This document shows positions 1-64,000 of a stretch of 64,000 nucleotides of DNA, piece after piece; the first letter of the stretch is position 1; every line of letters starts with the position of its first letter. Origin of the DNA: Ciceribacter sp. T2.26MG-112.2 (GTDB taxonomy: Bacteria > Pseudomonadota > Alphaproteobacteria > Rhizobiales > Rhizobiaceae); the NCBI RefSeq assembly GCF_900492205.1, contig NZ_UEYQ01000010.1, positions 1 to 64,000 of the forward strand, in the 5' to 3' direction. Made by a program: the position numbers and the translations under genes. The notes beneath the pieces are model-generated. The model was not told where the DNA came from, did no database searches, and was given only the letters and a program-made list of their open reading frames with translations.

Positions 1-380
1 AACTTCCCGCCAAACCATCAAGCCCGGCAACCCATCAGCATCTCAGCCAATTTCCAGAAGATTTCTCACGAACGAAAGACTTCGTCGCCAGCAGCGCCGC
101 CGCCCTCGTTCAGTGAGCGGGGTTATAGATTCGCTTCTCTCACCAGTCAACAGCGCTCTTCGCAGTTTTTCAAAAAATCATTCAATGCCATGAAATCAAA
201 CGGCAAATTCGGCCAGGGGTTATCACGGCCCGCGCCGCGATGCCGAAATCCTCTGGATCCTGCGCCCATGGTAGCCTTGCCGGCCGGCGTCGGCAGCGAC
301 GTCTCGGCATGGCGGCGATTGGCGCTTGAACGGCGGCGCGCTCTTGCTAGTGTCGGCACGCATTCGACAAGGAGACGAGC
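1..380. other. Non-coding left edge
   Basis: No convincing gene is visible in these bases. The short open frames here run antisense to, or into, the next gene and have no family resemblance. An A/T-rich patch at about 168-185 lies in otherwise GC-rich DNA. A ribosome-binding site (aaggagac) just before 381 belongs to the next gene. The 5' neighbour lies outside the window. Confidence 0.5.
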
Positions 381-1343
381 ATGCTGGTGTTGCACGAAAC
401 CGAAACCGCCGAGGCCCTCAAATGGGCCGATCTCATTGACGCAATCGAGCGGATGTTCCGCAGCCATTGTGTGATGCCGGTTCGCCATCATCATGAGGTC
501 GCCGTGCCCGGCGAGGCGGATGCCACGCTGCTGCTGATGCCGGCCTGGGTTCCGGGCGACTATATTGGCGTGAAGCTCGTCTCCGTTTTTCCCGACAATC
601 ATACGCGCGGCCTGCCGGCAATTCACGGCAGCTATATCCTGTCATCCGGCAAGACCGGCAAGATGCTCGCCGTGGTCGATGGCGGGGAGCTCACGGCGCG
701 GCGGACCGCCGCCACCTCGGCGCTCGCCGCCCGCTATCTGGCGCGGGACGATGCCTCGCATCTCCTGGTGGTCGGGACCGGCCGTCTCTCACTCAATCTC
801 ATGCAGGCGCATGCGGCCGTCCGCCCGATCACCCGCGTCTCTGTCTGGGGCCGCAATCCGGCCAATGCGGAGAAGAGCGCGGAAGAGGCGCGCGCGCTCG
901 GGTTCGACGCGGTCGCCTGCACCGATCTCGAGGCCACGGCGCGTACGGCGGACATCATCTCCTGCGCGACGCTGTCGAGCGTTCCGCTCATCCACGGCGC
1001 ATGGCTGAAGCCCGGCGCCCATCTCGACCTGATCGGCGCCTTCAAGCCGAGCATGCGCGAGAGCGACGACGAGGCGGTGCGGCGCGCCACGATCGTCGTC
1101 GACACGCGAGACGGCGCACTCGGCGAGGCCGGCGACATCCTGCAGCCGCTGAAGGCAGGGGTGATCAGCGAGGCCGACATCAGGGCCGATCTCTTCGATC
1201 TCGTCGCGGGCCGCCACAAGGGGCGTTCGGACGGTGGGGAGATCACCCTGTTCAAGTCGGTCGGGGCCGCGCTCGAGGACCTGGCCGGAGCGATCCTCGC
1301 CTACGAGACCGTGATGGAGCCGTTCGCCCGCCAGGAAACGTGA
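381..1343 (+). CDS. Ornithine cyclodeaminase / mu-crystallin family protein
   Basis: This 320-residue protein has the family layout: an N-terminal substrate-binding half with Lys65 in YIGVKLVSVFP and the LTARRTAATSA segment (residues 105-115), then a Rossmann domain with a GTGRLS dinucleotide loop near 132-137. Family members are NAD-dependent ornithine cyclodeaminases, imine reductases for pyrroline- or piperideine-2-carboxylate, or alanine dehydrogenases. The sequence does not fix the substrate; an imine or ketimine reductase is as likely as true ornithine deamination. A good Shine-Dalgarno (aaggagac) supports the start. Its stop overlaps the hrpB start by one base, so the two are probably cotranscribed. 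Confidence 0.85.
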   Translation: MLVLHETETAEALKWADLIDAIERMFRSHCVMPVRHHHEVAVPGEADATLLLMPAWVPGDYIGVKLVSVFPDNHTRGLPAIHGSYILSSGKTGKMLAVVDGGELTARRTAATSALAARYLARDDASHLLVVGTGRLSLNLMQAHAAVRPITRVSVWGRNPANAEKSAEEARALGFDAVACTDLEATARTADIISCATLSSVPLIHGAWLKPGAHLDLIGAFKPSMRESDDEAVRRATIVVDTRDGALGEAGDILQPLKAGVISEADIRADLFDLVAGRHKGRSDGGEITLFKSVGAALEDLAGAILAYETVMEPFARQET

Positions 1344-3820
1344 TGCCGCTCCTCCTTCCCCATCTGCCCGTCAGCGAAAGCCTGCCGGCGATCACAACGG
1401 CGCTCGGGGCGAAGAACCGGGCGATCCTGTCGGCCCCGCCCGGCGCCGGCAAGACGACGATCGTGCCGCTCAGGCTCCTTGATGAGCCCTGGCGCGGCGA
1501 CGGTCGGATCATCCTGCTGGAGCCGCGGCGGCTCGCCGCGCGCGCGGCCGCCGGGCGCATGGCGAGCCTGCTTGGGGAAACCGTCGGCGAGACGGTGGGC
1601 TATCGCATGCGTCTCGACAACCGCGTGTCGTCGCGGACGCGCATCGAGGTGGTCACCGAGGGCGTCTTTGCCCGGATGATCCTCGAGGATCCGGAACTGC
1701 CCGGCATTGCCGCCGTGCTGTTCGACGAATTCCACGAGCGCTCGCTCGACGCCGACTTCGGCCTGGCGCTGGCGCTCGACGCGCAATCGGCCTTGCGGCC
1801 GGACCTGCGCATCCTGGTCATGTCGGCGACGCTCGACATCGACCGGATCGCGGCCTTGCTCGGCGATCCGCCGATCATTCGCAGCGAGGGGCGGAGTTTT
1901 CCGATCGACATCCGCTATCGCGACCGGCCGGCCGGCGAGCGCATCGAGGATACGGTGACATCGGCCATCCTGCAGGCGCATGCGACCGAGAGCGGATCGA
2001 TCCTCGCCTTCCTGCCCGGGCAGGCGGAAATCCGCCGTGTCGCCGAGCGGCTCGAAGGTCGTCTCGACACTGGTACCTTGATCGCGCCGCTCTACGGCAA
2101 TCTCAGCCAGAGTGAGCAGGATGCGGCCATCCGCCCGGCGCCGGCGGGACATCGCAAGGTCGTACTCGCCACCTCGATCGCCGAGACATCGATCACGATC
2201 GACGGCGTTCGTGTGGTGATCGACAGCGGGCTGCAGCGCCTGCCGGTCTTCGAGCCATCGACCGGGATCACCCGCCTGGAGACGGTTCGGGTGTCTCGCG
2301 CTTCGGCCGACCAGCGGGCCGGGCGTGCGGGGAGAACCGAGCCCGGCATCGCCATTCGCCTCTGGCACGCGGGCCAGACCGCGGCATTGCCGGCCTTTAC
2401 CCCGCCGGAGATGCTGTCCGGCGACTTGTCCAACCTGGTCCTCGACATGGCGCATTGGGGCGTGCTCGATCCAAAAGGCCTGTCGTTCATCGATCCACCT
2501 CCGGCCGCCGCGTGGAACGAGGCGCGTGCGCTGCTTCGGCTGATCGGGGCGCTGGAACCATCCGGCGCGATGACCGCGAAGGGCCGCCGCATGCGTGACC
2601 TCGGCCTGCCTGTCCGGCTTTCCGCCATGGTGCTGGCCGGTGCCGACGAGGGGGCAGCCAGGCCGGCGGCCGAGATCGCCGTGCTCTTGACCGAACAGGG
2701 GCTTGGCGGCACCGGGATCGACATCGACGAGCGGCTGCGCCGTTTCCGCCAGGATCGCGGCGACCGCGCCGTTTCGGCCCGAAAGCTCGCCGAGCGGCTC
2801 GCCTCTGGCTTTGCTCAAGCGAAGGCGTCGACATCCTCTCTGACCGCCGGCTCCCGGACCGCCGGGCAATTGCTGCTGCATGCCTATCCCGACCGGATCG
2901 CGCTCAGGCGCGGCGGGCGAGGCCGCTTCGTGATGGCCAATGGCCGCGGTGCCGAAATCCCGGAGACTGAGCGGCTGGCGGGCGCCGACTTGCTGGTGAT
3001 CGCCGACCTGACCGGCCGCGCGGCACAGGGCCGCGTGCTTGCGGCCGCCGAGATCGATCGCGGGCAGATCGAGGTCACGCTTCCCGATGCCCTCCAGCGC
3101 CGCGACGAGTGCTTCTTCGACCTTGCAAGCCGGCAGGTGCGCGCGCGGCGGATCACCCGTCTCGGTGCCATCGTGCTCGATGAAACGCCGCTGGCGCGAC
3201 CGACAGGCCCGGCCGCGGCCGCGGCACTCGCCGAGGGTGTGCGGCAGGTCGGGATCGGCGCCCTGCCCTTTTCCAAGGCCGCCGAGCAGCTGCGCCAGCG
3301 GGTCGGTTTTCTTCACCGCACGATCGGCGAGCCCTGGCCGGACATGTCGGATGCTGCTCTGCTCGATTCTCTCGACAGCTGGTTCACACCCTTTCAGACG
3401 AATGCGCGCGGCTTCGACAACCTTTCGCCCGGCGCGCTGTCCGATGGCCTCGCTTCGCTCATTCCCCATGGTCTGCAGCGCGAACTCGACCGGCTGGCAC
3501 CCACCCATTTCACCGCGCCCACGGGCCAGAACCATCCGATCCGCTATGACGGAACGGAACCCGTGCTGGCGATCCGCGTGCAGGAACTGTTCGGTCTCAA
3601 GACCCATCCGGCGATCGGCGGGGGCAAATTGCCGCTGGTGCTGGAGTTGACCTCGCCGGCGCACAGGCCCATCCAGACGACGCGGGACTTGCCCGGCTTC
3701 TGGGCGGGCTCGTGGAAGGACGTTCGGGCCGAGATGCGGGGACGCTATCCGAAACATCCGTGGCCGGAGGATCCGGCCCACGCCTTGCCGACGACCCGCG
3801 CCAAGCCGCGCGGCACCTGA
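1343..3820 (+). CDS. hrpB: ATP-dependent helicase HrpB
   Basis: This is an 825-residue DEAH-type superfamily 2 helicase of usual HrpB length. It has Walker A (APPGAGKTT, residues 31-39) and Walker B as DEFH (128-131), the HrpB-type variant of DEAH. Motif III is MSATL, and the motif V/VI region reads SIAETSITIDGVR and QRAGRAGR. The C-terminal half is the HrpB-specific domain. HrpB family proteins are RNA-dependent ATPases whose physiological role is poorly defined. The frame stays open upstream to about 1001, but the ATG at 1343, overlapping the previous TGA, gives the standard N-terminus. Confidence 0.93.
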   Translation: MPLLLPHLPVSESLPAITTALGAKNRAILSAPPGAGKTTIVPLRLLDEPWRGDGRIILLEPRRLAARAAAGRMASLLGETVGETVGYRMRLDNRVSSRTRIEVVTEGVFARMILEDPELPGIAAVLFDEFHERSLDADFGLALALDAQSALRPDLRILVMSATLDIDRIAALLGDPPIIRSEGRSFPIDIRYRDRPAGERIEDTVTSAILQAHATESGSILAFLPGQAEIRRVAERLEGRLDTGTLIAPLYGNLSQSEQDAAIRPAPAGHRKVVLATSIAETSITIDGVRVVIDSGLQRLPVFEPSTGITRLETVRVSRASADQRAGRAGRTEPGIAIRLWHAGQTAALPAFTPPEMLSGDLSNLVLDMAHWGVLDPKGLSFIDPPPAAAWNEARALLRLIGALEPSGAMTAKGRRMRDLGLPVRLSAMVLAGADEGAARPAAEIAVLLTEQGLGGTGIDIDERLRRFRQDRGDRAVSARKLAERLASGFAQAKASTSSLTAGSRTAGQLLLHAYPDRIALRRGGRGRFVMANGRGAEIPETERLAGADLLVIADLTGRAAQGRVLAAAEIDRGQIEVTLPDALQRRDECFFDLASRQVRARRITRLGAIVLDETPLARPTGPAAAAALAEGVRQVGIGALPFSKAAEQLRQRVGFLHRTIGEPWPDMSDAALLDSLDSWFTPFQTNARGFDNLSPGALSDGLASLIPHGLQRELDRLAPTHFTAPTGQNHPIRYDGTEPVLAIRVQELFGLKTHPAIGGGKLPLVLELTSPAHRPIQTTRDLPGFWAGSWKDVRAEMRGRYPKHPWPEDPAHALPTTRAKPRGT

Positions 3821-3847
3821 CGCGACAGTAACGAGGAGGCTGAAGGA

Positions 3848-5140
3848 ATGACCATACCGGACACGGCAATCCCGTTCGGACCATCGAGCCGCAGGCTGCG
3901 CCTGCAGACATTGGTGCGGCTGCGCTGGCTTGCCGTGGCGGGTCAAGGCGCAACCGTGCTCATCGTGGCATTCGGGCTCAATTTTCCGCTGCCGCTCCTC
4001 ACCTGCGCGGTATTGATCGGCGTCTTGGCGGCGGCCAACTTCCTGCTCTCCGTCCGCTTTCCGCCGACCTACCGGCTGGATCCGAGTGCCGCCTTCGCGG
4101 TGCTCGGCCTCGACCTCTTGCAACTGGGCGCCATGCTGTTCATCACCGGGGGACTTGCCAATCCGTTCGCTCCGCTGATCTGCGTGCCGGTCATCATCTC
4201 CTTTGCCTCGCAGCCCCTCCGGCATGCGCTGGCGCTTTTTGCGCTCGCCATGCTGCTGATTTCGGCGCTGCCGTTCTCGCCCTATCCGCTTCCCTGGTAC
4301 GGGGGCGATGCGCCGACGCTGCAGCCGGTGATGCAGGTGGGCGTGTGGTTCGCCATCACCTCGATGATGGCCTTTGCCGCCTTCTACGCCTATCGCGTTT
4401 CGCAGGAGGCGACGCTGCTGGCCGATGCGCTGTCGGCAACCGAGCTGGTCCTGCAGCGGGAAAAGCACCTTTCACAGCTGGACGGGCTTGCCGCGGCGGC
4501 GGCGCACGAACTTGGAACGCCGCTTGCCACGATCAGCCTGGTGGCCAAGGAAATGGAGCGCGAACTCGGCCAGGACGAGCGTTTCGGCGAGGACGTGCAA
4601 TTGCTGCGCAGCCAGAGCGAGCGCTGCCGGGACATCCTGAAGCGCATCGCCACCCTGCCCTCCGAGGGCGAGGAGCATATGCGCAGATTGCCGCTCTCCT
4701 CGCTCATCGAAGAGGTGCTGGCGCCGCATCGCGAATTCGGCATCAGGATCGAACTCGTCGAGAAATCGCAACGCGCCACCGAGCCGGTCGGCATTCGCAA
4801 TGCAGGCATTCTGCATGGACTCGGAAATCTCGTCGAGAACGCCGTCGACTTCGCCCGCGAAAAGGTCACCGTCACGGTCGAGCATGACGTTTCGAAAGTG
4901 GCGATCACCATCGAGGACGATGGCGAAGGCTATGCGCCGGACGTGTTGCAGAGGATCGGCGAACCTTATGTCACCACCCGCCAGCGGGATGACCAGGCGG
5001 GGGGCCTCGGGCTCGGCCTGTTCATCGCCAAGACCCTGCTCGAGCGCTCCGGGGCACGGCTGCGCTTCGAAAACCGCGGCCCGGATCAACCGGGTGCCAG
5101 GGTCGAGATCGTCTGGCCTCGCCATCGAATGCAGGCCTGA
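3848..5140 (+). CDS. actS: Redox-responsive sensor histidine kinase ActS/RegB
   Basis: This 430-residue membrane kinase has about six hydrophobic segments in residues 25-185. The GGLANPF motif (101-107) matches the quinone-sensing signature of RegB/PrrB. The H-box is AAAAHELGTPLAT with His220. Cys260 in ERCRDIL corresponds to the redox-active cysteine of RegB. The ATPase domain ends with the GLGLGLFIAKTLLERSG motif. RegB-type kinases respond to respiratory redox state and phosphorylate RegA/ActR, which controls carbon fixation, nitrogen fixation, respiration or acid tolerance genes. The cognate regulator lies immediately downstream. Confidence 0.94.
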   Translation: MTIPDTAIPFGPSSRRLRLQTLVRLRWLAVAGQGATVLIVAFGLNFPLPLLTCAVLIGVLAAANFLLSVRFPPTYRLDPSAAFAVLGLDLLQLGAMLFITGGLANPFAPLICVPVIISFASQPLRHALALFALAMLLISALPFSPYPLPWYGGDAPTLQPVMQVGVWFAITSMMAFAAFYAYRVSQEATLLADALSATELVLQREKHLSQLDGLAAAAAHELGTPLATISLVAKEMERELGQDERFGEDVQLLRSQSERCRDILKRIATLPSEGEEHMRRLPLSSLIEEVLAPHREFGIRIELVEKSQRATEPVGIRNAGILHGLGNLVENAVDFAREKVTVTVEHDVSKVAITIEDDGEGYAPDVLQRIGEPYVTTRQRDDQAGGLGLGLFIAKTLLERSGARLRFENRGPDQPGARVEIVWPRHRMQA

Positions 5141-5226
5141 TCATGGCAAAATGACTTTACCGCCTGCCCAATACTGGCCATAACCACACATTGACGCTCA
5201 AGATTGCCCTGCAGGAATGCTCAGTC

Positions 5227-5808
5227 ATGACAGAACACACTCCGTCCGACCTCCCGGCCGCAACCGGCGACAGCCCATTGGGTCCCAATCCGACGCTGCT
5301 GATCGTCGACGACGACGTACCTTTTCTCCGTCGACTGGCGCGGGCCATGGAATCGCGCGGCTTTGCCGTGGAGACGGCGGCTTCTGTCGCGGAAGGCATT
5401 GCCAAGGCGAAGGCGGCACCACCGAAATATGCGGTGATCGATCTCAGGCTGGGTGACGGCAACGGACTCGATGTCATCGAGGTGATCCGCCAGAATGGCA
5501 GCGATACACATATCGTCGTTTTGACCGGCTACGGCAATATCGCCACGGCGGTGACCGCCGTGAAGCTCGGGGCGCTCGACTATCTGGCGAAGCCCGCCGA
5601 TGCCGACGAGATCTTCCTGGCGCTGACCCAGCGTCCGGGCGAGAAGGCCGAAGTGCCGGAAAATCCGATGTCGGCCGACCGAGTCCGCTGGGAGCATATC
5701 CAGCGGGTATTCGAAAGCTGCGACCGCAACGTGTCCGAGACGGCGCGCCGGCTCAACATGCACCGCAGGACCCTGCAGCGCATTCTCGCCAAGCGCGCGC
5801 CGAAATAA
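5227..5808 (+). CDS. actR: Response regulator ActR/RegA
   Basis: This 193-residue regulator pairs with ActS. Its receiver domain has the acidic pocket DDD at 28-30 and the probable phospho-acceptor Asp72 in AVIDLRLGDGNG. A proline-containing linker leads to a Fis-like helix-turn-helix at about 150-190 (ETARRLNMHRRTLQRIL), the typical RegA DNA-binding end. The frame could begin at a TTG at 5191, but the ATG at 5227 gives the family's usual N-terminus and has a purine-rich stretch (caggaa) upstream. The target genes are not in this window as far as I can tell. Confidence 0.93.
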   Translation: MTEHTPSDLPAATGDSPLGPNPTLLIVDDDVPFLRRLARAMESRGFAVETAASVAEGIAKAKAAPPKYAVIDLRLGDGNGLDVIEVIRQNGSDTHIVVLTGYGNIATAVTAVKLGALDYLAKPADADEIFLALTQRPGEKAEVPENPMSADRVRWEHIQRVFESCDRNVSETARRLNMHRRTLQRILAKRAPK

Positions 5809-5811
5809 CGA

Positions 5812-6297
5812 TCAGTCCCGGGCCGTCGAACGGACGGCCCACTCGGCCATCATCAGCCGCTGGGCGGCGCTGCGGGAAAAATCGAGCGTCACGGACTTGC
5901 GGGTCGCCGGCGGCAGCTTGTGTTCCGGCGCCTCGCGCAGCAGATGAGCGCCGTATCCATCCGAAAGCAGCAGGCCGCAATCCTCCGGAAAGATGTCGAG
6001 CGGCACGTCCGGATGCGTGGCGAAGAACAGCCGGTCGCAATAGGCGCGGTAATCCGGCCATTTGCGGTCGACACGAAAATCCTCGATCGAGGATTTGATC
6101 TCGATGATCCAGATCTCGCCCTTTTCCGACAGACCGACCAGATCGGCACGCCGGCCGTTGGCAAGCGCCAGTTCCGGCAACACGGCGAGCCGCATGTCGT
6201 TGAGCAGGACCTGGACGCCGCGGCGCACCAGCATGGCCCGCTCGGACTGGCGACCATCGATTAACGGATTGTTTACCGCGATGGAAAGTATGGTCAT
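5812..6297 (-). CDS. mmcB: MmcB family DNA repair protein (PD-(D/E)xK-like)
   Basis: This is a protein of about 161 residues matching the alphaproteobacterial MmcB family. The segment RRADLVGLSEKGEIWIIEIK carries a D...ExK pattern like the PD-(D/E)xK nuclease core. MmcB is associated with mutagenic lesion repair in Caulobacter. I prefer the start at 6297 (MTILSIAVNNPLID); an ATG at 6342 would add 15 residues, and neither start has a strong ribosome-binding site. It converges on actR with only three bases between stops and no obvious terminator. Confidence 0.82.
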   Translation of the reverse strand: MTILSIAVNNPLIDGRQSERAMLVRRGVQVLLNDMRLAVLPELALANGRRADLVGLSEKGEIWIIEIKSSIEDFRVDRKWPDYRAYCDRLFFATHPDVPLDIFPEDCGLLLSDGYGAHLLREAPEHKLPPATRKSVTLDFSRSAAQRLMMAEWAVRSTARD

Positions 6298-6428
6298 GAA
6301 TTGCGCCCAGGAAAGCCGATCCGCATGTTGCAAAAAAACCATGTGCGGTCATTTTGCAGCGCCGAAGTAACCGGGCGGCTGCCCGCCACTTGCCAAGGCG
6401 CTTTTAATCAAAAATAAACCATAATCAA

Positions 6429-6449
6429 AGATGGTCGAGATCACCATCT
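6429..6449. promoter_or_regulatory. Perfect inverted repeat upstream of the L,D-transpeptidase gene
   Basis: AGATGGT and ACCATCT form perfect 7-base arms around a 7-base spacer (cgagatc). The repeat ends 27 bases before the start codon of the next gene. It could be a protein-binding operator or a 5'-UTR hairpin. No regulator is identified. Confidence 0.35.
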
Positions 6450-6476
6450 CCCAGCCCGAATAAACGAGTTTTTCCC

Positions 6477-7151
6477 ATGCGCCTCCGCAATGCTTTGACT
6501 GTGTTCGGCCTCGTCGCGACGATCGGCCTCACCGGATGCACGACCACGACCGATACCGCATCCGGCACGCCCGGAAAGGCCGAAACCACAACCGCCAAGA
6601 TCTTCACCGATTCCTACGGGGCTGTCACCGACGCCGGTTACACGCTTCCGGCGATCCCGATCAACAAGGTCAATTCGAAATTCCATCGCCAGATCGTCTC
6701 CTACTCGACCAAGGAACGGCCGGGCACGGTGGTCGTCAACACGCGGGAGCGCTTCCTTTACTACGTTCTGCCGAACGGCAAGGCCGTGCGCTACGGCATC
6801 GGCGTCGGCAAGCAGGGCTTTGCCTGGCAGGGCGAGGCCTATATCGCCTGGAAGCAGGAATGGCCGACCTGGCATCCGCCGAAGGAAATGGCGGCCCGCA
6901 AGCCGGACGTCGCCCAGTATGTTGAAAACGGCATGGGCCCCGGCCTGCGCAATCCGCTCGGCGCGCGCGCCCTCTATCTGTTCAACGAAAAGGGACAGGA
7001 CACGCTGTTCCGCCTGCACGGCACGCCGGAATGGGCCTCGATCGGCACCGCCGCCTCGTCGGGCTGCATCCGCCTGATGAACCAGGACATCATCGACCTC
7101 TACAGCCGCGTCCGTCCGGGCAAGGGCGCCAAGGTCGTCGTCCAGCAGTAA
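6477..7151 (+). CDS. L,D-transpeptidase lipoprotein (YkuD domain)
   Basis: This 224-residue protein has a lipoprotein signal: basic start, hydrophobic stretch and lipobox LTGC with Cys21 as the lipidated residue. The YkuD catalytic motif is present near the C-terminus, with HGTPEW at 181 and SSGCIRL with nucleophile Cys197. Enzymes of this family form 3-3 peptidoglycan crosslinks or attach proteins to the wall; in rhizobia and agrobacteria such enzymes are abundant and linked to polar growth. The paralogue's exact role cannot be read from sequence. It appears monocistronic and ends in a strong terminator. Confidence 0.92.
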   Translation: MRLRNALTVFGLVATIGLTGCTTTTDTASGTPGKAETTTAKIFTDSYGAVTDAGYTLPAIPINKVNSKFHRQIVSYSTKERPGTVVVNTRERFLYYVLPNGKAVRYGIGVGKQGFAWQGEAYIAWKQEWPTWHPPKEMAARKPDVAQYVENGMGPGLRNPLGARALYLFNEKGQDTLFRLHGTPEWASIGTAASSGCIRLMNQDIIDLYSRVRPGKGAKVVVQQ

Positions 7152-7171
7152 GCACGCGGACATTTTCCATC

Positions 7172-7214
7172 AAGAAGGCCGCCGGAGCGATCCGGCGGCC
7201 TTCTTTGTTTCTCT
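7172..7214 (+). terminator. Rho-independent terminator of the L,D-transpeptidase gene
   Basis: A perfect 15-bp stem (7172-7186 with 7191-7205) closes a gcga tetraloop and is followed by a T-rich run (tgtttctctctttt). It lies 20 bases after the stop codon and separates this gene from the convergent malate synthase gene. Confidence 0.93.
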
Positions 7215-7227
7215 CTTTTCGCTCGGC

Positions 7228-9399
7228 TCAGCCCGCGAGGCTAGCCTTCAGTTCGAGGCGGCGGCGATGCAGAACCGGCTCGGTATAGCCGTTCGGCTGT
7301 TCGCGCCCCTTCAGCACCAGGTCGAGCGCCGCCTGGAAGGCGATCGAGCCGTGGAAATTGCCGGCCATCGGGTGATAGGCCGGATCACCGGCGTTCTGGC
7401 CATCGACGACGACAGCCATGCGCTTCATCGTCTCGACAATCTGCGTCTCGGTGACGACGCCGTGATGCAGCCAGTTCGCCATGTGCTGGGCCGAGATGCG
7501 CAGCGTGGCGCGGTCTTCCATCAGCCCGACATTGTTGATGTCGGGCACCTTGGAGCAGCCGACGCCCTGGTCGACCCAGCGGACGACATAGCCGAGAATA
7601 CCCTGGGCATTGTTGTCGAGTTCGCGCTGGATTTCTTCCGGCGTCCAGTTCGGGCGGATGGCCACCGGCACCGAAAGGATATCGCGCAGATTGGCGCGCG
7701 GGCGGCTCTTCAGGCCCGCCTGGACGTCCGCGACATTGACGCGGTGATAATGCGTGGCATGCAGGGTTGCGGCGGTCGGTGACGGAACCCAGGCGGTGTT
7801 TGCGCCAGCCTTCGGATGCGCGATCTTCTGCTCAAGCATGGCCGCCATCAGGTCCGGCATGGCCCACATGCCCTTGCCGATCTGGGCATGACCGGACAGG
7901 CCACATTCGAGACCGATGTCGACATTCCAGTTCTCATAGGCCGCGATCCAGGCTGCCTGTTTCATGTCGCCCTTGCGAATCATCGGGCCGGCTTCCATCG
8001 AGGTATGGATCTCGTCGCCGGTGCGGTCGAGGAAGCCGGTATTGATGAACACGACGCGTTCCTTGGCGGCACGGATGCATTCCTTGAGGTTGACCGTCGT
8101 GCGGCGCTCCTCGTCCATGATGCCCATCTTGATGGTGTTCGGCGCCATGCCGATCAGGGCCTCGACGCGCGAGAAGATCTCGCAGGCGAAGGCGACCTCT
8201 TCCGGACCATGCATCTTCGGCTTGACCACATACATCGAACCGCTGCGCGAATTGGCCCGGCGGCCGTTCGGGCCGATGTCGTGCAGGGCGATCAGCGCGG
8301 TGACCGCGGCATCCATGATGCCTTCCGGCACTTCCTTGCCATCCCGGTCGAGGATCGCCGGATTGGTCATCAGGTGGCCGACATTGCGCACCAGCATCAG
8401 CGAGCGGCCGTGCAGCGTGAGGGTCGTACCATCCGGCTTCGTGTAGGTCCGGTCAGCGTTCAGCGCGCGAGTGAAGCTTTTGCCGCCCTTCGACACCTCT
8501 TCGGTGAGGTCGCCCTTCATCAGGCCGAGCCAGTTGCCATAGACGACGACCTTGTCCTCGGCGTCGACGGCGGCGACCGAATCCTCGCAGTCCATGATCG
8601 TCGTGATCGCCGATTCGAGCCAGATGTCGTTGATGTGTGCCGGATCGGTCTTGCCGATCATACCATTCGCATCGATGACGATCTCGGTGTGCAGGTTGTT
8701 CTTGATCAGCAGGACCGCTTCGGGCTTGTCGGCAGCGCCGCGATAGCCGGCAAGCTGCGCCGGGTCGGAGAGACCGGTCACGCCGCCGTCGGACAGCGTG
8801 ACGAACAGCGCCCCGTCCTGGATCGACAGGCCGGCGGCATGGCTCCAGCTACCGGCGGCAAGCGGTGCCGAATCATCGAGCAGCTGCCGACCCCAGGCGA
8901 TGACCTTGGCGCCGCGCCCGGGATTGTAGCCCTTGCCCTTTTCGGCGCCGTCGGTTTCGGCGATCGCATCCGTGCCGTAGAGCGCATCGTAGAGCGAACC
9001 CCAACGGGCATTCGCCGCGTTCAGAGCATAGCGTGCGTTCATGACCGGAACGACGAGCTGCGGCCCGGCGATCCGGGTGATCTCGGCATCGACATTGGAG
9101 GTGGAAACCTTGACCTCGCCGCCTTCCGGCAGGAGATAGCCGATCTCGCGCAGAAATGCTTCATAGGCATCCATGTCGATCGGCGCGCCGTTCTGCTTGT
9201 GCCAGGCGTCGATCTTTGCCTGCATCTCGTCGCGCTTGGCCAAAAGCGTCCGGTTCTTCGGCGCGAGGTCGTGCACGATGGCCGACAAGCCCTTCAAGTA
9301 TGTCTCCGGGTCGACCCCGGTTCCCGGCAATGCCTTGTCGATCAGGAACTGGTGAAGTTCGGTGTCGATGGAAAGTCCGTGGCTTTCGATCCGGCTCAT
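7228..9399 (-). CDS. glcB: Malate synthase G
   Basis: This 723-residue protein has exactly the usual malate synthase G length. It condenses glyoxylate with acetyl-CoA to malate, in the glyoxylate bypass and glycolate use. Family stretches visible include [20 protein letters not shown], the [14 protein letters not shown] segment and the C-terminal region starting [14 protein letters not shown]. The start at 9399 ([10 protein letters not shown]) follows a GGAGA ribosome-binding site; the longer open frame to 9978 is antisense noise over the next gene. No isocitrate lyase or glycolate oxidase gene is adjacent, so it is probably an independently regulated unit. Confidence 0.96.
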
Positions 9400-9508
9400 G
9401 GCCCTGTCTCCTCGCAAATCTGGCTGTAGCTTTGGTGGTGAGACTTTGATCTGTTCTGATTGATTGTCAATCGAGCACAAATTACAAAGATTTGTGCTGG
9501 ATTGGAAA

Positions 9509-11515
9509 CTATTCCCCGTGCGCCAGGCGCGGCCTGCCGCTCGCCGTGGCGATGAAACGCGCTTCGACGAGCTTGCGCCTGCCATCGATCTCAGGCGCAT
9601 CGATTTCCTCGGCGAGGGCCAGCACCGCATCGACGGCGCCATTCTGCCGGGCATGTTCGAGCGCCCCTTGGCTTGCCCTTTCGCGCGCAGCCTCGAAGGC
9701 CTTTTCCTCGTCGGTGAATCGCCGACCGTCTCCGGCGCCGGACAACATGAAGATGCCGTCCTCCGGTGCGGTGACGAAGACGGTGACGGTGGAGCGGACC
9801 CGCCCCACCACCGCGCCGACCGCATTGGCGACATCCGCGTCCGCCGGGACTTCGCAGGCCACCGACAGCATGTCGCCGATTGCCGGATAGTAGACCGGGG
9901 CCGGGGCACCGAGCCCGACCAGTGGACGGTCGAGCGAGAGGGCGAAGCGCACCATGCCGGCTTCGCGCCGCAGCGCATGGTCGATCAGCAGCGAGCGGGC
10001 CGGATCGACGTCGGCCAGGCCGGCCTCGGGAAGGACCGCAGAGAGAATGGCCTCCGCCGACTGGCGCGTCAGCCGGTCGACGATGCGTCGGGCTAGCTCT
10101 TCGGGCGCGGCGGCGATGGGCTGGCCGGCGCCGTTCTTGCGGCGCATGGCGAGCCTCAAACCAAGCTCGGCCGCCTCTGCATTCCACTGGCCCTGGGCGC
10201 CGAGCACATGCATGGCGTCCGACGGCGTGATGCCGCAGATATGCACGAGCCCGCGCGCCACCAGCCGATCGAGCGTCGCCAGCTGCGACGTTGCCGTCAT
10301 CAATTGATCGAGCGCCATGGGCTCCGATCCGATGCGGGCAAACAGTGCCGCTTCCTGCGCCGCCAGACCGGCGGCAAGATGATCCGGCACGCCGGTGCGG
10401 ACCGCAAGGCGCCCGTCATGGCGGCCCGTGTGGGCCGCGCGCAGCTGCCGTTCGAGAATGTCGATGACCGGCCGGCCATGCAGCGTGGCCGCAAGACTTA
10501 GCGGCACCAATCGGCGCGGTCCGAGATCGATCCGCGCATTCATGCTGCGATCATCGATCCTCACCTCCGAATCACCGCCGAGCCCATAGGTGCGCATGGC
10601 CACCGCCTCGACCATCGTGCGATATCCGCCGACCACGGCACCGTCCGCATCAAGCCGTGGGCGTCCGCCCTCGAGGATCGCCACATCCGTTGTCGTACCG
10701 CCGATGTCGGAGACGACGGCATCGGCAAGCCCGGTCAGATGACGGGCGCCGACCAGGCTTGCCGCGGGGCCCGACAGGATGGTCTCGATCGGCCGCAGCC
10801 GAGCCTCAGCCGCCGATATCAGGGCACCGTCTCCGCGCACGACCATCAGCGGCGCGTCGATGCCGCGCCTTGTGAGGAAGTCCTCGCAGGCGCCGACAAG
10901 CCGGTCGATCATCGACACCAGACGCGCATTGAGCAAAGTGGTCAGCGCCCGGCGCGGACCGCCGAGCTTGGACGACAGCTCGTGGCTGCAGGTCACCGGC
11001 AGGGAACAATGATCGCGGATGAAGTCGCGGACCCTGTTCTCATGGGCCGGATTGCGCACGGCGAAATAGCCGGCAATGGCGAAGGACGAGACGGTCTCAC
11101 GCAGCTCCGGAAGGGCCGCCTCAAGCGGCGCGAGGTCGAGCGGCGTCTCAATGCCGTGCACATCATGACCGCCGGAGAGATAGATGACGGGATCGGCTCC
11201 GAGCGCATCGGCGAGGCCGTCGCGCTTCAGGTCTTCGGGCCCGAAGCCGATCATGATGAGGCCGGCGCGTCCGCCCTGCCCTTCGACGAGCGCGTTTGTC
11301 GCCAGCGTCGTCGACAGAGACACCAGACCGATCGCCTCGACGGAGACGCCGGAGGTATCGATGACCTTTTCGAGCGCTTCCGCGATACCGATCGCAAGAT
11401 CATGGCGCGTGGTCAGCGCCTTGGCCTTGGCGAGGATGCCTTGTGTCTCGCTGTAGAGCACCGCGTCGGTATAGGTGCCGCCGGTATCGATGCCCAACAG
11501 ATAATGGAGTGTCAC
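9509..11515 (-). CDS. Hydantoinase/oxoprolinase A-type protein (orphan HyuA)
   Basis: This 668-residue ASKHA-fold protein resembles the ATP-dependent hydantoinase/5-oxoprolinase A subunit and acetone carboxylase beta. The N-terminal phosphate loop is [26 protein letters not shown] comes in mid-protein, and the second phosphate loop is [13 protein letters not shown]. Such subunits use ATP to activate a lactam or ketone and normally work with a HyuB subunit. No HyuB gene flanks it, so the substrate is unknown and it may be a divergent single-subunit form. It starts at GTG 11515. It is co-directional with glcB and the P450 gene, with gaps of about 110 and 90 bases. Confidence 0.85.
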
Positions 11516-11607
11516 GCCAGCTGCCTCGGTCTTTCAGGATTTCACCAACACGGATCACGCTGTTATCGCATGGAGAAACCGGGCGGCAATAGCTGACAAA
11601 CGGCAAA

Positions 11608-13026
11608 TCATGGCCGCGAAACCGCAGCCCGCACGGTGACCCGCATCGGCAGGCCGCCGGCCGGCTGCACCGTCAGCTTCTGCACCGGCCAGGGCCTGGT
11701 CTCGGCGGTCATGTCGAAGCGATAGCGCCGCATCAGGACGGCGAGCGCGATCACGGCCTCCTGCAGGGCGAAGGTTGCTCCGATGCAGACCCGTGCCCCG
11801 GCACCGAACGGCAGATATTGAAAGCGGCCGATCCTTTCGCGGTTTTCCGGCAGGAAGCGGCTCGGGTCGAAGGCGCGCGGGTTTTCCCAGTAGAGTTCAT
11901 GCCGGTGCAGCGTCCAGGGCATGATGAGGATCGTCGCGCCCTTGCGGATATCGAGCGCGGTTCCATCGGGCGCCTCGAAGCGGTCGTCCGCAACGGCCTG
12001 GCGGTTGATCGACGGGGCCGGCGGATAGAGCCTCAGGGCCTCCTCGAAGGCGGCGCGCACGAGTGGCATGCGCTCCAGCCAGTCGACCGGATCCGCACCG
12101 CTGTCGAGCACGGCGTCGATTTCGACCTCCATGCGATCGCGGATGTCGGGGCAATTGGCGACGCAGAAGAGGGTCCAGGCGAGCGCCCGGGCGGTGGTCT
12201 CATGGCCGGCGCCGATGAAGGTCAGGATATTGTCCTCGACCTCCTCGGTCGTCAGGCCCTGCGGCCCCTCCACCTCGAGCAGCAGGGTGAGGAAATCGCG
12301 CGGTGCGGATTGCGAGTCCCGCGCTATCGCCGCCTTGCGTTTTTCCATGGTCGTCCGGACCAGCGCACGGAACTTGCGCAGCACGTGACGACCCCGCAAT
12401 CGGGCGAGCCGGGGAATCCACCCCGGAGCCGCCAGCATGTCGAGCGGATCGATCCGCCCCATGTGGTGCAACAGCGCATCGACATCCCCGGCGACGTCAT
12501 CGCCATCCGTGGCAATCTCGCCGGAAAACAGCGTCTCGGAGAGAATGAGATAGGTGAGCCCGGTCATGTCGGCGGCGATGTCGCGCACCATCCCTTGCGG
12601 ATCGTCCGTAGCGTAGCGCGCTGAGAATTCCTCGCTCTTCTCCAGCATCTGGCGGGCAAAGCCGCGCGCGTGGCGCGGCGTGAAGACGGGCGCCATGGCC
12701 TTGCGGGAACGCTTCCACACCCCGCCCTCGGCGGTGAGCAGCCCATCACGCAGGATCGGACGAAGGACCAGTTGCCGGACTTCGTCCATCACGTAGTTTG
12801 AGGCATTGTCGACCAGCACGTGGCGGATCAGATCGGGATCGTTGACGATCACGGTGGTGCGGCCGAAGAACCGGGTCTCGATCCTCGGCAGTGTATAGGA
12901 AGGCACGCCCCACAGCTCGAGCGGGTTGCGCAGGACAGTGCGAATGATCTCCAGCCGTGACGGGGGATGAGGGCGCGGAACGGGCGCGGGCGGCTCGAAA
13001 AGGTTGGGGCTATCGACAACTGCCAT
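11608..13026 (-). CDS. Cytochrome P450
   Basis: This soluble 472-residue P450 has all the diagnostic motifs: I-helix AGHETTARAL, K-helix ExxR in EEALRLYPPAP, and heme-binding FGAGARVCIG with the cysteine ligand at about residue 414. No membrane anchor is present, as expected for a bacterial P450. The substrate cannot be read from sequence. No ferredoxin or ferredoxin reductase is encoded nearby, so electrons must come from partners elsewhere. It has the same orientation as the hydantoinase-like gene, which may indicate a shared function, but that is inference. Confidence 0.93.
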   Translation of the reverse strand: MAVVDSPNLFEPPAPVPRPHPPSRLEIIRTVLRNPLELWGVPSYTLPRIETRFFGRTTVIVNDPDLIRHVLVDNASNYVMDEVRQLVLRPILRDGLLTAEGGVWKRSRKAMAPVFTPRHARGFARQMLEKSEEFSARYATDDPQGMVRDIAADMTGLTYLILSETLFSGEIATDGDDVAGDVDALLHHMGRIDPLDMLAAPGWIPRLARLRGRHVLRKFRALVRTTMEKRKAAIARDSQSAPRDFLTLLLEVEGPQGLTTEEVEDNILTFIGAGHETTARALAWTLFCVANCPDIRDRMEVEIDAVLDSGADPVDWLERMPLVRAAFEEALRLYPPAPSINRQAVADDRFEAPDGTALDIRKGATILIMPWTLHRHELYWENPRAFDPSRFLPENRERIGRFQYLPFGAGARVCIGATFALQEAVIALAVLMRRYRFDMTAETRPWPVQKLTVQPAGGLPMRVTVRAAVSRP

Positions 13027-13064
13027 GGTTCCGCTCCGCGGTGGCGCGCTCAGCCCGGAGTGGG

Positions 13065-14018
13065 CTAGAACAGCGCCTCGAGTTCACTCAGGCGGTCGTT
13101 GACCAACCACCCATAGTAGTTTTCCTGCGGCCAGACGGGCGAAGCGGCGCCAGCATTGCGGGCGGCAAGCGCTCTCGCTCGCTGCAGCGAGTTGCCGACG
13201 TTGAACAGCGTCGCGGTTACGCCGGGATTCTTGGAAATGTCCATGCCGGCGACCGTTCGGTAGTCGTCGATCGCCTTGCGCAGCACGCCCGCCATGAAGG
13301 CCAGCGAAATGTCGGGCTCCATGATCGCCTTGTAGACGCCGGCCGCGTCGTTCTCGTCCAGCTTGGCGACGCCCGATTTCTGCGACACCAGATCCGAGAG
13401 CATCAGCGCCGTCAGGGGGTTGATCTGCCCGAGGCCGAAGGTCTGGCCGGCATAGAAGGGCTGGAAGAACACCGCACTGAATCGGTTGTTGGGAAAAGCC
13501 TTGCCGCCGACGCTGCGGCCACGGAACTTGGCCTCCCAGACGTCTTCGCGGCAGGACCATAGCTTGTAGGAATCCTTCATCGCCGCGCATGGGGAAAATT
13601 CCGGTCGGGCGACGAAATCGGCGATGCCTTCGCCGTCATAGGCGAATCGGAAGCTGTTGCCGGCATAGGCCGCCGCCTTGACGTAATAACTCTGCAGGCT
13701 GTCATAGGCATCGACGTTGAAGGTATGCTCGCCGACGATGGCGCCGACCATGTGGATCGGATCGATGCCGTAGGCCGCCGCAGTCTTCCTGATCTTCGAG
13801 CGCAGCCGGTCGTCGCTCGCCAGAAGATCACGCACCTTCTCGTATTTCAGGTCGAAGGTCGTCTTGCCGGCCTGGGTGCGCCGCACCGAAGCCCCGGGGA
13901 TCGGCGGCTGCTCGGCATTGCGGTTGCCTTCGGGCACAACACGGAGCGGGCCGGCGTTCAAACCTGCCGGCGCAAGAACGAGCAGCGCCAGAAAGATTGC
14001 CCGAGTAAGTCGACCCAC
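13065..14018 (-). CDS. DUF1402 family exported protein
   Basis: This protein of about 317 residues matches the DUF1402 family, known mainly from Rhizobiales and of unknown function. From the GTG at 14018 it begins VGRLTRAIFLALLVLAPAGLNA, a classic signal peptide, so it is predicted to be periplasmic. The motif GQTFGLGQINPLTAL in the C-terminal half recalls the GLxQI segment of lytic transglycosylase-like folds, which makes a cell-wall role conceivable but unproven. A longer TTG-initiated frame to 14081 would put extra residues before the signal peptide and is less likely. Confidence 0.8.
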   Translation of the reverse strand: MGRLTRAIFLALLVLAPAGLNAGPLRVVPEGNRNAEQPPIPGASVRRTQAGKTTFDLKYEKVRDLLASDDRLRSKIRKTAAAYGIDPIHMVGAIVGEHTFNVDAYDSLQSYYVKAAAYAGNSFRFAYDGEGIADFVARPEFSPCAAMKDSYKLWSCREDVWEAKFRGRSVGGKAFPNNRFSAVFFQPFYAGQTFGLGQINPLTALMLSDLVSQKSGVAKLDENDAAGVYKAIMEPDISLAFMAGVLRKAIDDYRTVAGMDISKNPGVTATLFNVGNSLQRARALAARNAGAASPVWPQENYYGWLVNDRLSELEALF

Positions 14019-14156
14019 GATAGCTTCACCCCAAGTTTTCAATGGACAGATTGTCTTCCGGCGCCACCCATATAGAAGCAAGGCCGTGTTTGTCGACCTT
14101 GCCCTGCGTCACATTTGCGGCATTCCTTCGGCGGAACCCGCATATTTTGCCTTGCG

Positions 14157-15464
14157 CTAAAGGATATAGCGCGACAGGTCGGCGTCGGCGGCGATCTCGC
14201 CGACATGCTCGGCGACATAGGCCTGGTCGATCATCACCTTCGAACCGCCCCGGTCGGGTGCGTTGAACGAGATATCGTCCAGCACGCGTTCCATCACGGT
14301 CTGCAGACGGCGCGCACCGATGTTCTCGACCGAGGTGTTGAGCTTGACCGCAACATCGGCCAGCGCATCGATCGCGTCTTCGGTGAAGTCGAGATCGAGT
14401 TCCTCGGTCGCCATCAGCGCCTTGTACTGGCGAATGAGGCTCGCCTCGGTCTCGGTCAGGATGCGGCGGAAGTCCTCCTTGGTAAGCGGCTTCAATTCGA
14501 CGCGGATCGGCAGGCGGCCCTGCAGTTCTGGCAGCAGGTCCGAAGGCTTCGACACGTGGAAGGCGCCTGAGGCGATGAAGAGGATATGGTCCGTCTTCAC
14601 CGGCCCGTACTTGGTCGACACGGTGGTGCCTTCGACCAGCGGCAGCAGGTCGCGCTGCACGCCTTCGCGCGAAACGCCCGCCCCCATGCCGCCTTCCCGC
14701 GCGGCGATCTTGTCGATTTCGTCGAGAAAGACGATGCCGTCGTTCTCGGCCGAGCGGACCGCCTCGCGCTGGATCACTTCATTATCGATCAACTTGTCGG
14801 ACTCGTCACGGATCAGGTCGGCATAGGAGGCCTTGACCGTGGTGCGCACCTTCTTGGTGCGGTTGCCCATCGCCTTGCCGAACATTTCCGACAGGTTGAG
14901 GATGCCGACATTGGCGCCCGGCATGCCGGGAACCTCGAAGCCGGGCATGCCGCTGCCGCTGTCGGCGATCTCGATGTCGATTTCCTTATCGTCCATCTCG
15001 CCGGCCCTAAGCTTCTTGCGGAAGCTGTCACGGGTGGCCGGGGACGCCGTCGAGCCGACCAGCGCGTCGAGGACGCGTTCCTCCGCGCCGGCATGGGCCT
15101 TGGCCTGAACTTCGGCGCGCTTCTTTTCACGTACCAGGCCGATGCCGACCTCGACGAGATCGCGGATGATCTGTTCCACGTCGCGGCCGACATAGCCGAC
15201 TTCGGTGAACTTCGTCGCCTCGACCTTGATGAAGGGCGCGCCTGCAAGCTTGGCGAGGCGCCGCGAGATTTCCGTCTTGCCGACGCCGGTCGGGCCGATC
15301 ATCAGGATGTTCTTCGGCATCACCTCGTCGCGCAGGTCCTCGTCGAGCTGCTGGCGGCGCCAGCGGTTGCGCAGCGCGATCGCCACGGCACGTTTCGCCT
15401 CGTGCTGTCCGATGATGAAGCGGTCGAGTTCGGATACGATCTCGCGGGGAGAAAAAGTCGTCAT
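14157..15464 (-). CDS. hslU: ATP-dependent protease ATPase subunit HslU
   Basis: This 435-residue AAA+ unfoldase forms the hexameric cap of the HslUV protease. Walker A is GPTGVGKTE (57-65), Walker B is [11 protein letters not shown], and the C-terminal end [11 protein letters not shown] is the tail that docks into HslV. The insertion (I) domain between the Walker motifs is present. It lies 32 bases downstream of hslV on the same strand and is surely cotranscribed with it. Confidence 0.98.
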
Positions 15465-15496
15465 ATCACTTGTTCCAATGGTCGGAGGAAAGAGGA

Positions 15497-16024
15497 TCAG
15501 TTGTCGCTGTCGAGCGACTCGACCACGATATTGTCGTTGGTATAGACGCAGATCTCGGCGGCGATCGCCATGGCCCGGCGAGCGATCTCTTCTGCCGACT
15601 TTTCGCTGTCCATCAGGGCGCGGGCAGCCGCAAGGGCATAATTCCCACCGGAGCCGATCGCCATAGTCCCATGTTCAGGTTCGAGCACATCGCCATTGCC
15701 GGTGATGGCAAGCGTGATGGTCTTGTCGGCGACCAGCATCATGGCCTCGAGGTTGCGCAGATACTTGTCGGTCCGCCAGTCCTTGGCAAGTTCGACGGCG
15801 GCGCGCATCAGCTGGCCGGGATATTGCTCGAGCTTCTTTTCCAGGCGCTCCAGCAGCGTAAAGGCATCGGCGGTCGCACCGGCGAAACCGGAGATCACAT
15901 CGCCCTTGCCGATCCGGCGCACCTTGCGGGCATTGCCCTTCATCACGGTCTGGCCGAGGCTCACCTGGCCGTCGCCCGCCATGATCACCTTTCCGCCCTT
16001 CCGCACAGTAATAATCGTTGTCAT
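15497..16024 (-). CDS. hslV: ATP-dependent protease peptidase subunit HslV
   Basis: This 175-residue N-terminal-nucleophile peptidase begins [20 protein letters not shown]. Removing the initiator Met exposes the catalytic Thr2. The later [14 protein letters not shown] segment is conserved in the family. With HslU it degrades misfolded and regulatory proteins in the cytoplasm. HslUV is usually heat-shock controlled, but I could not identify a clear RpoH promoter in the 190 bases shared with the divergent hisB. Confidence 0.98.
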
Positions 16025-16215
16025 CTACGCACCTGTTGGCCCGTCTGCCGGGCGTTCGATTGGGAACGCGAAATCGTTCGGTTGAACCCTATGTAAGTTG
16101 GCCTCGCGCGAATGCAATCTTGTGACGCATCGCGGAAAAGCACGGCCTGCTTTTGCTGGATATTTAACCGACCGCCTGATAAGGAACCCCAGACCAAGGC
16201 ATGGAGCGGACCCTG

Positions 16216-16824
16216 ATGGGCGAAACAATGATCCGTCGCACGGGAAGCATTTCCCGCAAAACCAACGAAACTTCCGTTTCGGTTTCCGTCGATCTCGACG
16301 GCACCGGCGCGGCGAAGATTTCCACGGGCGTCGGCTTCTTCGATCACATGCTCGACCAGCTTTCGCGACATTCGCTCATCGACATGGAGATCGACGTCAA
16401 GGGCGACCTGCATATCGACGACCACCACACCGTCGAGGACACGGGCATCGCCATCGGCCAGGCCATCTCCAAGGCGCTCGGCGACCGGCGCGGCATCACC
16501 CGCTACGCCTCTATCGACCTTGCCATGGACGAGACGATGACCAAGGCGGCGATCGACGTCTCGGGCCGGCCCTTCCTCGTCTGGAACGTTGCCTTCAGCG
16601 CGCCGAAGATCGGCACCTTCGACACCGAGCTGGTGCGCGAGTTCTTCCAGGCACTGGCCCAGAATACCGGGATCACCCTGCATATCCTCAACCACTATGG
16701 CGCCAACAACCACCATATCGCCGAGACCTGCTTCAAGGCCGTGGCTCGGGCCCTGCGGACAGCCGTCGAAATCGATCCGCGCCAGGCCAGCCGCGTTCCC
16801 TCGACCAAGGGCACCCTCGTCTGA
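16216..16824 (+). CDS. hisB: Imidazoleglycerol-phosphate dehydratase
   Basis: This 202-residue protein carries out the sixth step of histidine synthesis, dehydrating imidazole glycerol phosphate. Metal-binding clusters are visible: [29 protein letters not shown] and, near the C-terminus, [12 protein letters not shown]. It is the monofunctional form without a phosphatase domain. I start at 16216 ([10 protein letters not shown]), the usual family length, preceded by GGAG; an ATG at 16201 would add five residues. It heads a run of his genes on the same strand, with the hisB-hisH gap of 102 bases appearing empty. Confidence 0.96.
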
Positions 16825-16926
16825 GGCCTGCCCGACCGGAAACGGTGGAAGCAGCTTGATCATCGCTTTGCGGCGTGCCGGGGCCTCGGCCTCACGGCGT
16901 CGCACTCAGGAAAAGGACGTTCCACG

Positions 16927-17577
16927 ATGCGTGTGGCGATCATCGATTATGGATCCGGAAATCTCCGCTCGGCAACAAAAGCCTTCGAACGCGCGGCGCG
17001 CGAAAGCGGCATCGACGCGGTCATCGAGCTGACCGACAAGGCGGATCGCGTGGCAAGCGCCGACCGCATCGTGCTGCCGGGTGTGGGCGCCTATGCCGAC
17101 TGCCGCCGGGGGCTCGACGCTGTTCCTGGCATGCACGAGGCGATCGTCGACGTCGTCGAGAAGAAGGCACGTCCCTTCTTCGGCATCTGCGTCGGCATGC
17201 AGTTGATGTCGAGCCGCGGGCTGGAAAAGACGATCACCCCCGGCTTCGGCTGGATCAAGGGCGATGTGGTCGAAATGACGCCGAACGATCCGACCTTGAA
17301 GATCCCGCAGATCGGCTGGAACACGCTCGACCTGCACCAGCCACATCCACTGTTCGATGGAATAAAGACGGGGCCGGACGGCTTGCATGCCTATTTCGTC
17401 CACTCCTACCACCTTGCCGCGGAAAATCCGGATGACGTGATCGCCACCACCGACTATGGCGGGCCGATGACGGCCTTTGTCGGTCGCGACAACGTGGCCG
17501 GCGCGCAGTTCCATCCGGAAAAGAGCCAGACGCTCGGCCTCAGGCTGATCGCCAATTTCCTTTCCTGGCAACCGTAA
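16927..17577 (+). CDS. hisH: Imidazole glycerol phosphate synthase subunit HisH
   Basis: This 216-residue class I glutamine amidotransferase supplies ammonia to HisF. The nucleophile is Cys88 in [11 protein letters not shown], and the C-terminal His/Glu pair lies in AQFHPEKSQ. The N-terminal [11 protein letters not shown] is typical of HisH. It is followed at 27 bases by hisA and then hisF, its structural partner. Confidence 0.97.
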
Positions 17578-17604
17578 GTCTCCTTCAGTATCGGACATTT
17601 CCGC

Positions 17605-18339
17605 ATGATCCTTTTTCCCGCCATCGACCTCAAGGACGGCCAGTGCGTGCGGCTCAAGCTGGGCGACATGGAACAGGCCACCGTCTACAACACCGATCCC
17701 GGCGCCCAGGCGAAGGCATTCGAGGACCAGGGTTTCGAATGGCTGCATGTCGTGGACCTCAACGGCGCCTTTGCCGGCGAAAGCGTCAACAGTGCGGCCG
17801 TCGACGCGATCCTGAAGGCGACCAGGAACCCGGTTCAGCTCGGCGGCGGCATCCGCAGCCTCGAGCATATCGAGAGATGGCTCGAGCGTGGGCTTTCGCG
17901 CGTCATCCTCGGCACCGTCGCCGTGCGCGATCCGGCGCTGGTGATCGAGGCCTGCAAGCGTTTCCCCTGCAAGATCGCGGTCGGCATCGATGCCAAAGGC
18001 GGCAAGGTGGCGGTCGAAGGCTGGGCGGAGGCCTCGGAGCTTGGCGTGATCGAGCTTGCGAAAAAATTCGAAGGGGCGGGTGTATCGGCGATCATCTATA
18101 CCGATATTGATCGTGACGGCATCCTGACCGGCATTAATTGGGAATCGACCCTGTCGCTGGCAGACGCCGTCTCCATTCCCGTGATCGCCTCGGGCGGACT
18201 TGCCTCGATGGACGACATTCGCCGGATGCTCCGGCCGGACGCGGCCAAGCTCGAGGGCGCGATTACCGGCCGCGCGCTCTATGACGGCCGCATCGACCCG
18301 GCCGAAGCCCTGGCGCTCATCCGCGCCGCCCGCGCCTGA
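17605..18339 (+). CDS. hisA: Phosphoribosyl-formimino-AICAR-phosphate isomerase HisA
   Basis: This 244-residue (beta/alpha)8 barrel isomerizes ProFAR to PRFAR. The catalytic Asp8 lies in [15 protein letters not shown] and the second conserved Asp in [22 protein letters not shown] and [11 protein letters not shown] form the two phosphate-binding sites of the duplicated half-barrel. It lies between hisH and hisF, 13 bases before the latter. Confidence 0.97.
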
Positions 18340-18352
18340 ACGAGGATAGACC

Positions 18353-19141
18353 ATGACGCTGAAAGCCCGTGTCATTCCCTGCCTGGACGTCAAGGACGGC
18401 CGCGTCGTCAAGGGCGTCAACTTCGTCGACCTGATCGACGCGGGCGATCCGGTCGAGGCGGCCAAGGCCTATGATGCCGCCGGTGCCGACGAACTCTGCT
18501 TCCTCGACATCACCGCGTCGTCCGACAATCGCGACACGATCTTCGAGGTCGTCGCCCAGACGGCCGACCAGTGTTTCATGCCACTCACCGTCGGCGGCGG
18601 CGTGCGCACGATCGCCGACATCCGAAAACTGCTGCTCTGCGGCGCCGACAAGGTGGCGATCAATTCGGCGGCGGTGAACAATCCGGATTTCATCGCCGAG
18701 GCGGCCGACAAGTTCGGTGACCAGTGCATCGTCGTGTCGATCGACGCCAAGCAAAGGCGCAAGCAGGAAGCCGGCGGCGACAATCTGAGCGCCTGGGAGA
18801 TCTATACGCATGGCGGTCGTACGCCGACCGGCATAGATGCGGTCGAGTTTGCGAAAAAAATGGTCGAGCGCGGCGCCGGCGAATTGCTGGTCACATCGAT
18901 GGACCGGGACGGAACGAAGATCGGATACGATCTCGAGCTGACGCGGACCATTGCCGATGCCGTACGCGTACCGGTCATCGCCTCGGGCGGGGTCGGGACG
19001 CTCGACGATCTGGTTGCCGGCATCAAGGAAGGGCACGCGACGGCCGTGCTCGCTGCCTCAATCTTCCACTTCGGCACCTATTCGATCGCCGAGGCCAAGC
19101 AGTATATGGCCCGGCACGGCATCGCCATGCGGCTCGACTGA
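18353..19141 (+). CDS. hisF: Imidazole glycerol phosphate synthase subunit HisF
   Basis: This 262-residue cyclase subunit is a (beta/alpha)8 barrel related to HisA. Asp12 in [16 protein letters not shown] and the Asp in [11 protein letters not shown] are the catalytic pair. GGGVRTI and [11 protein letters not shown] are the phosphate loops. It uses ammonia channelled from HisH to make imidazole glycerol phosphate and AICAR. Confidence 0.98.
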
Positions 19142-19163
19142 TTGCCCGCGAAAGGGATCTGCA

Positions 19164-19487
19164 ATGAGTGACTTCTCCCTCACCGACCTCGAACGGATCG
19201 TCGCCGACCGGGCCCAGGCCCGGCCCGACGAATCCTGGACGGCGAAGCTCGTCGCCGGCGGCCAGTCGAAAGCCGCCAAGAAGCTTGGCGAGGAAGCCGT
19301 CGAAACGGTGATTGCCGCAATCAAGGACGACCGTGAAAACCTCGTCTACGAGAGCGCCGACCTCCTCTATCACCTGATGGTCGTATTGAAAATCGCCGAC
19401 ATCCCACTTAAAGCCGTGCTCGACGAGCTTCAACGGCGCACGGCCCAGACGGGCTTGAGCGAGAAAGCCAGCCGGCAGGATCCATGA
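19164..19487 (+). CDS. hisE: Phosphoribosyl-ATP pyrophosphatase HisE
   Basis: This 107-residue all-alpha NTP pyrophosphohydrolase carries out the second step of histidine synthesis. The family signature [14 protein letters not shown] and the following [11 protein letters not shown] are clear. It is the stand-alone form, not fused to HisI. The start at 19164 follows a purine-rich aaaggga. The stop overlaps the coaA start by four bases (ATGA), so coaA is translationally coupled. Confidence 0.96.
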
Positions 19488-20479
19488 CCATAGCGACGCG
19501 GGACGCCGAGACGCCAGAGATGCTCGACCACTTCCAGGAGAATGGCTATTCGCCCTATCTGTTCTTCACCTCGGAAGAGTGGTCCCATTTCCGCGCCGAC
19601 ACCCCGCTGACGCTGACCGCCGACGAACTGAAACGCCTGCGTTCGATCGATGACCCGATCGACCTCGACGAGGTTCGGCGCATCTATCTGTCCTTGTCGC
19701 GCCTGCTTTCCGCCCATGTGGAATCCTCGCAGCTGCTGTTCCAGCAGCGCAGCCGATTCCTCAGCACGGCGGGCGTTTCCAAGACACCCTTCGTCATCGG
19801 TATCGCGGGTTCGGTCGCGGTCGGCAAATCGACCACGGCGCGTATCCTGAAGGAACTCCTGGCCCGCTGGCCATCGAGCCCGAAGGTCGATCTGGTGACC
19901 ACCGACGGCTTTCTCTATCCGAACGCCCATCTGGTCCGGCACAATATCCTGAACCGCAAGGGCTTTCCCGAGAGCTACGACATCGGCGCGTTGCTGCGCT
20001 TCCTTTCCGCGATCAAGGCGGGCCTGCCCAACGTCAAGGCGCCGGGCTATTCGCACCTGACCTATGACGTCCTGCCCAACGAGTACAAGGTCATCGACCG
20101 GCCCGACATCCTGATCTTCGAGGGCATCAACGTGCTGCAATCGCGCGATCTGCCGGCCGATGGCAAAATCGTTCCGATCGTCTCCGACTTCTTCGATTTC
20201 TCGATCTATATCGACGCCGAGGAGAAGCTGATCCACCGCTGGTATGTCGATCGCTTCATGAAGCTCCGACAGACGGCCTTCCGCGACCCGAATTCCTACT
20301 TCCATCGTTATGCCACGATCAGCGAGGAAGAGGCGCTGGAAATTGCCGAAGGTCTGTGGAAGAACACCAACCTGAAGAACCTCAGGGAAAACATCCTGCC
20401 GACCCGCCCGCGCGCCGACCTCATCCTGCGCAAAGGCGACAACCATCTGGTCGAACAGGTCGCGCTGAGAAAACTGTAG
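19484..20479 (+). CDS. coaA: Type I pantothenate kinase
   Basis: This 331-residue CoaA phosphorylates pantothenate, the committed step of coenzyme A synthesis. The P-loop is GSVAVGKST (109-117). [10 protein letters not shown] and the FEGINVLQ region are characteristic. It ends the histidine gene run with a four-base overlap, a common rhizobial arrangement that probably reflects shared transcription rather than pathway logic. Confidence 0.97.
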
Positions 20480-20540
20480 GCGATATATAGCCGGCAGTTT
20501 ACTCAATAGCTCGCTATCTTTGCCGGATTCAGTGTCGAGA

Positions 20541-21167
20541 TCAGGGATTGACCCGTCTCAAAGTCAGGTTGATTCGACCGCCGTTCTTGAGCAGCGTCGA
20601 GGTAGACGGATAGATCCGATCGACCCCATGGAAGCAGAGCCGCCCGGGTCCTCCGATCACGAAGACATCGCCGCTCCTGAGCTTCAGCGACATGGTCGGG
20701 TCCTTGCGATCGGTACCGCCGACACGAAAGAGGCAGGTGTTGCCGAGAGAGACGGACAAGACCGGCGCCTCGAGATCCTTCTCGTCGCGATCCTGATGAA
20801 GGCCCATTCGGGCGCTGTCGTCATAGAAATTGACCAGGCACGCCTCGGGCGGCTTGGCTGAGCCGGCAAGCCGGTTCCAGATGTCGAGCAGCATGGCGGG
20901 AATGGCCGGCCATGGCTTGCCCGTGACCGGATGAGAAGGCTGGTAGCGGTAGCCACGTTCCTTGTCCGTGACCCAGCCGAGTGGACCGCAATTGGTCATC
21001 CGCACGGACATTTCCTTGCCGGTGCGGGGCATGGCAGGCACAAAGAGCGGCGCCTCGGCGACGATCTCGCGGATGGACGCGACCAGTTGCTCCTGGGCGG
21101 CGCGATCAAGGAAATCGGGGTGGTAGCTCAGCCCTTCGGGCAGACTGCGCTTTTCTTTTTCAGGCAT
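20541..21167 (-). CDS. AlkB-type Fe(II)/2-oxoglutarate dioxygenase
   Basis: This 208-residue protein has the AlkB dioxygenase core. The metal ligands are His124 and Asp126 in GLHQDRDE and His180 in FHGVDRI. The 2-oxoglutarate-binding arginines lie in RINLTLRR. AlkB proteins repair N-alkylated adenine and cytosine in DNA and RNA by oxidative demethylation. The NFYDDSARMG stretch before the ligands matches bacterial AlkB. No ada or alkA gene is adjacent, so control by an adaptive response is not evident here. Confidence 0.9.
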   Translation of the reverse strand: MPEKEKRSLPEGLSYHPDFLDRAAQEQLVASIREIVAEAPLFVPAMPRTGKEMSVRMTNCGPLGWVTDKERGYRYQPSHPVTGKPWPAIPAMLLDIWNRLAGSAKPPEACLVNFYDDSARMGLHQDRDEKDLEAPVLSVSLGNTCLFRVGGTDRKDPTMSLKLRSGDVFVIGGPGRLCFHGVDRIYPSTSTLLKNGGRINLTLRRVNP

Positions 21168-21207
21168 GGACGAACGGCGGCCCTTCGACCGCCGCCTTCA
21201 ATGAATA

Positions 21208-21681
21208 TCATGCGGCCAATTCGGGGATACGCAGGACCTGGCCCGGATAGATCTTGTCGGGATCCGTCAGCATGGGCTTGTTCGCCTCGAAGATGACCGT
21301 GTGCTTGGCGCCCTTGCCCTTGCCGTACTGGGCCTCTGCGATCTTCCACAGATTGTCGCCTTTTTTGACGGTATAGAAAACCGGCGCCTTGGCCGCGACC
21401 GGTGCCGAAGACGGGGAGTCGGCGATCTGCAGCTCATCGGCCTCGACCTTTGAAATGCCAAGGGTATTGCCAACCGCGATGACCGCCTTTTCAAAGGCGG
21501 ACTGGTCCTTGACGGTTCCCTTCAGCACCACCTTGTCGTCGATGACGGCCACTTCCACCTTTTCGGTTCCCAGATTGTGGGAGGCGAGTTCCTTCTTCAC
21601 AGCCTCGACATTCGGGGCTTCGTCCTCGTCACCGATGCCAAGCTTCTTGCCTGCATTCTTGATAAAATCGAAAAGACCCAT
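21208..21681 (-). CDS. BON and LysM domain protein, Kbp-like
   Basis: This protein of about 157 residues has the architecture of the potassium-binding protein Kbp (YgaU). An N-terminal amphipathic stretch (GLFDFIKNAGKKLG) leads to a BON domain (VAVIDDKVVLKGTVKDQSAF) and a C-terminal LysM domain (YTVKKGDNLWKIAEAQYGKG). No signal peptide is evident, as for Kbp, which is cytoplasmic. The start at 21681 has a very strong ribosome-binding site (ggaggg); an upstream ATG at 21714 is unlikely. By homology it may sense or bind K+. Confidence 0.88.
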   Translation of the reverse strand: MGLFDFIKNAGKKLGIGDEDEAPNVEAVKKELASHNLGTEKVEVAVIDDKVVLKGTVKDQSAFEKAVIAVGNTLGISKVEADELQIADSPSSAPVAAKAPVFYTVKKGDNLWKIAEAQYGKGKGAKHTVIFEANKPMLTDPDKIYPGQVLRIPELAA

Positions 21682-21765
21682 GATTTTCTCCCTCCGGTCG
21701 ACGTTGCTCGCCACGAGAAACGGTCATGGAGAGACTAGGTTCCCTTCGTCGAATGGCAAGCTAAT

Positions 21766-22200
21766 TTAGTCTCCGGCCGGCCTGCCGCGCATTTTCTTGA
21801 CCTCCGAGCGGCCCGACTTTTCCTTCAGCCGGCGCTCGACCGAACCCTTGGTCGGTTTGGTTTTCTTGCGCGGCGGCGGGGGCGGCGCGGCGGCGGCGAG
21901 GATCAATTCCTTCAGGCGCTCGCGGGCATCCTCGCGGTTGCGCTCCTGACTGCGGAAACGATTCGCCTCGATCATCAGCACGCCTTCCTTCGAGGCACGC
22001 CGTCCGGCAAGCTTGATCGCGTTCTCTTTCACTCTCTCCGACAGAGAGGGCGATCCGGATATGTTGAAGAACAACTGAACCGCGGTCGAGACCTTGTTGA
22101 CATTCTGTCCGCCCGGCCCTCCGGCCAGCACGAATTGCTCGGTCAGTTCCCAGCCGGCGAGGGTAATGCGGTTGTTGATGAAAAGCGCTTCGCTGGCCAT
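21766..22200 (-). CDS. arfB: Alternative ribosome-rescue factor ArfB
   Basis: This 144-residue protein has the class I release-factor catalytic GGQ loop (GGPGGQNVNK, GGQ at 30-32) but no codon-recognition domain. It ends in a basic tail (residues 105-144, rich in K and R) that enters the mRNA channel of stalled ribosomes. ArfB hydrolyses peptidyl-tRNA on non-stop complexes. It has the same orientation as the Kbp-like gene, 84 bases apart. Confidence 0.93.
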   Translation of the reverse strand: MASEALFINNRITLAGWELTEQFVLAGGPGGQNVNKVSTAVQLFFNISGSPSLSERVKENAIKLAGRRASKEGVLMIEANRFRSQERNREDARERLKELILAAAAPPPPPRKKTKPTKGSVERRLKEKSGRSEVKKMRGRPAGD

Positions 22201-22252
22201 GGTCGGTCTCCGCCTGCTCTATTTCACATTCGAGCGCCGCAGAAAACAGGAA

Positions 22253-22278
22253 AACCCGGCGGGTGGTTCCGCCGGGTT
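22253..22278 (-). terminator. Probable terminator of pckA
   Basis: A perfect 10-bp stem (aacccggcgg with ccgccgggtt) encloses a six-base loop. Read on the reverse strand it is followed by ttcctgtttt. It lies 21 bases past the pckA stop. The T run is imperfect, so termination may be partial. Confidence 0.7.
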
Positions 22279-22299
22279 CAATAAAGCCATGCTGCCGGT

Positions 22300-23910
22300 T
22301 TATTCGGCAGCGATGTTGACGCTCGGGGCAGCGGCGCGGACCGTGTGGTCGACGTGATCCTCGAACTTGGCGAAGTTGGTGATGAACATCGCCACCAGCT
22401 TCTTCGCCTGCGCGTCATAGGCCTCGCCGTCCGACCAGGTCGAACGCGGATCGAGGATCTTGGCATCGACGCCGTCGACGGCGACCGGGACGGCAAAGCC
22501 GAAGCTCGGGTCGATGCGCGTCTCGGCCTTCTTCAACTCGCCGCTCAGCGCACCGGTCAGCAAGGCGCGCGTCGCCTTGATCGGCATGCGATGGCCGACG
22601 CCATAGGCCCCACCGGTCCAGCCGGTATTGACCAGCCAGCAATCGACATTGTGCTCGGCGATCAGGGCGCGCAGCAGATTGCCGTACTCAGCCGGATGAC
22701 GCGGCATGAAGGGGGCGCCGAAGCAGGTCGAGAAGGTGGCTTCCGGCTCGGTCACGCCCTTTTCGGTGCCGGCGACCTTGGCAGTGTAGCCGGACAGGAA
22801 GTGGTACATGGCCTGTTCCGGGGTCAGGCGGGCGATCGGCGGCAGAACACCGAAGGCATCGGCGGTCAGCATGATGATCGTCTTCGGATGGCCGGCACGG
22901 CCGGTGTCCGAGGCGTTCGGGATGAAGTGCAGCGGATAGGCGCAACGGGTGTTTTCGGTGCGCGAGGCGTCGTTGAAGTCGGGCACGCCGGCTTCATCGA
23001 GGATGACGTTCTCGAGCACGGTGCCGAAGCGCTTGGTGGTCGCGTAGATTTCCGGCTCGGCTTCGGCCGACAGACGGATGGTCTTGGCGTAGCAGCCGCC
23101 TTCGAAGTTGAAGATGCCGTGTTCGCCCCAACCATGCTCGTCGTCGCCGATCAGCGTGCGCTTCGGGTCGGCCGAAAGCGTGGTCTTGCCGGTACCGGAA
23201 AGGCCGAAGAAGACGGCCGCGTCACCCTTCGGGCCGACATTGGCCGAGCAGTGCATCGGCATGACACCCTTGGGCGGCAGCATGTAATTGAGTGCCGTGA
23301 AGACAGACTTCTTCATTTCGCCGGCGTAGGACGTGCCGCCGATCAGAACGATGCCGTTGGTGAAATCGCAGGCGATGACCGTTTCCGTGCGGCAGCCGTG
23401 GCGGGCCGGATCGGCGCGGAAGCTCGGCAGGTTGATGATGGTCAGCTTGGGCTGGAAGTCGTGAAGCGCCGAACGCTCCGGACGGATCAGCAGGTTACGG
23501 ATGAACAGCGAATGCCAGGCAAGCTCGGTGACGACACGGGTCGGCAGCTCGTTCTCGGCATCGGCGCCACCGATCAGGTCCTGGACGAACAGGTCCCGGC
23601 CGGCCGCATGGGCCAGCATATCCTTGTGCAGGATGCCGAAATGCTCGGGCGACATGGGCTTGTTGTTGTCCCACCAGATTTCGCCGTCGGTATGAACGTC
23701 GCGGACGATGAACTTGTCCTTGGCCGAACGCCCGGTGTGCTGGCCGGTCACGGCGCAGAGCGCACCATCGGCGGTCAGCACGGCCTCGTTGCGGCGAATC
23801 GCCTCTTCATAAAGGTCACGCTCACGGAAATTGTAGTAGACGCGAGCCGCATCCCCCAAACCGATCGCCGCGACCCCAACGAGGGGATTATTTACACCAA
23901 GCTCCTCCAT
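22300..23910 (-). CDS. pckA: Phosphoenolpyruvate carboxykinase (ATP)
   Basis: This 536-residue enzyme converts oxaloacetate to PEP, the entry step of gluconeogenesis on C4 acids. The P-loop is GLSGTGKTT (236-244), and the metal/substrate segments [12 protein letters not shown] and DDEHGW are present. The length equals known rhizobial PckA. The start at 23910 ([12 protein letters not shown]) follows aagga; the open frame further upstream is not homologous. In Agrobacterium and Sinorhizobium pckA lies divergent to chvI as here, and the ChvGI system has been linked to its expression. Confidence 0.97.
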
Positions 23911-24247
23911 GAGCGCGCATCCTTTACAATGGGAAGTGAGGTTGAATTTCCGGGAAACTAGTGTCCGAGTTTTCAAAACGCAATAAGCAAATCTAAAAAC
24001 ATCCAATAATTTCAAATATTTAATCGATTTAAATAGAAATATGGATTTTTAAATCGGTTTGCACGGGTGCCTTTTGGTTGTCGGGGAGAGGCAAATGCAG
24101 CTCATTTCCGCGACGTCAGTGTCGCACCCCTTTATCTTTGCCACAATTTGTTCCACCTTTATCCCCATTAAGCGCATCCTAACGTCGCAAAACCCTGGGC
24201 TGGGACTTTACCAGGAGCCGCGCTTCATGATGACGGAGACCAATACC
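23911..24247. promoter_or_regulatory. pckA/chvI divergent intergenic region
   Basis: These 337 bases hold no gene. Positions about 23960-24060 are strikingly AT-rich and contain an inverted repeat, cgatttaaa (24025-24033) with tttaaatcg (24048-24056), around a 14-base spacer. This should hold both divergent promoters. I cannot assign a regulator; ChvI autoregulation is a reasonable guess only. Confidence 0.55.
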
Positions 24248-24970
24248 ATGCAGACGATCGCGCTCGTTGACGACGACCGCAATATTCTCACTTCCGTATC
24301 GATCGCGCTCGAAGCCGAGGGATACAAGGTCGAGACCTATACCGACGGTGCCTCGGCGCTCGATGGTTTGCTTGCACGTCCGCCCCAACTCGCGATCTTC
24401 GACATCAAGATGCCGCGCATGGACGGAATGGAGCTGTTGCGCCGGCTTCGCCAGAAATCCGACATACCCGTGATCTTCCTGACCTCCAAGGACGAGGAAA
24501 TCGACGAGTTGTTCGGTTTGAAGATGGGCGCCGACGACTTCATCACCAAGCCGTTTTCCCAACGCCTGCTGGTCGAGCGGGTGAAGGCGATCCTGCGGCG
24601 CGCAGCAAGCCGGGAAAACCTGGCCGCCGGCGGCAACGCCAAGACCAGCGCCGAGCAGCAGGCCCGCACACTGGAGCGCGGCCAGCTGGTCATGGACCAG
24701 GAACGCCACACCTGCACCTGGAAGGGTGATCCGGTGACGCTCACCGTCACCGAGTTTCTGATCCTGCAGTCTCTGGCGCAGCGGCCGGGCGTGGTGAAGA
24801 GCCGCGATGCCCTGATGGATGCCGCCTATGACGAGCAGGTCTATGTCGACGACCGCACCATCGATAGCCACATCAAGCGCCTGCGCAAGAAGTTCAAGAT
24901 GGTCGACACCGACTTCGACATGATTGAAACGCTCTACGGAGTGGGCTACCGCTTCCGCGAAGCGGCGTAG
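24248..24970 (+). CDS. chvI: Response regulator ChvI
   Basis: This 240-residue OmpR-family regulator has its receiver phospho-acceptor at Asp52 ([10 protein letters not shown]), the switch lysine in [10 protein letters not shown], and a C-terminal winged helix with [14 protein letters not shown]. It is nearly identical in pattern to ChvI of Sinorhizobium and Agrobacterium, which with ChvG (ExoS) controls acid response, exopolysaccharide, motility and host interaction. Two further in-frame ATGs at 24227 and 24230 are possible starts; both 24227 and 24248 have a GGAG at good spacing, and 24248 gives the usual length. Confidence 0.96.
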
Positions 24971-25016
24971 GCGCCGGAGCCTCCGAAAACAGGCCGGGCG
25001 GGCAAAAGGGTAGAGA

Positions 25017-26798
25017 TTGGTCAAGCACGATTCCGAAGGGGCGATCGATGAACTGGACAGCCTGACCGAACAGCGCCGTTTTCCGGTTCATCCCTTCACG
25101 CTCGTGCGCCGGATCTTCGGCCATGCGCTGTTCTCCAGCCTGACCCGGCGCATCGTCTTCTTCAACCTCGCAGCCCTGATCGTGCTGGTCGGCGGCATCA
25201 TGTATCTCAACCAGTTCCGCGAGGGCCTGATCGATGCGCGCGTCGAGAGCCTGCTGACCCAGGGCGAGATCATTGCCGGCGCGATTTCGGCATCCGCCTC
25301 GGTCGACACCAATTCGATCACCATCGATCCGCAGAAGCTTCTGGAGCTGCAGGCCGGCCAGAGCATCACGCCGGTACCGAACGACGAGGATCTCGAATTC
25401 CCGATCAATCCGGAGCGGGTCGCGCCGGTCTTGCGTCGGCTGATCTCGCCGACCCGCACCCGTGCCCGCCTGTTCGACGCCGATGCCAACCTGCTGCTTG
25501 ATTCGCGTCATCTCTATTCGCGCGGCCAGGTCCTGCGCTTCGACCTCCCACCTGTCGAGAACGAGACGTCGAGCCTCACCGACTGGATCGCCCGGATCTT
25601 CAACATGGCCCTGCAGCCATCGAACCTGCCGGTCTACAAGGAAGCCCCTGGCGGCGACGGGTCGATCTATCCGGAAGTGATGAATGCGCTGACCGGCGTG
25701 CGCGGCGCCGTGGTGCGGGTCACCGACCAGAGCGAACTAATCGTCTCCGTCGCGGTTCCGGTGCAGCGCTTCCGTGCCGTGCTCGGCGTCCTGCTTCTCT
25801 CCACCCAGGCCGGCGACATCGACAAGATCGTTCATGCCGAACGGCTGGCCATCCTGCGCGTCTTCGGCGTTGCGGCCCTGGTCAACATCGTCGTTTCCCT
25901 GCTTCTGTCGTCCACCATCGCCAATCCGCTGCGGCGGCTGGCGGCAGCCGCCATCCGGGTCCGTCGCGGCGCCAAGGAGCGGGAGGAGATTCCGGATTTC
26001 TCCGCGCGCCAGGACGAGATCGGCAATCTTTCGGTGGCCTTGCGCGAAATGACCAATGCGCTCTACGACCGTATCGACGCGATCGAAAGCTTCGCCGCCG
26101 ACGTCAGCCACGAGTTGAAGAACCCCCTTACCTCGCTGCGCAGCGCCGTCGAAACCTTGCCGCTCGCCAAGAACGACCAGTCGCGGCAGCGGCTGATGGA
26201 TGTGATCCAGCACGACGTGCGCCGCCTCGACCGGTTGATCAGCGACATTTCCGACGCCTCGCGCCTGGATGCGGAACTGGCACGCAGCGACGCCCATCCG
26301 GTGGACCTTGAAGTGCTGTTGTCGAGTCTGGTCGATGTGTCACGGCAGATCCGCAGCACCAAGAAGCCCGTCGAGCTCGACTACATCATCGACCAGAAAC
26401 CGGGGGCGAAGGCGCGCTTCATCGTGCCCGGCCACGATCTGCGGCTCGGCCAGATCATCACCAATCTGATCGAGAACGCCCGCTCATTCGTGCCGGAGGT
26501 CGGCGGCAAGATCACGGTCAAGCTCTCGCGGACCCGCGGACGCTGCCTGATCGTGATCGAGGACAATGGACCCGGCATCCAGGCCGAAGACATCGACCGG
26601 ATCTTCGAGCGTTTCTATACGGACCGCCCGGAAGGCGAGAGTTTCGGCCAGAATTCCGGGCTCGGCCTGTCCATCAGCCGGCAGATCGCCGAAGCGCATG
26701 GCGGCACCTTGAAGGCCGAGAACATCATCGAGCCGGCAAGCGGCCGCATTCTCGGCGCCCGCTTCATACTTTCGCTGCCGGTCGAGGCAGCGACGTGA
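25017..26798 (+). CDS. chvG: Sensor histidine kinase ChvG (ExoS)
   Basis: This 593-residue membrane kinase has one transmembrane segment near residues 42-62, a periplasmic sensor region, and a second near 280-305. A HAMP segment follows, then the H-box FAADVSHELKNPLTSL with His365 and an ATPase domain ending GLGLSISRQIAEAHGG. The periplasmic domain binds the repressor ExoR in Sinorhizobium. The best start is a TTG at 25017 with aaaggg upstream. It follows chvI by 46 bases and overlaps hprK by four. Confidence 0.95.
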   Translation: MVKHDSEGAIDELDSLTEQRRFPVHPFTLVRRIFGHALFSSLTRRIVFFNLAALIVLVGGIMYLNQFREGLIDARVESLLTQGEIIAGAISASASVDTNSITIDPQKLLELQAGQSITPVPNDEDLEFPINPERVAPVLRRLISPTRTRARLFDADANLLLDSRHLYSRGQVLRFDLPPVENETSSLTDWIARIFNMALQPSNLPVYKEAPGGDGSIYPEVMNALTGVRGAVVRVTDQSELIVSVAVPVQRFRAVLGVLLLSTQAGDIDKIVHAERLAILRVFGVAALVNIVVSLLLSSTIANPLRRLAAAAIRVRRGAKEREEIPDFSARQDEIGNLSVALREMTNALYDRIDAIESFAADVSHELKNPLTSLRSAVETLPLAKNDQSRQRLMDVIQHDVRRLDRLISDISDASRLDAELARSDAHPVDLEVLLSSLVDVSRQIRSTKKPVELDYIIDQKPGAKARFIVPGHDLRLGQIITNLIENARSFVPEVGGKITVKLSRTRGRCLIVIEDNGPGIQAEDIDRIFERFYTDRPEGESFGQNSGLGLSISRQIAEAHGGTLKAENIIEPASGRILGARFILSLPVEAAT

Positions 26799-27238
26799 GC
26801 CCGCAGGGCGCCAATATCCACGCTACGGCGATCGTCGTCGGCACGACCGGACTTGTCTTTCTCGGCCCTTCCGGATCGGGGAAATCTAAGCTCGCCTTTG
26901 ATTGCCTTGCCGAGGCCCGTCTGCATGGTCACTTCGCGGCGCTGGTGGCGGATGACCAGGTCTTCATTTCCCGCTTCGGCACGCATGTCGTGGCGTCACG
27001 ACCGGCCACGATCCGAGACATGATCGAACTGCGTCACGGCGGCATAGCGAGGGTCGTCAGCATTCCCAGAGCCGTGCTTCACTATGCCGTTCTTCCCGTC
27101 GAGCGGCAGAACGCGGAGCGATTGCCCCCCAGAAAGCCGGGGGTGACCCTTTGCGGCGATATATCCCTGCCGGCGCTTCATGTTCCGACCGACCTTCGCT
27201 TGCCCTTTTCCTTCATAGAAGCCTTGATCTCATCCTAA
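26795..27238 (+). CDS. hprK: Short HPr kinase/phosphorylase
   Basis: This 147-residue protein consists of the catalytic C-terminal part of HprK only. Walker A is GPSGSGKS (24-31). The N-terminal domain of the Firmicute enzyme is absent, as is usual in alphaproteobacteria. It phosphorylates or dephosphorylates a serine of HPr; Ser47 of the HPr encoded 0.6 kb downstream is the expected target. It starts at GTG 26795 inside the chvG stop (GTGA), so it is translationally coupled to the sensor kinase. Confidence 0.9.
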   Translation: MSPQGANIHATAIVVGTTGLVFLGPSGSGKSKLAFDCLAEARLHGHFAALVADDQVFISRFGTHVVASRPATIRDMIELRHGGIARVVSIPRAVLHYAVLPVERQNAERLPPRKPGVTLCGDISLPALHVPTDLRLPFSFIEALISS

Positions 27239-27382
27239 ATTACGCTCCACCCGGCGCAGGTGGATATAGTTTGGGCTTGAACTTCGGATTTTCATCGCCA
27301 AGATGGCGGCCCACCGATGGACGAAGTACCTGCGTTGCGTTATCTCCGCCATCTGTCTGCGCAGGCAAGGGGTAATAGAAGA

Positions 27383-27784
27383 ATGATCGGACTTGTGCTT
27401 GTCACCCATGGCAAGCTGGCTGAGGAATTTCAGCATGCGGTAGAGCATGTCGTTGGCCCGCAGAAATTCATCGAAACGGTTTGCATCGGCCCGGATGACG
27501 ACATGGATCAGCGACGCCAGGACATTCTGGACGCGGTCATGCGTTCCGACGACGGCCATGGCGTGATTATTTTGACCGACATGTTTGGCGGCACGCCCTC
27601 CAACCTCGCCATCTCCGTGATGAACACCGGCCGGATCGAAGTCATCGCCGGCGTCAATCTGCCCATGCTGATCAAGCTCGCCGGGGTCCGCGGCGACAAC
27701 AACATGGAGAAAGCTCTGGCGGACGCGTCCGATGCCGGACGCAAGTATATCAATGTCGCCAGCCGCGTTCTCAGCGGCAAGTGA
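27383..27784 (+). CDS. Mannose-type PTS EIIA protein
   Basis: This 133-residue domain belongs to the EIIA-Man family. The phospho-accepting residue is His9 in LVLVTHGKLAEEF, and LTDMFGGTPSNLA is the family's core motif. No EIIB, EIIC or EIID partner is nearby, so it is probably a regulatory phosphocarrier receiving phosphate from HPr, as in other Rhizobiales PTS branches that regulate rather than transport. The open frame reaches 27317, but only the ATG at 27383 gives the family N-terminus. Confidence 0.93.
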   Translation: MIGLVLVTHGKLAEEFQHAVEHVVGPQKFIETVCIGPDDDMDQRRQDILDAVMRSDDGHGVIILTDMFGGTPSNLAISVMNTGRIEVIAGVNLPMLIKLAGVRGDNNMEKALADASDAGRKYINVASRVLSGK

Positions 27785-27802
27785 TCGATTCGAAGGCCTT
27801 TC

Positions 27803-28075
27803 ATGCCGCATTCCCGGGAACTCCTCATCATCAACAAGCGCGGTCTGCATGCCCGCGCGTCGGCAAAATTCGTCCAGGCTGTCAGCAGTTTCGACGCGAC
27901 CGTCCACGTGACCAAGGATGGCACGACGGTCGGCGGCACTTCCATCATGGGGCTGATGATGCTGGCCGCGAGCCCAGGCTGCTCCATCCTGGTGACCGCC
28001 ACGGGCAACCAGGCTGCTGAGGTGCTTGATGCCCTGGAGGCGCTGGTGGCCGACAAGTTCGGCGAGGAAATATAG
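27803..28075 (+). CDS. ptsH: Phosphocarrier protein HPr
   Basis: This 90-residue HPr has its EI-dependent phosphorylation site at His16 (KRGLHARAS) and an intact HprK target serine at Ser47 (GGTSIMGLMML). Eighteen bases separate it from the EIIA gene. No EI (ptsI/ptsP) gene lies in the window. Together with hprK and EIIA it forms the regulatory PTS branch beside ChvG/ChvI. Confidence 0.96.
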   Translation: MPHSRELLIINKRGLHARASAKFVQAVSSFDATVHVTKDGTTVGGTSIMGLMMLAASPGCSILVTATGNQAAEVLDALEALVADKFGEEI

Positions 28076-28096
28076 TCTTTACCCAACCATATAAAG

Positions 28097-28116
28097 ACAT
28101 AAAGACTTCTTTATGT
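28097..28116. promoter_or_regulatory. Perfect palindrome upstream of ahcY (candidate SahR-type operator)
   Basis: ACATAAAG and CTTTATGT are perfect 8-base arms around a 4-base centre (actt). The left arm is also part of a tandem ataaagac repeat (28091-28098 and 28099-28106). The site is about 135 bases before the ahcY start. In several Proteobacteria S-adenosylhomocysteine hydrolase genes are controlled by the ArsR-type repressor SahR through palindromes; assignment here is inference. Confidence 0.55.
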
Positions 28117-28250
28117 CTCCTTGCCTTCCTCGGCGATCCCTGCTAAATCCGGATCAGAAACCCGTCTTTTGCAGAGGGGTCACGCATGGTGCTTGCCTTT
28201 CGTTCGATGCGGAACCGGGCCTGCGCCGTCGTCCTAGCCGGGAGCGCTTC

Positions 28251-29651
28251 ATGACCGCACACAACGACTATATCGTCGCAGACATTGGCCTTGCCGAATT
28301 CGGCCGCAAGGAAATCGCCATTGCCGAGACGGAAATGCCAGGGCTCATGTCCTGCCGCTCGGAATTCGGCGCAAGCCAGCCTCTGAAGGGCGCCCGCATC
28401 ACCGGTTCGCTGCACATGACGATCCAGACCGCCGTCCTGATCGAGACGCTGGTCGCGCTCGGTGCCGAGGTCCGCTGGGCATCGTGCAACATCTTCTCGA
28501 CCCAGGACCATGCCGCTGCCGCCATTGCTGCCGCCGGCATCCCGGTCTACGCCGTCAAGGGCGAAACGCTCGAGGACTACTGGCAGTATACCGACCAGAT
28601 CTTCCAGTGGCGCGACGGCGGCGTTTCCAACATGATCCTCGACGACGGCGGGGACGCCACCATGTATATCCTGCTCGGCGCCCGTGCCGAAGCGGGCGAG
28701 GACGTCCTTTCCAATCCGGGATCGGAAGAAGAAGAAATCCTCGTCGCCCAGATCAAGAAGCGTCTCCAAGCGTCGCCGGGCTGGTTCACCAGGCAGCGCG
28801 ACGCCATCAAGGGTGTGACCGAAGAAACCACTACCGGCGTTCATCGCCTCTATGAATTGAGCAAGAAGGGCCTTCTCCCCTTCCCCGCCATCAACGTCAA
28901 CGATTCCGTCACCAAGTCGAAGTTCGACAACAAATACGGCTGCAAGGAATCGCTGGTCGACGGCATTCGCCGCGGCACGGACGTGATGATGGCCGGCAAG
29001 GTCGCCGTCGTCTGCGGCTATGGCGACGTCGGCAAGGGCTCGGCCGCTTCGCTGCGCGGCGCCGGTGCCCGCGTCAAGGTGACGGAAGTCGATCCGATCT
29101 GCGCGCTTCAGGCCGCCATGGACGGCTTCGAGGTCGTGACGCTGGAAGACGTCGTCGCCTCGGCCGACATCTTCATCACCACGACCGGCAACAAGGACGT
29201 CATCCGCATCGAGCACATGCGCGAGATGAAGGACATGGCGATCGTCGGCAATATCGGCCACTTCGACAACGAGATCCAGGTCGCGGCGCTTCGCAATCTG
29301 AAGTGGACCAATGTCAAGCCGCAGGTGGACATGATCGAGTTCCCGAAGGGCAATCGCATGATCCTTTTGTCCGAGGGGCGGCTGCTCAACCTCGGCAATG
29401 CTACCGGTCATCCTTCCTTCGTGATGTCGGCCTCGTTCACCAACCAGGTCCTGGCACAGATCGAGCTCTACACGAAGCAGGGCCAGTACCAGGATCAGGT
29501 CTATGTCCTGCCCAAGCATCTCGACGAGAAGGTCGCGCGCCTGCATCTCGAAAAGCTCGGCGTGAAGCTCACCGAGCTGTCGGAAGAACAGGCCGCCTAT
29601 ATCGGCGTAACGCCGGCCGGTCCGTTCAAGGCTGACCACTACCGCTATTGA
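28251..29651 (+). CDS. ahcY: Adenosylhomocysteinase
   Basis: This 466-residue enzyme hydrolyses S-adenosylhomocysteine to adenosine and homocysteine, clearing the product inhibitor of methyltransferases. The NAD loop is [10 protein letters not shown], with [10 protein letters not shown] and the C-terminal KADHYRY end that contacts NAD. The start at 28251 ([15 protein letters not shown]) has a gggag site; the upstream frame extension is not part of the family. It follows HPr by 175 bases, and its own operator-like palindrome suggests independent control. Confidence 0.98.
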
Positions 29652-29680
29652 TATTCTTCTGGATATCTACCAAATCTAGT

Positions 29681-29716
29681 AGTCGCGGCCTTGACAAAGG
29701 CTGCGACTTCTTTTTT
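29681..29716 (+). terminator. Terminator of ahcY
   Basis: A 12-bp stem (29681-29692 with 29697-29708, one G-U pair) closes a gaca loop and runs into tctttttt. It lies 30 bases after the ahcY stop. Confidence 0.88.
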
Positions 29717-29850
29717 GGGCCCGACCCTTCCCGCAGATTCCCTTAGGCAGTATTGTTTTAGGACTTGATTCGTGGCGCTCCCGGCAGGTGCGTCGACGAA
29801 ATGGGATGTCTTGTCGACGATGCGGCACATAGGACGGAGACAGACCGAGG

Positions 29851-32457
29851 ATGTCGGTAAAAAAGAGCGGCCCGATCCATCGGGACAAGGCAGGGGTTAT
29901 CGATCCCCGAGCTTCTGATCCGGGCAAGGATACCCATGCGAAAAGCGCCTTCGTCGGTGAGGGGCCTCGGTCACGTTCCGAACGCGGTCTCATGCGGCGG
30001 TTGTGGACGGCCTGCATGGGCGGAACGATCCTGACCGCGCTTTTCGCACCCACGCTGGCACAGACCAAGTCCAGCGTTCCTCCGGCGGAGAAACTGTTCA
30101 CCTCGGTCGAAATGGTCGGCTATGCGCTCGTGCTGGGTATTCTGTCGGCGGCGATGCTTTCTGCCGGCTGGCTGATAAGGCAGCGCGGTCGGCTCGAGGC
30201 CGAAGGCGCCGAGATGCGCTCGGCACTTTCCGACGCCAACCAGCGCATTTCCCGCTACCAGGCCCTGATCGCCGACAAGAACCGCCGGATCGTCATCTGG
30301 GACGGACAGAACGGCAAGCCCGAATTTCTCGGCCAGTTGCCGGCTGAAACCGGTGCGCCGCAGACCGACAGCGAATTCCTGGCCTTCGGGCGCTGGCTGA
30401 AGCCGGCCTCGGCGAGCGAACTGGAAAAGGCGATCGAGGCCCTGCGCCACAGCGCCGAGAGTTTTGACGTGATCGCCGAGACGCATCGAGGCGAAGTCAT
30501 CGAGGTCCAGGGCCGCCTCTCGGGCGGCCGGGCCTTCGCCCGTTTCGTCGCTCTCAACAATCTGCGGGCCGAACTCGCGGAACTTAAGATCGAGCGCAAT
30601 CGCCTGAGAAACTCCATTGCGACCTTCGAATCCTTGCTGGACGCGATCGAGCAGCCCGTCTGGCGGCGGGATGCCGAGGGCCACCTGACCTGGGTGAATC
30701 ACGCCTACAGCGAAGCGGTCGAGGCGGGATCCCCCGATCAGGCCGTTCGCGAGGGCCGCGAGATTCTCAACACGCTCACGCGAGAAAAGATCAAGGCCGC
30801 GGCGACGCCCGAATCTCCATTCCATGACGTCGTATCGACCGCGGTCCGCGGCAAGCGGACCTTCTTTGATGTAGTCGACATCCGCGAGCCATCGGGTTCC
30901 TGCGGGATGGCCGTCGACGTCAGCGGCGAGGAAGCGCTGCGCGAGGAACTGGCGCGCACCTTGAAGAGCCATGCCGAGACGCTTGAGCACCTCGAAGCGC
31001 CCGTTGCCATCTTCGACCGCGATCGGCGCCTGCAATTCTTCAATCAGCCGTTCCAGAAGCTCTGGGACCTCGAGCCGCTATTCCTCGAATCGCGGCCCGA
31101 TCACGGCGAACTGCTGGATCGGCTGCGTTCGGCACGCAAACTGCCGGAACAACTGAGCTGGAAGGCGTGGAAGGAGAATACGCTCTCTGTCTACCGCTCG
31201 CTCGAGACCCAGACCGACCTGTGGCATCTGCCCAACGGCCAGACGCTGCGCATCATCGCCTCGGCCCATCCGCAAGGTGGCGCAACCTGGGTATTCGAGA
31301 ACGTCACGGCGCAGTTCGAACTTGAAAGCCGCTACAACACGCTGCTGCGGGTTCGTGGCGAAACGATCGACCACCTGTCGGAAGGTGTGGCGGTGTTCGG
31401 TCCCGATGGCCGAATCGAGCTGTCCAACCCCGCCTTCCGTGCGCTTTGGGGGATCACCGAGGCGGATTCGAAACAGGGCACGCATATCAAGGCGATCGCG
31501 GCCGCCTGCGCGCCTTCCTATGATGGCGCGGACGGCTGGAAGGCCTTCGCCAAGATGATTACCAGCTTCGAGGACGAAAGGCCGTCGAGCCAGGGCACGC
31601 TGGAACTCTATTCCCGCCTGGTTCTCGACTACGCGGTCACGCCGCTGCCGAACGCCCAGACGATGCTGACCTTCGTCAACAAGACCGACAGCGTTCTCGC
31701 CGAACGGGCGCTCAAGGAAAAGAACGAGGCGCTGCGCAAGGCCGACGAGCTGAAGAACGACTTCGTCCAGCACGTCTCCTACGAACTGCGCTCGCCGCTG
31801 ACCAACATCATCGGCTTCACCGACCTGTTGAAGACGCCGGCGATCGGTCCTCTCAACGAGCGCCAGTCGGAATATATCGACCACATCTCCACCTCTTCGT
31901 CGGTGCTGCTGACGATCGTCAACGACATTCTCGACCTGGCGACCGTCGATGCCGGCATCATGCGGCTCGATTATGCCGATATCGATCTCACCGACCTGCT
32001 TGACGACGTCTCGATGCAGATGACCGATCGGCTGCAGGAGAGCAATGTCTCGCTCGAGATCGCCGCTGCCGCCCATCTCGGCCATATCGTGGCCGACCAG
32101 CAGCGGCTGAAGCAGATCCTCATCAAGATCCTGACCAATGCGGTGAATTTCGCACCGGAAGGCTCGGCCATCGAGCTGAAGTGCTGGCGCGAGGATGGGG
32201 ATTTCGTCTTCACGGTTCACGACAACGGCTGCGGCATGTCGAAGGACATGCTGGCAACCGTGTTCAACCGCTTCTCGACCAACGGCAAGAGCGGAAAGCG
32301 CAGCGGCGCCGGTCTCGGCCTTTCCATCGTCGAGAGCTTTGTCAACCTGCACAACGGCACCGTTTCGATCGACAGCGAACCGGGTCGGGGCACGACCGTC
32401 TCCTGCCGCATTCCCTCCGCGATCGTCGAACCGCAAGCCATCGCCGCCGCCGAATGA
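29851..32457 (+). CDS. divL: DivL-type PAS/histidine-kinase-like cell-cycle protein with Tyr instead of His
   Basis: This 868-residue protein has an N-terminal hydrophobic segment near residues 88-108, several PAS-like regions (about 260-620), then a dimerization box and HATPase domain (DNGCGMS, GAGLGLSIVESF). The box reads FVQHVSYELRSPLTNI: the residue that is His in ordinary kinases is Tyr644. This substitution is the hallmark of DivL, which in Caulobacter and Sinorhizobium binds DivK and steers the CckA-CtrA cell-cycle relay. The assigned start has only a GAGG abutting the ATG, so the N-terminus is uncertain; another in-frame ATG is at 29992. Confidence 0.88.
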   Translation: MSVKKSGPIHRDKAGVIDPRASDPGKDTHAKSAFVGEGPRSRSERGLMRRLWTACMGGTILTALFAPTLAQTKSSVPPAEKLFTSVEMVGYALVLGILSAAMLSAGWLIRQRGRLEAEGAEMRSALSDANQRISRYQALIADKNRRIVIWDGQNGKPEFLGQLPAETGAPQTDSEFLAFGRWLKPASASELEKAIEALRHSAESFDVIAETHRGEVIEVQGRLSGGRAFARFVALNNLRAELAELKIERNRLRNSIATFESLLDAIEQPVWRRDAEGHLTWVNHAYSEAVEAGSPDQAVREGREILNTLTREKIKAAATPESPFHDVVSTAVRGKRTFFDVVDIREPSGSCGMAVDVSGEEALREELARTLKSHAETLEHLEAPVAIFDRDRRLQFFNQPFQKLWDLEPLFLESRPDHGELLDRLRSARKLPEQLSWKAWKENTLSVYRSLETQTDLWHLPNGQTLRIIASAHPQGGATWVFENVTAQFELESRYNTLLRVRGETIDHLSEGVAVFGPDGRIELSNPAFRALWGITEADSKQGTHIKAIAAACAPSYDGADGWKAFAKMITSFEDERPSSQGTLELYSRLVLDYAVTPLPNAQTMLTFVNKTDSVLAERALKEKNEALRKADELKNDFVQHVSYELRSPLTNIIGFTDLLKTPAIGPLNERQSEYIDHISTSSSVLLTIVNDILDLATVDAGIMRLDYADIDLTDLLDDVSMQMTDRLQESNVSLEIAAAAHLGHIVADQQRLKQILIKILTNAVNFAPEGSAIELKCWREDGDFVFTVHDNGCGMSKDMLATVFNRFSTNGKSGKRSGAGLGLSIVESFVNLHNGTVSIDSEPGRGTTVSCRIPSAIVEPQAIAAAE

Positions 32458-33992
32458 CCGACACGCCATCGAGCCTCTCCCTGACCCTTGCGACCGAGGC
32501 GGATACCATTCGTCTCGGCGAGGAGCTGGCTCTGGTGGTGAAGCCAGGCGACTGCGTGGCGCTTTGGGGTGATCTCGGCGCCGGCAAGTCGACGCTGTCA
32601 CGAGCCCTGCTGCGGGCGATGGCCGACGACGACAATCTCGAAGTGCCGAGCCCGACCTTCACGCTGGTGCAGAACTACGACCTGCGTATCTCCGTGGCGC
32701 ATTTCGATCTCTACCGTCTCGCCGATCCCGCCGAGCTCGAGGAAATCGGCTTTGCCGATGCGCTCGACACCGGCGTTTGCCTGGTCGAATGGCCCGACAA
32801 GGCCGGCACCAGCCTGCCGGCAAAGCGCATCGACATTGCCTTCGGCTTCGATACGGATGGTGGGCGCCAGGTGACGATCACCGCACCCGCGTCGAAGATC
32901 GCCCGGATCGAACGCGTGCTTTCGATCCGTCGCTTCCTTGACGCGCATGGCTATGCCGGTGCCCGGCGCCGGCATCTGACCGGCGATGCCTCGACCCGCG
33001 CCTATGAATACATCTATCCGGCGGACGGCGGCACCCGGCGCATCCTGATGGACGCGCCTCGCCAGCCCGACGGCCCGCCGATCCGCGACGGCAAGCCCTA
33101 TTCCCAGATCGTCCATCTCGCCGAAGACGTCTATCCCTTCGTCGCAATCGACCAAGCATTACGTGAACGCGGATTTGCCGCGCCCGAGATCTTTGAGCGG
33201 GATTGCGAGGCCGGCCTGCTGTTGATCGAGGATTTCGGCCCGGCAACCGTTCTCGACGAGGACGGCAGGCCGATCCCCGAGCGCTATCGCGCCAGCGTCG
33301 CCTGCCTGGCCGCACTCCATGCCACTCGCTTCGAGCGGGACATTCAGATCGAAGCCGGTCGCGCACACCACGTTCCGGACTATGATCGCGCCGCCATGAA
33401 GATGGAGGCCGAACTGCTGATCGACTGGCACCTGCCGTGGAAGCGGGACGGTGCCCCGGCAACGCCGGCGGAACGAGCCGAGTATCTGGCGATCTGGGAC
33501 GACCTGATCGACCAGCTCGCCACCGCCGAAAAGACACTGGTCTTACGCGATTTCCACTCGCCGAACATCATCTGGCGGGGCGAGCAGCAGGGTATCCAGC
33601 GGATCGGTCTGATCGACTTCCAGGACGCGATGATCGGTCCCTCGGCCTATGACCTGGTGTCGATCGTCCAGGACGCCCGTGTCACCGTCGAACGCGACCT
33701 TGTCGACCAGTTGATGGTCGATTATCTGGCGCTTCGCCGCAGCGAGGCCGGTTTCAACGAGGCGGACTTCCGCAAGGCCTGGGCCATCATGTCGGCGCAG
33801 CGCGCCTGCAAGCTCAACGGGCTCTGGGTTCGCCTGATGAAACGCGACCACAAGCCGGGCTACATGAAGCACATGGACCGGACGCTGTGGCATCTATCGG
33901 TCGCCTTCGAGCATGAGGCGCTTGCCCCCTTGCGCGACTGGTGCGCAAGGGTTGGAATCGGCGAAACCGAATCACTTCCCAAGGCACGATGA
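32454..33992 (+). CDS. tsaE: Fused TsaE (t6A synthesis ATPase) / AmgK-type sugar kinase
   Basis: This 512-residue protein joins two domains. Residues 1-155 are TsaE, the ATPase needed for the t6A37 tRNA modification, with P-loop GDLGAGKST (39-47) and SPTFTLVQNY. Residues about 160-512 are an aminoglycoside-phosphotransferase fold with Asp366 and Asn371 in RDFHSPNIIW and GLIDFQDAMIG. The second domain matches AmgK, which phosphorylates N-acetylmuramate/GlcNAc at C1 in peptidoglycan recycling. MurU, its pathway partner, follows with a four-base overlap. The fusion is frequent in Rhizobiales. The start ATG overlaps the divL stop by four bases. Confidence 0.9.
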   Translation: MTDTPSSLSLTLATEADTIRLGEELALVVKPGDCVALWGDLGAGKSTLSRALLRAMADDDNLEVPSPTFTLVQNYDLRISVAHFDLYRLADPAELEEIGFADALDTGVCLVEWPDKAGTSLPAKRIDIAFGFDTDGGRQVTITAPASKIARIERVLSIRRFLDAHGYAGARRRHLTGDASTRAYEYIYPADGGTRRILMDAPRQPDGPPIRDGKPYSQIVHLAEDVYPFVAIDQALRERGFAAPEIFERDCEAGLLLIEDFGPATVLDEDGRPIPERYRASVACLAALHATRFERDIQIEAGRAHHVPDYDRAAMKMEAELLIDWHLPWKRDGAPATPAERAEYLAIWDDLIDQLATAEKTLVLRDFHSPNIIWRGEQQGIQRIGLIDFQDAMIGPSAYDLVSIVQDARVTVERDLVDQLMVDYLALRRSEAGFNEADFRKAWAIMSAQRACKLNGLWVRLMKRDHKPGYMKHMDRTLWHLSVAFEHEALAPLRDWCARVGIGETESLPKAR

Positions 33993-34732
33993 AGATCACC
34001 AACGCGATGGTACTCGCAGCCGGGCTCGGCACCCGGATGCGGCCGATTACCAATAGCATGCCGAAGCCGCTTGTTAGGATCGCCGGCAGGCCGATGATCG
34101 ACTATGTGCTCGATACGCTGGTTGCCGCCGGTGTTGACCGGGTCGTGGTCAATGTGCACCATTTCGCCGAACAGATGGAAGCCCATCTCACCGGTTATCG
34201 TGGGCTGGAAATCCTCATTTCCGACGAGCGCGCAGAGCTCATGAATTCCGGCGGTGGACTGGTAAAGGGGTTGAAACTGCTCGACCGTTCGCCGGCCTTC
34301 GTGATGAATGCCGACCTGTTCTGGATCGGAGAGAAGCCCGGGGGCAAAACCAATCTCGAGCATCTTGCCGATATCTTCGATCCGGCGCGCATGGACATGG
34401 TCCTGCTCTGCGTGCCGCTTGAGCGGACCACAGGGCACAACGGCAAGAAGGATTTCTCGCTTGGTGCAGATGGGAGGCTCAAGCGCTATGCGGACGGCGA
34501 TCCCAATCCGGTCGTCTATGCCGGCGCGATCGCACTTCTGCCGGAACTGTTCGACGACGCCCCCCAGGATGCCTTCAACCTCAACATCTATTTCGACCGG
34601 GCCATCGCCCGCGGACGGCTCTACGGCGTCGAGATGGCCGGCCAGTGGCTGACCGTCGGTACGCCGGAGGCGATCGGTGAAGCGGAAGAGACCATCCGGC
34701 GTTTCGGGAATGCCAGCGGCAAGGGAGCCTGA
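33989..34732 (+). CDS. murU: N-acetylmuramate-1-phosphate uridylyltransferase (MurU type)
   Basis: This 247-residue nucleotidyltransferase has the signature LAAGLGTRMRPITNSMPKPL near the N-terminus and the metal-binding NADLFW later. Next to AmgK it most likely makes UDP-MurNAc from MurNAc-1-phosphate, a recycling bypass of MurA/MurB known from Pseudomonas to give intrinsic fosfomycin tolerance. The frame opens earlier, at 33941, but the ATG at 33989 overlaps the tsaE/amgK stop (ATGA) and gives the family start. Confidence 0.88.
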   Translation: MKITNAMVLAAGLGTRMRPITNSMPKPLVRIAGRPMIDYVLDTLVAAGVDRVVVNVHHFAEQMEAHLTGYRGLEILISDERAELMNSGGGLVKGLKLLDRSPAFVMNADLFWIGEKPGGKTNLEHLADIFDPARMDMVLLCVPLERTTGHNGKKDFSLGADGRLKRYADGDPNPVVYAGAIALLPELFDDAPQDAFNLNIYFDRAIARGRLYGVEMAGQWLTVGTPEAIGEAEETIRRFGNASGKGA

Positions 34733-37700
34733 TGATGGCGGGGACGCATCGACCGCGTGTCCTGACGATACCGGCGGGGCTTCCCTTCCTCAAGCTGCTG
34801 GCCGAGCGACTGCTCGACGGCACGCTCGCACCGGACTGGCGCTACGACCCCGCCGATCCGCTTTCGCTCGCCAAGGTGACGATCCTCGTTCCCACCCGCC
34901 GCGCGGCACGCGTGCTGCGCGCCGAGTTCGTCGAACTGCTGGGCGGGCGCTCGGCCATCCTCCCCGTCATCCGACCGCTCGGAGAAACGGATGAGGACAG
35001 CGGCTATTTCGAAGCCGACCAACCCGCGCTCATCGATCTTGCACCGCCGGTCAGCAGTACCGTCATGCTGCTGGAACTGGCGCGCCTGATCCTGGCCTGG
35101 CGAAACCAGTTGCCGGCCATCGTCCGCAGCATTCATGCCGATACCCCTCTTGTCGCGCCGGCAAGCCCCGCCGATGCCGTCTGGCTGGCACGCGCGCTCG
35201 CCGAACTGATCGACGCGGTCGAGACCGAAGGCTGCGACTGGGCCGATCTCGTCAAGCTCGACGTGCGCGACTTCGCCTCCTGGTGGCAGTTGACCGTCGA
35301 GTTCCTGAAGATCGCGACCGCTTTCTGGCCGGCACGCCTGGAAGAACTGGCGCGCTCGTCGCCCGCGCGCCATCGCGATGCCGGCTTGAGGGCGGAAGCC
35401 CAGCGTATCGCCCGGCTCGAACCGGGTCATCCGGTGATCGTCGCCGGCTCGACCGGATCGATACCCGCCGCTGCCGAACTGATCGCCGCCATTGCCGCAC
35501 GTCCCGATGGCGTGATCGTCCTGCCCGGACTCGACACCAGCATGCCGCCCGAGGACTGGTTGAAGGTTGGGCTCGAGCCGGAAGCTGGAAGACCGGCCGA
35601 TCCGGCCAGCCGCGGCCACCCGCAATACGGCCTCCACCGACTGCTCCGGCAGCTGCAACTGGACCGCCCGGAGGTCGAGCCGCTGGGAACGGCGGATCCC
35701 GTGCTGGCCGATCGCGCCGAAATCCTGTCACGCGCGCTGGCGCCGGCCGGCGCCACCGACGGCTGGCAGGCCTGGCGCAGCGCCTTCGGCGAGACCCGGA
35801 TTCACCAGGCCTTCTCCGAGGTGGCGCTGATCGAGGCAGCCAACGAGCGCGAGGAAGCCATGGCGATCGCCGTAGCACTTCGCCTTGGCCTCGAGCATCC
35901 GGGGGCCGCCGGCGGCGAAAGCCGGGTGGCGCTGATCACGCCGGACCGCGCGCTAGCCCGCCGGGTCACGGCCGAGCTTGCCCGTTTCGGCATTCTCGCC
36001 GACGATTCCGCCGGCACGCCGTTCAGCGCAACGCAGCAGGGCATCCTCACCCAGCTGCTTCTGGAGGCAACGCTGCGGCCCGGCGATCCGGTGCCGCTCG
36101 TTTCGGTTCTCAAACATCCCCTCGCCCGCTTCGGCATGGACCCCACGCTCTACCGCGAGGCGGCCGATGCCCTGGAACTGGTCGCCCTTCGCGGCGGCAT
36201 CGAGCCGGTTGATCTCGCCACGCTTGCCGCGCTGTTCGACAAGAGGCTGGCAGAGCATCGGGGCGACCGCCACGCGCCGCAGTGGCGTCTTTCCTTGGCC
36301 CCGGCGTCCATCGAGGCGGCCCGCGACCTCGCCGAGCGGATCGCCAGGGCCGTAGAGCCGCTGGTGGGCGTTCTTGTCCGCGTCGCCGATGGCCGAACTC
36401 TGACCGACAAGCTGCCGCTTGGCCAATGGGCGGAGCGGACCGGCCGGGTCCTCGAAGCCGTCTGCGGCGACGAACGCGGCGACCTCTCGGCCCTCTGGTC
36501 CGACGAGGCCGGCGAAACACTGGCGAGCCAGCTTGGCGAAATCATCGCAACCGACGGTGAGATCGTTGCCGACGGCCCCCAATGGATCGACATCTTCGGT
36601 GCCCTGACCGCAAGTTCGGCCGTGAAGCCGCGCGCCATGCGTCATCCGCGCGTCTTCGTCTTCGGCACGCTCGAGGCGCGTCTTCAAAGCGTCGACATGC
36701 TGGTGATCGGCGGACTCAACGAGGGCTCCTGGCCGGGACAGACCACCAACAACCCTTTCCTGTCGCGCATGATGAAGACCGAGATCGGGCTGGAACCGCC
36801 CGAACGGCGGATCGGCCAGCTGGCGCATGATTTCGAGATGGCAAGCGGCACGCGTCGCCTGGTCTATTCGCGCGCCCTTCGCCAGGGCTCGGCCCCGACG
36901 GTCGCCTCGCGTTGGCTGCAAAGGCTGCTGGCCCTCTCCGGCAGCGATCTGGAACGGCAATTGAAAACGCGGGGTGACCTCTACCGGCACTATGCCGCGC
37001 TTCTCGACCGGGCCGCACCACAGGCGCCGGCGCAACGCCCGGCCCCGAAGCCGCCGGCCGGACTGCAACCGACACAATTCTCCTTCAGCGAGGTCGGGCG
37101 GTTCCGCCGCGATCCCTACGCGCTGTATGCGCGGCGCATCCTCAAGCTCGACCCTGTCGATGGATTTAACCAGGATCCGGGCGCGGCGGAGCGCGGCACG
37201 CTTTATCACAAGATCATCGAGCGCTTCGTCAGCGAAGGCCACGATCCGGCAAGCGTGCAAGCGCCCGCCGCCATGCAGCGGATCGTCGACGAGTTGTTTG
37301 ACGTCGAACGCTTGCCTATCCATATCGACATCGTCTGGCGACAGCGTTTCGCCAGCGTCGGGCGTGCCTTCATCGAATGGGAACGCGACCGTCGGCCCGA
37401 GATCCGCAAGACCTTCACCGAGGCGCGCGGCCGGATCGAGCTTGCCAACGGCATTACCTTGTCCGGCGTCGCGGACCGGATCGACGTCAAGGGCGCGCAT
37501 CACGCCGATATCATCGACTACAAGACAGGCCTTAGCCCCACGCCCCCGCAGGCCCGCAGCCTGCTCGACCCGCAACTGGCACTGGAAGCCGCGGCACTCC
37601 AGGCCGGCGCCTTCCGCGACGCAGGCCGGTTGACGCCGGACAATCTTCTCTATGTCCGCCTCAAACCCGCAGACAGTCTGATCGTCGATTCCGTCAACAA

Positions 37701-37926
37701 CGAGCTTTCGGGTCGCGGCGACAACAAGAAAACGGCGGTCGAGCTCGCCGAGCAATCCGTCGAGGAACTTGCGCGATTCGTTGAGGCGCTGCGAAGCGGC
37801 GAACGCGGCTATGTCTCGCGCCTGATCCCCGCGCAGCAGAACGACTTCGGCGGAGAATACGACCATCTGGCGCGCGTGGCGGAATGGTCGACGGCCGATA
37901 CCGAGGAGCCGGGCAATGACGAATGA
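34732..37926 (+). CDS. addB: Double-strand break repair nuclease subunit AddB
   Basis: This 1064-residue partner of AddA in RecBCD-like end resection is the alphaproteobacterial AddB type. It has a helicase-like middle region (LVIGGLNEGSWPGQTTNNPF) and a C-terminal RecB-family nuclease with Asp929 and Lys931 in IIDYKTG. It starts one base inside the murU stop and overlaps addA by 11 bases, so the genes are coupled. Confidence 0.95.
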   Translation: MMAGTHRPRVLTIPAGLPFLKLLAERLLDGTLAPDWRYDPADPLSLAKVTILVPTRRAARVLRAEFVELLGGRSAILPVIRPLGETDEDSGYFEADQPALIDLAPPVSSTVMLLELARLILAWRNQLPAIVRSIHADTPLVAPASPADAVWLARALAELIDAVETEGCDWADLVKLDVRDFASWWQLTVEFLKIATAFWPARLEELARSSPARHRDAGLRAEAQRIARLEPGHPVIVAGSTGSIPAAAELIAAIAARPDGVIVLPGLDTSMPPEDWLKVGLEPEAGRPADPASRGHPQYGLHRLLRQLQLDRPEVEPLGTADPVLADRAEILSRALAPAGATDGWQAWRSAFGETRIHQAFSEVALIEAANEREEAMAIAVALRLGLEHPGAAGGESRVALITPDRALARRVTAELARFGILADDSAGTPFSATQQGILTQLLLEATLRPGDPVPLVSVLKHPLARFGMDPTLYREAADALELVALRGGIEPVDLATLAALFDKRLAEHRGDRHAPQWRLSLAPASIEAARDLAERIARAVEPLVGVLVRVADGRTLTDKLPLGQWAERTGRVLEAVCGDERGDLSALWSDEAGETLASQLGEIIATDGEIVADGPQWIDIFGALTASSAVKPRAMRHPRVFVFGTLEARLQSVDMLVIGGLNEGSWPGQTTNNPFLSRMMKTEIGLEPPERRIGQLAHDFEMASGTRRLVYSRALRQGSAPTVASRWLQRLLALSGSDLERQLKTRGDLYRHYAALLDRAAPQAPAQRPAPKPPAGLQPTQFSFSEVGRFRRDPYALYARRILKLDPVDGFNQDPGAAERGTLYHKIIERFVSEGHDPASVQAPAAMQRIVDELFDVERLPIHIDIVWRQRFASVGRAFIEWERDRRPEIRKTFTEARGRIELANGITLSGVADRIDVKGAHHADIIDYKTGLSPTPPQARSLLDPQLALEAAALQAGAFRDAGRLTPDNLLYVRLKPADSLIVDSVNNELSGRGDNKKTAVELAEQSVEELARFVEALRSGERGYVSRLIPAQQNDFGGEYDHLARVAEWSTADTEEPGNDE

Positions 37927-40900
37927 CGAGGCAGCACTGCCATCCGGCGATGATCCGGCCGTCTGGCTCGACTGGACCAGCCTGCAGCAGGCCGTGGCCT
38001 CCGACCCGGCGAGATCGGCCTGGGTTTCGGCCAATGCCGGATCGGGAAAGACCCATGTTCTGACCCAGCGGGTCATCCGCCTGCTGCTTGCCGGCGCAAG
38101 GCCTTCCTCGATCCTCTGCCTGACCTATACCAAGGCCGCCGCCTCGGAAATGTCGAACCGCGTCTTCTCGCGGCTGGCGGAATGGGCGACGCTGTCGGAC
38201 GAAGAACTGGCCAGGCGACTTTACGCAATCGAGCAGCGACAGCCGGATCGCCTCAAGCTGGCCGAGGCCCGGCGGCTCTTTGCCCGCGCGCTGGAAACCC
38301 CCGGCGGCTTGAAGATCCAGACCATCCACGCCTTTTGCGAGGCGCTGCTGCATCAGTTCCCGCTGGAGGCCAATGTCGCCGGCCATTTCACCGTTCTCGA
38401 CGACCGGGCTGCCCATGCGGTTCTGGCAGAAGCCCGCCGCTCGCTTTTGACCGCCACTTCGTCGGAGGACGATGCAGTGCTGGCAGAGGCCTTTTCCCAG
38501 GTGCTCAGCATCGCTGATGAGAGTGGGCTTGAAACGTTGCTGGGCGATCTCGTCGCCAACCGCCACGCCGTTCGCGCCTTCGTCAAGGCAGCGGAGACGG
38601 CCGGCGGGGTGGACGTCCTGCTGCGCCGGGGGCTGGATATCGCCGATGGCACCACGGAAGACGGTCTGATCGGGCAGGTCTGGCCCCTACCCTCACTCAG
38701 TGGAGCCGCGCTGACCGCCTATATCCTGCTGGCGAGGTCAAAAGACGGGAACCAGACGGTTCGGGAGGTTGCGGACCTCCTGGAGAGCGCCGCGCACGAG
38801 CCCGATGCGCGCAAGCGGCTTGGTATCGTCGAGGCAGCGTTCTTCACCAAGGGAGGAAAGCCGAAGGCGGACAGGTCGCTGATCGCAACGGCCATGACCA
38901 CGGCGAACCCGCAGCTTCACGAGGCGATCGTCGCAGCGCGCGAGCATGTGGCCGCCTTTCAGGATCGCCGGCGCATCTTTCGCATGTACCAGGCGACAAT
39001 GGCCGCCTTGACGCTGGCCGGGCGTCTGGACGAAGACTACGAGGAATTGAAGAAAAAGCGCAGCCAGCTCGACTTCGAGGACCTGATCGTTCGCACGGCG
39101 GAGCTTCTGTTGCGCAGCGATGTCGGTCCCTGGGTCCACTACAAACTGGACCAGGGCATTGATCATATCCTCGTCGACGAAGCCCAAGATACCAGCCCCG
39201 TTCAATGGTCGGTCATCCGTTCGTTGCGGGAGGATTTCTTCTCCGGCGAAAGCGCCCGCGGCCTGACACGCACTTTCTTTGCCGTCGGCGACGAAAAGCA
39301 GTCGATCTATTCCTTCCAGGGCGCCCGGCCTGAACGCTTTTCCGAAGAAGCAAGATCAACCGCCCGCGCCGTGGCTGCCGGAAGCCAGGTATTCAGCCCT
39401 GTGCGCCTGCCGCTCTCTTTCCGTTCGACCTTGACCGTGCTGTCGGCCGTCGACCAGGTCTTTTCCGTTGCCGGCAACGCCCGAGGACTGAGCGCCGGTG
39501 GCGACAGCGTGGTGCATATGTCGAGCCGGATCGGCCATCCCGGTGCAGTCGACTTGTGGAGCATGATCGCGGCGGAGAAATCCGATACGTCCGAGGACTG
39601 GACGGCGCCCTTCGACGCCACGCCGGAAAGCGCGCCATCGGCGATCCTCGCGCGGCGCATCGCCTTTACGATCGAGCAGTTGCTCGGCAAGGAAACGATC
39701 ATCGAGAAGGGCAAGCGGCGCCCGATCCGGGCCGGTGACATCCTCGTTCTGGTTCGGAAGCGCGACAATTTCGTCAATGCCCTCACCCGTGCGCTGAAGC
39801 GGCGCAACAATATCCCGGTTGCCGGTGCCGACCGGCTGAAGCTGACCTCGCATATCGCCGTGCAGGATCTGCTGGCACTCGGCCGTTTCGTTCTTTTGAC
39901 GGCGGACGATCTTTCGCTCGCGGCCCTGCTGAAGAGCCCGCTGTTCAACCATGGCGAGGAGGATCTGTTCGACCTCGCCGCCCATCGGCCGGCGGATTGT
40001 GGTCTCTGGGCGCACATGCGCAATATTGCAGCCGATGCACCTGGACGCTGGGGCGAGACCGTCATGCGACTGGAAGCCTTCCTGGCCCTGTCGCGATCCC
40101 TGCCCGTTCATGATTTCTATGCGCGCGTACTGGGCGTTCATGGGGGAAGGCAGGACTATCTTGCCCGCCTGGGCTCCGAAGTGAGCGATATTCTCGACGA
40201 ATTCCTGAGCTTTGCCCTGGCCTTCGAGACCGCCGGCCTGCCCGGCTTGCAGGCCTTCGTCTCAACGCTGGAAACGGAAGCGCCCGAGGTCAAGCGCGAG
40301 CAGGACAAGGACCGCGACGAGGTCCGGATCATGACCGTCCACGCCTCGAAGGGGCTCGAGGCGCCGATCGTCTTTCTCATCGATGGCGGCGGCAAGCCCT
40401 TCAATCAGAACCATCTCGCCAAGTTTCGCCTGATCGAGGGCGGACATGGCACCTCGCCGCTTCCGGTCTGGGTACCAAACAAGACGCTCTCCAATACCCT
40501 GATCGACGCCGATGTCGAACGACGCCGGCAGATGGCGGAAGAGGAATATCGCCGACTACTCTACGTCGCCATGACACGGGCCGCCGACCGGCTGATCGTC
40601 TGCGGTTATCGCGGCGTGAACGATCCGGGCGAGGTCTGGCACCAGATGATCGCCGATGCTCTGCGCGACAAGACGGATTTCTGTCGGCCGGTCGAATATT
40701 CCAGTCCGGACGGAGCCTGGGACGGACTGGCCTGGCGGCTGCCCGAGGCCGCGCGGGAATTCGAAAGCGAAACGGAGGTGCTTGCCGATCGGCCGGAGGA
40801 GGCCTTGCCCGACGAATTGCTCCGTCCGCTTGCGGCCAGCCCAAGCCTGCCACGCCCGCTCAGCCCTTCCGGCGCGGGCGCCCTGGTGATCGATGAAGCC

Positions 40901-41473
40901 GATGATGCGCTCGTGACATCGCCGTTGTTCAGTGGGCGGGAGCCGGCCGGCATTGCCCTGCAGAAAGGCCGTCTCGTACACCGCATGCTGCAAATGCTGC
41001 CACAACTTCCCCCGGCCGAGCGCGAGGCCGCCGCGCGGCGCTATGCGGCGCGGGCAGCCCGTTTCTGGCCGGCTTCAGAGCGCGACACGCTGGTGCGGAC
41101 AATCATGGCGGTGCTGGACAATCCCGATCTTCGTTCGGTCTTCTCGGATGATGGGCAAGCCGAGGTCTCGGTCATGGGCAGCTTCGTGCTGAACGGCGAA
41201 GAGCGCGCCGTGTCCGGGCGGATCGACCGAATGGCTGTCGTGGCCGGCCGGGTGGTCCTGGTGGACTACAAGACCAACCGCTCCCCCCCTCGCAGTCCCG
41301 CCGAGGCTCCACTCTCCCATCGCGCGCAGCTCGCCATCTATCGCGAAATCCTGCGGCCGCTCTATCCCGAGCATGGCTTCGACTGCCTTCTGGTCTACAC
41401 CGAGACCGGGACCGTGATCACCCTGGACGATGACACGCTGTCGCAGTCCCTTGCCGCGCTCAAGCCATCGTGA
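37916..41473 (+). CDS. addA: Double-strand break repair helicase-nuclease AddA
   Basis: This 1185-residue UvrD-type helicase has Walker A ANAGSGKT (39-46), Walker B ILVDEAQDTSPVQW, motif TVHASKGLEAPIVFL and a C-terminal RecB nuclease domain with Asp1117 and Lys1119 in LVDYKTN. AddAB processes double-strand breaks to Chi-like sites for RecA loading. It closes the divL-tsaE/amgK-murU-addB-addA chain. Confidence 0.97.
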   Translation: MTNDEAALPSGDDPAVWLDWTSLQQAVASDPARSAWVSANAGSGKTHVLTQRVIRLLLAGARPSSILCLTYTKAAASEMSNRVFSRLAEWATLSDEELARRLYAIEQRQPDRLKLAEARRLFARALETPGGLKIQTIHAFCEALLHQFPLEANVAGHFTVLDDRAAHAVLAEARRSLLTATSSEDDAVLAEAFSQVLSIADESGLETLLGDLVANRHAVRAFVKAAETAGGVDVLLRRGLDIADGTTEDGLIGQVWPLPSLSGAALTAYILLARSKDGNQTVREVADLLESAAHEPDARKRLGIVEAAFFTKGGKPKADRSLIATAMTTANPQLHEAIVAAREHVAAFQDRRRIFRMYQATMAALTLAGRLDEDYEELKKKRSQLDFEDLIVRTAELLLRSDVGPWVHYKLDQGIDHILVDEAQDTSPVQWSVIRSLREDFFSGESARGLTRTFFAVGDEKQSIYSFQGARPERFSEEARSTARAVAAGSQVFSPVRLPLSFRSTLTVLSAVDQVFSVAGNARGLSAGGDSVVHMSSRIGHPGAVDLWSMIAAEKSDTSEDWTAPFDATPESAPSAILARRIAFTIEQLLGKETIIEKGKRRPIRAGDILVLVRKRDNFVNALTRALKRRNNIPVAGADRLKLTSHIAVQDLLALGRFVLLTADDLSLAALLKSPLFNHGEEDLFDLAAHRPADCGLWAHMRNIAADAPGRWGETVMRLEAFLALSRSLPVHDFYARVLGVHGGRQDYLARLGSEVSDILDEFLSFALAFETAGLPGLQAFVSTLETEAPEVKREQDKDRDEVRIMTVHASKGLEAPIVFLIDGGGKPFNQNHLAKFRLIEGGHGTSPLPVWVPNKTLSNTLIDADVERRRQMAEEEYRRLLYVAMTRAADRLIVCGYRGVNDPGEVWHQMIADALRDKTDFCRPVEYSSPDGAWDGLAWRLPEAAREFESETEVLADRPEEALPDELLRPLAASPSLPRPLSPSGAGALVIDEADDALVTSPLFSGREPAGIALQKGRLVHRMLQMLPQLPPAEREAAARRYAARAARFWPASERDTLVRTIMAVLDNPDLRSVFSDDGQAEVSVMGSFVLNGEERAVSGRIDRMAVVAGRVVLVDYKTNRSPPRSPAEAPLSHRAQLAIYREILRPLYPEHGFDCLLVYTETGTVITLDDDTLSQSLAALKPS

Positions 41474-41484
41474 GATACCGCATA

Positions 41485-41514
41485 TTGAAATTCTGCGGCG
41501 AGACATCACATATC
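41485..41514 (+). promoter_or_regulatory. Possible sigma70-type promoter for trxA
   Basis: TTGAAA (41485-41490) and CATATC (41509-41514) are separated by 18 bases, and trxA starts 35 bases on. The -10 match is only moderate; the site is plausible rather than certain. Confidence 0.35.
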
Positions 41515-41548
41515 TGGTTACAAATCGATACCGGCAAAGGAGCAGCCC

Positions 41549-41869
41549 ATGGCTACGGTAAAAGTCGACAATTCCAATTTTCAGGCTGAAGTTCTCGATT
41601 CGGCGGAACCCGTGGTCGTGGATTTCTGGGCCGAATGGTGCGGCCCCTGCAAGATGATCGGTCCGAGCCTGGAGGAGATCTCCAACGAGCTTGCCGGCAA
41701 GGTGAAGATCGTAAAGGTCAACATCGACGAAAATCCGGAAATCGCCGCCAAGTTCGGCGTGCGCTCGATCCCGACCCTTGCCATGTTCAAGGGTGGCGAA
41801 GTGGCCGACATCAAGGTCGGCGCAGCGCCGAAGACCGCCCTGTCGAGCTGGATTTCCAGCGCCGCCTGA
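41549..41869 (+). CDS. trxA: Thioredoxin
   Basis: This 106-residue thioredoxin has the redox motif WCGPCK with Cys31 and Cys34 and the cis-proline segment [10 protein letters not shown]. It is the usual cytoplasmic disulfide reductant. It lies 75 bases after addA with a ribosome-binding site (aaaggag) and probably has its own promoter as well as read-through from addA. Confidence 0.98.
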
Positions 41870-41893
41870 TCTGCGGGCTCATCGTCATGCAAG

Positions 41894-41920
41894 AAAGCCG
41901 GGCTCGCCCCGGCTTTTTTC
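41894..41920. terminator. Terminator between convergent trxA and folC
   Basis: A perfect 9-bp stem (aaagccggg with cccggcttt) around a 5-base loop is followed by a T run on the forward strand. Its reverse reading has only a short T run, so it mainly serves trxA. Confidence 0.88.
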
Positions 41921-43262
41921 ATTTGGGAGGCGTACCATTGTCGGCCAGCACATTGCCGACGAGATAGAGCGAGCCGCCGATCAGGATGCGCGGCGGCGGG
42001 GCGGCGGGATCGACCCGCTCGACGATCTCGCGAAGCGCATCGGCAACCGAAGCCATCGGCGCCGCCACAAGACCCGCATCAAAGGCCGCATGGGCCAGAG
42101 CGACGGGGTCGAGCGCCGCATCCGTCCCACGGATCGGCACGGTGAAGACGTCCTGGGCTATGTCGGCGAAGGCACGGAAATAGCCGACCGGATCCTTGGT
42201 GTTGATCATGCCGGTGATCAGGTAAAGCGGTCGCGACTGGCGCTCCTCGAAACCGGCCATCGCTTCGGCAATCACCTCGCCGGCACCGGGATTGTGGCCG
42301 CCGTCGACCCAGATTTCAGCGCCGAGAGGCGCTTCGGCCACCAATCGGCCCTCGGTCAGCCGCTGCAGTCGACCCGGCCATTCGACTGAGGTCATCGCCG
42401 TTTCCGCCATGGCCGGCGACACCTCGAAGCCGGCGGCCTTGACGGCACGGATGGCGGCGGCGGCATTGCCATACTGGTGTCGACCCGGAAGGCGCGGCAA
42501 GGGAAGGTCCATCAGGCCGAATTCGTCCTGGTAGACGAGCCGGCCAAACTCCTCGTGCGCGCCATAGTCCTGACCGAAGACCGCTAGCGGGCAGCCCAGC
42601 CGCTCGGCCGTGGTCACGAGAACATCGCGCGCCGACTCATATTCCTGCTGTCCGATCACGACGGGAAGCCCACGCTTCATGATCCCCGCCTTTTCGGCGG
42701 CGATCAGTTCGACCCGGTCACCGAGATAGGGCTGGTGGTCGAGCGAGATCGGCATGATGACCGAAACGGCCGGCGCCGCAATGACATTGGTGGCGTCGAA
42801 ACGCCCACCAAGGCCGACCTCGATGATCGCCACATCGGCCGGCTGCTCGGAAAAGAGCAGGAAAGTGACCGCCGTCAGGATCTCGAACACGGTGATCTGC
42901 TGGCCGCCATTGGCAGCCGCGACCCGTTTCAGCGCATCGGCAAAAAGCTCATCATCGACGAACTGGCCTGGCCCGCCCTTGACGCCGATCCGATAGCGTT
43001 CATGCCAGCGCACCAGATGCGGCGAGGTGTGGACGTGGACGGAAAGGCCCTTGGCTTCGAGAAGCGCCCGGCAGAAGGCCGTGACCGAACCCTTGCCATT
43101 GGTGCCGGCCACATGGATGACCGGCGGCAACCTGTCCTGCGGATTGCCGAGCAGTTCCAGCAGCCGGCGAATACGCGTGAGGGAGAGATCGAAGCCCTTG
43201 GGGTGCAAGCCCAGAAGCTCGTCGATTACCTGTTCTGCCTTGCTGAAGGCGGGCTCGGCCAT
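41919..43262 (-). CDS. folC: Folylpolyglutamate synthase / dihydrofolate synthase
   Basis: This 447-residue bifunctional Mur-ligase-like enzyme adds glutamate to dihydropteroate and then to folates. The P-loop is GTNGKGS (53-59), and EVGLGGRFDATNV and DGGHNPGAG are family motifs. It lies downstream of accD on the same strand with a 47-base gap, as in other bacteria where accD-folC are paired. Confidence 0.96.
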   Translation of the reverse strand: MAEPAFSKAEQVIDELLGLHPKGFDLSLTRIRRLLELLGNPQDRLPPVIHVAGTNGKGSVTAFCRALLEAKGLSVHVHTSPHLVRWHERYRIGVKGGPGQFVDDELFADALKRVAAANGGQQITVFEILTAVTFLLFSEQPADVAIIEVGLGGRFDATNVIAAPAVSVIMPISLDHQPYLGDRVELIAAEKAGIMKRGLPVVIGQQEYESARDVLVTTAERLGCPLAVFGQDYGAHEEFGRLVYQDEFGLMDLPLPRLPGRHQYGNAAAAIRAVKAAGFEVSPAMAETAMTSVEWPGRLQRLTEGRLVAEAPLGAEIWVDGGHNPGAGEVIAEAMAGFEERQSRPLYLITGMINTKDPVGYFRAFADIAQDVFTVPIRGTDAALDPVALAHAAFDAGLVAAPMASVADALREIVERVDPAAPPPRILIGGSLYLVGNVLADNGTPPK

Positions 43263-43309
43263 GTTTGAAAATTCCGCTGCTTCGCCTCGATCGGCAGAAA
43301 GATTCCGGC

Positions 43310-44218
43310 TCAGGCCGAAACCTTCTGCGGTTCGGCCTTTTCAGCCGGCACGAGTTCGCCGACCGCCGCCGGACGTTTCAGCATGATCTTCAGCACCCGC
43401 GCCAAGAGCGACGGGATCTCGTGACGCTTGGCCACCATGTCGATCATGCCGTGTTCCAGCAGGTATTCGGAGGTCTGGAAGCCTTCCGGCAGTTTTTCGC
43501 GGATCGTCTGCTCGATCACCCGCTTGCCGGCGAAGCAGATTTCCGCACCCGGCTCGGCGATGTGCAGGTCACCCAGCATGGCATAGGATGCCGTCACGCC
43601 ACCGGTGGTCGGGTTGGTCAGAACGACGATGTACGGAAGGCCCGCTTCCTTCAGCATGTCGACCGCGACCGTGGTGCGCGGCAGCTGCATCAGCGACAGG
43701 ATGCCTTCCTGCATGCGCGCGCCGCCCGAAGCGGGGAACATCACCAGCGGGCACTTCTCGGCGAGCGCGCGTTCAAACGCCTTGACGATCGCCTCGCCCG
43801 CGGCGATGCCGAGCGAGCCGCCCATGAAGTTGAATTCGTGCACGACGGCGACGAGCTTGACGCCCTCGACCGTGCCGACACCGGCCAGGATCGTGTCTTC
43901 CTGATCGGTCTTCACCCGGCTGTCCTTAAGGCGGTCGGCATATTTCTTCGAATCACGGAACTTCAGCGGATCCTGCGCCACCTTCGGCTGCGTCAGGGCC
44001 TCGAAATGACCGTCATCGAAAAGATCGACCAAACGGGCCTTGGCCGGCATCTTCATGTGATAGCCCGAGGCCGGGATCACCCACTTGTTCTCTTCGAGAT
44101 CCTTGTGGAAGACCATCTCGCCGGTTTCGGGGCACTTGATCCAAAGATTGTCGGGAACCTCGCGGCGGCCCAGCATGGAATTGATCCGCGGCCGCACGTA
44201 ATTGGTAATCCAGTTCAC
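43310..44218 (-). CDS. accD: Acetyl-CoA carboxylase carboxyltransferase subunit beta
   Basis: This 302-residue AccD makes malonyl-CoA together with Acc[18 protein letters not shown] and [11 protein letters not shown] belong to the carboxyltransferase fold. The N-terminal zinc ribbon is degenerate: only Cys29 remains in [10 protein letters not shown]; the other three cysteine positions hold Thr32, an Ile and a Ser. It lies between trpA and folC on the same strand. Confidence 0.97.
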
Positions 44219-44256
44219 TTGACTAACTCCTGACTGTCCCAGGCCATATGGGAAGA

Positions 44257-45096
44257 CTATTCGGCGGCGGCAAGGCGGGCGGCATGAACGCCGGCCGACA
44301 AACCGCGCACGAAGGTGGCAACCGACTGCACCGTATCGGCGGAGGCACGGCCATCCTTGTCTAGCGAGGTTGCCACCTGATTGACGATTGCGGTGCCGAC
44401 GACGACGCCGTCGGCATTGGCGCCGATCAGGCGGGCATGTTCGGCGGTCTTGACGCCGAAGCCGACGCAGACAGGCAGATCGGTCTGGCTCTTGATGCGG
44501 CCGACGGCACCAGCGATCTTAGACGGATCGGGCAGCGCCGAACCGGTGATGCCGGTCATCGATACGTAGTAGACGAAACCCGACGTGTTGGTCAGCACCT
44601 TGGGAAGGCGCTTGTCATCGGTCGTGGGCGTAGTCAGACGGATGAAGTTGATATCCCGCTTGCGTGCCGGGATGCACAGCTCATTGTCCATTTCGGCGGG
44701 CAGGTCGACGATGATCAGGCCGTCGATGCCGGCTTCCAGCGCGTCATCGAGAAAACGTTCGACGCCGTAGACGTAGACCGGGTTGTAGTAGCCCATGATG
44801 ACGATGGGGGTCGTGTCGTCGCCCTTGCGGAATTCGCGGGCCATCTGCAGCGTCTTCTTCATCGTCTGGCCGCCCTTGAGAGCGCGCTGGCCGGCCAGCT
44901 GAATGGCCGGGCCATCGGCCATCGGATCGGAAAACGGTGCGCCGAGTTCGATGACATCCGCGCCGGCGCCAGGAAGCGCCTTCATGATTTCCAACGAGGT
45001 CTCATAGTCCGGATCGCCGCCCATGAAATAGGTGACGAGCGCCGGCCGGCCCGCGGCTTTCAGTTCGGCGAATTTCTTGTCCATACGAGCGGTCAT
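44257..45096 (-). CDS. trpA: Tryptophan synthase alpha chain
   Basis: This 279-residue barrel cleaves indole-3-glycerol phosphate. The catalytic pair Glu50 ([11 protein letters not shown]) and Asp61 (ADGPAIQ) is intact. It begins one base after the trpB stop and so is coupled to its partner. Confidence 0.98.
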
Positions 45097-45097
45097 G

Positions 45098-46318
45098 TCA
45101 GAGCCCCATTCCGAGAATCTTGCCGACGGTGAAGATGTCCTTGTCGCCGCGGCCGCAGAGATTCATGACGATGATCTGGTCCTTGTCCATCTTCGGCGCG
45201 CGCTTGATGACTTCGGCGAGCGCATGGCTCGGTTCGAGCGCGGGAATGATGCCCTCGGTACGGGTCAACATCTGGAAGGCGGCCAGCGCCTCGGTATCCA
45301 TGATCGGCACATATTCGACGCGGCCCTGGTCCTTCAACCAGGAATGCTCCGGACCGATACCCGGATAGTCGAGGCCGGCCGAGATCGAATGGCCTTCCTT
45401 GATCTGGCCGTCCTCGTCCTGCAGCAGATAGGTGCGGTTGCCGTGCAGGACGCCGGGCGAGCCGGCCGTGAGCGAGGCGCAATGCTCTTCGCCGTCAAGG
45501 CCCTTGCCGCCGGCTTCGACGCCGACGATCTTGACCGACGTATCGTCGAGGAAGGGATGGAACAGGCCGATGGCGTTGGACCCGCCGCCCACGGCAGCCA
45601 CCAGCATGTCCGGCAACCGGCCCTCGGCCGCCATCATCTGTTCGCGGGTTTCGCGTCCGATGACCGACTGGAAGTCGCGGACCATTTCCGGATAGGGGTG
45701 CGGACCGGCGGCGGTGCCGATCATGTAGTAGGTGTCGTCGACATTGGTCACCCAGTCGCGCAGCGCCTCGTTCATCGCATCCTTCAGCGTGCCGTGACCG
45801 GCCGTGACCGGCTTGACCTCGGCGCCCAGCAGCTTCATGCGGAAGACGTTCGGCGCCTGGCGCTCGACATCGGTCGCGCCCATATAGACGACGCAGGGAA
45901 TGCCGAAGCGGGCGGCAACCGTCGCCGAGGCGACGCCATGCTGGCCGGCGCCGGTTTCGGCGATGATGCGGGTCTTGCCCATGCGTTTGGCGAGCAGGAT
46001 CTGGCCAAGGCAGTTGTTGATCTTGTGGCTGCCGGTGTGGTTCAGCTCGTCGCGCTTGAAGTAGATCTTCGCGCCGCCCAGTTCTTCCGTCAGACGCTCG
46101 GCGAAATAGAGCGGGCTCGGACGACCGGTATAATGCGTGTTGAGGTGCGCAAGCTCGGCCTGGAAGGCCTCATCCGTCTTTGCCTTTTCCCACTCGGCCT
46201 GCAGGTCGAGGATGAGCGGCATCAGGGTCTCGGCGACGAAGCGCCCACCGAAAATGCCGAACAGGCCGTCCTCGTCAGGTCCTTCACGGAAGGAATTGGG
46301 TCTCGGTGTCTCGTTCAC
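45098..46318 (-). CDS. trpB: Tryptophan synthase beta chain
   Basis: This 406-residue PLP enzyme joins indole and serine. The PLP lysine is Lys99 in HTGSHKINN, and [10 protein letters not shown] binds the cofactor phosphate. Its start overlaps the trpF stop by four bases. Confidence 0.98.
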
Positions 46319-46989
46319 TGTGCGCTCCCTGAAACCGGCTCGCGAACCGAAGCCCGTTCGACTGCCGCGAAAAACTCGTCCATCTTGTCCAGATCCTTGA
46401 CGCCCGGTGCACTCTCCACGCCGGACGACACATCAATGCCGCGCGCCCCGGTCTCCCGAAGCGCATCGGCAATATTGTCCCTGTTGAGGCCTCCGGAAAG
46501 CATGTAGTCGACGTTCGGGTCAAGCGTCCGCAAGACCCGCCAGTCGAAGGAAACCCCGTTTCCGCCCGGCAGATCGGAACCCACCGGCGGCTTGGCGTCG
46601 AACAGGAAACGATCCGCAATGCCGATATAGGGCTCGATGCGCTTCAGGTCATCGGGTTCGCGGATGGAAAATGCCTTCATCACCGGCAATCCAGTGACGG
46701 CCTTGACCGTCAGCACCCGCTCGGGGCTCTCCGCGCCATGAAACTGCAGGATGTCCGGCCGCACGAGCGCGATGATCTCGTCGAGGTCGTCATTGTCGGC
46801 ATCGACGGTGACGGCGACGATCTTGGCGCATCCCCTCACCCGGTCGGCCAGCACGCCGGCGAGGTCGGGCTCGATGTTGCGCGGGCTCTTGCCGAAGAAA
46901 ATGAAGCCGACATGCGTCGCGCCCCGTTCGACGGCACGATCGACCGCTTCCGGCGTCTTCAATCCGCAGATCTTGATATCGGGTCTCAT
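46315..46989 (-). CDS. trpF: Phosphoribosylanthranilate isomerase
   Basis: This 224-residue barrel isomerizes phosphoribosylanthranilate in tryptophan synthesis. Cys8 in IKICGLK, the general base, is present, and the Asp in FLFDAKPP fits the general acid. [10 protein letters not shown] binds phosphate. I start at ATG 46989; a TTG at 47016 would extend the frame without homology. No ribosome-binding site is strong. It is the first gene of trpFBA-accD-folC. Confidence 0.95.
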
Positions 46990-47061
46990 GGCAGCGGAAG
47001 TCGCACGAAAACGCAAAAGAGTCGAGCCAATTTGCGACGCGGTCGGTTCGCCCCGACGACT

Positions 47062-47817
47062 TCAATCGAAGTCGATGGCGTGCAGCCGGGTGCCGTGTCG
47101 CTTCAGCCAGGCTTTCGCGGTGTCCATATGCGGGCAGAGATCGCGGCAGAGCGCCCAGAATGCCGGCCCATGGTTCATTTCCCTCAGGTGGGCGACCTCA
47201 TGCGCGGCAAGATAGTCGATCACCGGCGGCGGGGCCATGACAATGCGCCAGGAGAAACTCAGTTTGCCGTCCCAGGAACAGGAGCCCCAACGGCTGCGGG
47301 TGTCTTTCATGGTCAGGGACTTGAAGGGCTTGCCGACCGCCCTTGAATGGCCGCTGACCAGTTTCTCGAGATCGCACCGTGCTTCCTTCTTGAGAAAGTC
47401 GCCGATGCGCCGGCCGAGATGCTCCTCCATGCCGCTGACACTCAGCACCGGGCCGATCTCGGAATCGATCGCCTCGGTCAGGCCGCGCAACCGGCCGGAA
47501 TGGATGATGCGGTGGGGCACGCCCCGCAGCAGGATTTCGCCGCCGTCCGCCAGGCGGGTATCGGATGAAAACTTCGCCAGCTTCACTTCCAGCCAGCCGC
47601 GATGGCGCTCGAGGAAGTCGGCGATCTCGCGTTCCCGCAGGCCCGGCGGAACGGTCATCTTCAGGCCCCGTCCGCCCGGCTCGATGCGCAGCGTGATGCG
47701 CGTGGCGCGGGGATTGCTGCGGATCACCAGCGGCATCTCGCGACCGCTCACGTCGAGCAGTCGGCTCGAGGTGGCCGGTGCCTTTGCACGGACAGGCTTC
47801 TGAAGGAAGGAAAACAT
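47062..47817 (-). CDS. YgjP/SprT-type zinc metalloprotein (DUF45 / M48 family)
   Basis: This protein of about 251 residues ends in a zinc-protease motif HEVAH (206-210) with a third candidate ligand His216 (LREMNHG). The preceding MKDTRSRWGSCS segment is characteristic of the YgjP-like family, whose substrates are unknown. No signal peptide or membrane segment is apparent. I prefer the start at 47817 over 47853 on spacing to GAGAC. It runs divergently from no neighbour and follows the DUF2852 gene. Confidence 0.82.
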   Translation of the reverse strand: MFSFLQKPVRAKAPATSSRLLDVSGREMPLVIRSNPRATRITLRIEPGGRGLKMTVPPGLREREIADFLERHRGWLEVKLAKFSSDTRLADGGEILLRGVPHRIIHSGRLRGLTEAIDSEIGPVLSVSGMEEHLGRRIGDFLKKEARCDLEKLVSGHSRAVGKPFKSLTMKDTRSRWGSCSWDGKLSFSWRIVMAPPPVIDYLAAHEVAHLREMNHGPAFWALCRDLCPHMDTAKAWLKRHGTRLHAIDFD

Positions 47818-47854
47818 GGGTCTCGTCTTAGCCGATTCGCCGGTATCGCGCATG

Positions 47855-47881
47855 AAAAAGCCGGCACACCATGGTGCCGGC
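47855..47881 (-). terminator. Terminator of the DUF2852 gene
   Basis: An 8-bp perfect stem (gccggcac with gtgccggc) around a six-base loop is followed on the reverse strand by a run of five T. It lies 23 bases past the DUF2852 stop. Confidence 0.8.
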
Positions 47882-47903
47882 CGATTGCTCTCTTGCGGTC
47901 AGG

Positions 47904-48329
47904 TCAGGCGCCGGAGGCCGCGTCATCGCCGTTGCGACGTTCGGCGGAGCGTTCCCGCATGAAGCGGTCGAATTCTTCCTGATCCTTGGCGCGACGCAAT
48001 TCGCGCACATAGCGGTCGAAGTCGGCGCGCATCTCGTCGAGCTTGCGACGCTCTTCTTCGAGGCGGTCGAGTTCGACCTTGCGCCAATCGTCAAAGGCCG
48101 AATTGCCGGTCGAGAAATGCGTGCTACGGAAACCGCCGCTGCGGCACTTGCTGAACAGGCCGTCGGCCGTCTGGTTGGCGTTCTGCTTGAACGAGCGGAA
48201 ACGGTCGCCAAAGACAATATAGGCCAGCATGGCCAGGCCGAGCGGCCAAAACACCATGAAGCCGAGCACCATCAAGGCAACGGTCGCCGGCGTCCAATCC
48301 GGTCGAAGCAATGCTGACTGGTTCATCAT
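47904..48329 (-). CDS. DUF2852 membrane protein
   Basis: This 141-residue protein matches DUF2852, common in Rhizobiales and of unknown function. One transmembrane segment lies at about residues 16-40 (ALMVLGFMVFWPLGLAMLAY). A charged C-terminal half (about 80-130, rich in E, R and K) is likely a coiled coil in the cytoplasm. Nothing in the neighbours points to a role. Confidence 0.82.
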   Translation of the reverse strand: MMNQSALLRPDWTPATVALMVLGFMVFWPLGLAMLAYIVFGDRFRSFKQNANQTADGLFSKCRSGGFRSTHFSTGNSAFDDWRKVELDRLEEERRKLDEMRADFDRYVRELRRAKDQEEFDRFMRERSAERRNGDDAASGA

Positions 48330-48461
48330 CGATTACCCTCGCTTTCGTCGGGGGCGATATGCCGCCGATGAAAACGATGTGGGAAACGCCCCCCTTGGGT
48401 TCAAGGAGAGCGTTTTCGCAATCGGCTAATATACTGAAAGCCTCACGAAAAACGTGGATAT

Positions 48462-49742
48462 TCAGGCAGACTTGCCGCCCTTGATCACGCGTCGCACCGG
48501 GCTTTGCTTTGCGCTACGCGACTGCTGGGTGGCAAAGGCGATGATGCGGGGGGCGATCTCCTTGCGGAATCGCGAACCGTTGAAGACCCCGTAGTGACCG
48601 ACATCCGGCTGCAAATAATGCATGCGCTTATCGTCGGGAATATTGGGGCAGATGGTCTGGGCCGCGCGGGTCTGGCCGACGCCGGAAATGTCGTCGTTCT
48701 CGCCCTCCACCGTCAGCAATGCAACATTGCGGATCGCCTTGGTATCGACCAGCTTGCCGCGATGCAGCATCTCGCCCTTCGGCAGCGCGTGCTTGATGAA
48801 AACGGTATCGACGGTCTGCAGGTAGAATTCTGCGGTCAGGTCCATTACCGCCAGATACTCGTCATAGAAGTCACGATGCTTCTCGGCCGAATCCCCGTCA
48901 TTCTTGACGAGGTGCATGTAGAAGTCCTTGTGGGCGATCATGTGCCGGTCGAGGTTCATCGACATGAAGCCGGACAATTGCAGGAAGCCCGGATAGACCG
49001 CCCGCATGAAGCCCGGCTGCGGCCAGGGAACATTCATGATGACATTGTCCTTGAACCATTCCAGCGGCTTGTTCTGGGCCAGTTCGTTGACCGCAGTGGG
49101 ATTGCTGCGGGTGTCGATCGGACCGCCCATCAGCGTCATCGACGACGGGTAAAGCGGGTCGCCATTGGCCTCCATGACGGCCACCGCGGCGAGAACCGGT
49201 ACGGACGGCTGGCAGACCGCAACGACATGGGTGTCGGCACCGAGGTGGTGGATCATCTCGATCACGTAATCGATATAGTCGTCGAGATCGAAGCCGCCGT
49301 CGGTGACAGGCACCATGCGGGCGTCGATCCAGTCGGTGATGTAGACATCCGCCCCTTGCATGAGCGCTTCGACGGTGCCGCGCAGAAGCGTCGCATAGTG
49401 ACCGGACATCGGCGCGACGATCAGGATGCGCGGACCGGGTTCAGCACCGGCCGGCAGGTCCCGGCTGAAATGGATCAAATTGCAGAACGGTTTCTGCCAG
49501 ACGATCTCCTCGCTGACGGTCACCGTCTGGCCGTTCACCGTGGTCGTCGGCAGGCCGAATTCCGGCTTTCCATAGCGCCGCGTCACGCGCTCGAAGACTT
49601 CGAAGCCTGCGGCGAGGGTTCGCCCGACGACGGTATGAGACAGCGGATTGAACGGGTGGCGGTAGGCGAGCCGCATGGCGTCGGCCGTGGCCCGGAACGG
49701 TGCCATTGCCGCATGGTTCATTTCATAGAGCTGGTAGAACAT
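48462..49742 (-). CDS. phaZ: Intracellular polyhydroxyalkanoate depolymerase
   Basis: This 426-residue alpha/beta-hydrolase degrades stored polyhydroxybutyrate granules. The nucleophile region VAVCQPSVPVLAA places Cys177 where intracellular PhaZ enzymes of the Ralstonia PhaZa1 type have their catalytic cysteine, and the C-terminal DVGHYGVFNG supplies the histidine. No signal peptide is present, consistent with an intracellular enzyme. The start at 49742 (MFYQLYEMNH) follows a GAG six bases upstream; a longer frame to 49787 is less likely. Confidence 0.92.
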   Translation of the reverse strand: MFYQLYEMNHAAMAPFRATADAMRLAYRHPFNPLSHTVVGRTLAAGFEVFERVTRRYGKPEFGLPTTTVNGQTVTVSEEIVWQKPFCNLIHFSRDLPAGAEPGPRILIVAPMSGHYATLLRGTVEALMQGADVYITDWIDARMVPVTDGGFDLDDYIDYVIEMIHHLGADTHVVAVCQPSVPVLAAVAVMEANGDPLYPSSMTLMGGPIDTRSNPTAVNELAQNKPLEWFKDNVIMNVPWPQPGFMRAVYPGFLQLSGFMSMNLDRHMIAHKDFYMHLVKNDGDSAEKHRDFYDEYLAVMDLTAEFYLQTVDTVFIKHALPKGEMLHRGKLVDTKAIRNVALLTVEGENDDISGVGQTRAAQTICPNIPDDKRMHYLQPDVGHYGVFNGSRFRKEIAPRIIAFATQQSRSAKQSPVRRVIKGGKSA

Positions 49743-50059
49743 GAAATCTCGCCGCCTTTTGGTTTCCGCTGTGACGCGGTGTGTCATCGATCTGTAAAAC
49801 TAGCAGAGTTTGGTTAATTAGGAACTGCTTTGTTCGGTGTCCTTCTCCTGCTTTCTGGGGAAGGCAGCGGAGGTTATTGTGCCAATAATCGCACCCGGAG
49901 GTTAAAGTTCCACCGGCGAAACTGGTCAATGTTCGGATAAGGCTGGGCCGCATGGCCGGTCGCGGCCCTTGCAGGTGGAGGATCGGCCTATATTTATCAG
50001 GTCGATCACCTTTGCGATCGCCAGCCCCTGCCCTCTTCCCTCCGGAGTAGATCTGCCTC
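49743..50059. other. phaZ/nitroreductase divergent intergenic region
   Basis: These 317 bases contain no gene. A hairpin-capable repeat gggccgc (49945-49951) with gcggccc (49962-49968) is present but has no T run. The region presumably carries the two divergent promoters; I see no operator I can name. Confidence 0.45.
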
Positions 50060-50659
50060 ATGACCATCAGCAACAGCCGCACGTCCGAGTTCGATATCGA
50101 ACCCTTGTTCCTCGACCGCTGGTCGCCGCGCGCCTTTACCGGCGAAGCGATGGATGAGAAACACCTGCTGACCATGCTCGAGGCGGCACGTTGGGCACCC
50201 TCCGCCAGCAACTACCAACCGTGGCGTTTCGTCTATGCGCTCAACACTTCTACGGATTGGGAGCCATTCGTCGGTTTGCTGAACGAATCAAACCAGGTCT
50301 GGGCAAGATCCGCCTCGGCGCTGGTCTTCCTGTTTTCCGACACCTTGAGCCGGAGGAATGACGGTCTAGAGCCGAGGCCCCTGCGCAGCCACAGCTTCGA
50401 CACGGGCGCCGCCTGGGCCATGCTGTCGCTGCAGGCGCTGCACTTGGGCTACCTCGCCCATGCCATGGGCGGCGTCGACTTCGAGCGGGCGATCGAGGTG
50501 CTCGGCGCACCGGCCGGCTTCCGGGCGGAAGCCGCCGTCGCCATCGGCAGGCACGCCGATCCCGACACCTTGCCGGACCATCTCAAGGGCCGCGAAGTGC
50601 CGAACGGCCGAAAGAAACTGGCCGATATCGCCTTTGCCGGCCGCTTTCCGCGCGGATGA
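50060..50659 (+). CDS. Nitroreductase family FMN-dependent oxidoreductase
   Basis: This 199-residue protein fits the nitroreductase fold. The early RWSPRAFTGEAM and the APSASNYQPWRFVYA segment bind FMN, and the helix GAAWAMLSLQALHLGYLAHAMGG is typical. These enzymes reduce nitro groups, quinones or flavins with NAD(P)H; the natural substrate is unknown. It converges on gyrB, and the short gap holds the parS-like sites. Confidence 0.9.
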   Translation: MTISNSRTSEFDIEPLFLDRWSPRAFTGEAMDEKHLLTMLEAARWAPSASNYQPWRFVYALNTSTDWEPFVGLLNESNQVWARSASALVFLFSDTLSRRNDGLEPRPLRSHSFDTGAAWAMLSLQALHLGYLAHAMGGVDFERAIEVLGAPAGFRAEAAVAIGRHADPDTLPDHLKGREVPNGRKKLADIAFAGRFPRG

Positions 50660-50678
50660 TCACCGCGCGTTAACCAAG

Positions 50679-50694
50679 TGTTTCACGTGAATCA
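50679..50694. other. parS: parS-like centromere site 1
   Basis: TGTTTCACGTGAATCA differs from the widespread bacterial parS consensus (TGTTTCACGTGAAACA) at one base. It lies in the gap between the convergent nitroreductase and gyrB genes, about 10.4 kb from the proposed origin. An identical 16-mer occurs at 59452. The variant base creates GAATC, a GANTC methylation sequence. Confidence 0.82.
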
Positions 50695-50704
50695 CTCTTT
50701 AGCC

Positions 50705-50720
50705 GGATTCACGTGAACAT
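50705..50720. other. Degenerate parS-like site
   Basis: GGATTCACGTGAACAT keeps the TTCACGTGAA core and, read in reverse, shares TTCACGTGAATC with the neighbouring site. Its centre is 26 bp from that of the site at 50679. Five of sixteen bases differ from the parS consensus, so ParB binding may be weak. Confidence 0.5.
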
Positions 50721-50723
50721 TTG

Positions 50724-53204
<2,481 letters not shown>

Positions 53205-53298
53205 TCAGCAGCTTCAAGCGCATCGACTATAGGAGTTTTGGGGCAAGTTCCAAAGGCAGGACAGGGAAATCCCGTGGATAGCGGCGTTTGTCACACCG

Positions 53299-53664
53299 TC
53301 AGGCGGACTTTTCCGCTCCTTCGAGTAGAATTCTCAAATCTCTTACCACATCCGGCGAAAGGACGCGAATCTTCCGCGACAATTCGTTGGCCAATGCGGT
53401 GTATTCCGCGGGCATGCCGCAGGTGTCGATCACCACGCGCGGGTCCGACGCGTCGGCAATCATGAAGAGTTCCTCCGCTTCGTCCCATATGATATTGAAG
53501 TAACCGGCGACACGCTGCAGGAAATCGAAATTCGGGCGGCCCCGCCGGCCGTGTTCCAGGGCGGAAAGATAGGCCGGCGAAACGCCGATGGCGGCGGCCA
53601 TCTGTTTCTGCGACACGCCTTTCCTTTCGCGAAGACGACGCATGGCCTCGCCGAACGGGGTCAT
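53299..53664 (-). CDS. XRE-family helix-turn-helix regulator
   Basis: This 121-residue protein has an N-terminal Cro/C1-type helix-turn-helix at about residues 8-62 (RERKGVSQKQMAAAIGVSPAYLSALEHG). The C-terminal part (65-121) has no recognised sensor domain. It overlaps the Smr gene by four bases and is cotranscribed with smr and mltA. Its targets are not evident; autoregulation or control of the mltA cluster is possible. Confidence 0.88.
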   Translation of the reverse strand: MTPFGEAMRRLRERKGVSQKQMAAAIGVSPAYLSALEHGRRGRPNFDFLQRVAGYFNIIWDEAEELFMIADASDPRVVIDTCGMPAEYTALANELSRKIRVLSPDVVRDLRILLEGAEKSA

Positions 53665-54215
53665 CGCCGCTCTCCCGCGCCGCGCGACAGGCGAACGTAA
53701 AGCGCACCCTCACCGCCGTGCTGGCGGGCGGCCGGTTCATAGGATGAAATGAGGAAGCGGAATTCCGACTTGGAAAACCACAGCGGAACCGCGCGTTTGA
53801 GGGCGCCATCACTGCCAAGCGAACTACCCTTGCCGGTGATGACCAGGACATGGCGCAAGCCGCGCTCGTGCGCCCGGATCAGGAAATCGAGAAGGATGCT
53901 GTGGGCCTCGCTCTGGATCAGGCCGTGCAGGTCGATGCGGGCTTCGAGCGCGAGGTGCCCGCGCGACAGCTTGCGCTTGACCGGTTTCTCCAGCGGATGA
54001 TGAATCCCGCCCGGCTTCTTTTGCGGCTCGACATAGGTCCCCGTGTCCACCACCGTTCCGACCGACCGTGTCGTGCCGGGCTGCGCGACAGGTTCGGCCA
54101 GTTCCTCCTCGAAGGCGAGAAGGTCCTCGAGGCGATCCGGCATTGGACGCGTCGAGCGTGCCACCTTTCCCCACAGGATGCGATCTTCCGCGCTCAGTTT
54201 GCCTCTGCTCGCCAC
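53661..54215 (-). CDS. Smr-domain protein
   Basis: This 184-residue protein ends in a small MutS-related (Smr) domain, with the conserved IDLHGLIQSEAH and VITGKGSS motifs (LDxH and HGxG/TGxG types). Stand-alone Smr proteins are nucleases or nucleic-acid binders; some cleave mRNA on collided ribosomes. Residues 1-80 are low in conservation. It starts at GTG 54215, overlapping the mltA stop by one base. Confidence 0.88.
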   Translation of the reverse strand: MASRGKLSAEDRILWGKVARSTRPMPDRLEDLLAFEEELAEPVAQPGTTRSVGTVVDTGTYVEPQKKPGGIHHPLEKPVKRKLSRGHLALEARIDLHGLIQSEAHSILLDFLIRAHERGLRHVLVITGKGSSLGSDGALKRAVPLWFSKSEFRFLISSYEPAARQHGGEGALYVRLSRGAGERR

Positions 54216-55318
54216 TAGCCGAACCTCGATGCCGCCTGCTTCGGAACCAGTATATAGAAATCGGCGGCATCGCGCACCGCGCCCGCCAGTTCGCCGGCCT
54301 CGTCGCCGGAGCCGGTGAAAATGTCGCCGCGGGCCGGGCCGACAATCGCCGAACCGGTCTCGAGCGCCAGCATCAGCCGGGCGAAGGGGCGCCCCTGGTC
54401 GAGCCTGGTCAGGCCCGGCGCATGGATGAAGAAGGGATAACCGAAGCTGTGGATCAGCCGATCGACGGCGAGCGAGCGCCCGGGGATCAACGGCACCTTG
54501 GCCGCGGCGACCGGCCCGAGCCTTCTATCCCCGACCTCCACTTCGCGAAAGAAGATGTAGGATCGGTTCTGCCAGAGCGGCTCATCCACCTCGTCGGGAT
54601 GCGCAGCCAGCCAGGCGCGGATCGTCTGCATGGATATCTCGGCCATCGGGATTTCGCCCCGATCGACCAGCAGCCGGCCGATCGCCGAGAAGGGATGGCC
54701 GGCCTTCGCAGCAAAGGTGATGCGCTTCAACGAGCCGTCGGCAAATCGCAGCCGCGCGGCGCCCTGGACATGGGCGAAGAAGACATCGACCTTCGACTTC
54801 GCCCAGGCGATCTCCAAACCCCTGCCCTCAAGGAAACCCTGGTCGATCGCGCGTCGATCGGGATAGGCGGTGATTCCGCTCCCCGTCTTGCGGCCAAAGG
54901 CATAGCTCTTGTCGAAATCCGCGGGACGGTTGGTATCGTCCAGATCGATCAGATCATCCGGCCGGCGATAGAAGGGATAGCGATAGGTTTCGCCGGGCTC
55001 GGCCGATACCTCGACATCCGGCTCGTAGAAAGCGGTGACGAACCCGCGCGCACCATCCTTGAGCTCGACGCGGAACGCACGGCACTCGGCTTCGAAGAAA
55101 GCACGGGCATCGGCTGCTGTGGCCGGATGAAGGTTTTCCGCGGCGTCCAGCAGAGGCATCAGGTCCTCGGACGACAAGCCGCTTTCGCCCGTACGATAAG
55201 GTTTGACATTGAGAATGTGTTCGCGGCAGGCATGAAGTGCCGCAAACAGGGCGGTCGGATCGTCCTCGGTCCAGCCGGGCAAAGCATCAAAGCCGACCGG
55301 CCGGAAAACGAAATCCAT
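54215..55318 (-). CDS. mltA: MltA-type lytic transglycosylase
   Basis: This 367-residue protein has the MltA beta-barrel domain followed by a C-terminal 3D domain (ALETGSAIVGPARGDIFTG). The first of the three 3D aspartates is Glu here (LETG). No signal peptide is visible at the start MDFVFRPVGF, and the previous gene's stop lies only 11 bases upstream, which leaves no room for one without an overlapping start. MltA cleaves peptidoglycan glycan strands with 1,6-anhydro product, normally in the periplasm. Export of this protein therefore needs explanation. Confidence 0.85.
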   Translation of the reverse strand: MDFVFRPVGFDALPGWTEDDPTALFAALHACREHILNVKPYRTGESGLSSEDLMPLLDAAENLHPATAADARAFFEAECRAFRVELKDGARGFVTAFYEPDVEVSAEPGETYRYPFYRRPDDLIDLDDTNRPADFDKSYAFGRKTGSGITAYPDRRAIDQGFLEGRGLEIAWAKSKVDVFFAHVQGAARLRFADGSLKRITFAAKAGHPFSAIGRLLVDRGEIPMAEISMQTIRAWLAAHPDEVDEPLWQNRSYIFFREVEVGDRRLGPVAAAKVPLIPGRSLAVDRLIHSFGYPFFIHAPGLTRLDQGRPFARLMLALETGSAIVGPARGDIFTGSGDEAGELAGAVRDAADFYILVPKQAASRFG

Positions 55319-55329
55319 GCTGTCCGGCC

Positions 55330-56028
55330 TCACGCGTCCGCTTCGGTTGCAACCAGCTTCCAGTTCGGATCGCGCGAACGGATATCGCGGGCGAAGGTCC
55401 ACAGGTCGTTGACTTCGGTCACCTGTTCCGCGTCACCGTCGATCAGCGTTCCGGCCTTGTCGTAGGTTGCGGTGATCAGCTGGCAAATGATGCGGACGGT
55501 GATCTGCTCCTCATTGTCGCGCACCGCGGCCTGGGTGATTTCCGCCTTCTCGATGCCGACGAAGGTCGACTTGACCACTTCGCCGCGGGATTCGCGATCA
55601 GCGATCACCGCCTCGAAACCCTCGAAGACGTCACGCGACAATAGGTTCTTCAGGGTCTTGCGATCACCGTCGGCAAAGGCCATCACGATCATCTCGTAGG
55701 CCATGCGGGCGCCGTTGAGAAATTCCTTCGGATTGAAGTTCGGATCGTGCTGGGTGAGCTCGCGCAGCGACGTGTTGAGTGCGGTACCGGGCTTGGCAAA
55801 GGCATCGATGGCGGCAAAGCGCTCATCGCCGCCGGCCTCGTCGCGCTTCGGCAAGGTCACCACCTTGCCATCATCGCTTCCCGGCCCCTTCGCCAGATCA
55901 CGGGGGCTGTAGGGATCGAAAGGGGGCTTTTCATTGCCTGTCCGCCGACCCAGCACGCTGCGCAGCTGCAGGAAGATCAGAACAGCGGCAACCAGAAAGA
56001 AGAGAGTGACGAAATCGTTGGAGCCCAT
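55330..56028 (-). CDS. timA: Tim44-like protein TimA
   Basis: This 232-residue protein has an N-terminal membrane segment (residues 6-22, VTLFFLVAAVLIFLQL) and a C-terminal Tim44 domain starting around residue 85. It is the alphaproteobacterial relative of the mitochondrial import motor subunit Tim44. Its bacterial role is not well defined but has been tied to the inner membrane. It begins the timA-mltA-smr-xre run. Confidence 0.88.
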   Translation of the reverse strand: MGSNDFVTLFFLVAAVLIFLQLRSVLGRRTGNEKPPFDPYSPRDLAKGPGSDDGKVVTLPKRDEAGGDERFAAIDAFAKPGTALNTSLRELTQHDPNFNPKEFLNGARMAYEMIVMAFADGDRKTLKNLLSRDVFEGFEAVIADRESRGEVVKSTFVGIEKAEITQAAVRDNEEQITVRIICQLITATYDKAGTLIDGDAEQVTEVNDLWTFARDIRSRDPNWKLVATEADA

Positions 56029-56183
56029 GGCAATCGGTCGGCCTTGTTTAAATTCTCGGTCGTGTCACCCATATAGTCTGCGAATGCGGATCATTCAAAT
56101 AGCCAATCGGCTTTCTTTGAAATGCCGATACGTCCATTTCCTGGCTTTATCCGCCAGTTGCGAATTCGAACCGGAGCAACTTC

Positions 56184-56681
56184 ATGCGCATGCCGTTGGC
56201 GATCCTACTTCTTCTGCCGCTCGCCGAGATCGCCGCCTTCGTCATTGTCGGCAAATATGTCGGTGTCCTGGCGACCGTCGGCTTGACGGTGCTTTCGGGC
56301 ATCGTCGGGCTTGCCTTGCTACGGGTCCAGGGTGCCGGGATCTTGCGGCGCCTGCAGACGGAGAGCCAAGACGGACGGAACCCGGCGCGCGAGATCGTGC
56401 ATGGCGCGATGATCGTCATCGCTGCCTTCCTGCTGATCATCCCCGGCTTCTTGACCGACATCGTCGGTATCCTGCTTTTCTTGCCTTTTATACGTGATTT
56501 CGCCTGGTCGCTGGTGAGGCCGCATGTGACGGTCATGCGTGAAAGCCGCTTCACCTATCGGTCCTCGACCAAAGGGGAGGCTTCACCGCGATCCACGGTG
56601 ATTGACCTGGACGAGAGGGACTACCGCCACGATCCGAACCGGTCTTCACCCTGGTCCGTCGATGACGAGCGGAAGGACTGA
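56184..56681 (+). CDS. fxsA: FxsA family membrane protein
   Basis: This 165-residue protein has hydrophobic segments near residues 4-20, 25-45 and 75-95, the pattern of FxsA, an inner-membrane protein first known for relieving phage F exclusion by T7 in E. coli. The long C-terminal tail is hydrophilic. The start has a ggagcaac ribosome-binding site. Its gene is divergent to timA. Confidence 0.88.
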   Translation: MRMPLAILLLLPLAEIAAFVIVGKYVGVLATVGLTVLSGIVGLALLRVQGAGILRRLQTESQDGRNPAREIVHGAMIVIAAFLLIIPGFLTDIVGILLFLPFIRDFAWSLVRPHVTVMRESRFTYRSSTKGEASPRSTVIDLDERDYRHDPNRSSPWSVDDERKD

Positions 56682-56771
56682 GACACGCTCCCAGCCCGGC
56701 TGCTCGAGGGTTGTAAGGCCGGTGGTGAAATGTTAGATGGCGTCACCAAATCCAGCCGCGAGGAACGCCCT

Positions 56772-57248
56772 ATGGCCAACGACGATCAGGGAACTGCAAG
56801 CCCTTCCCTCAATATTCTTGCCCAGTACATCAAGGATCTTTCCTTTGAAAATCCCGGCGCGCCGCGTTCGCTGCAAGCGCGCGACAAGGCCCCGGCGATC
56901 AACATCAACGTCAATGTCAACGCCAATCCTCTGTCGGATTCCGATTTCGACGTCGTGCTCGCGCTCAACGCTGAAGCCAAGGACGGCGACAAGGTTCTGT
57001 TCGCGGCCGAGCTCGTCTATGGCGGCGTATTCCGCGTCACCGGCTTTCCCCAGGAACACATGCTGCCGGTCCTTTTCATCGAGTGCCCGCGCCTGCTCTT
57101 CCCGTTCGCGCGCCAGATCATCGCCGACGCGACCCGCAATGGCGGCTTCCCGCCGCTGCTCATCGATCCGATCGATTTCGCCCAAATGTTCGCCCAGCGC
57201 GTCGCCGAAGAACAGACCCGGGCCAAGGTTCAGGCCGTACCGAACTGA
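56772..57248 (+). CDS. secB: Protein-export chaperone SecB
   Basis: This 158-residue chaperone keeps precursors unfolded and delivers them to Sec[13 protein letters not shown] and [27 protein letters not shown] are diagnostic. The start at 56772 ([10 protein letters not shown]) follows gaggaa; an earlier ATG at 56730 is less likely. A strong terminator follows. Confidence 0.97.
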
Positions 57249-57276
57249 TCCTCAAGGATCAGGCAGGAAGTCCAGG

Positions 57277-57301
57277 AGGCCCGGCTTGTCCGGGCCTTTT
57301 T
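57277..57301 (+). terminator. Terminator of secB
   Basis: A perfect 8-bp stem (aggcccgg with ccgggcct) with a 5-base loop is followed by five T. It separates secB from the convergent dnaQ gene. Confidence 0.92.
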
Positions 57302-57314
57302 GCTGGCCGCTAGG

Positions 57315-58013
57315 TCAGTTATATTTGGCCCAGATCGCCTTTTCTCCGAGGCGGGCGACCAGGGCGACGTGGCCCTCCCGCTCACTGGCGGAAATACGGG
57401 GCGGCAGGGCGCGCGGTCGCTCATAGCTGACATCGATCACCTCGATCTCCTCTCCGCCTCGGGCGCGACCCTCTTCCACCGGCATCAGACCGAAGGCCGC
57501 CTGGCGCCCGCCGAGCATCTCGATATAGACTTCGGCCAGCAGTTCGGAGTCGAGCAGCGCGCCGTGCTTGGTGCGGTGCGAATTGTCGATGCCGTAGCGC
57601 CGGCAGAGCGCATCGAGCGAGTTCGGTCCCATCGGGTGCTTGCGGCGCGCAAGCGCCAGCGTATCGACGACCAGTTCGCCCGGCACCGGCGGCCTGCGCA
57701 GCCGCTCGAATTCGGCATTGATGAAGCTCATGTCGAAGGTGGCGTTGTGGGCCACCCACCGTGCGCCGTCGAAAAACTCAAGCATCTCGTCGACGATCTG
57801 ATCGAAGGTCGGCTTGTCCTTGAGGAACTCGTCGGTGATGCCGTGCACGGCAAGCGCGTCGGGATGCACCCGTCGGTCGCCCGGGTTGATGTAGACATGG
57901 AAACTGCGGCCGGTCGGGAAATGGTTCAGCAGTTCGATCCCGCCAATTTCGATCACCCGGTCGTTCTTGAATTCGAGGCCCGTGGTTTCCGTGTCAAAGA
58001 CGATCTCACGCAT
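57315..58013 (-). CDS. dnaQ: DNA polymerase III epsilon subunit (3'-5' proofreading exonuclease)
   Basis: This 232-residue DEDDh exonuclease has Asp7 and Glu9 in FDTETTG, the Exo II HNATFDMSFIN and the Exo III HGALLDSELL. It proofreads for the replicative polymerase. It overlaps coaE by eight bases. Confidence 0.97.
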   Translation of the reverse strand: MREIVFDTETTGLEFKNDRVIEIGGIELLNHFPTGRSFHVYINPGDRRVHPDALAVHGITDEFLKDKPTFDQIVDEMLEFFDGARWVAHNATFDMSFINAEFERLRRPPVPGELVVDTLALARRKHPMGPNSLDALCRRYGIDNSHRTKHGALLDSELLAEVYIEMLGGRQAAFGLMPVEEGRARGGEEIEVIDVSYERPRALPPRISASEREGHVALVARLGEKAIWAKYN

Positions 58014-58611
58014 CCGATTTTCTTCCCTTTCCCGCCCGTATCTCCGCCACCACTTCCAAGACCTGTTGGCGTGCCGCCTCTATCCCGTGACCTGTATCGA
58101 TGACGAAATCGGCGTGCCGTCGCTTCTCAGCATCAGGCAGCTGGCGCGACAAGATCATTTCGAATTTTTCCGGGGTCATTCCCGGCCTTTCGAGCACGCG
58201 CCGACGCTGAATGTCCGCATCACAGCTGACGACAACGATCACATCGACCCGATCCGCGCCGGCGGTTTCAAACAGCAGCGGTATATCCAGCACCACCATG
58301 TCCGCGCCGGCCCCCCGCTGCTCGGCGAGAAAGCGCTCTTCCCGCTTGCGCACCAGCGGATGGACGATCGCTTCGAGCTCCTTGAACTTAGCCGGATTCT
58401 TTGCCAGATTTTCGGCCAACACGCTTCGATCGACCACCCCTGTCGTGACGGCGTCGGGAAAGAGCCGGCCAATCGGCTCCACGGCTTCTTCGCGATAGAG
58501 CTCGTGGACCACGATGTCCGCATCGTTCACGGCTATGCCCTGCTCGGCAAACAGGCCCGCCGTCGTCGACTTGCCCATGCCGATCGATCCTGTGAGACCG
58601 ACGACGATCAT
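58006..58611 (-). CDS. coaE: Dephospho-CoA kinase
   Basis: This 201-residue kinase makes the last step of coenzyme A synthesis. The P-loop is GSIGMGKST (8-16). The start at 58611 overlaps the aroE stop by four bases; the frame extending to 58683 is out of family. Confidence 0.96.
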
Positions 58612-59471
58612 GGATGCTCCTTGAGATCGGCAATGATCAGATCGCGAAGCGACTGGTCGACGACCGGCCGCTGACCGAACCACTTTTCAAAACCCGGCAC
58701 GGCCTGGTGCAACAGCATGCCCAGGCCGTCGACGGTCGCCAGACCGACCCGCTCGGCCTGGGCGAGGAAGTCGGTCTTCAGCGGCACATAGACGATATCC
58801 GTCACGACAGCGTTCGGCGCCAAGGTGCTAAAAGGAAGTGCCGGCGCCGGCGACCCCGCCATGCCCAGTGATGTCGTATTGACGAAGAAGTCGGCTCCTT
58901 GCATGACCTCGGCGCAAGCGTCCATCCGGTGCCCATGCACCCGCGGGCCGAAGCGGTCAGCAAGTTCCAAAGCCCGGTCTAGCGAGCGATTGACCACATG
59001 GATCTCCCGGAAGCCGCGTTCCCGCAGCGCCTGGATGACAGCCCGGCTCGCGCCGCCCGCACCCAGGACGATTGCTCGTTTGGCGGCGCGATCCCATCCC
59101 GGACGGCGGTCGTCGAGATTGGCCAGAAAACCAATGCCGTCCGTATTGGTCGCCTTTAGCCTGCCGTCCTCGAGCCAGAGGGTGTTGGCAGCTCCGAGTT
59201 CATCGGTCAGCGCATCTGTTGCATCGGCGAGCCGATAGGCCGATTCCTTGTGCGGTATGGTGACATTGCCGCCGCAGAGACCAAGCGCGCCACTCTTAAG
59301 ATTGGCGACAAAGCCTGCAAAGTCCTCCGGTGCTACCTCGATCTTTTCGTAAGTGCCGGCGATGCCGAGTGTCTTCAGCCAATGACCGTGGATCAGGGGA
59401 GAGCGGGAATGCCTGATGGGGAAACCAACGACGAAGGCGTGATGGTTAACTGTTTCACGTGAATCAGCCAT
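58608..59471 (-). CDS. aroE: Shikimate dehydrogenase
   Basis: This 287-residue NADP-dependent enzyme reduces 3-dehydroshikimate. The substrate-binding [14 protein letters not shown] and Lys75 in NVTIPHKE, the NTDGIGF motif and the NADP loop GAGGASRA are intact. Codons 2-6 (Ala-Asp-Ser-Arg-Glu) and 7 overlay the parS-like site at 59452-59467. The start at 59471 lies inside the last codons of maf. Confidence 0.97.
59452..59467. other. parS: parS-like centromere site 2, inside coding sequence
   Basis: TGTTTCACGTGAATCA, identical to the site at 50679, one mismatch from the general parS consensus. It lies across the aroE 5' codons and the maf stop, about 1.6 kb from the DnaA box at 61096. It contains GAATC. 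An ATGGTTAA (59443-59450), resembling a CtrA half-site, adjoins it. Confidence 0.85.
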
Positions 59472-60063
59472 CAAGCTCTCCCAGGGCGCGCAGCTCCCCC
59501 AGCAGCGGAAGCAGCGGCAGGCCGAGAATGGTGAAGTAGTCACCGGTTATCGAATTGAATAGCTGGATTCCGATCCCCTCCAGCTGGTAGCAGCCGACAC
59601 TCTCCATCACCTTCTCTCCGCAGCGATCCAGATATCTTTCGAGAAAGGCGTCGGAGAACGTGCGCATGCTAAGGTCTGCTGTCGACAGGTGACGCCACAG
59701 CTCCCTGCCCTCGCGCACAAGCACGATACCGCTGTTCAACCGGTGCTCCCTGCCGCGCAGGGCGGAAAGGGTCGATCTCGCTTCGGCGCGGTCCGCAGGC
59801 TTGTGGAAGACCCGCTCTCCAAGCGACATGGTCTGGTCGCAGCCGATGACCAGGGCGGCTGGAAAACGATGGCTGACCTCCAGTGCCTTTGCCGCCGCAA
59901 GCTCAATTGCCAAGTCGCCAGGCCCGAGGGCCCTGGGGAGAAGCTCCTGCTCTATCGCACGTTCGTCGACATTGGCCGCAACCGCTTTAAAAACCAGTCC
60001 GGCATTTTCCATCAGCTTTCGGCGTGACGGGCTCGCGGAGGCGAGAACCAGTGTATCGGTCAT
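59464..60063 (-). CDS. maf: Maf-like nucleotide pyrophosphatase
   Basis: This 199-residue protein hydrolyses non-canonical or canonical NTPs. The family signatures [12 protein letters not shown] at the N-terminus and Asp76 in GCDQTMS are present. It overlaps aroE by eight bases and is 38 bases after the PPDK regulator. An upstream frame to 60183 is not homologous. Confidence 0.93.
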
Positions 60064-60101
60064 GGCACAGCATTCCTGAAAGACTATCCGCTGGAATCGG
60101 C

Positions 60102-60923
60102 TTAACGCAGCTTCAATCGAAGGGCAACGATGGCGGCTGCCGTCTCCTCGATCGAGCGCCGAGTGACGTCGATGATCGGCCAATTGTTGCGGGCGCAGAG
60201 CATGCGAGCATATTTCAGTTCCTCGGCGATGGTCGCGCGATCGATGTAATCGCTGCGGTCGTAGCCTGGCGTCGCACCCAGTTCCCGGTTTTCCCGCACC
60301 TGGGAAATGCGGTCGGAGGTTGCGATCAATCCCACGATCAGCGGCCTCGTGGCGCGCATCAGGCTGTCCGGTAGCGGCACTCCGACGACGATCGGGATAT
60401 TCGCCGTCTTGATGCCCCGGTTCGCCAGATAGATGCTCGTCGGCGTCTTCGAAGTCCGGCTGATACCGATGATGACCACATCGGCCGCGTCGTAATCCTC
60501 GGCGGATTGGCCGTCATCGTGGTCCATGGTGAAATTCAGCGCTTCGATCCGCGCGAAATATTCGGCATTCAGCACATGTTGCGCGCCCACCCTTCCGCGC
60601 GAAGGTGCTCCGAGATAGGTCTGGAACTTCTCGATCACCGGCGCGAGCACGTTGACGCTCGGCACGCCCATTTCCCGGCATGTGGTCTCCAAGAGATTGC
60701 AAAGGTCCGGATCGACGATCGTATAAAGGACAATCCCCGGCTCCTCGTCGATGGCCTGAAGAACCGGCAGAAGCTGCCGCTTGGAGCGGATCAGGGGATA
60801 AACATGCTCGATGGCGTTGGACGCCTTGAATTGCGCCGCCGCGGCACGGCCAGCCGATATGAGAGTCTCTCCCGTGGAGTCAGAAATCAGATGGAGATGA
60901 AAGAAATTTTTCCGGTTCTCCAC
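60102..60923 (-). CDS. Pyruvate, phosphate dikinase regulatory protein (DUF299)
   Basis: This 273-residue bifunctional kinase/phosphorylase controls PPDK or PEP synthase by ADP-dependent threonine phosphorylation. A P-loop-like GISRTSKT (153-160) and the N-terminal [10 protein letters not shown] are diagnostic. The start is a GTG at 60923, and the gene runs away from the origin region. Rhizobia use PPDK, so PPDK is the likelier target. Confidence 0.92.
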
Positions 60924-61325
60924 GTTCTTCTCGATCGCCTGTTGATAAGTCGGGACAAACAGAGGTAGCGGTGCCGGGCATGGCCGGGCAAGGGGAAAAG
61001 TGCCGACTTGTCCACACCCCTTGCCCGGCGGGAGGATTTCAGAGGCACCTGTGGATTGTGGTAAGACGCCGCATCTGTGCCGACTTGTTCAACCTTTATC
61101 CACAGGATGCCGTTTTGGCCGAGCCTAAAGAAGCCATTGTATTTTATGAATTTTATCGGTTTTTACCCAACTCCTCAGCCAAACGGCTGAGATTCGTCCT
61201 GATCCCTTGGGAGGTGAGGCAAAGCTCCGGTTTGTCTGTGGAACAGCTTTAATCCTTGATAGCCACAGACTCTTAGAAATAGAAGAAGATTCAATTATCT
61301 TTTCTTTTTTAAGAGGGCAGGCGCC
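60924..61325. other. oriC: Probable chromosomal origin of replication (oriC)
   Basis: This 402-base gap between divergently transcribed genes lies beside hemE, as in Caulobacter and Sinorhizobium. It has a perfect DnaA box (61096-61104), a one-mismatch box TTGTCCACA (61008-61016) and two-mismatch boxes at 61050-61058, 61237-61245 and 61259-61267. Three GANTC sites occur at 61191, 61268 and 61288, and an AT-rich tract runs over about 61256-61315. Genes on either side run away from it. Confidence 0.82.
61096..61104 (+). promoter_or_regulatory. DnaA box (perfect match)
   Basis: TTATCCACA, the exact strong DnaA-binding consensus, within the proposed origin. Confidence 0.85.
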
Positions 61326-62360
61326 TTGAGCGGTAGCGAACGCAAGATTCTCGAAGTTCTGAATGGCAGGACAGTGACCCCACCGCCGATCTGGTTGATG
61401 CGGCAGGCGGGACGTTATCTTCCGGAATATCGAAAGACCCGCGCAGAGGCCGGAAGCTTTCTCGATCTCTGCTACACGCCCGACTTTGCCGTGGAGGTGA
61501 CGCTCCAGCCTATCCGGCGCTATGGCTTCGATGCGGCGATCCTGTTTTCGGACATTCTCGTCATTCCCGATGCCTTGAAGCGCAATGTGCGTTTCACGGA
61601 AGGACACGGGCCGCAGATGGACCCGATCGATGCGGACGGCATTCGCAATCTGGCGGCCGATGGTTTCATGGGACATCTGGAACCGGTGATCGAAACGGTG
61701 CGGCGGCTGCGTCGGGAACTGCCGGGCGAGACGACGCTGCTCGGCTTCTGTGGCGCGCCCTGGACTGTGGCCACTTACATGATTGCCGGACACGGCACAC
61801 CCGACCAGGCCCCTGCCCGCCTGTTCGCCTATCGTGATCCGGAAGCGTTCGACTATCTCCTCGATTTGCTGGCCGACATGTCCGCGACCTATCTGGTCGC
61901 CCAGATCGATGCCGGCGCGGATGCCGTCCAGATCTTCGATTCCTGGGCCGGGGTGCTGGGGGAGGAAGAGTTCGACAGATATTGCACGCGGCCGATGGCG
62001 CGGATCATTGCTTCGGTCAAGGCGCAGCGACCCGGCGCTCGGGTCATCGCCTTCGCCAAGGGAGCCGGCCTGTTGTTGAAAGATTATCGGCAGAAGACCG
62101 GTGCCGATGCCATCGGGCTCGATTGGACGGTACCGTTGAGTTTTGCCCAGGAGCTGCAGAAGGACGGACCGGTGCAGGGCAATCTCGATCCGATGCGCGT
62201 CGTCGCGGGCGGTCGAGCGCTCGAGGAAGGGATTGATCGAATCCTGGACAAACTCGGGCATGGTCCGCTGATCTTCAATCTCGGCCACGGCATTACGCCC
62301 CAGGCGGATCCGGAGAACGTGACGGCCCTTGTCAGGCGCGTGCGCGGCATGAAGGAATAG
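61326..62360 (+). CDS. hemE: Uroporphyrinogen decarboxylase
   Basis: This 344-residue enzyme decarboxylates uroporphyrinogen III in heme synthesis. [28 protein letters not shown] and [12 protein letters not shown] are signatures. It starts at TTG 61326 with agaggg upstream; no better start is near. It is the first gene rightward of the origin, and its promoter must lie within the origin region, so replication and hemE transcription could interfere. Confidence 0.96.
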
Positions 62361-62364
62361 GGCC

Positions 62365-62901
62365 GTGGAACGGCAGACGGATGCGGCACCCGGACGGAGG
62401 GCGGCCATAAAGGCCGCAACAGCGCTGGTGTTCTTCGGGGCGATCGCCCTTGCAATCGTGGTGTTCGGCGACGATGCGGCCTATCCCTGGATCAAGGCGC
62501 TGCATGTGATTGCCATCATCTCGTGGATGGCCGGCATGCTCTACATGCCGCGTCTGTTCATCTACCACGGCGATTGCAAGCCGGATTCGGATCAGGCTCG
62601 CACCTTCAGCATCATGGAGGAACGGCTGATGAAGGTGATCATGAATCCTGCCATGGTCGTTTCCTGGATACTGGGCCTCTACATCGCCTGGAGTGTTTAC
62701 CAGTTCCAGGGCGGCTGGCTGCATGCCAAGCTGGCGGCTGTGTTTGTGCTTTCCGGCGTGCACGGGTACTTTGCCAAATCGGTGAAGGCGTTTGGCCGCG
62801 GCGACTATGTCGGCAATGCCCGCTTCTGGCGGCTGATGAATGAAGTTCCGACGCTGCTGATGATCGCGATCGTCATTCTCGTCGTCGTCAAGCCGTTCTG
62901 A
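62365..62901 (+). CDS. hemJ: Protoporphyrinogen oxidase HemJ
   Basis: This 178-residue membrane protein of the HemJ family oxidizes protoporphyrinogen IX. About four hydrophobic segments are present, and His47 in IKALHVIAIISWMAGMLYMPRL is the conserved N-terminal histidine. It starts at GTG 62365, four bases after hemE, completing a heme pair. Residue numbering assumes this start. Confidence 0.92.
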   Translation: MERQTDAAPGRRAAIKAATALVFFGAIALAIVVFGDDAAYPWIKALHVIAIISWMAGMLYMPRLFIYHGDCKPDSDQARTFSIMEERLMKVIMNPAMVVSWILGLYIAWSVYQFQGGWLHAKLAAVFVLSGVHGYFAKSVKAFGRGDYVGNARFWRLMNEVPTLLMIAIVILVVVKPF

Positions 62902-63103
62902 GACGGTCCGTCTTCGGCTTCAGCCATTATTTTCGACTGATTTTGCTTTTCGCTTGCGGGCAAAAGGCTGAATCGCTATTTTCGCGCAATCTCATCTTCT
63001 CGGCTTGCGTAACATTCTGTCATTTGCGGCCCTCGCGATCGTACCGAATTCAACCGGCTCGCCATCCCCTTAAAAAATAATCAGAAGAACGTGGTCCATC
63101 TTC

Positions 63104-64000
63104 ATGGCTGAAATGAAGCTACAAGAACTCAAGAGCAAGTCGCCTACCGATCTCCTGACCTTTGCCGAATCGCTGGAAGTCGAGAACGCCAGCACGATGC
63201 GCAAACAGGAACTGATGTTCGCGATTCTCAAGATGCTGGCTGCCCAGGATGTGGAGATCATCGGCGAAGGTGTCGTCGAGGTCCTTCAGGATGGCTTCGG
63301 TTTCCTTCGCTCGGCCAATGCCAACTACCTGCCGGGTCCGGACGACATCTACATCTCGCCCTCGCAGATCCGCCGCTTCTCCCTGAAGACGGGCGATACC
63401 GTCGAGGGGCCGATCCGTGGACCGAAGGAGGGTGAGCGCTATTTCGCCCTGTTGAAGGTCAACACGATCAATTTCGAGGACCCGGAAAAGATCCGCCACA
63501 AGGTTCATTTCGACAATCTGACGCCGCTCTACCCGAACGAGCGCTTCAAGATGGAACTCGACGTTCCGACGTCAAAGGATCTGTCTGCCCGAGTCATCGA
63601 CCTGGTCGCGCCGCTCGGCAAGGGCCAGCGCGGACTGATCGTCGCGCCGCCCCGTACCGGTAAGACCGTTCTCCTGCAGAACATCGCCCATTCCATCACG
63701 GCCAACCATCCGGAATGTTATCTCATCGTCTTGCTGATCGACGAGCGGCCGGAAGAAGTGACCGACATGCAGCGCTCGGTGCGCGGTGAAGTCGTGTCCT
63801 CGACCTTCGACGAGCCTGCCGTGCGCCACGTGCAGGTGGCCGAGATGGTCATCGAGAAGGCCAAGCGCCTGGTCGAACACGGTCGCGACGTGGTCATTCT
63901 GCTCGACTCGATCACGCGCCTTGGCCGCGCCTACAACACCGTCGTGCCGTCGTCCGGCAAGGTCCTCACTGGCGGTGTCGACGCCAACGCCCTGCAGCGC
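63104..64000 (+). CDS. rho: Transcription termination factor Rho (partial, 3' end cut by window)
   Basis: The first 299 codons of Rho are here, with no stop before the window end. [18 protein letters not shown] is the N-terminal helix bundle, [10 protein letters not shown] the cold-shock-like RNA-binding segment, and APPRTGKT (181-188) the Walker A. Rho unwinds RNA from RNA polymerase at C-rich sites. An in-frame ATG at 63113 is an alternative start. The 202-base gap after hemJ holds its promoter. Confidence 0.97.

Follow-up and report, generated by a model that had tools for sequence, protein, structure and literature searches.

The window analysed here is a 64,000-nucleotide stretch of a Ciceribacter contig in which maf and aroE overlap by 8 bp (59464-59471). 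A parS-like site lies across this overlap (Table 1). The site, originally predicted at 59452-59467, is real, and its true position is one base to the left. At 59451-59466, TGTTTCACGTGAATCA has the predicted single mismatch to the parS consensus TGTTTCACGTGAAACA; its departure from a perfect palindrome is at the third base of the site (A, not T).

On the minus strand aroE begins with ATG and GCT. The site, originally placed across codons 2-7, takes in the last base of codon 2 and all of codons 3-7, with the maf TGA opening it. Codons 3-7 (GAT, TCA, CGT, GAA and ACA) specify the residues DSRET. The original prediction also held that the stretch encodes two protein ends, which is correct for the AroE N terminus, whereas the maf side receives a stop codon alone and no residue. 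TTAAC or GTTAAC often directly follows parS (in the window at 59441-59450, ACA GTT AAC), where the codons otherwise drift.

The window holds two matches to the pattern at up to three mismatches, against a mean of 0.09 in 100 dinucleotide shuffles, none of which reached two. The 10-base core at one mismatch was set aside as uninformative by itself: it matches twice in L006 against 0.49 expected, and two matches were reached by 19 of 200 shuffles.

Table 1. Coordinates of the features. Positions are those of the window or, past its end, of the contig; Phyllobacterium positions are those of the named loci.
Feature	Position	Strand	Remarks
parS-like site, near-palindrome	59451..59466	.	+ TGTTTCACGTGAATCA / - TGATTCACGTGAAACA; pattern match and conservation
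maf stop codon TGA, first three bases of parS	59464..59466	-	maf frame
maf (Maf-like protein)	59464..60063	-	NCBIfam NF002690, 287.9 bits, cut-off 269
aroE (shikimate dehydrogenase)	58608..59471	-	NCBIfam NF001312, 428.6 bits, cut-off 295; residues 3-7 encoded by parS
Other parS-like site of the window, with an identical 16-mer	50679..50694	.	Just past the gene at 50060-50659
Weaker parS-like core ATTCACGTGAAC	50707..50718	.	Beside the second site; pattern match
Putative oriC	60924..61325	.	Gap preceding hemE, about 0.4 kb long; contains a perfect DnaA-type box TTATCCACA at 61096
Sister site	contig 65804-65819 (L006 5804-5819), past window end		Opens with the mnmE stop codon
Sister site	contig 67784-67799 (L006 7784-7799), past window end		In rsmG, near its start, before parA
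parA	contig 68399-69193, past window end		ParA-type models matched; all 25 listed of 30 below cut-off
parB	contig 69226-70107, past window end		TIGR00180, 183.2 bits, cut-off 58.45
Phyllobacterium sites in mltA-like gene	L056:14421, L057:14416, L059:14475, L060:14432, L063:14475

Sister sites, putative origin and ParB

In the whole 4.97-Mb assembly (80 contigs) four places match the pattern at up to two mismatches. They all lie on the window's contig, from 50679 to 67799, a span of 17.1 kb that is close to the putative oriC and to parAB; a reversed control pattern gives no match in the same assembly. The site in rsmG encodes V-S-R-E-T. Paired sites similar to those at 50679-50718 are seen in several relatives.

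The TTATCCACA box at 61096 is the only perfect one in contig positions 1-80000. It lies about 1.6 kb from the maf/aroE site, which agrees with the distance originally given to the putative origin. Over the same 80 kb the cumulative GC skew changes with a shallow slope and reaches its minimum in the bin at 58-60 kb.

The alignment of ParB with Caulobacter ParB (6t1f) covers positions 7-250. The residues of Caulobacter ParB that contact parS, and those that set specificity for parS rather than the Noc site (R173 and G201), are described in PMC7383237. We use the Caulobacter numbering of that paper, with an offset of 10 between chain and paper by our own count. Q162, G170, K171, S172, R173, N178, G201 and R204 are all kept, so both residues favouring parS over the Noc site are present; position 179 is Ser, and position 184 has the Lys of Noc. 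The top NCBIfam match of ParB by E-value is the Noc model, which at 224.5 bits is under its 315-bit cut-off, and the ParB domain model passes. The proposed fit with ParABS segregation is supported by the presence of parA and parB on the same contig (68399-70107), by the retention of parS-contacting residues in a ParB predicted to bind the site, and by the synonymous freeze described below.

Frozen bases at the start of aroE

The aroE starts compared come from 80 named loci (the top 80 of 593, with Ciceribacter selenitireducens as the nearest), from 120 further family genomes (the next 120 in the list behind the match of the window itself; 386 of 394 genomes matched) and from the window. Of these 201 rows, 14 were dropped for having identical first 450 bases after the anchor, leaving 187 distinct loci. 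A site was scored as present at up to three mismatches to TGATTCACGTGAAACA. It is found in 134 of the 187 loci, a figure that does not measure prevalence because both sets had been ordered by AroE similarity to the window. Carriers comprise the window together with 42 named and 91 further loci; the 53 loci without the site (38 named, 15 further) have seven to nine mismatches, apart from two with five. In the window's own genus all six genomes fetched or given carry it (the window, L100, L131, L153, L171 and L185). AroE identity to the window is as low as 59%.

Bases 1-15 of the site are identical in all 134 carriers, even though the scoring rule tolerated three mismatches, and base 16 is A in 125, C in five and G in four. 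Fitch counts, made on a single-gene AroE FastTree with long branches and 134 tips, give no change at any of bases 1-15 and seven at base 16. Beside the site they give 19-42 changes for each of the 12 bases on the 3' side, and 21 and 35 for the two bases on the 5' side. The median at aroE third positions is 41, and in columns with a conserved amino acid it is 36, with a minimum of 7. Low counts are also seen at the ATG (1-2), at positions -6 to -9 ahead of it (2-13) and at some anchor bases.

At the codon level, codons 3-6 are GAT, TCA, CGT and GAA in 134 of 134 carriers, and codon 7 is ACA in 125, ACC in five and ACG in four. In the rest of the same aroE genes TCA makes up 5.9% of Ser codons, CGT 12.9% of Arg and ACA 9.9% of Thr, while GAA and GAT stand at 53% and 51%. 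A single amino acid makes up at least 98.5% in 70 aroE columns; the most uniform of these uses one codon in 94.8% of rows, and the median column does so in 61%. An alignment of aroE 5' codons across relatives, which the original prediction had proposed, thus finds the synonymous sites frozen at the parS bases (134 of 134 for codons 3-6), and free synonymous drift in close relatives, for which we also looked, was not found among the 134 site-bearing loci.

An enzyme that needed its N-terminal peptide could in principle produce such conservation, and DSRET is indeed invariant in the 134 site-bearing loci. Selection on the peptide would, however, leave synonymous bases free, whereas these are frozen too, in the rare codons TCA, CGT and ACA; other codons for SRET, a direct test of peptide selection, are used in none of the 134 loci apart from the third base of codon 7 in ACC and ACG. 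Codon 2 specifies 12 different amino acids, yet its last base, which is base 1 of the site, is T in 134 of 134. The site also outlasts the start codon. In genus g15, five of the six fetched loci (L175, L178, L181, L182 and L183; not L180) have CCC or CTC as codon 1 with the 16-mer intact, and an ATG lies 3' of the site in the loci that lack the one at codon 1. Upstream in-frame starts are a single TTG in L178 and in L183, and two TTG and an ATG in L175; L181 and L182 have no in-frame ATG, GTG or TTG from the site up to the next upstream stop (18 codons), so that there the usual starts do not allow the site to be read as AroE. All 16 bases are kept in these two loci, against the peptide explanation, and relatives without the site lack the peptide. 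We therefore regard a role of DSRET in the enzyme as an extremely unlikely cause of the conservation. The pattern of codon change shows that the site is under selection as DNA. Two sister loci nested among carriers, L043 and L146, each show five mismatches, some of them synonymous, the pattern expected, on sequence grounds, from a release of constraint. That these two live without the site indicates that it is not indispensable by itself.

A second alternative keeps the selection on nucleotides but holds that the block couples maf and aroE at the level of RNA or translation and is not a DNA site to which a protein binds. Its placement exactly at the stop/start overlap fits this idea. Against it, the 10-base core, a palindrome without a loop, is also found at the stop of mnmE, inside rsmG and in intergenic positions of the region, and of the 53 loci without the block 43 have their maf stop in the same place; we consider such an element very unlikely. 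Chance similarity combined with shared ancestry and too little time for drift would draw on the relatedness of the carrier species. It has next to no probability, given 12 adjoining bases that changed 19-42 times each on the same tree, AroE identities to the window down to 59% and the 0.09 matches expected in the window at up to three mismatches. Chance origin and protein-level conservation were both rejected, on the shuffles, the frozen codons and the retention of the site where the start codon is missing. Use of the site by another regulator that binds a CACGTG palindrome is exceedingly improbable, since the sites of the own genome are confined to the surroundings of the putative ori and parAB, and the contact residues in ParB match.

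We conclude that the site is very probably a chromosomal parS of a Rhizobiaceae ParABS system, predicted to act together with its three sister sites (50679 and contig 65804 and 67784). ParB dimers with CTP load at parS and slide or spread onto the flanking DNA. A ParB dimer with CTP would likewise load at the 16-bp site here and then slide or spread to the flanking DNA, and this spreading would let ParA move the newly copied origin region.

A parS probably built on a gene overlap

The maf frame was traced by tblastn, which covered all 134 site-bearing loci (an earlier motif-based frame test had missed 20 of them). The TGA of parS is the maf stop in 133 of the 134 carriers, the stop in L171 lying 4 bases upstream. 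Counted from the most upstream aroE ATG found, the maf stop is at +5 in 43 of the 53 loci without the site, just as it is in carriers; 36 of these stops are TGA, four TAA and three TAG. The distance from the ATG to the AFV anchor is 11 codons in 119 of the 129 carriers with an ATG and 5-7 codons in 35 of the 43 site-less loci with a +5 stop; the site-less relatives are without the DSRET peptide. The shared position of the maf stop suggests that parS was probably built onto a pre-existing stop codon.

We infer that the site would have arisen in an ancestor of the Rhizobium/Agrobacterium/Sinorhizobium/Ciceribacter group, on an existing maf/aroE overlap. The maf TGA would have become the outer part of one half-site, and the remainder would have been gained with an in-frame extension of the AroE N terminus, making Asp-Ser-Arg-Glu-Thr a by-product. 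Construction on an existing stop codon would also account for the A, in place of T, at the third base of the site.

The number of gains may be one, or more if genus g82 is counted. Presence and absence labels on the AroE FastTree require five changes, two of them forced by well-supported branches, with no single clean origin; four genus g82 loci, L185 and L188 stand apart from the other carriers, L185 and L188 on long branches. We did not retain a gain count from this presence/absence tree, as it is too weak for the purpose (five changes; long branches of L086, L188 and L185).

The wider reading, which we favour with some reserve, is that a centromere has been built on a gene overlap, the maf stop supplying the outer part of a half-site and an in-frame lengthening the rest. 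AroE of the Rhizobium/Agrobacterium/Sinorhizobium group, as sampled, would then carry five residues that are due only to chromosome segregation; the double use of a TGA as stop codon and part of parS would recur at mnmE, so that the lopsided, TGA-type parS of the family would have been shaped by stop-codon duty. The locus would be a clean natural case of one 16-bp stretch with three jobs, as stop codon, protein N terminus and predicted centromere. In it, selection on DNA and on protein can be separated from the sequence alone, through frozen synonymous sites, survival of start-codon loss and synonymous differences after loss of the site. It is also a warning that conserved N-terminal residues can be a by-product as far as the enzyme is concerned, and it points to a means of cataloguing functional parS throughout a family that does not depend on ChIP.

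Other genes with parS-like sites and known systems

Other genes in the family carry parS-like sites as well. Of the 51 named loci with rsmG in reach, 49 have the core at a single, fixed offset in that gene (one is a single base off and one lacks it; in 29 more rsmG is out of reach). The mnmE (trmE) stop TGA opens parS in 58 of 77 named loci (TGAT in 47, TGAC in 11; three more have no mnmE in reach), among them genera without the aroE site, and mnmE would thus be a second case of a stop codon and predicted parS centromere in one. In hemE a parS-like site, AGATTCACGTGAAAC followed by A, G or T, sits at a fixed offset of 337 in 17 loci (for example L061:7594, L062:7810 and L066:7551), which belong to Mesorhizobium and one Aminobacter (L067), a group without the aroE site. 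Five Phyllobacterium loci have TGATTCACGTGAAACA inside an mltA-like gene, 248-266 bases from the gene start. The sites in rsmG, mnmE, hemE and mltA suggest that parS has repeatedly been placed in or at the edge of genes, at places that change over time.

A scan of the family gives at least one match at up to two mismatches in 355 of 356 good genomes, with some of the listed matches on other contigs and with zero to six matches per genome for the reversed control, whose count in a few small genomes is on a par with that of the true pattern (G228: 5 against 6). The exact 16-mer is present at the maf/aroE overlap in a Sinorhizobium meliloti record, CP090106.1 (L207), the one examined of seven matches in a plasmid collection. 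This 3.7-Mb record is labelled plasmid pSymB, has maf, aroE, coaE and dnaQ, and looks like a mislabelled chromosome.

A parS at maf/aroE was not found in the literature searched, and four strings of the site's letters had no occurrence there. In the parS review PMC7022226 the words coding, intragenic, gidB, Agrobacterium and Sinorhizobium are all absent.

Caulobacter crescentus resembles the present system in having an alphaproteobacterial ParB and several parS clustered near ori (accessible text of PMC5815017). It differs in that no maf/aroE site is reported in that text, and the words coding, gidB and maf are absent from the main text. Caulobacter parS sites are uneven, GTGAAA being the conserved half (same source), and such variation in one half means that the altered half-site here is no objection.

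Pseudomonas aeruginosa PAO1 also has parS within genes: nine of its ten predicted sites are most likely in coding sequences and were mutated with the coding sequence unaltered, and four PAO1 sites are close to oriC; in contrast to maf/aroE, neither a site doubling as the stop of an overlapping gene nor conservation across many species is described (accessible text of PMC4368675 for all these points). Agrobacterium tumefaciens belongs to the same family as the window, and on its chromosome 1 the parS1 sites carry the Bacillus subtilis consensus and are bound by ParB1, with ParB1 ChIP-seq peaks at parS1 (PMC9239152). Given the Pseudomonas precedent, a parS in a gene is ordinary. Intragenic parS being already known, what is new, as far as the literature searched shows, is a single conserved site that serves as predicted centromere, stop codon and N terminus.
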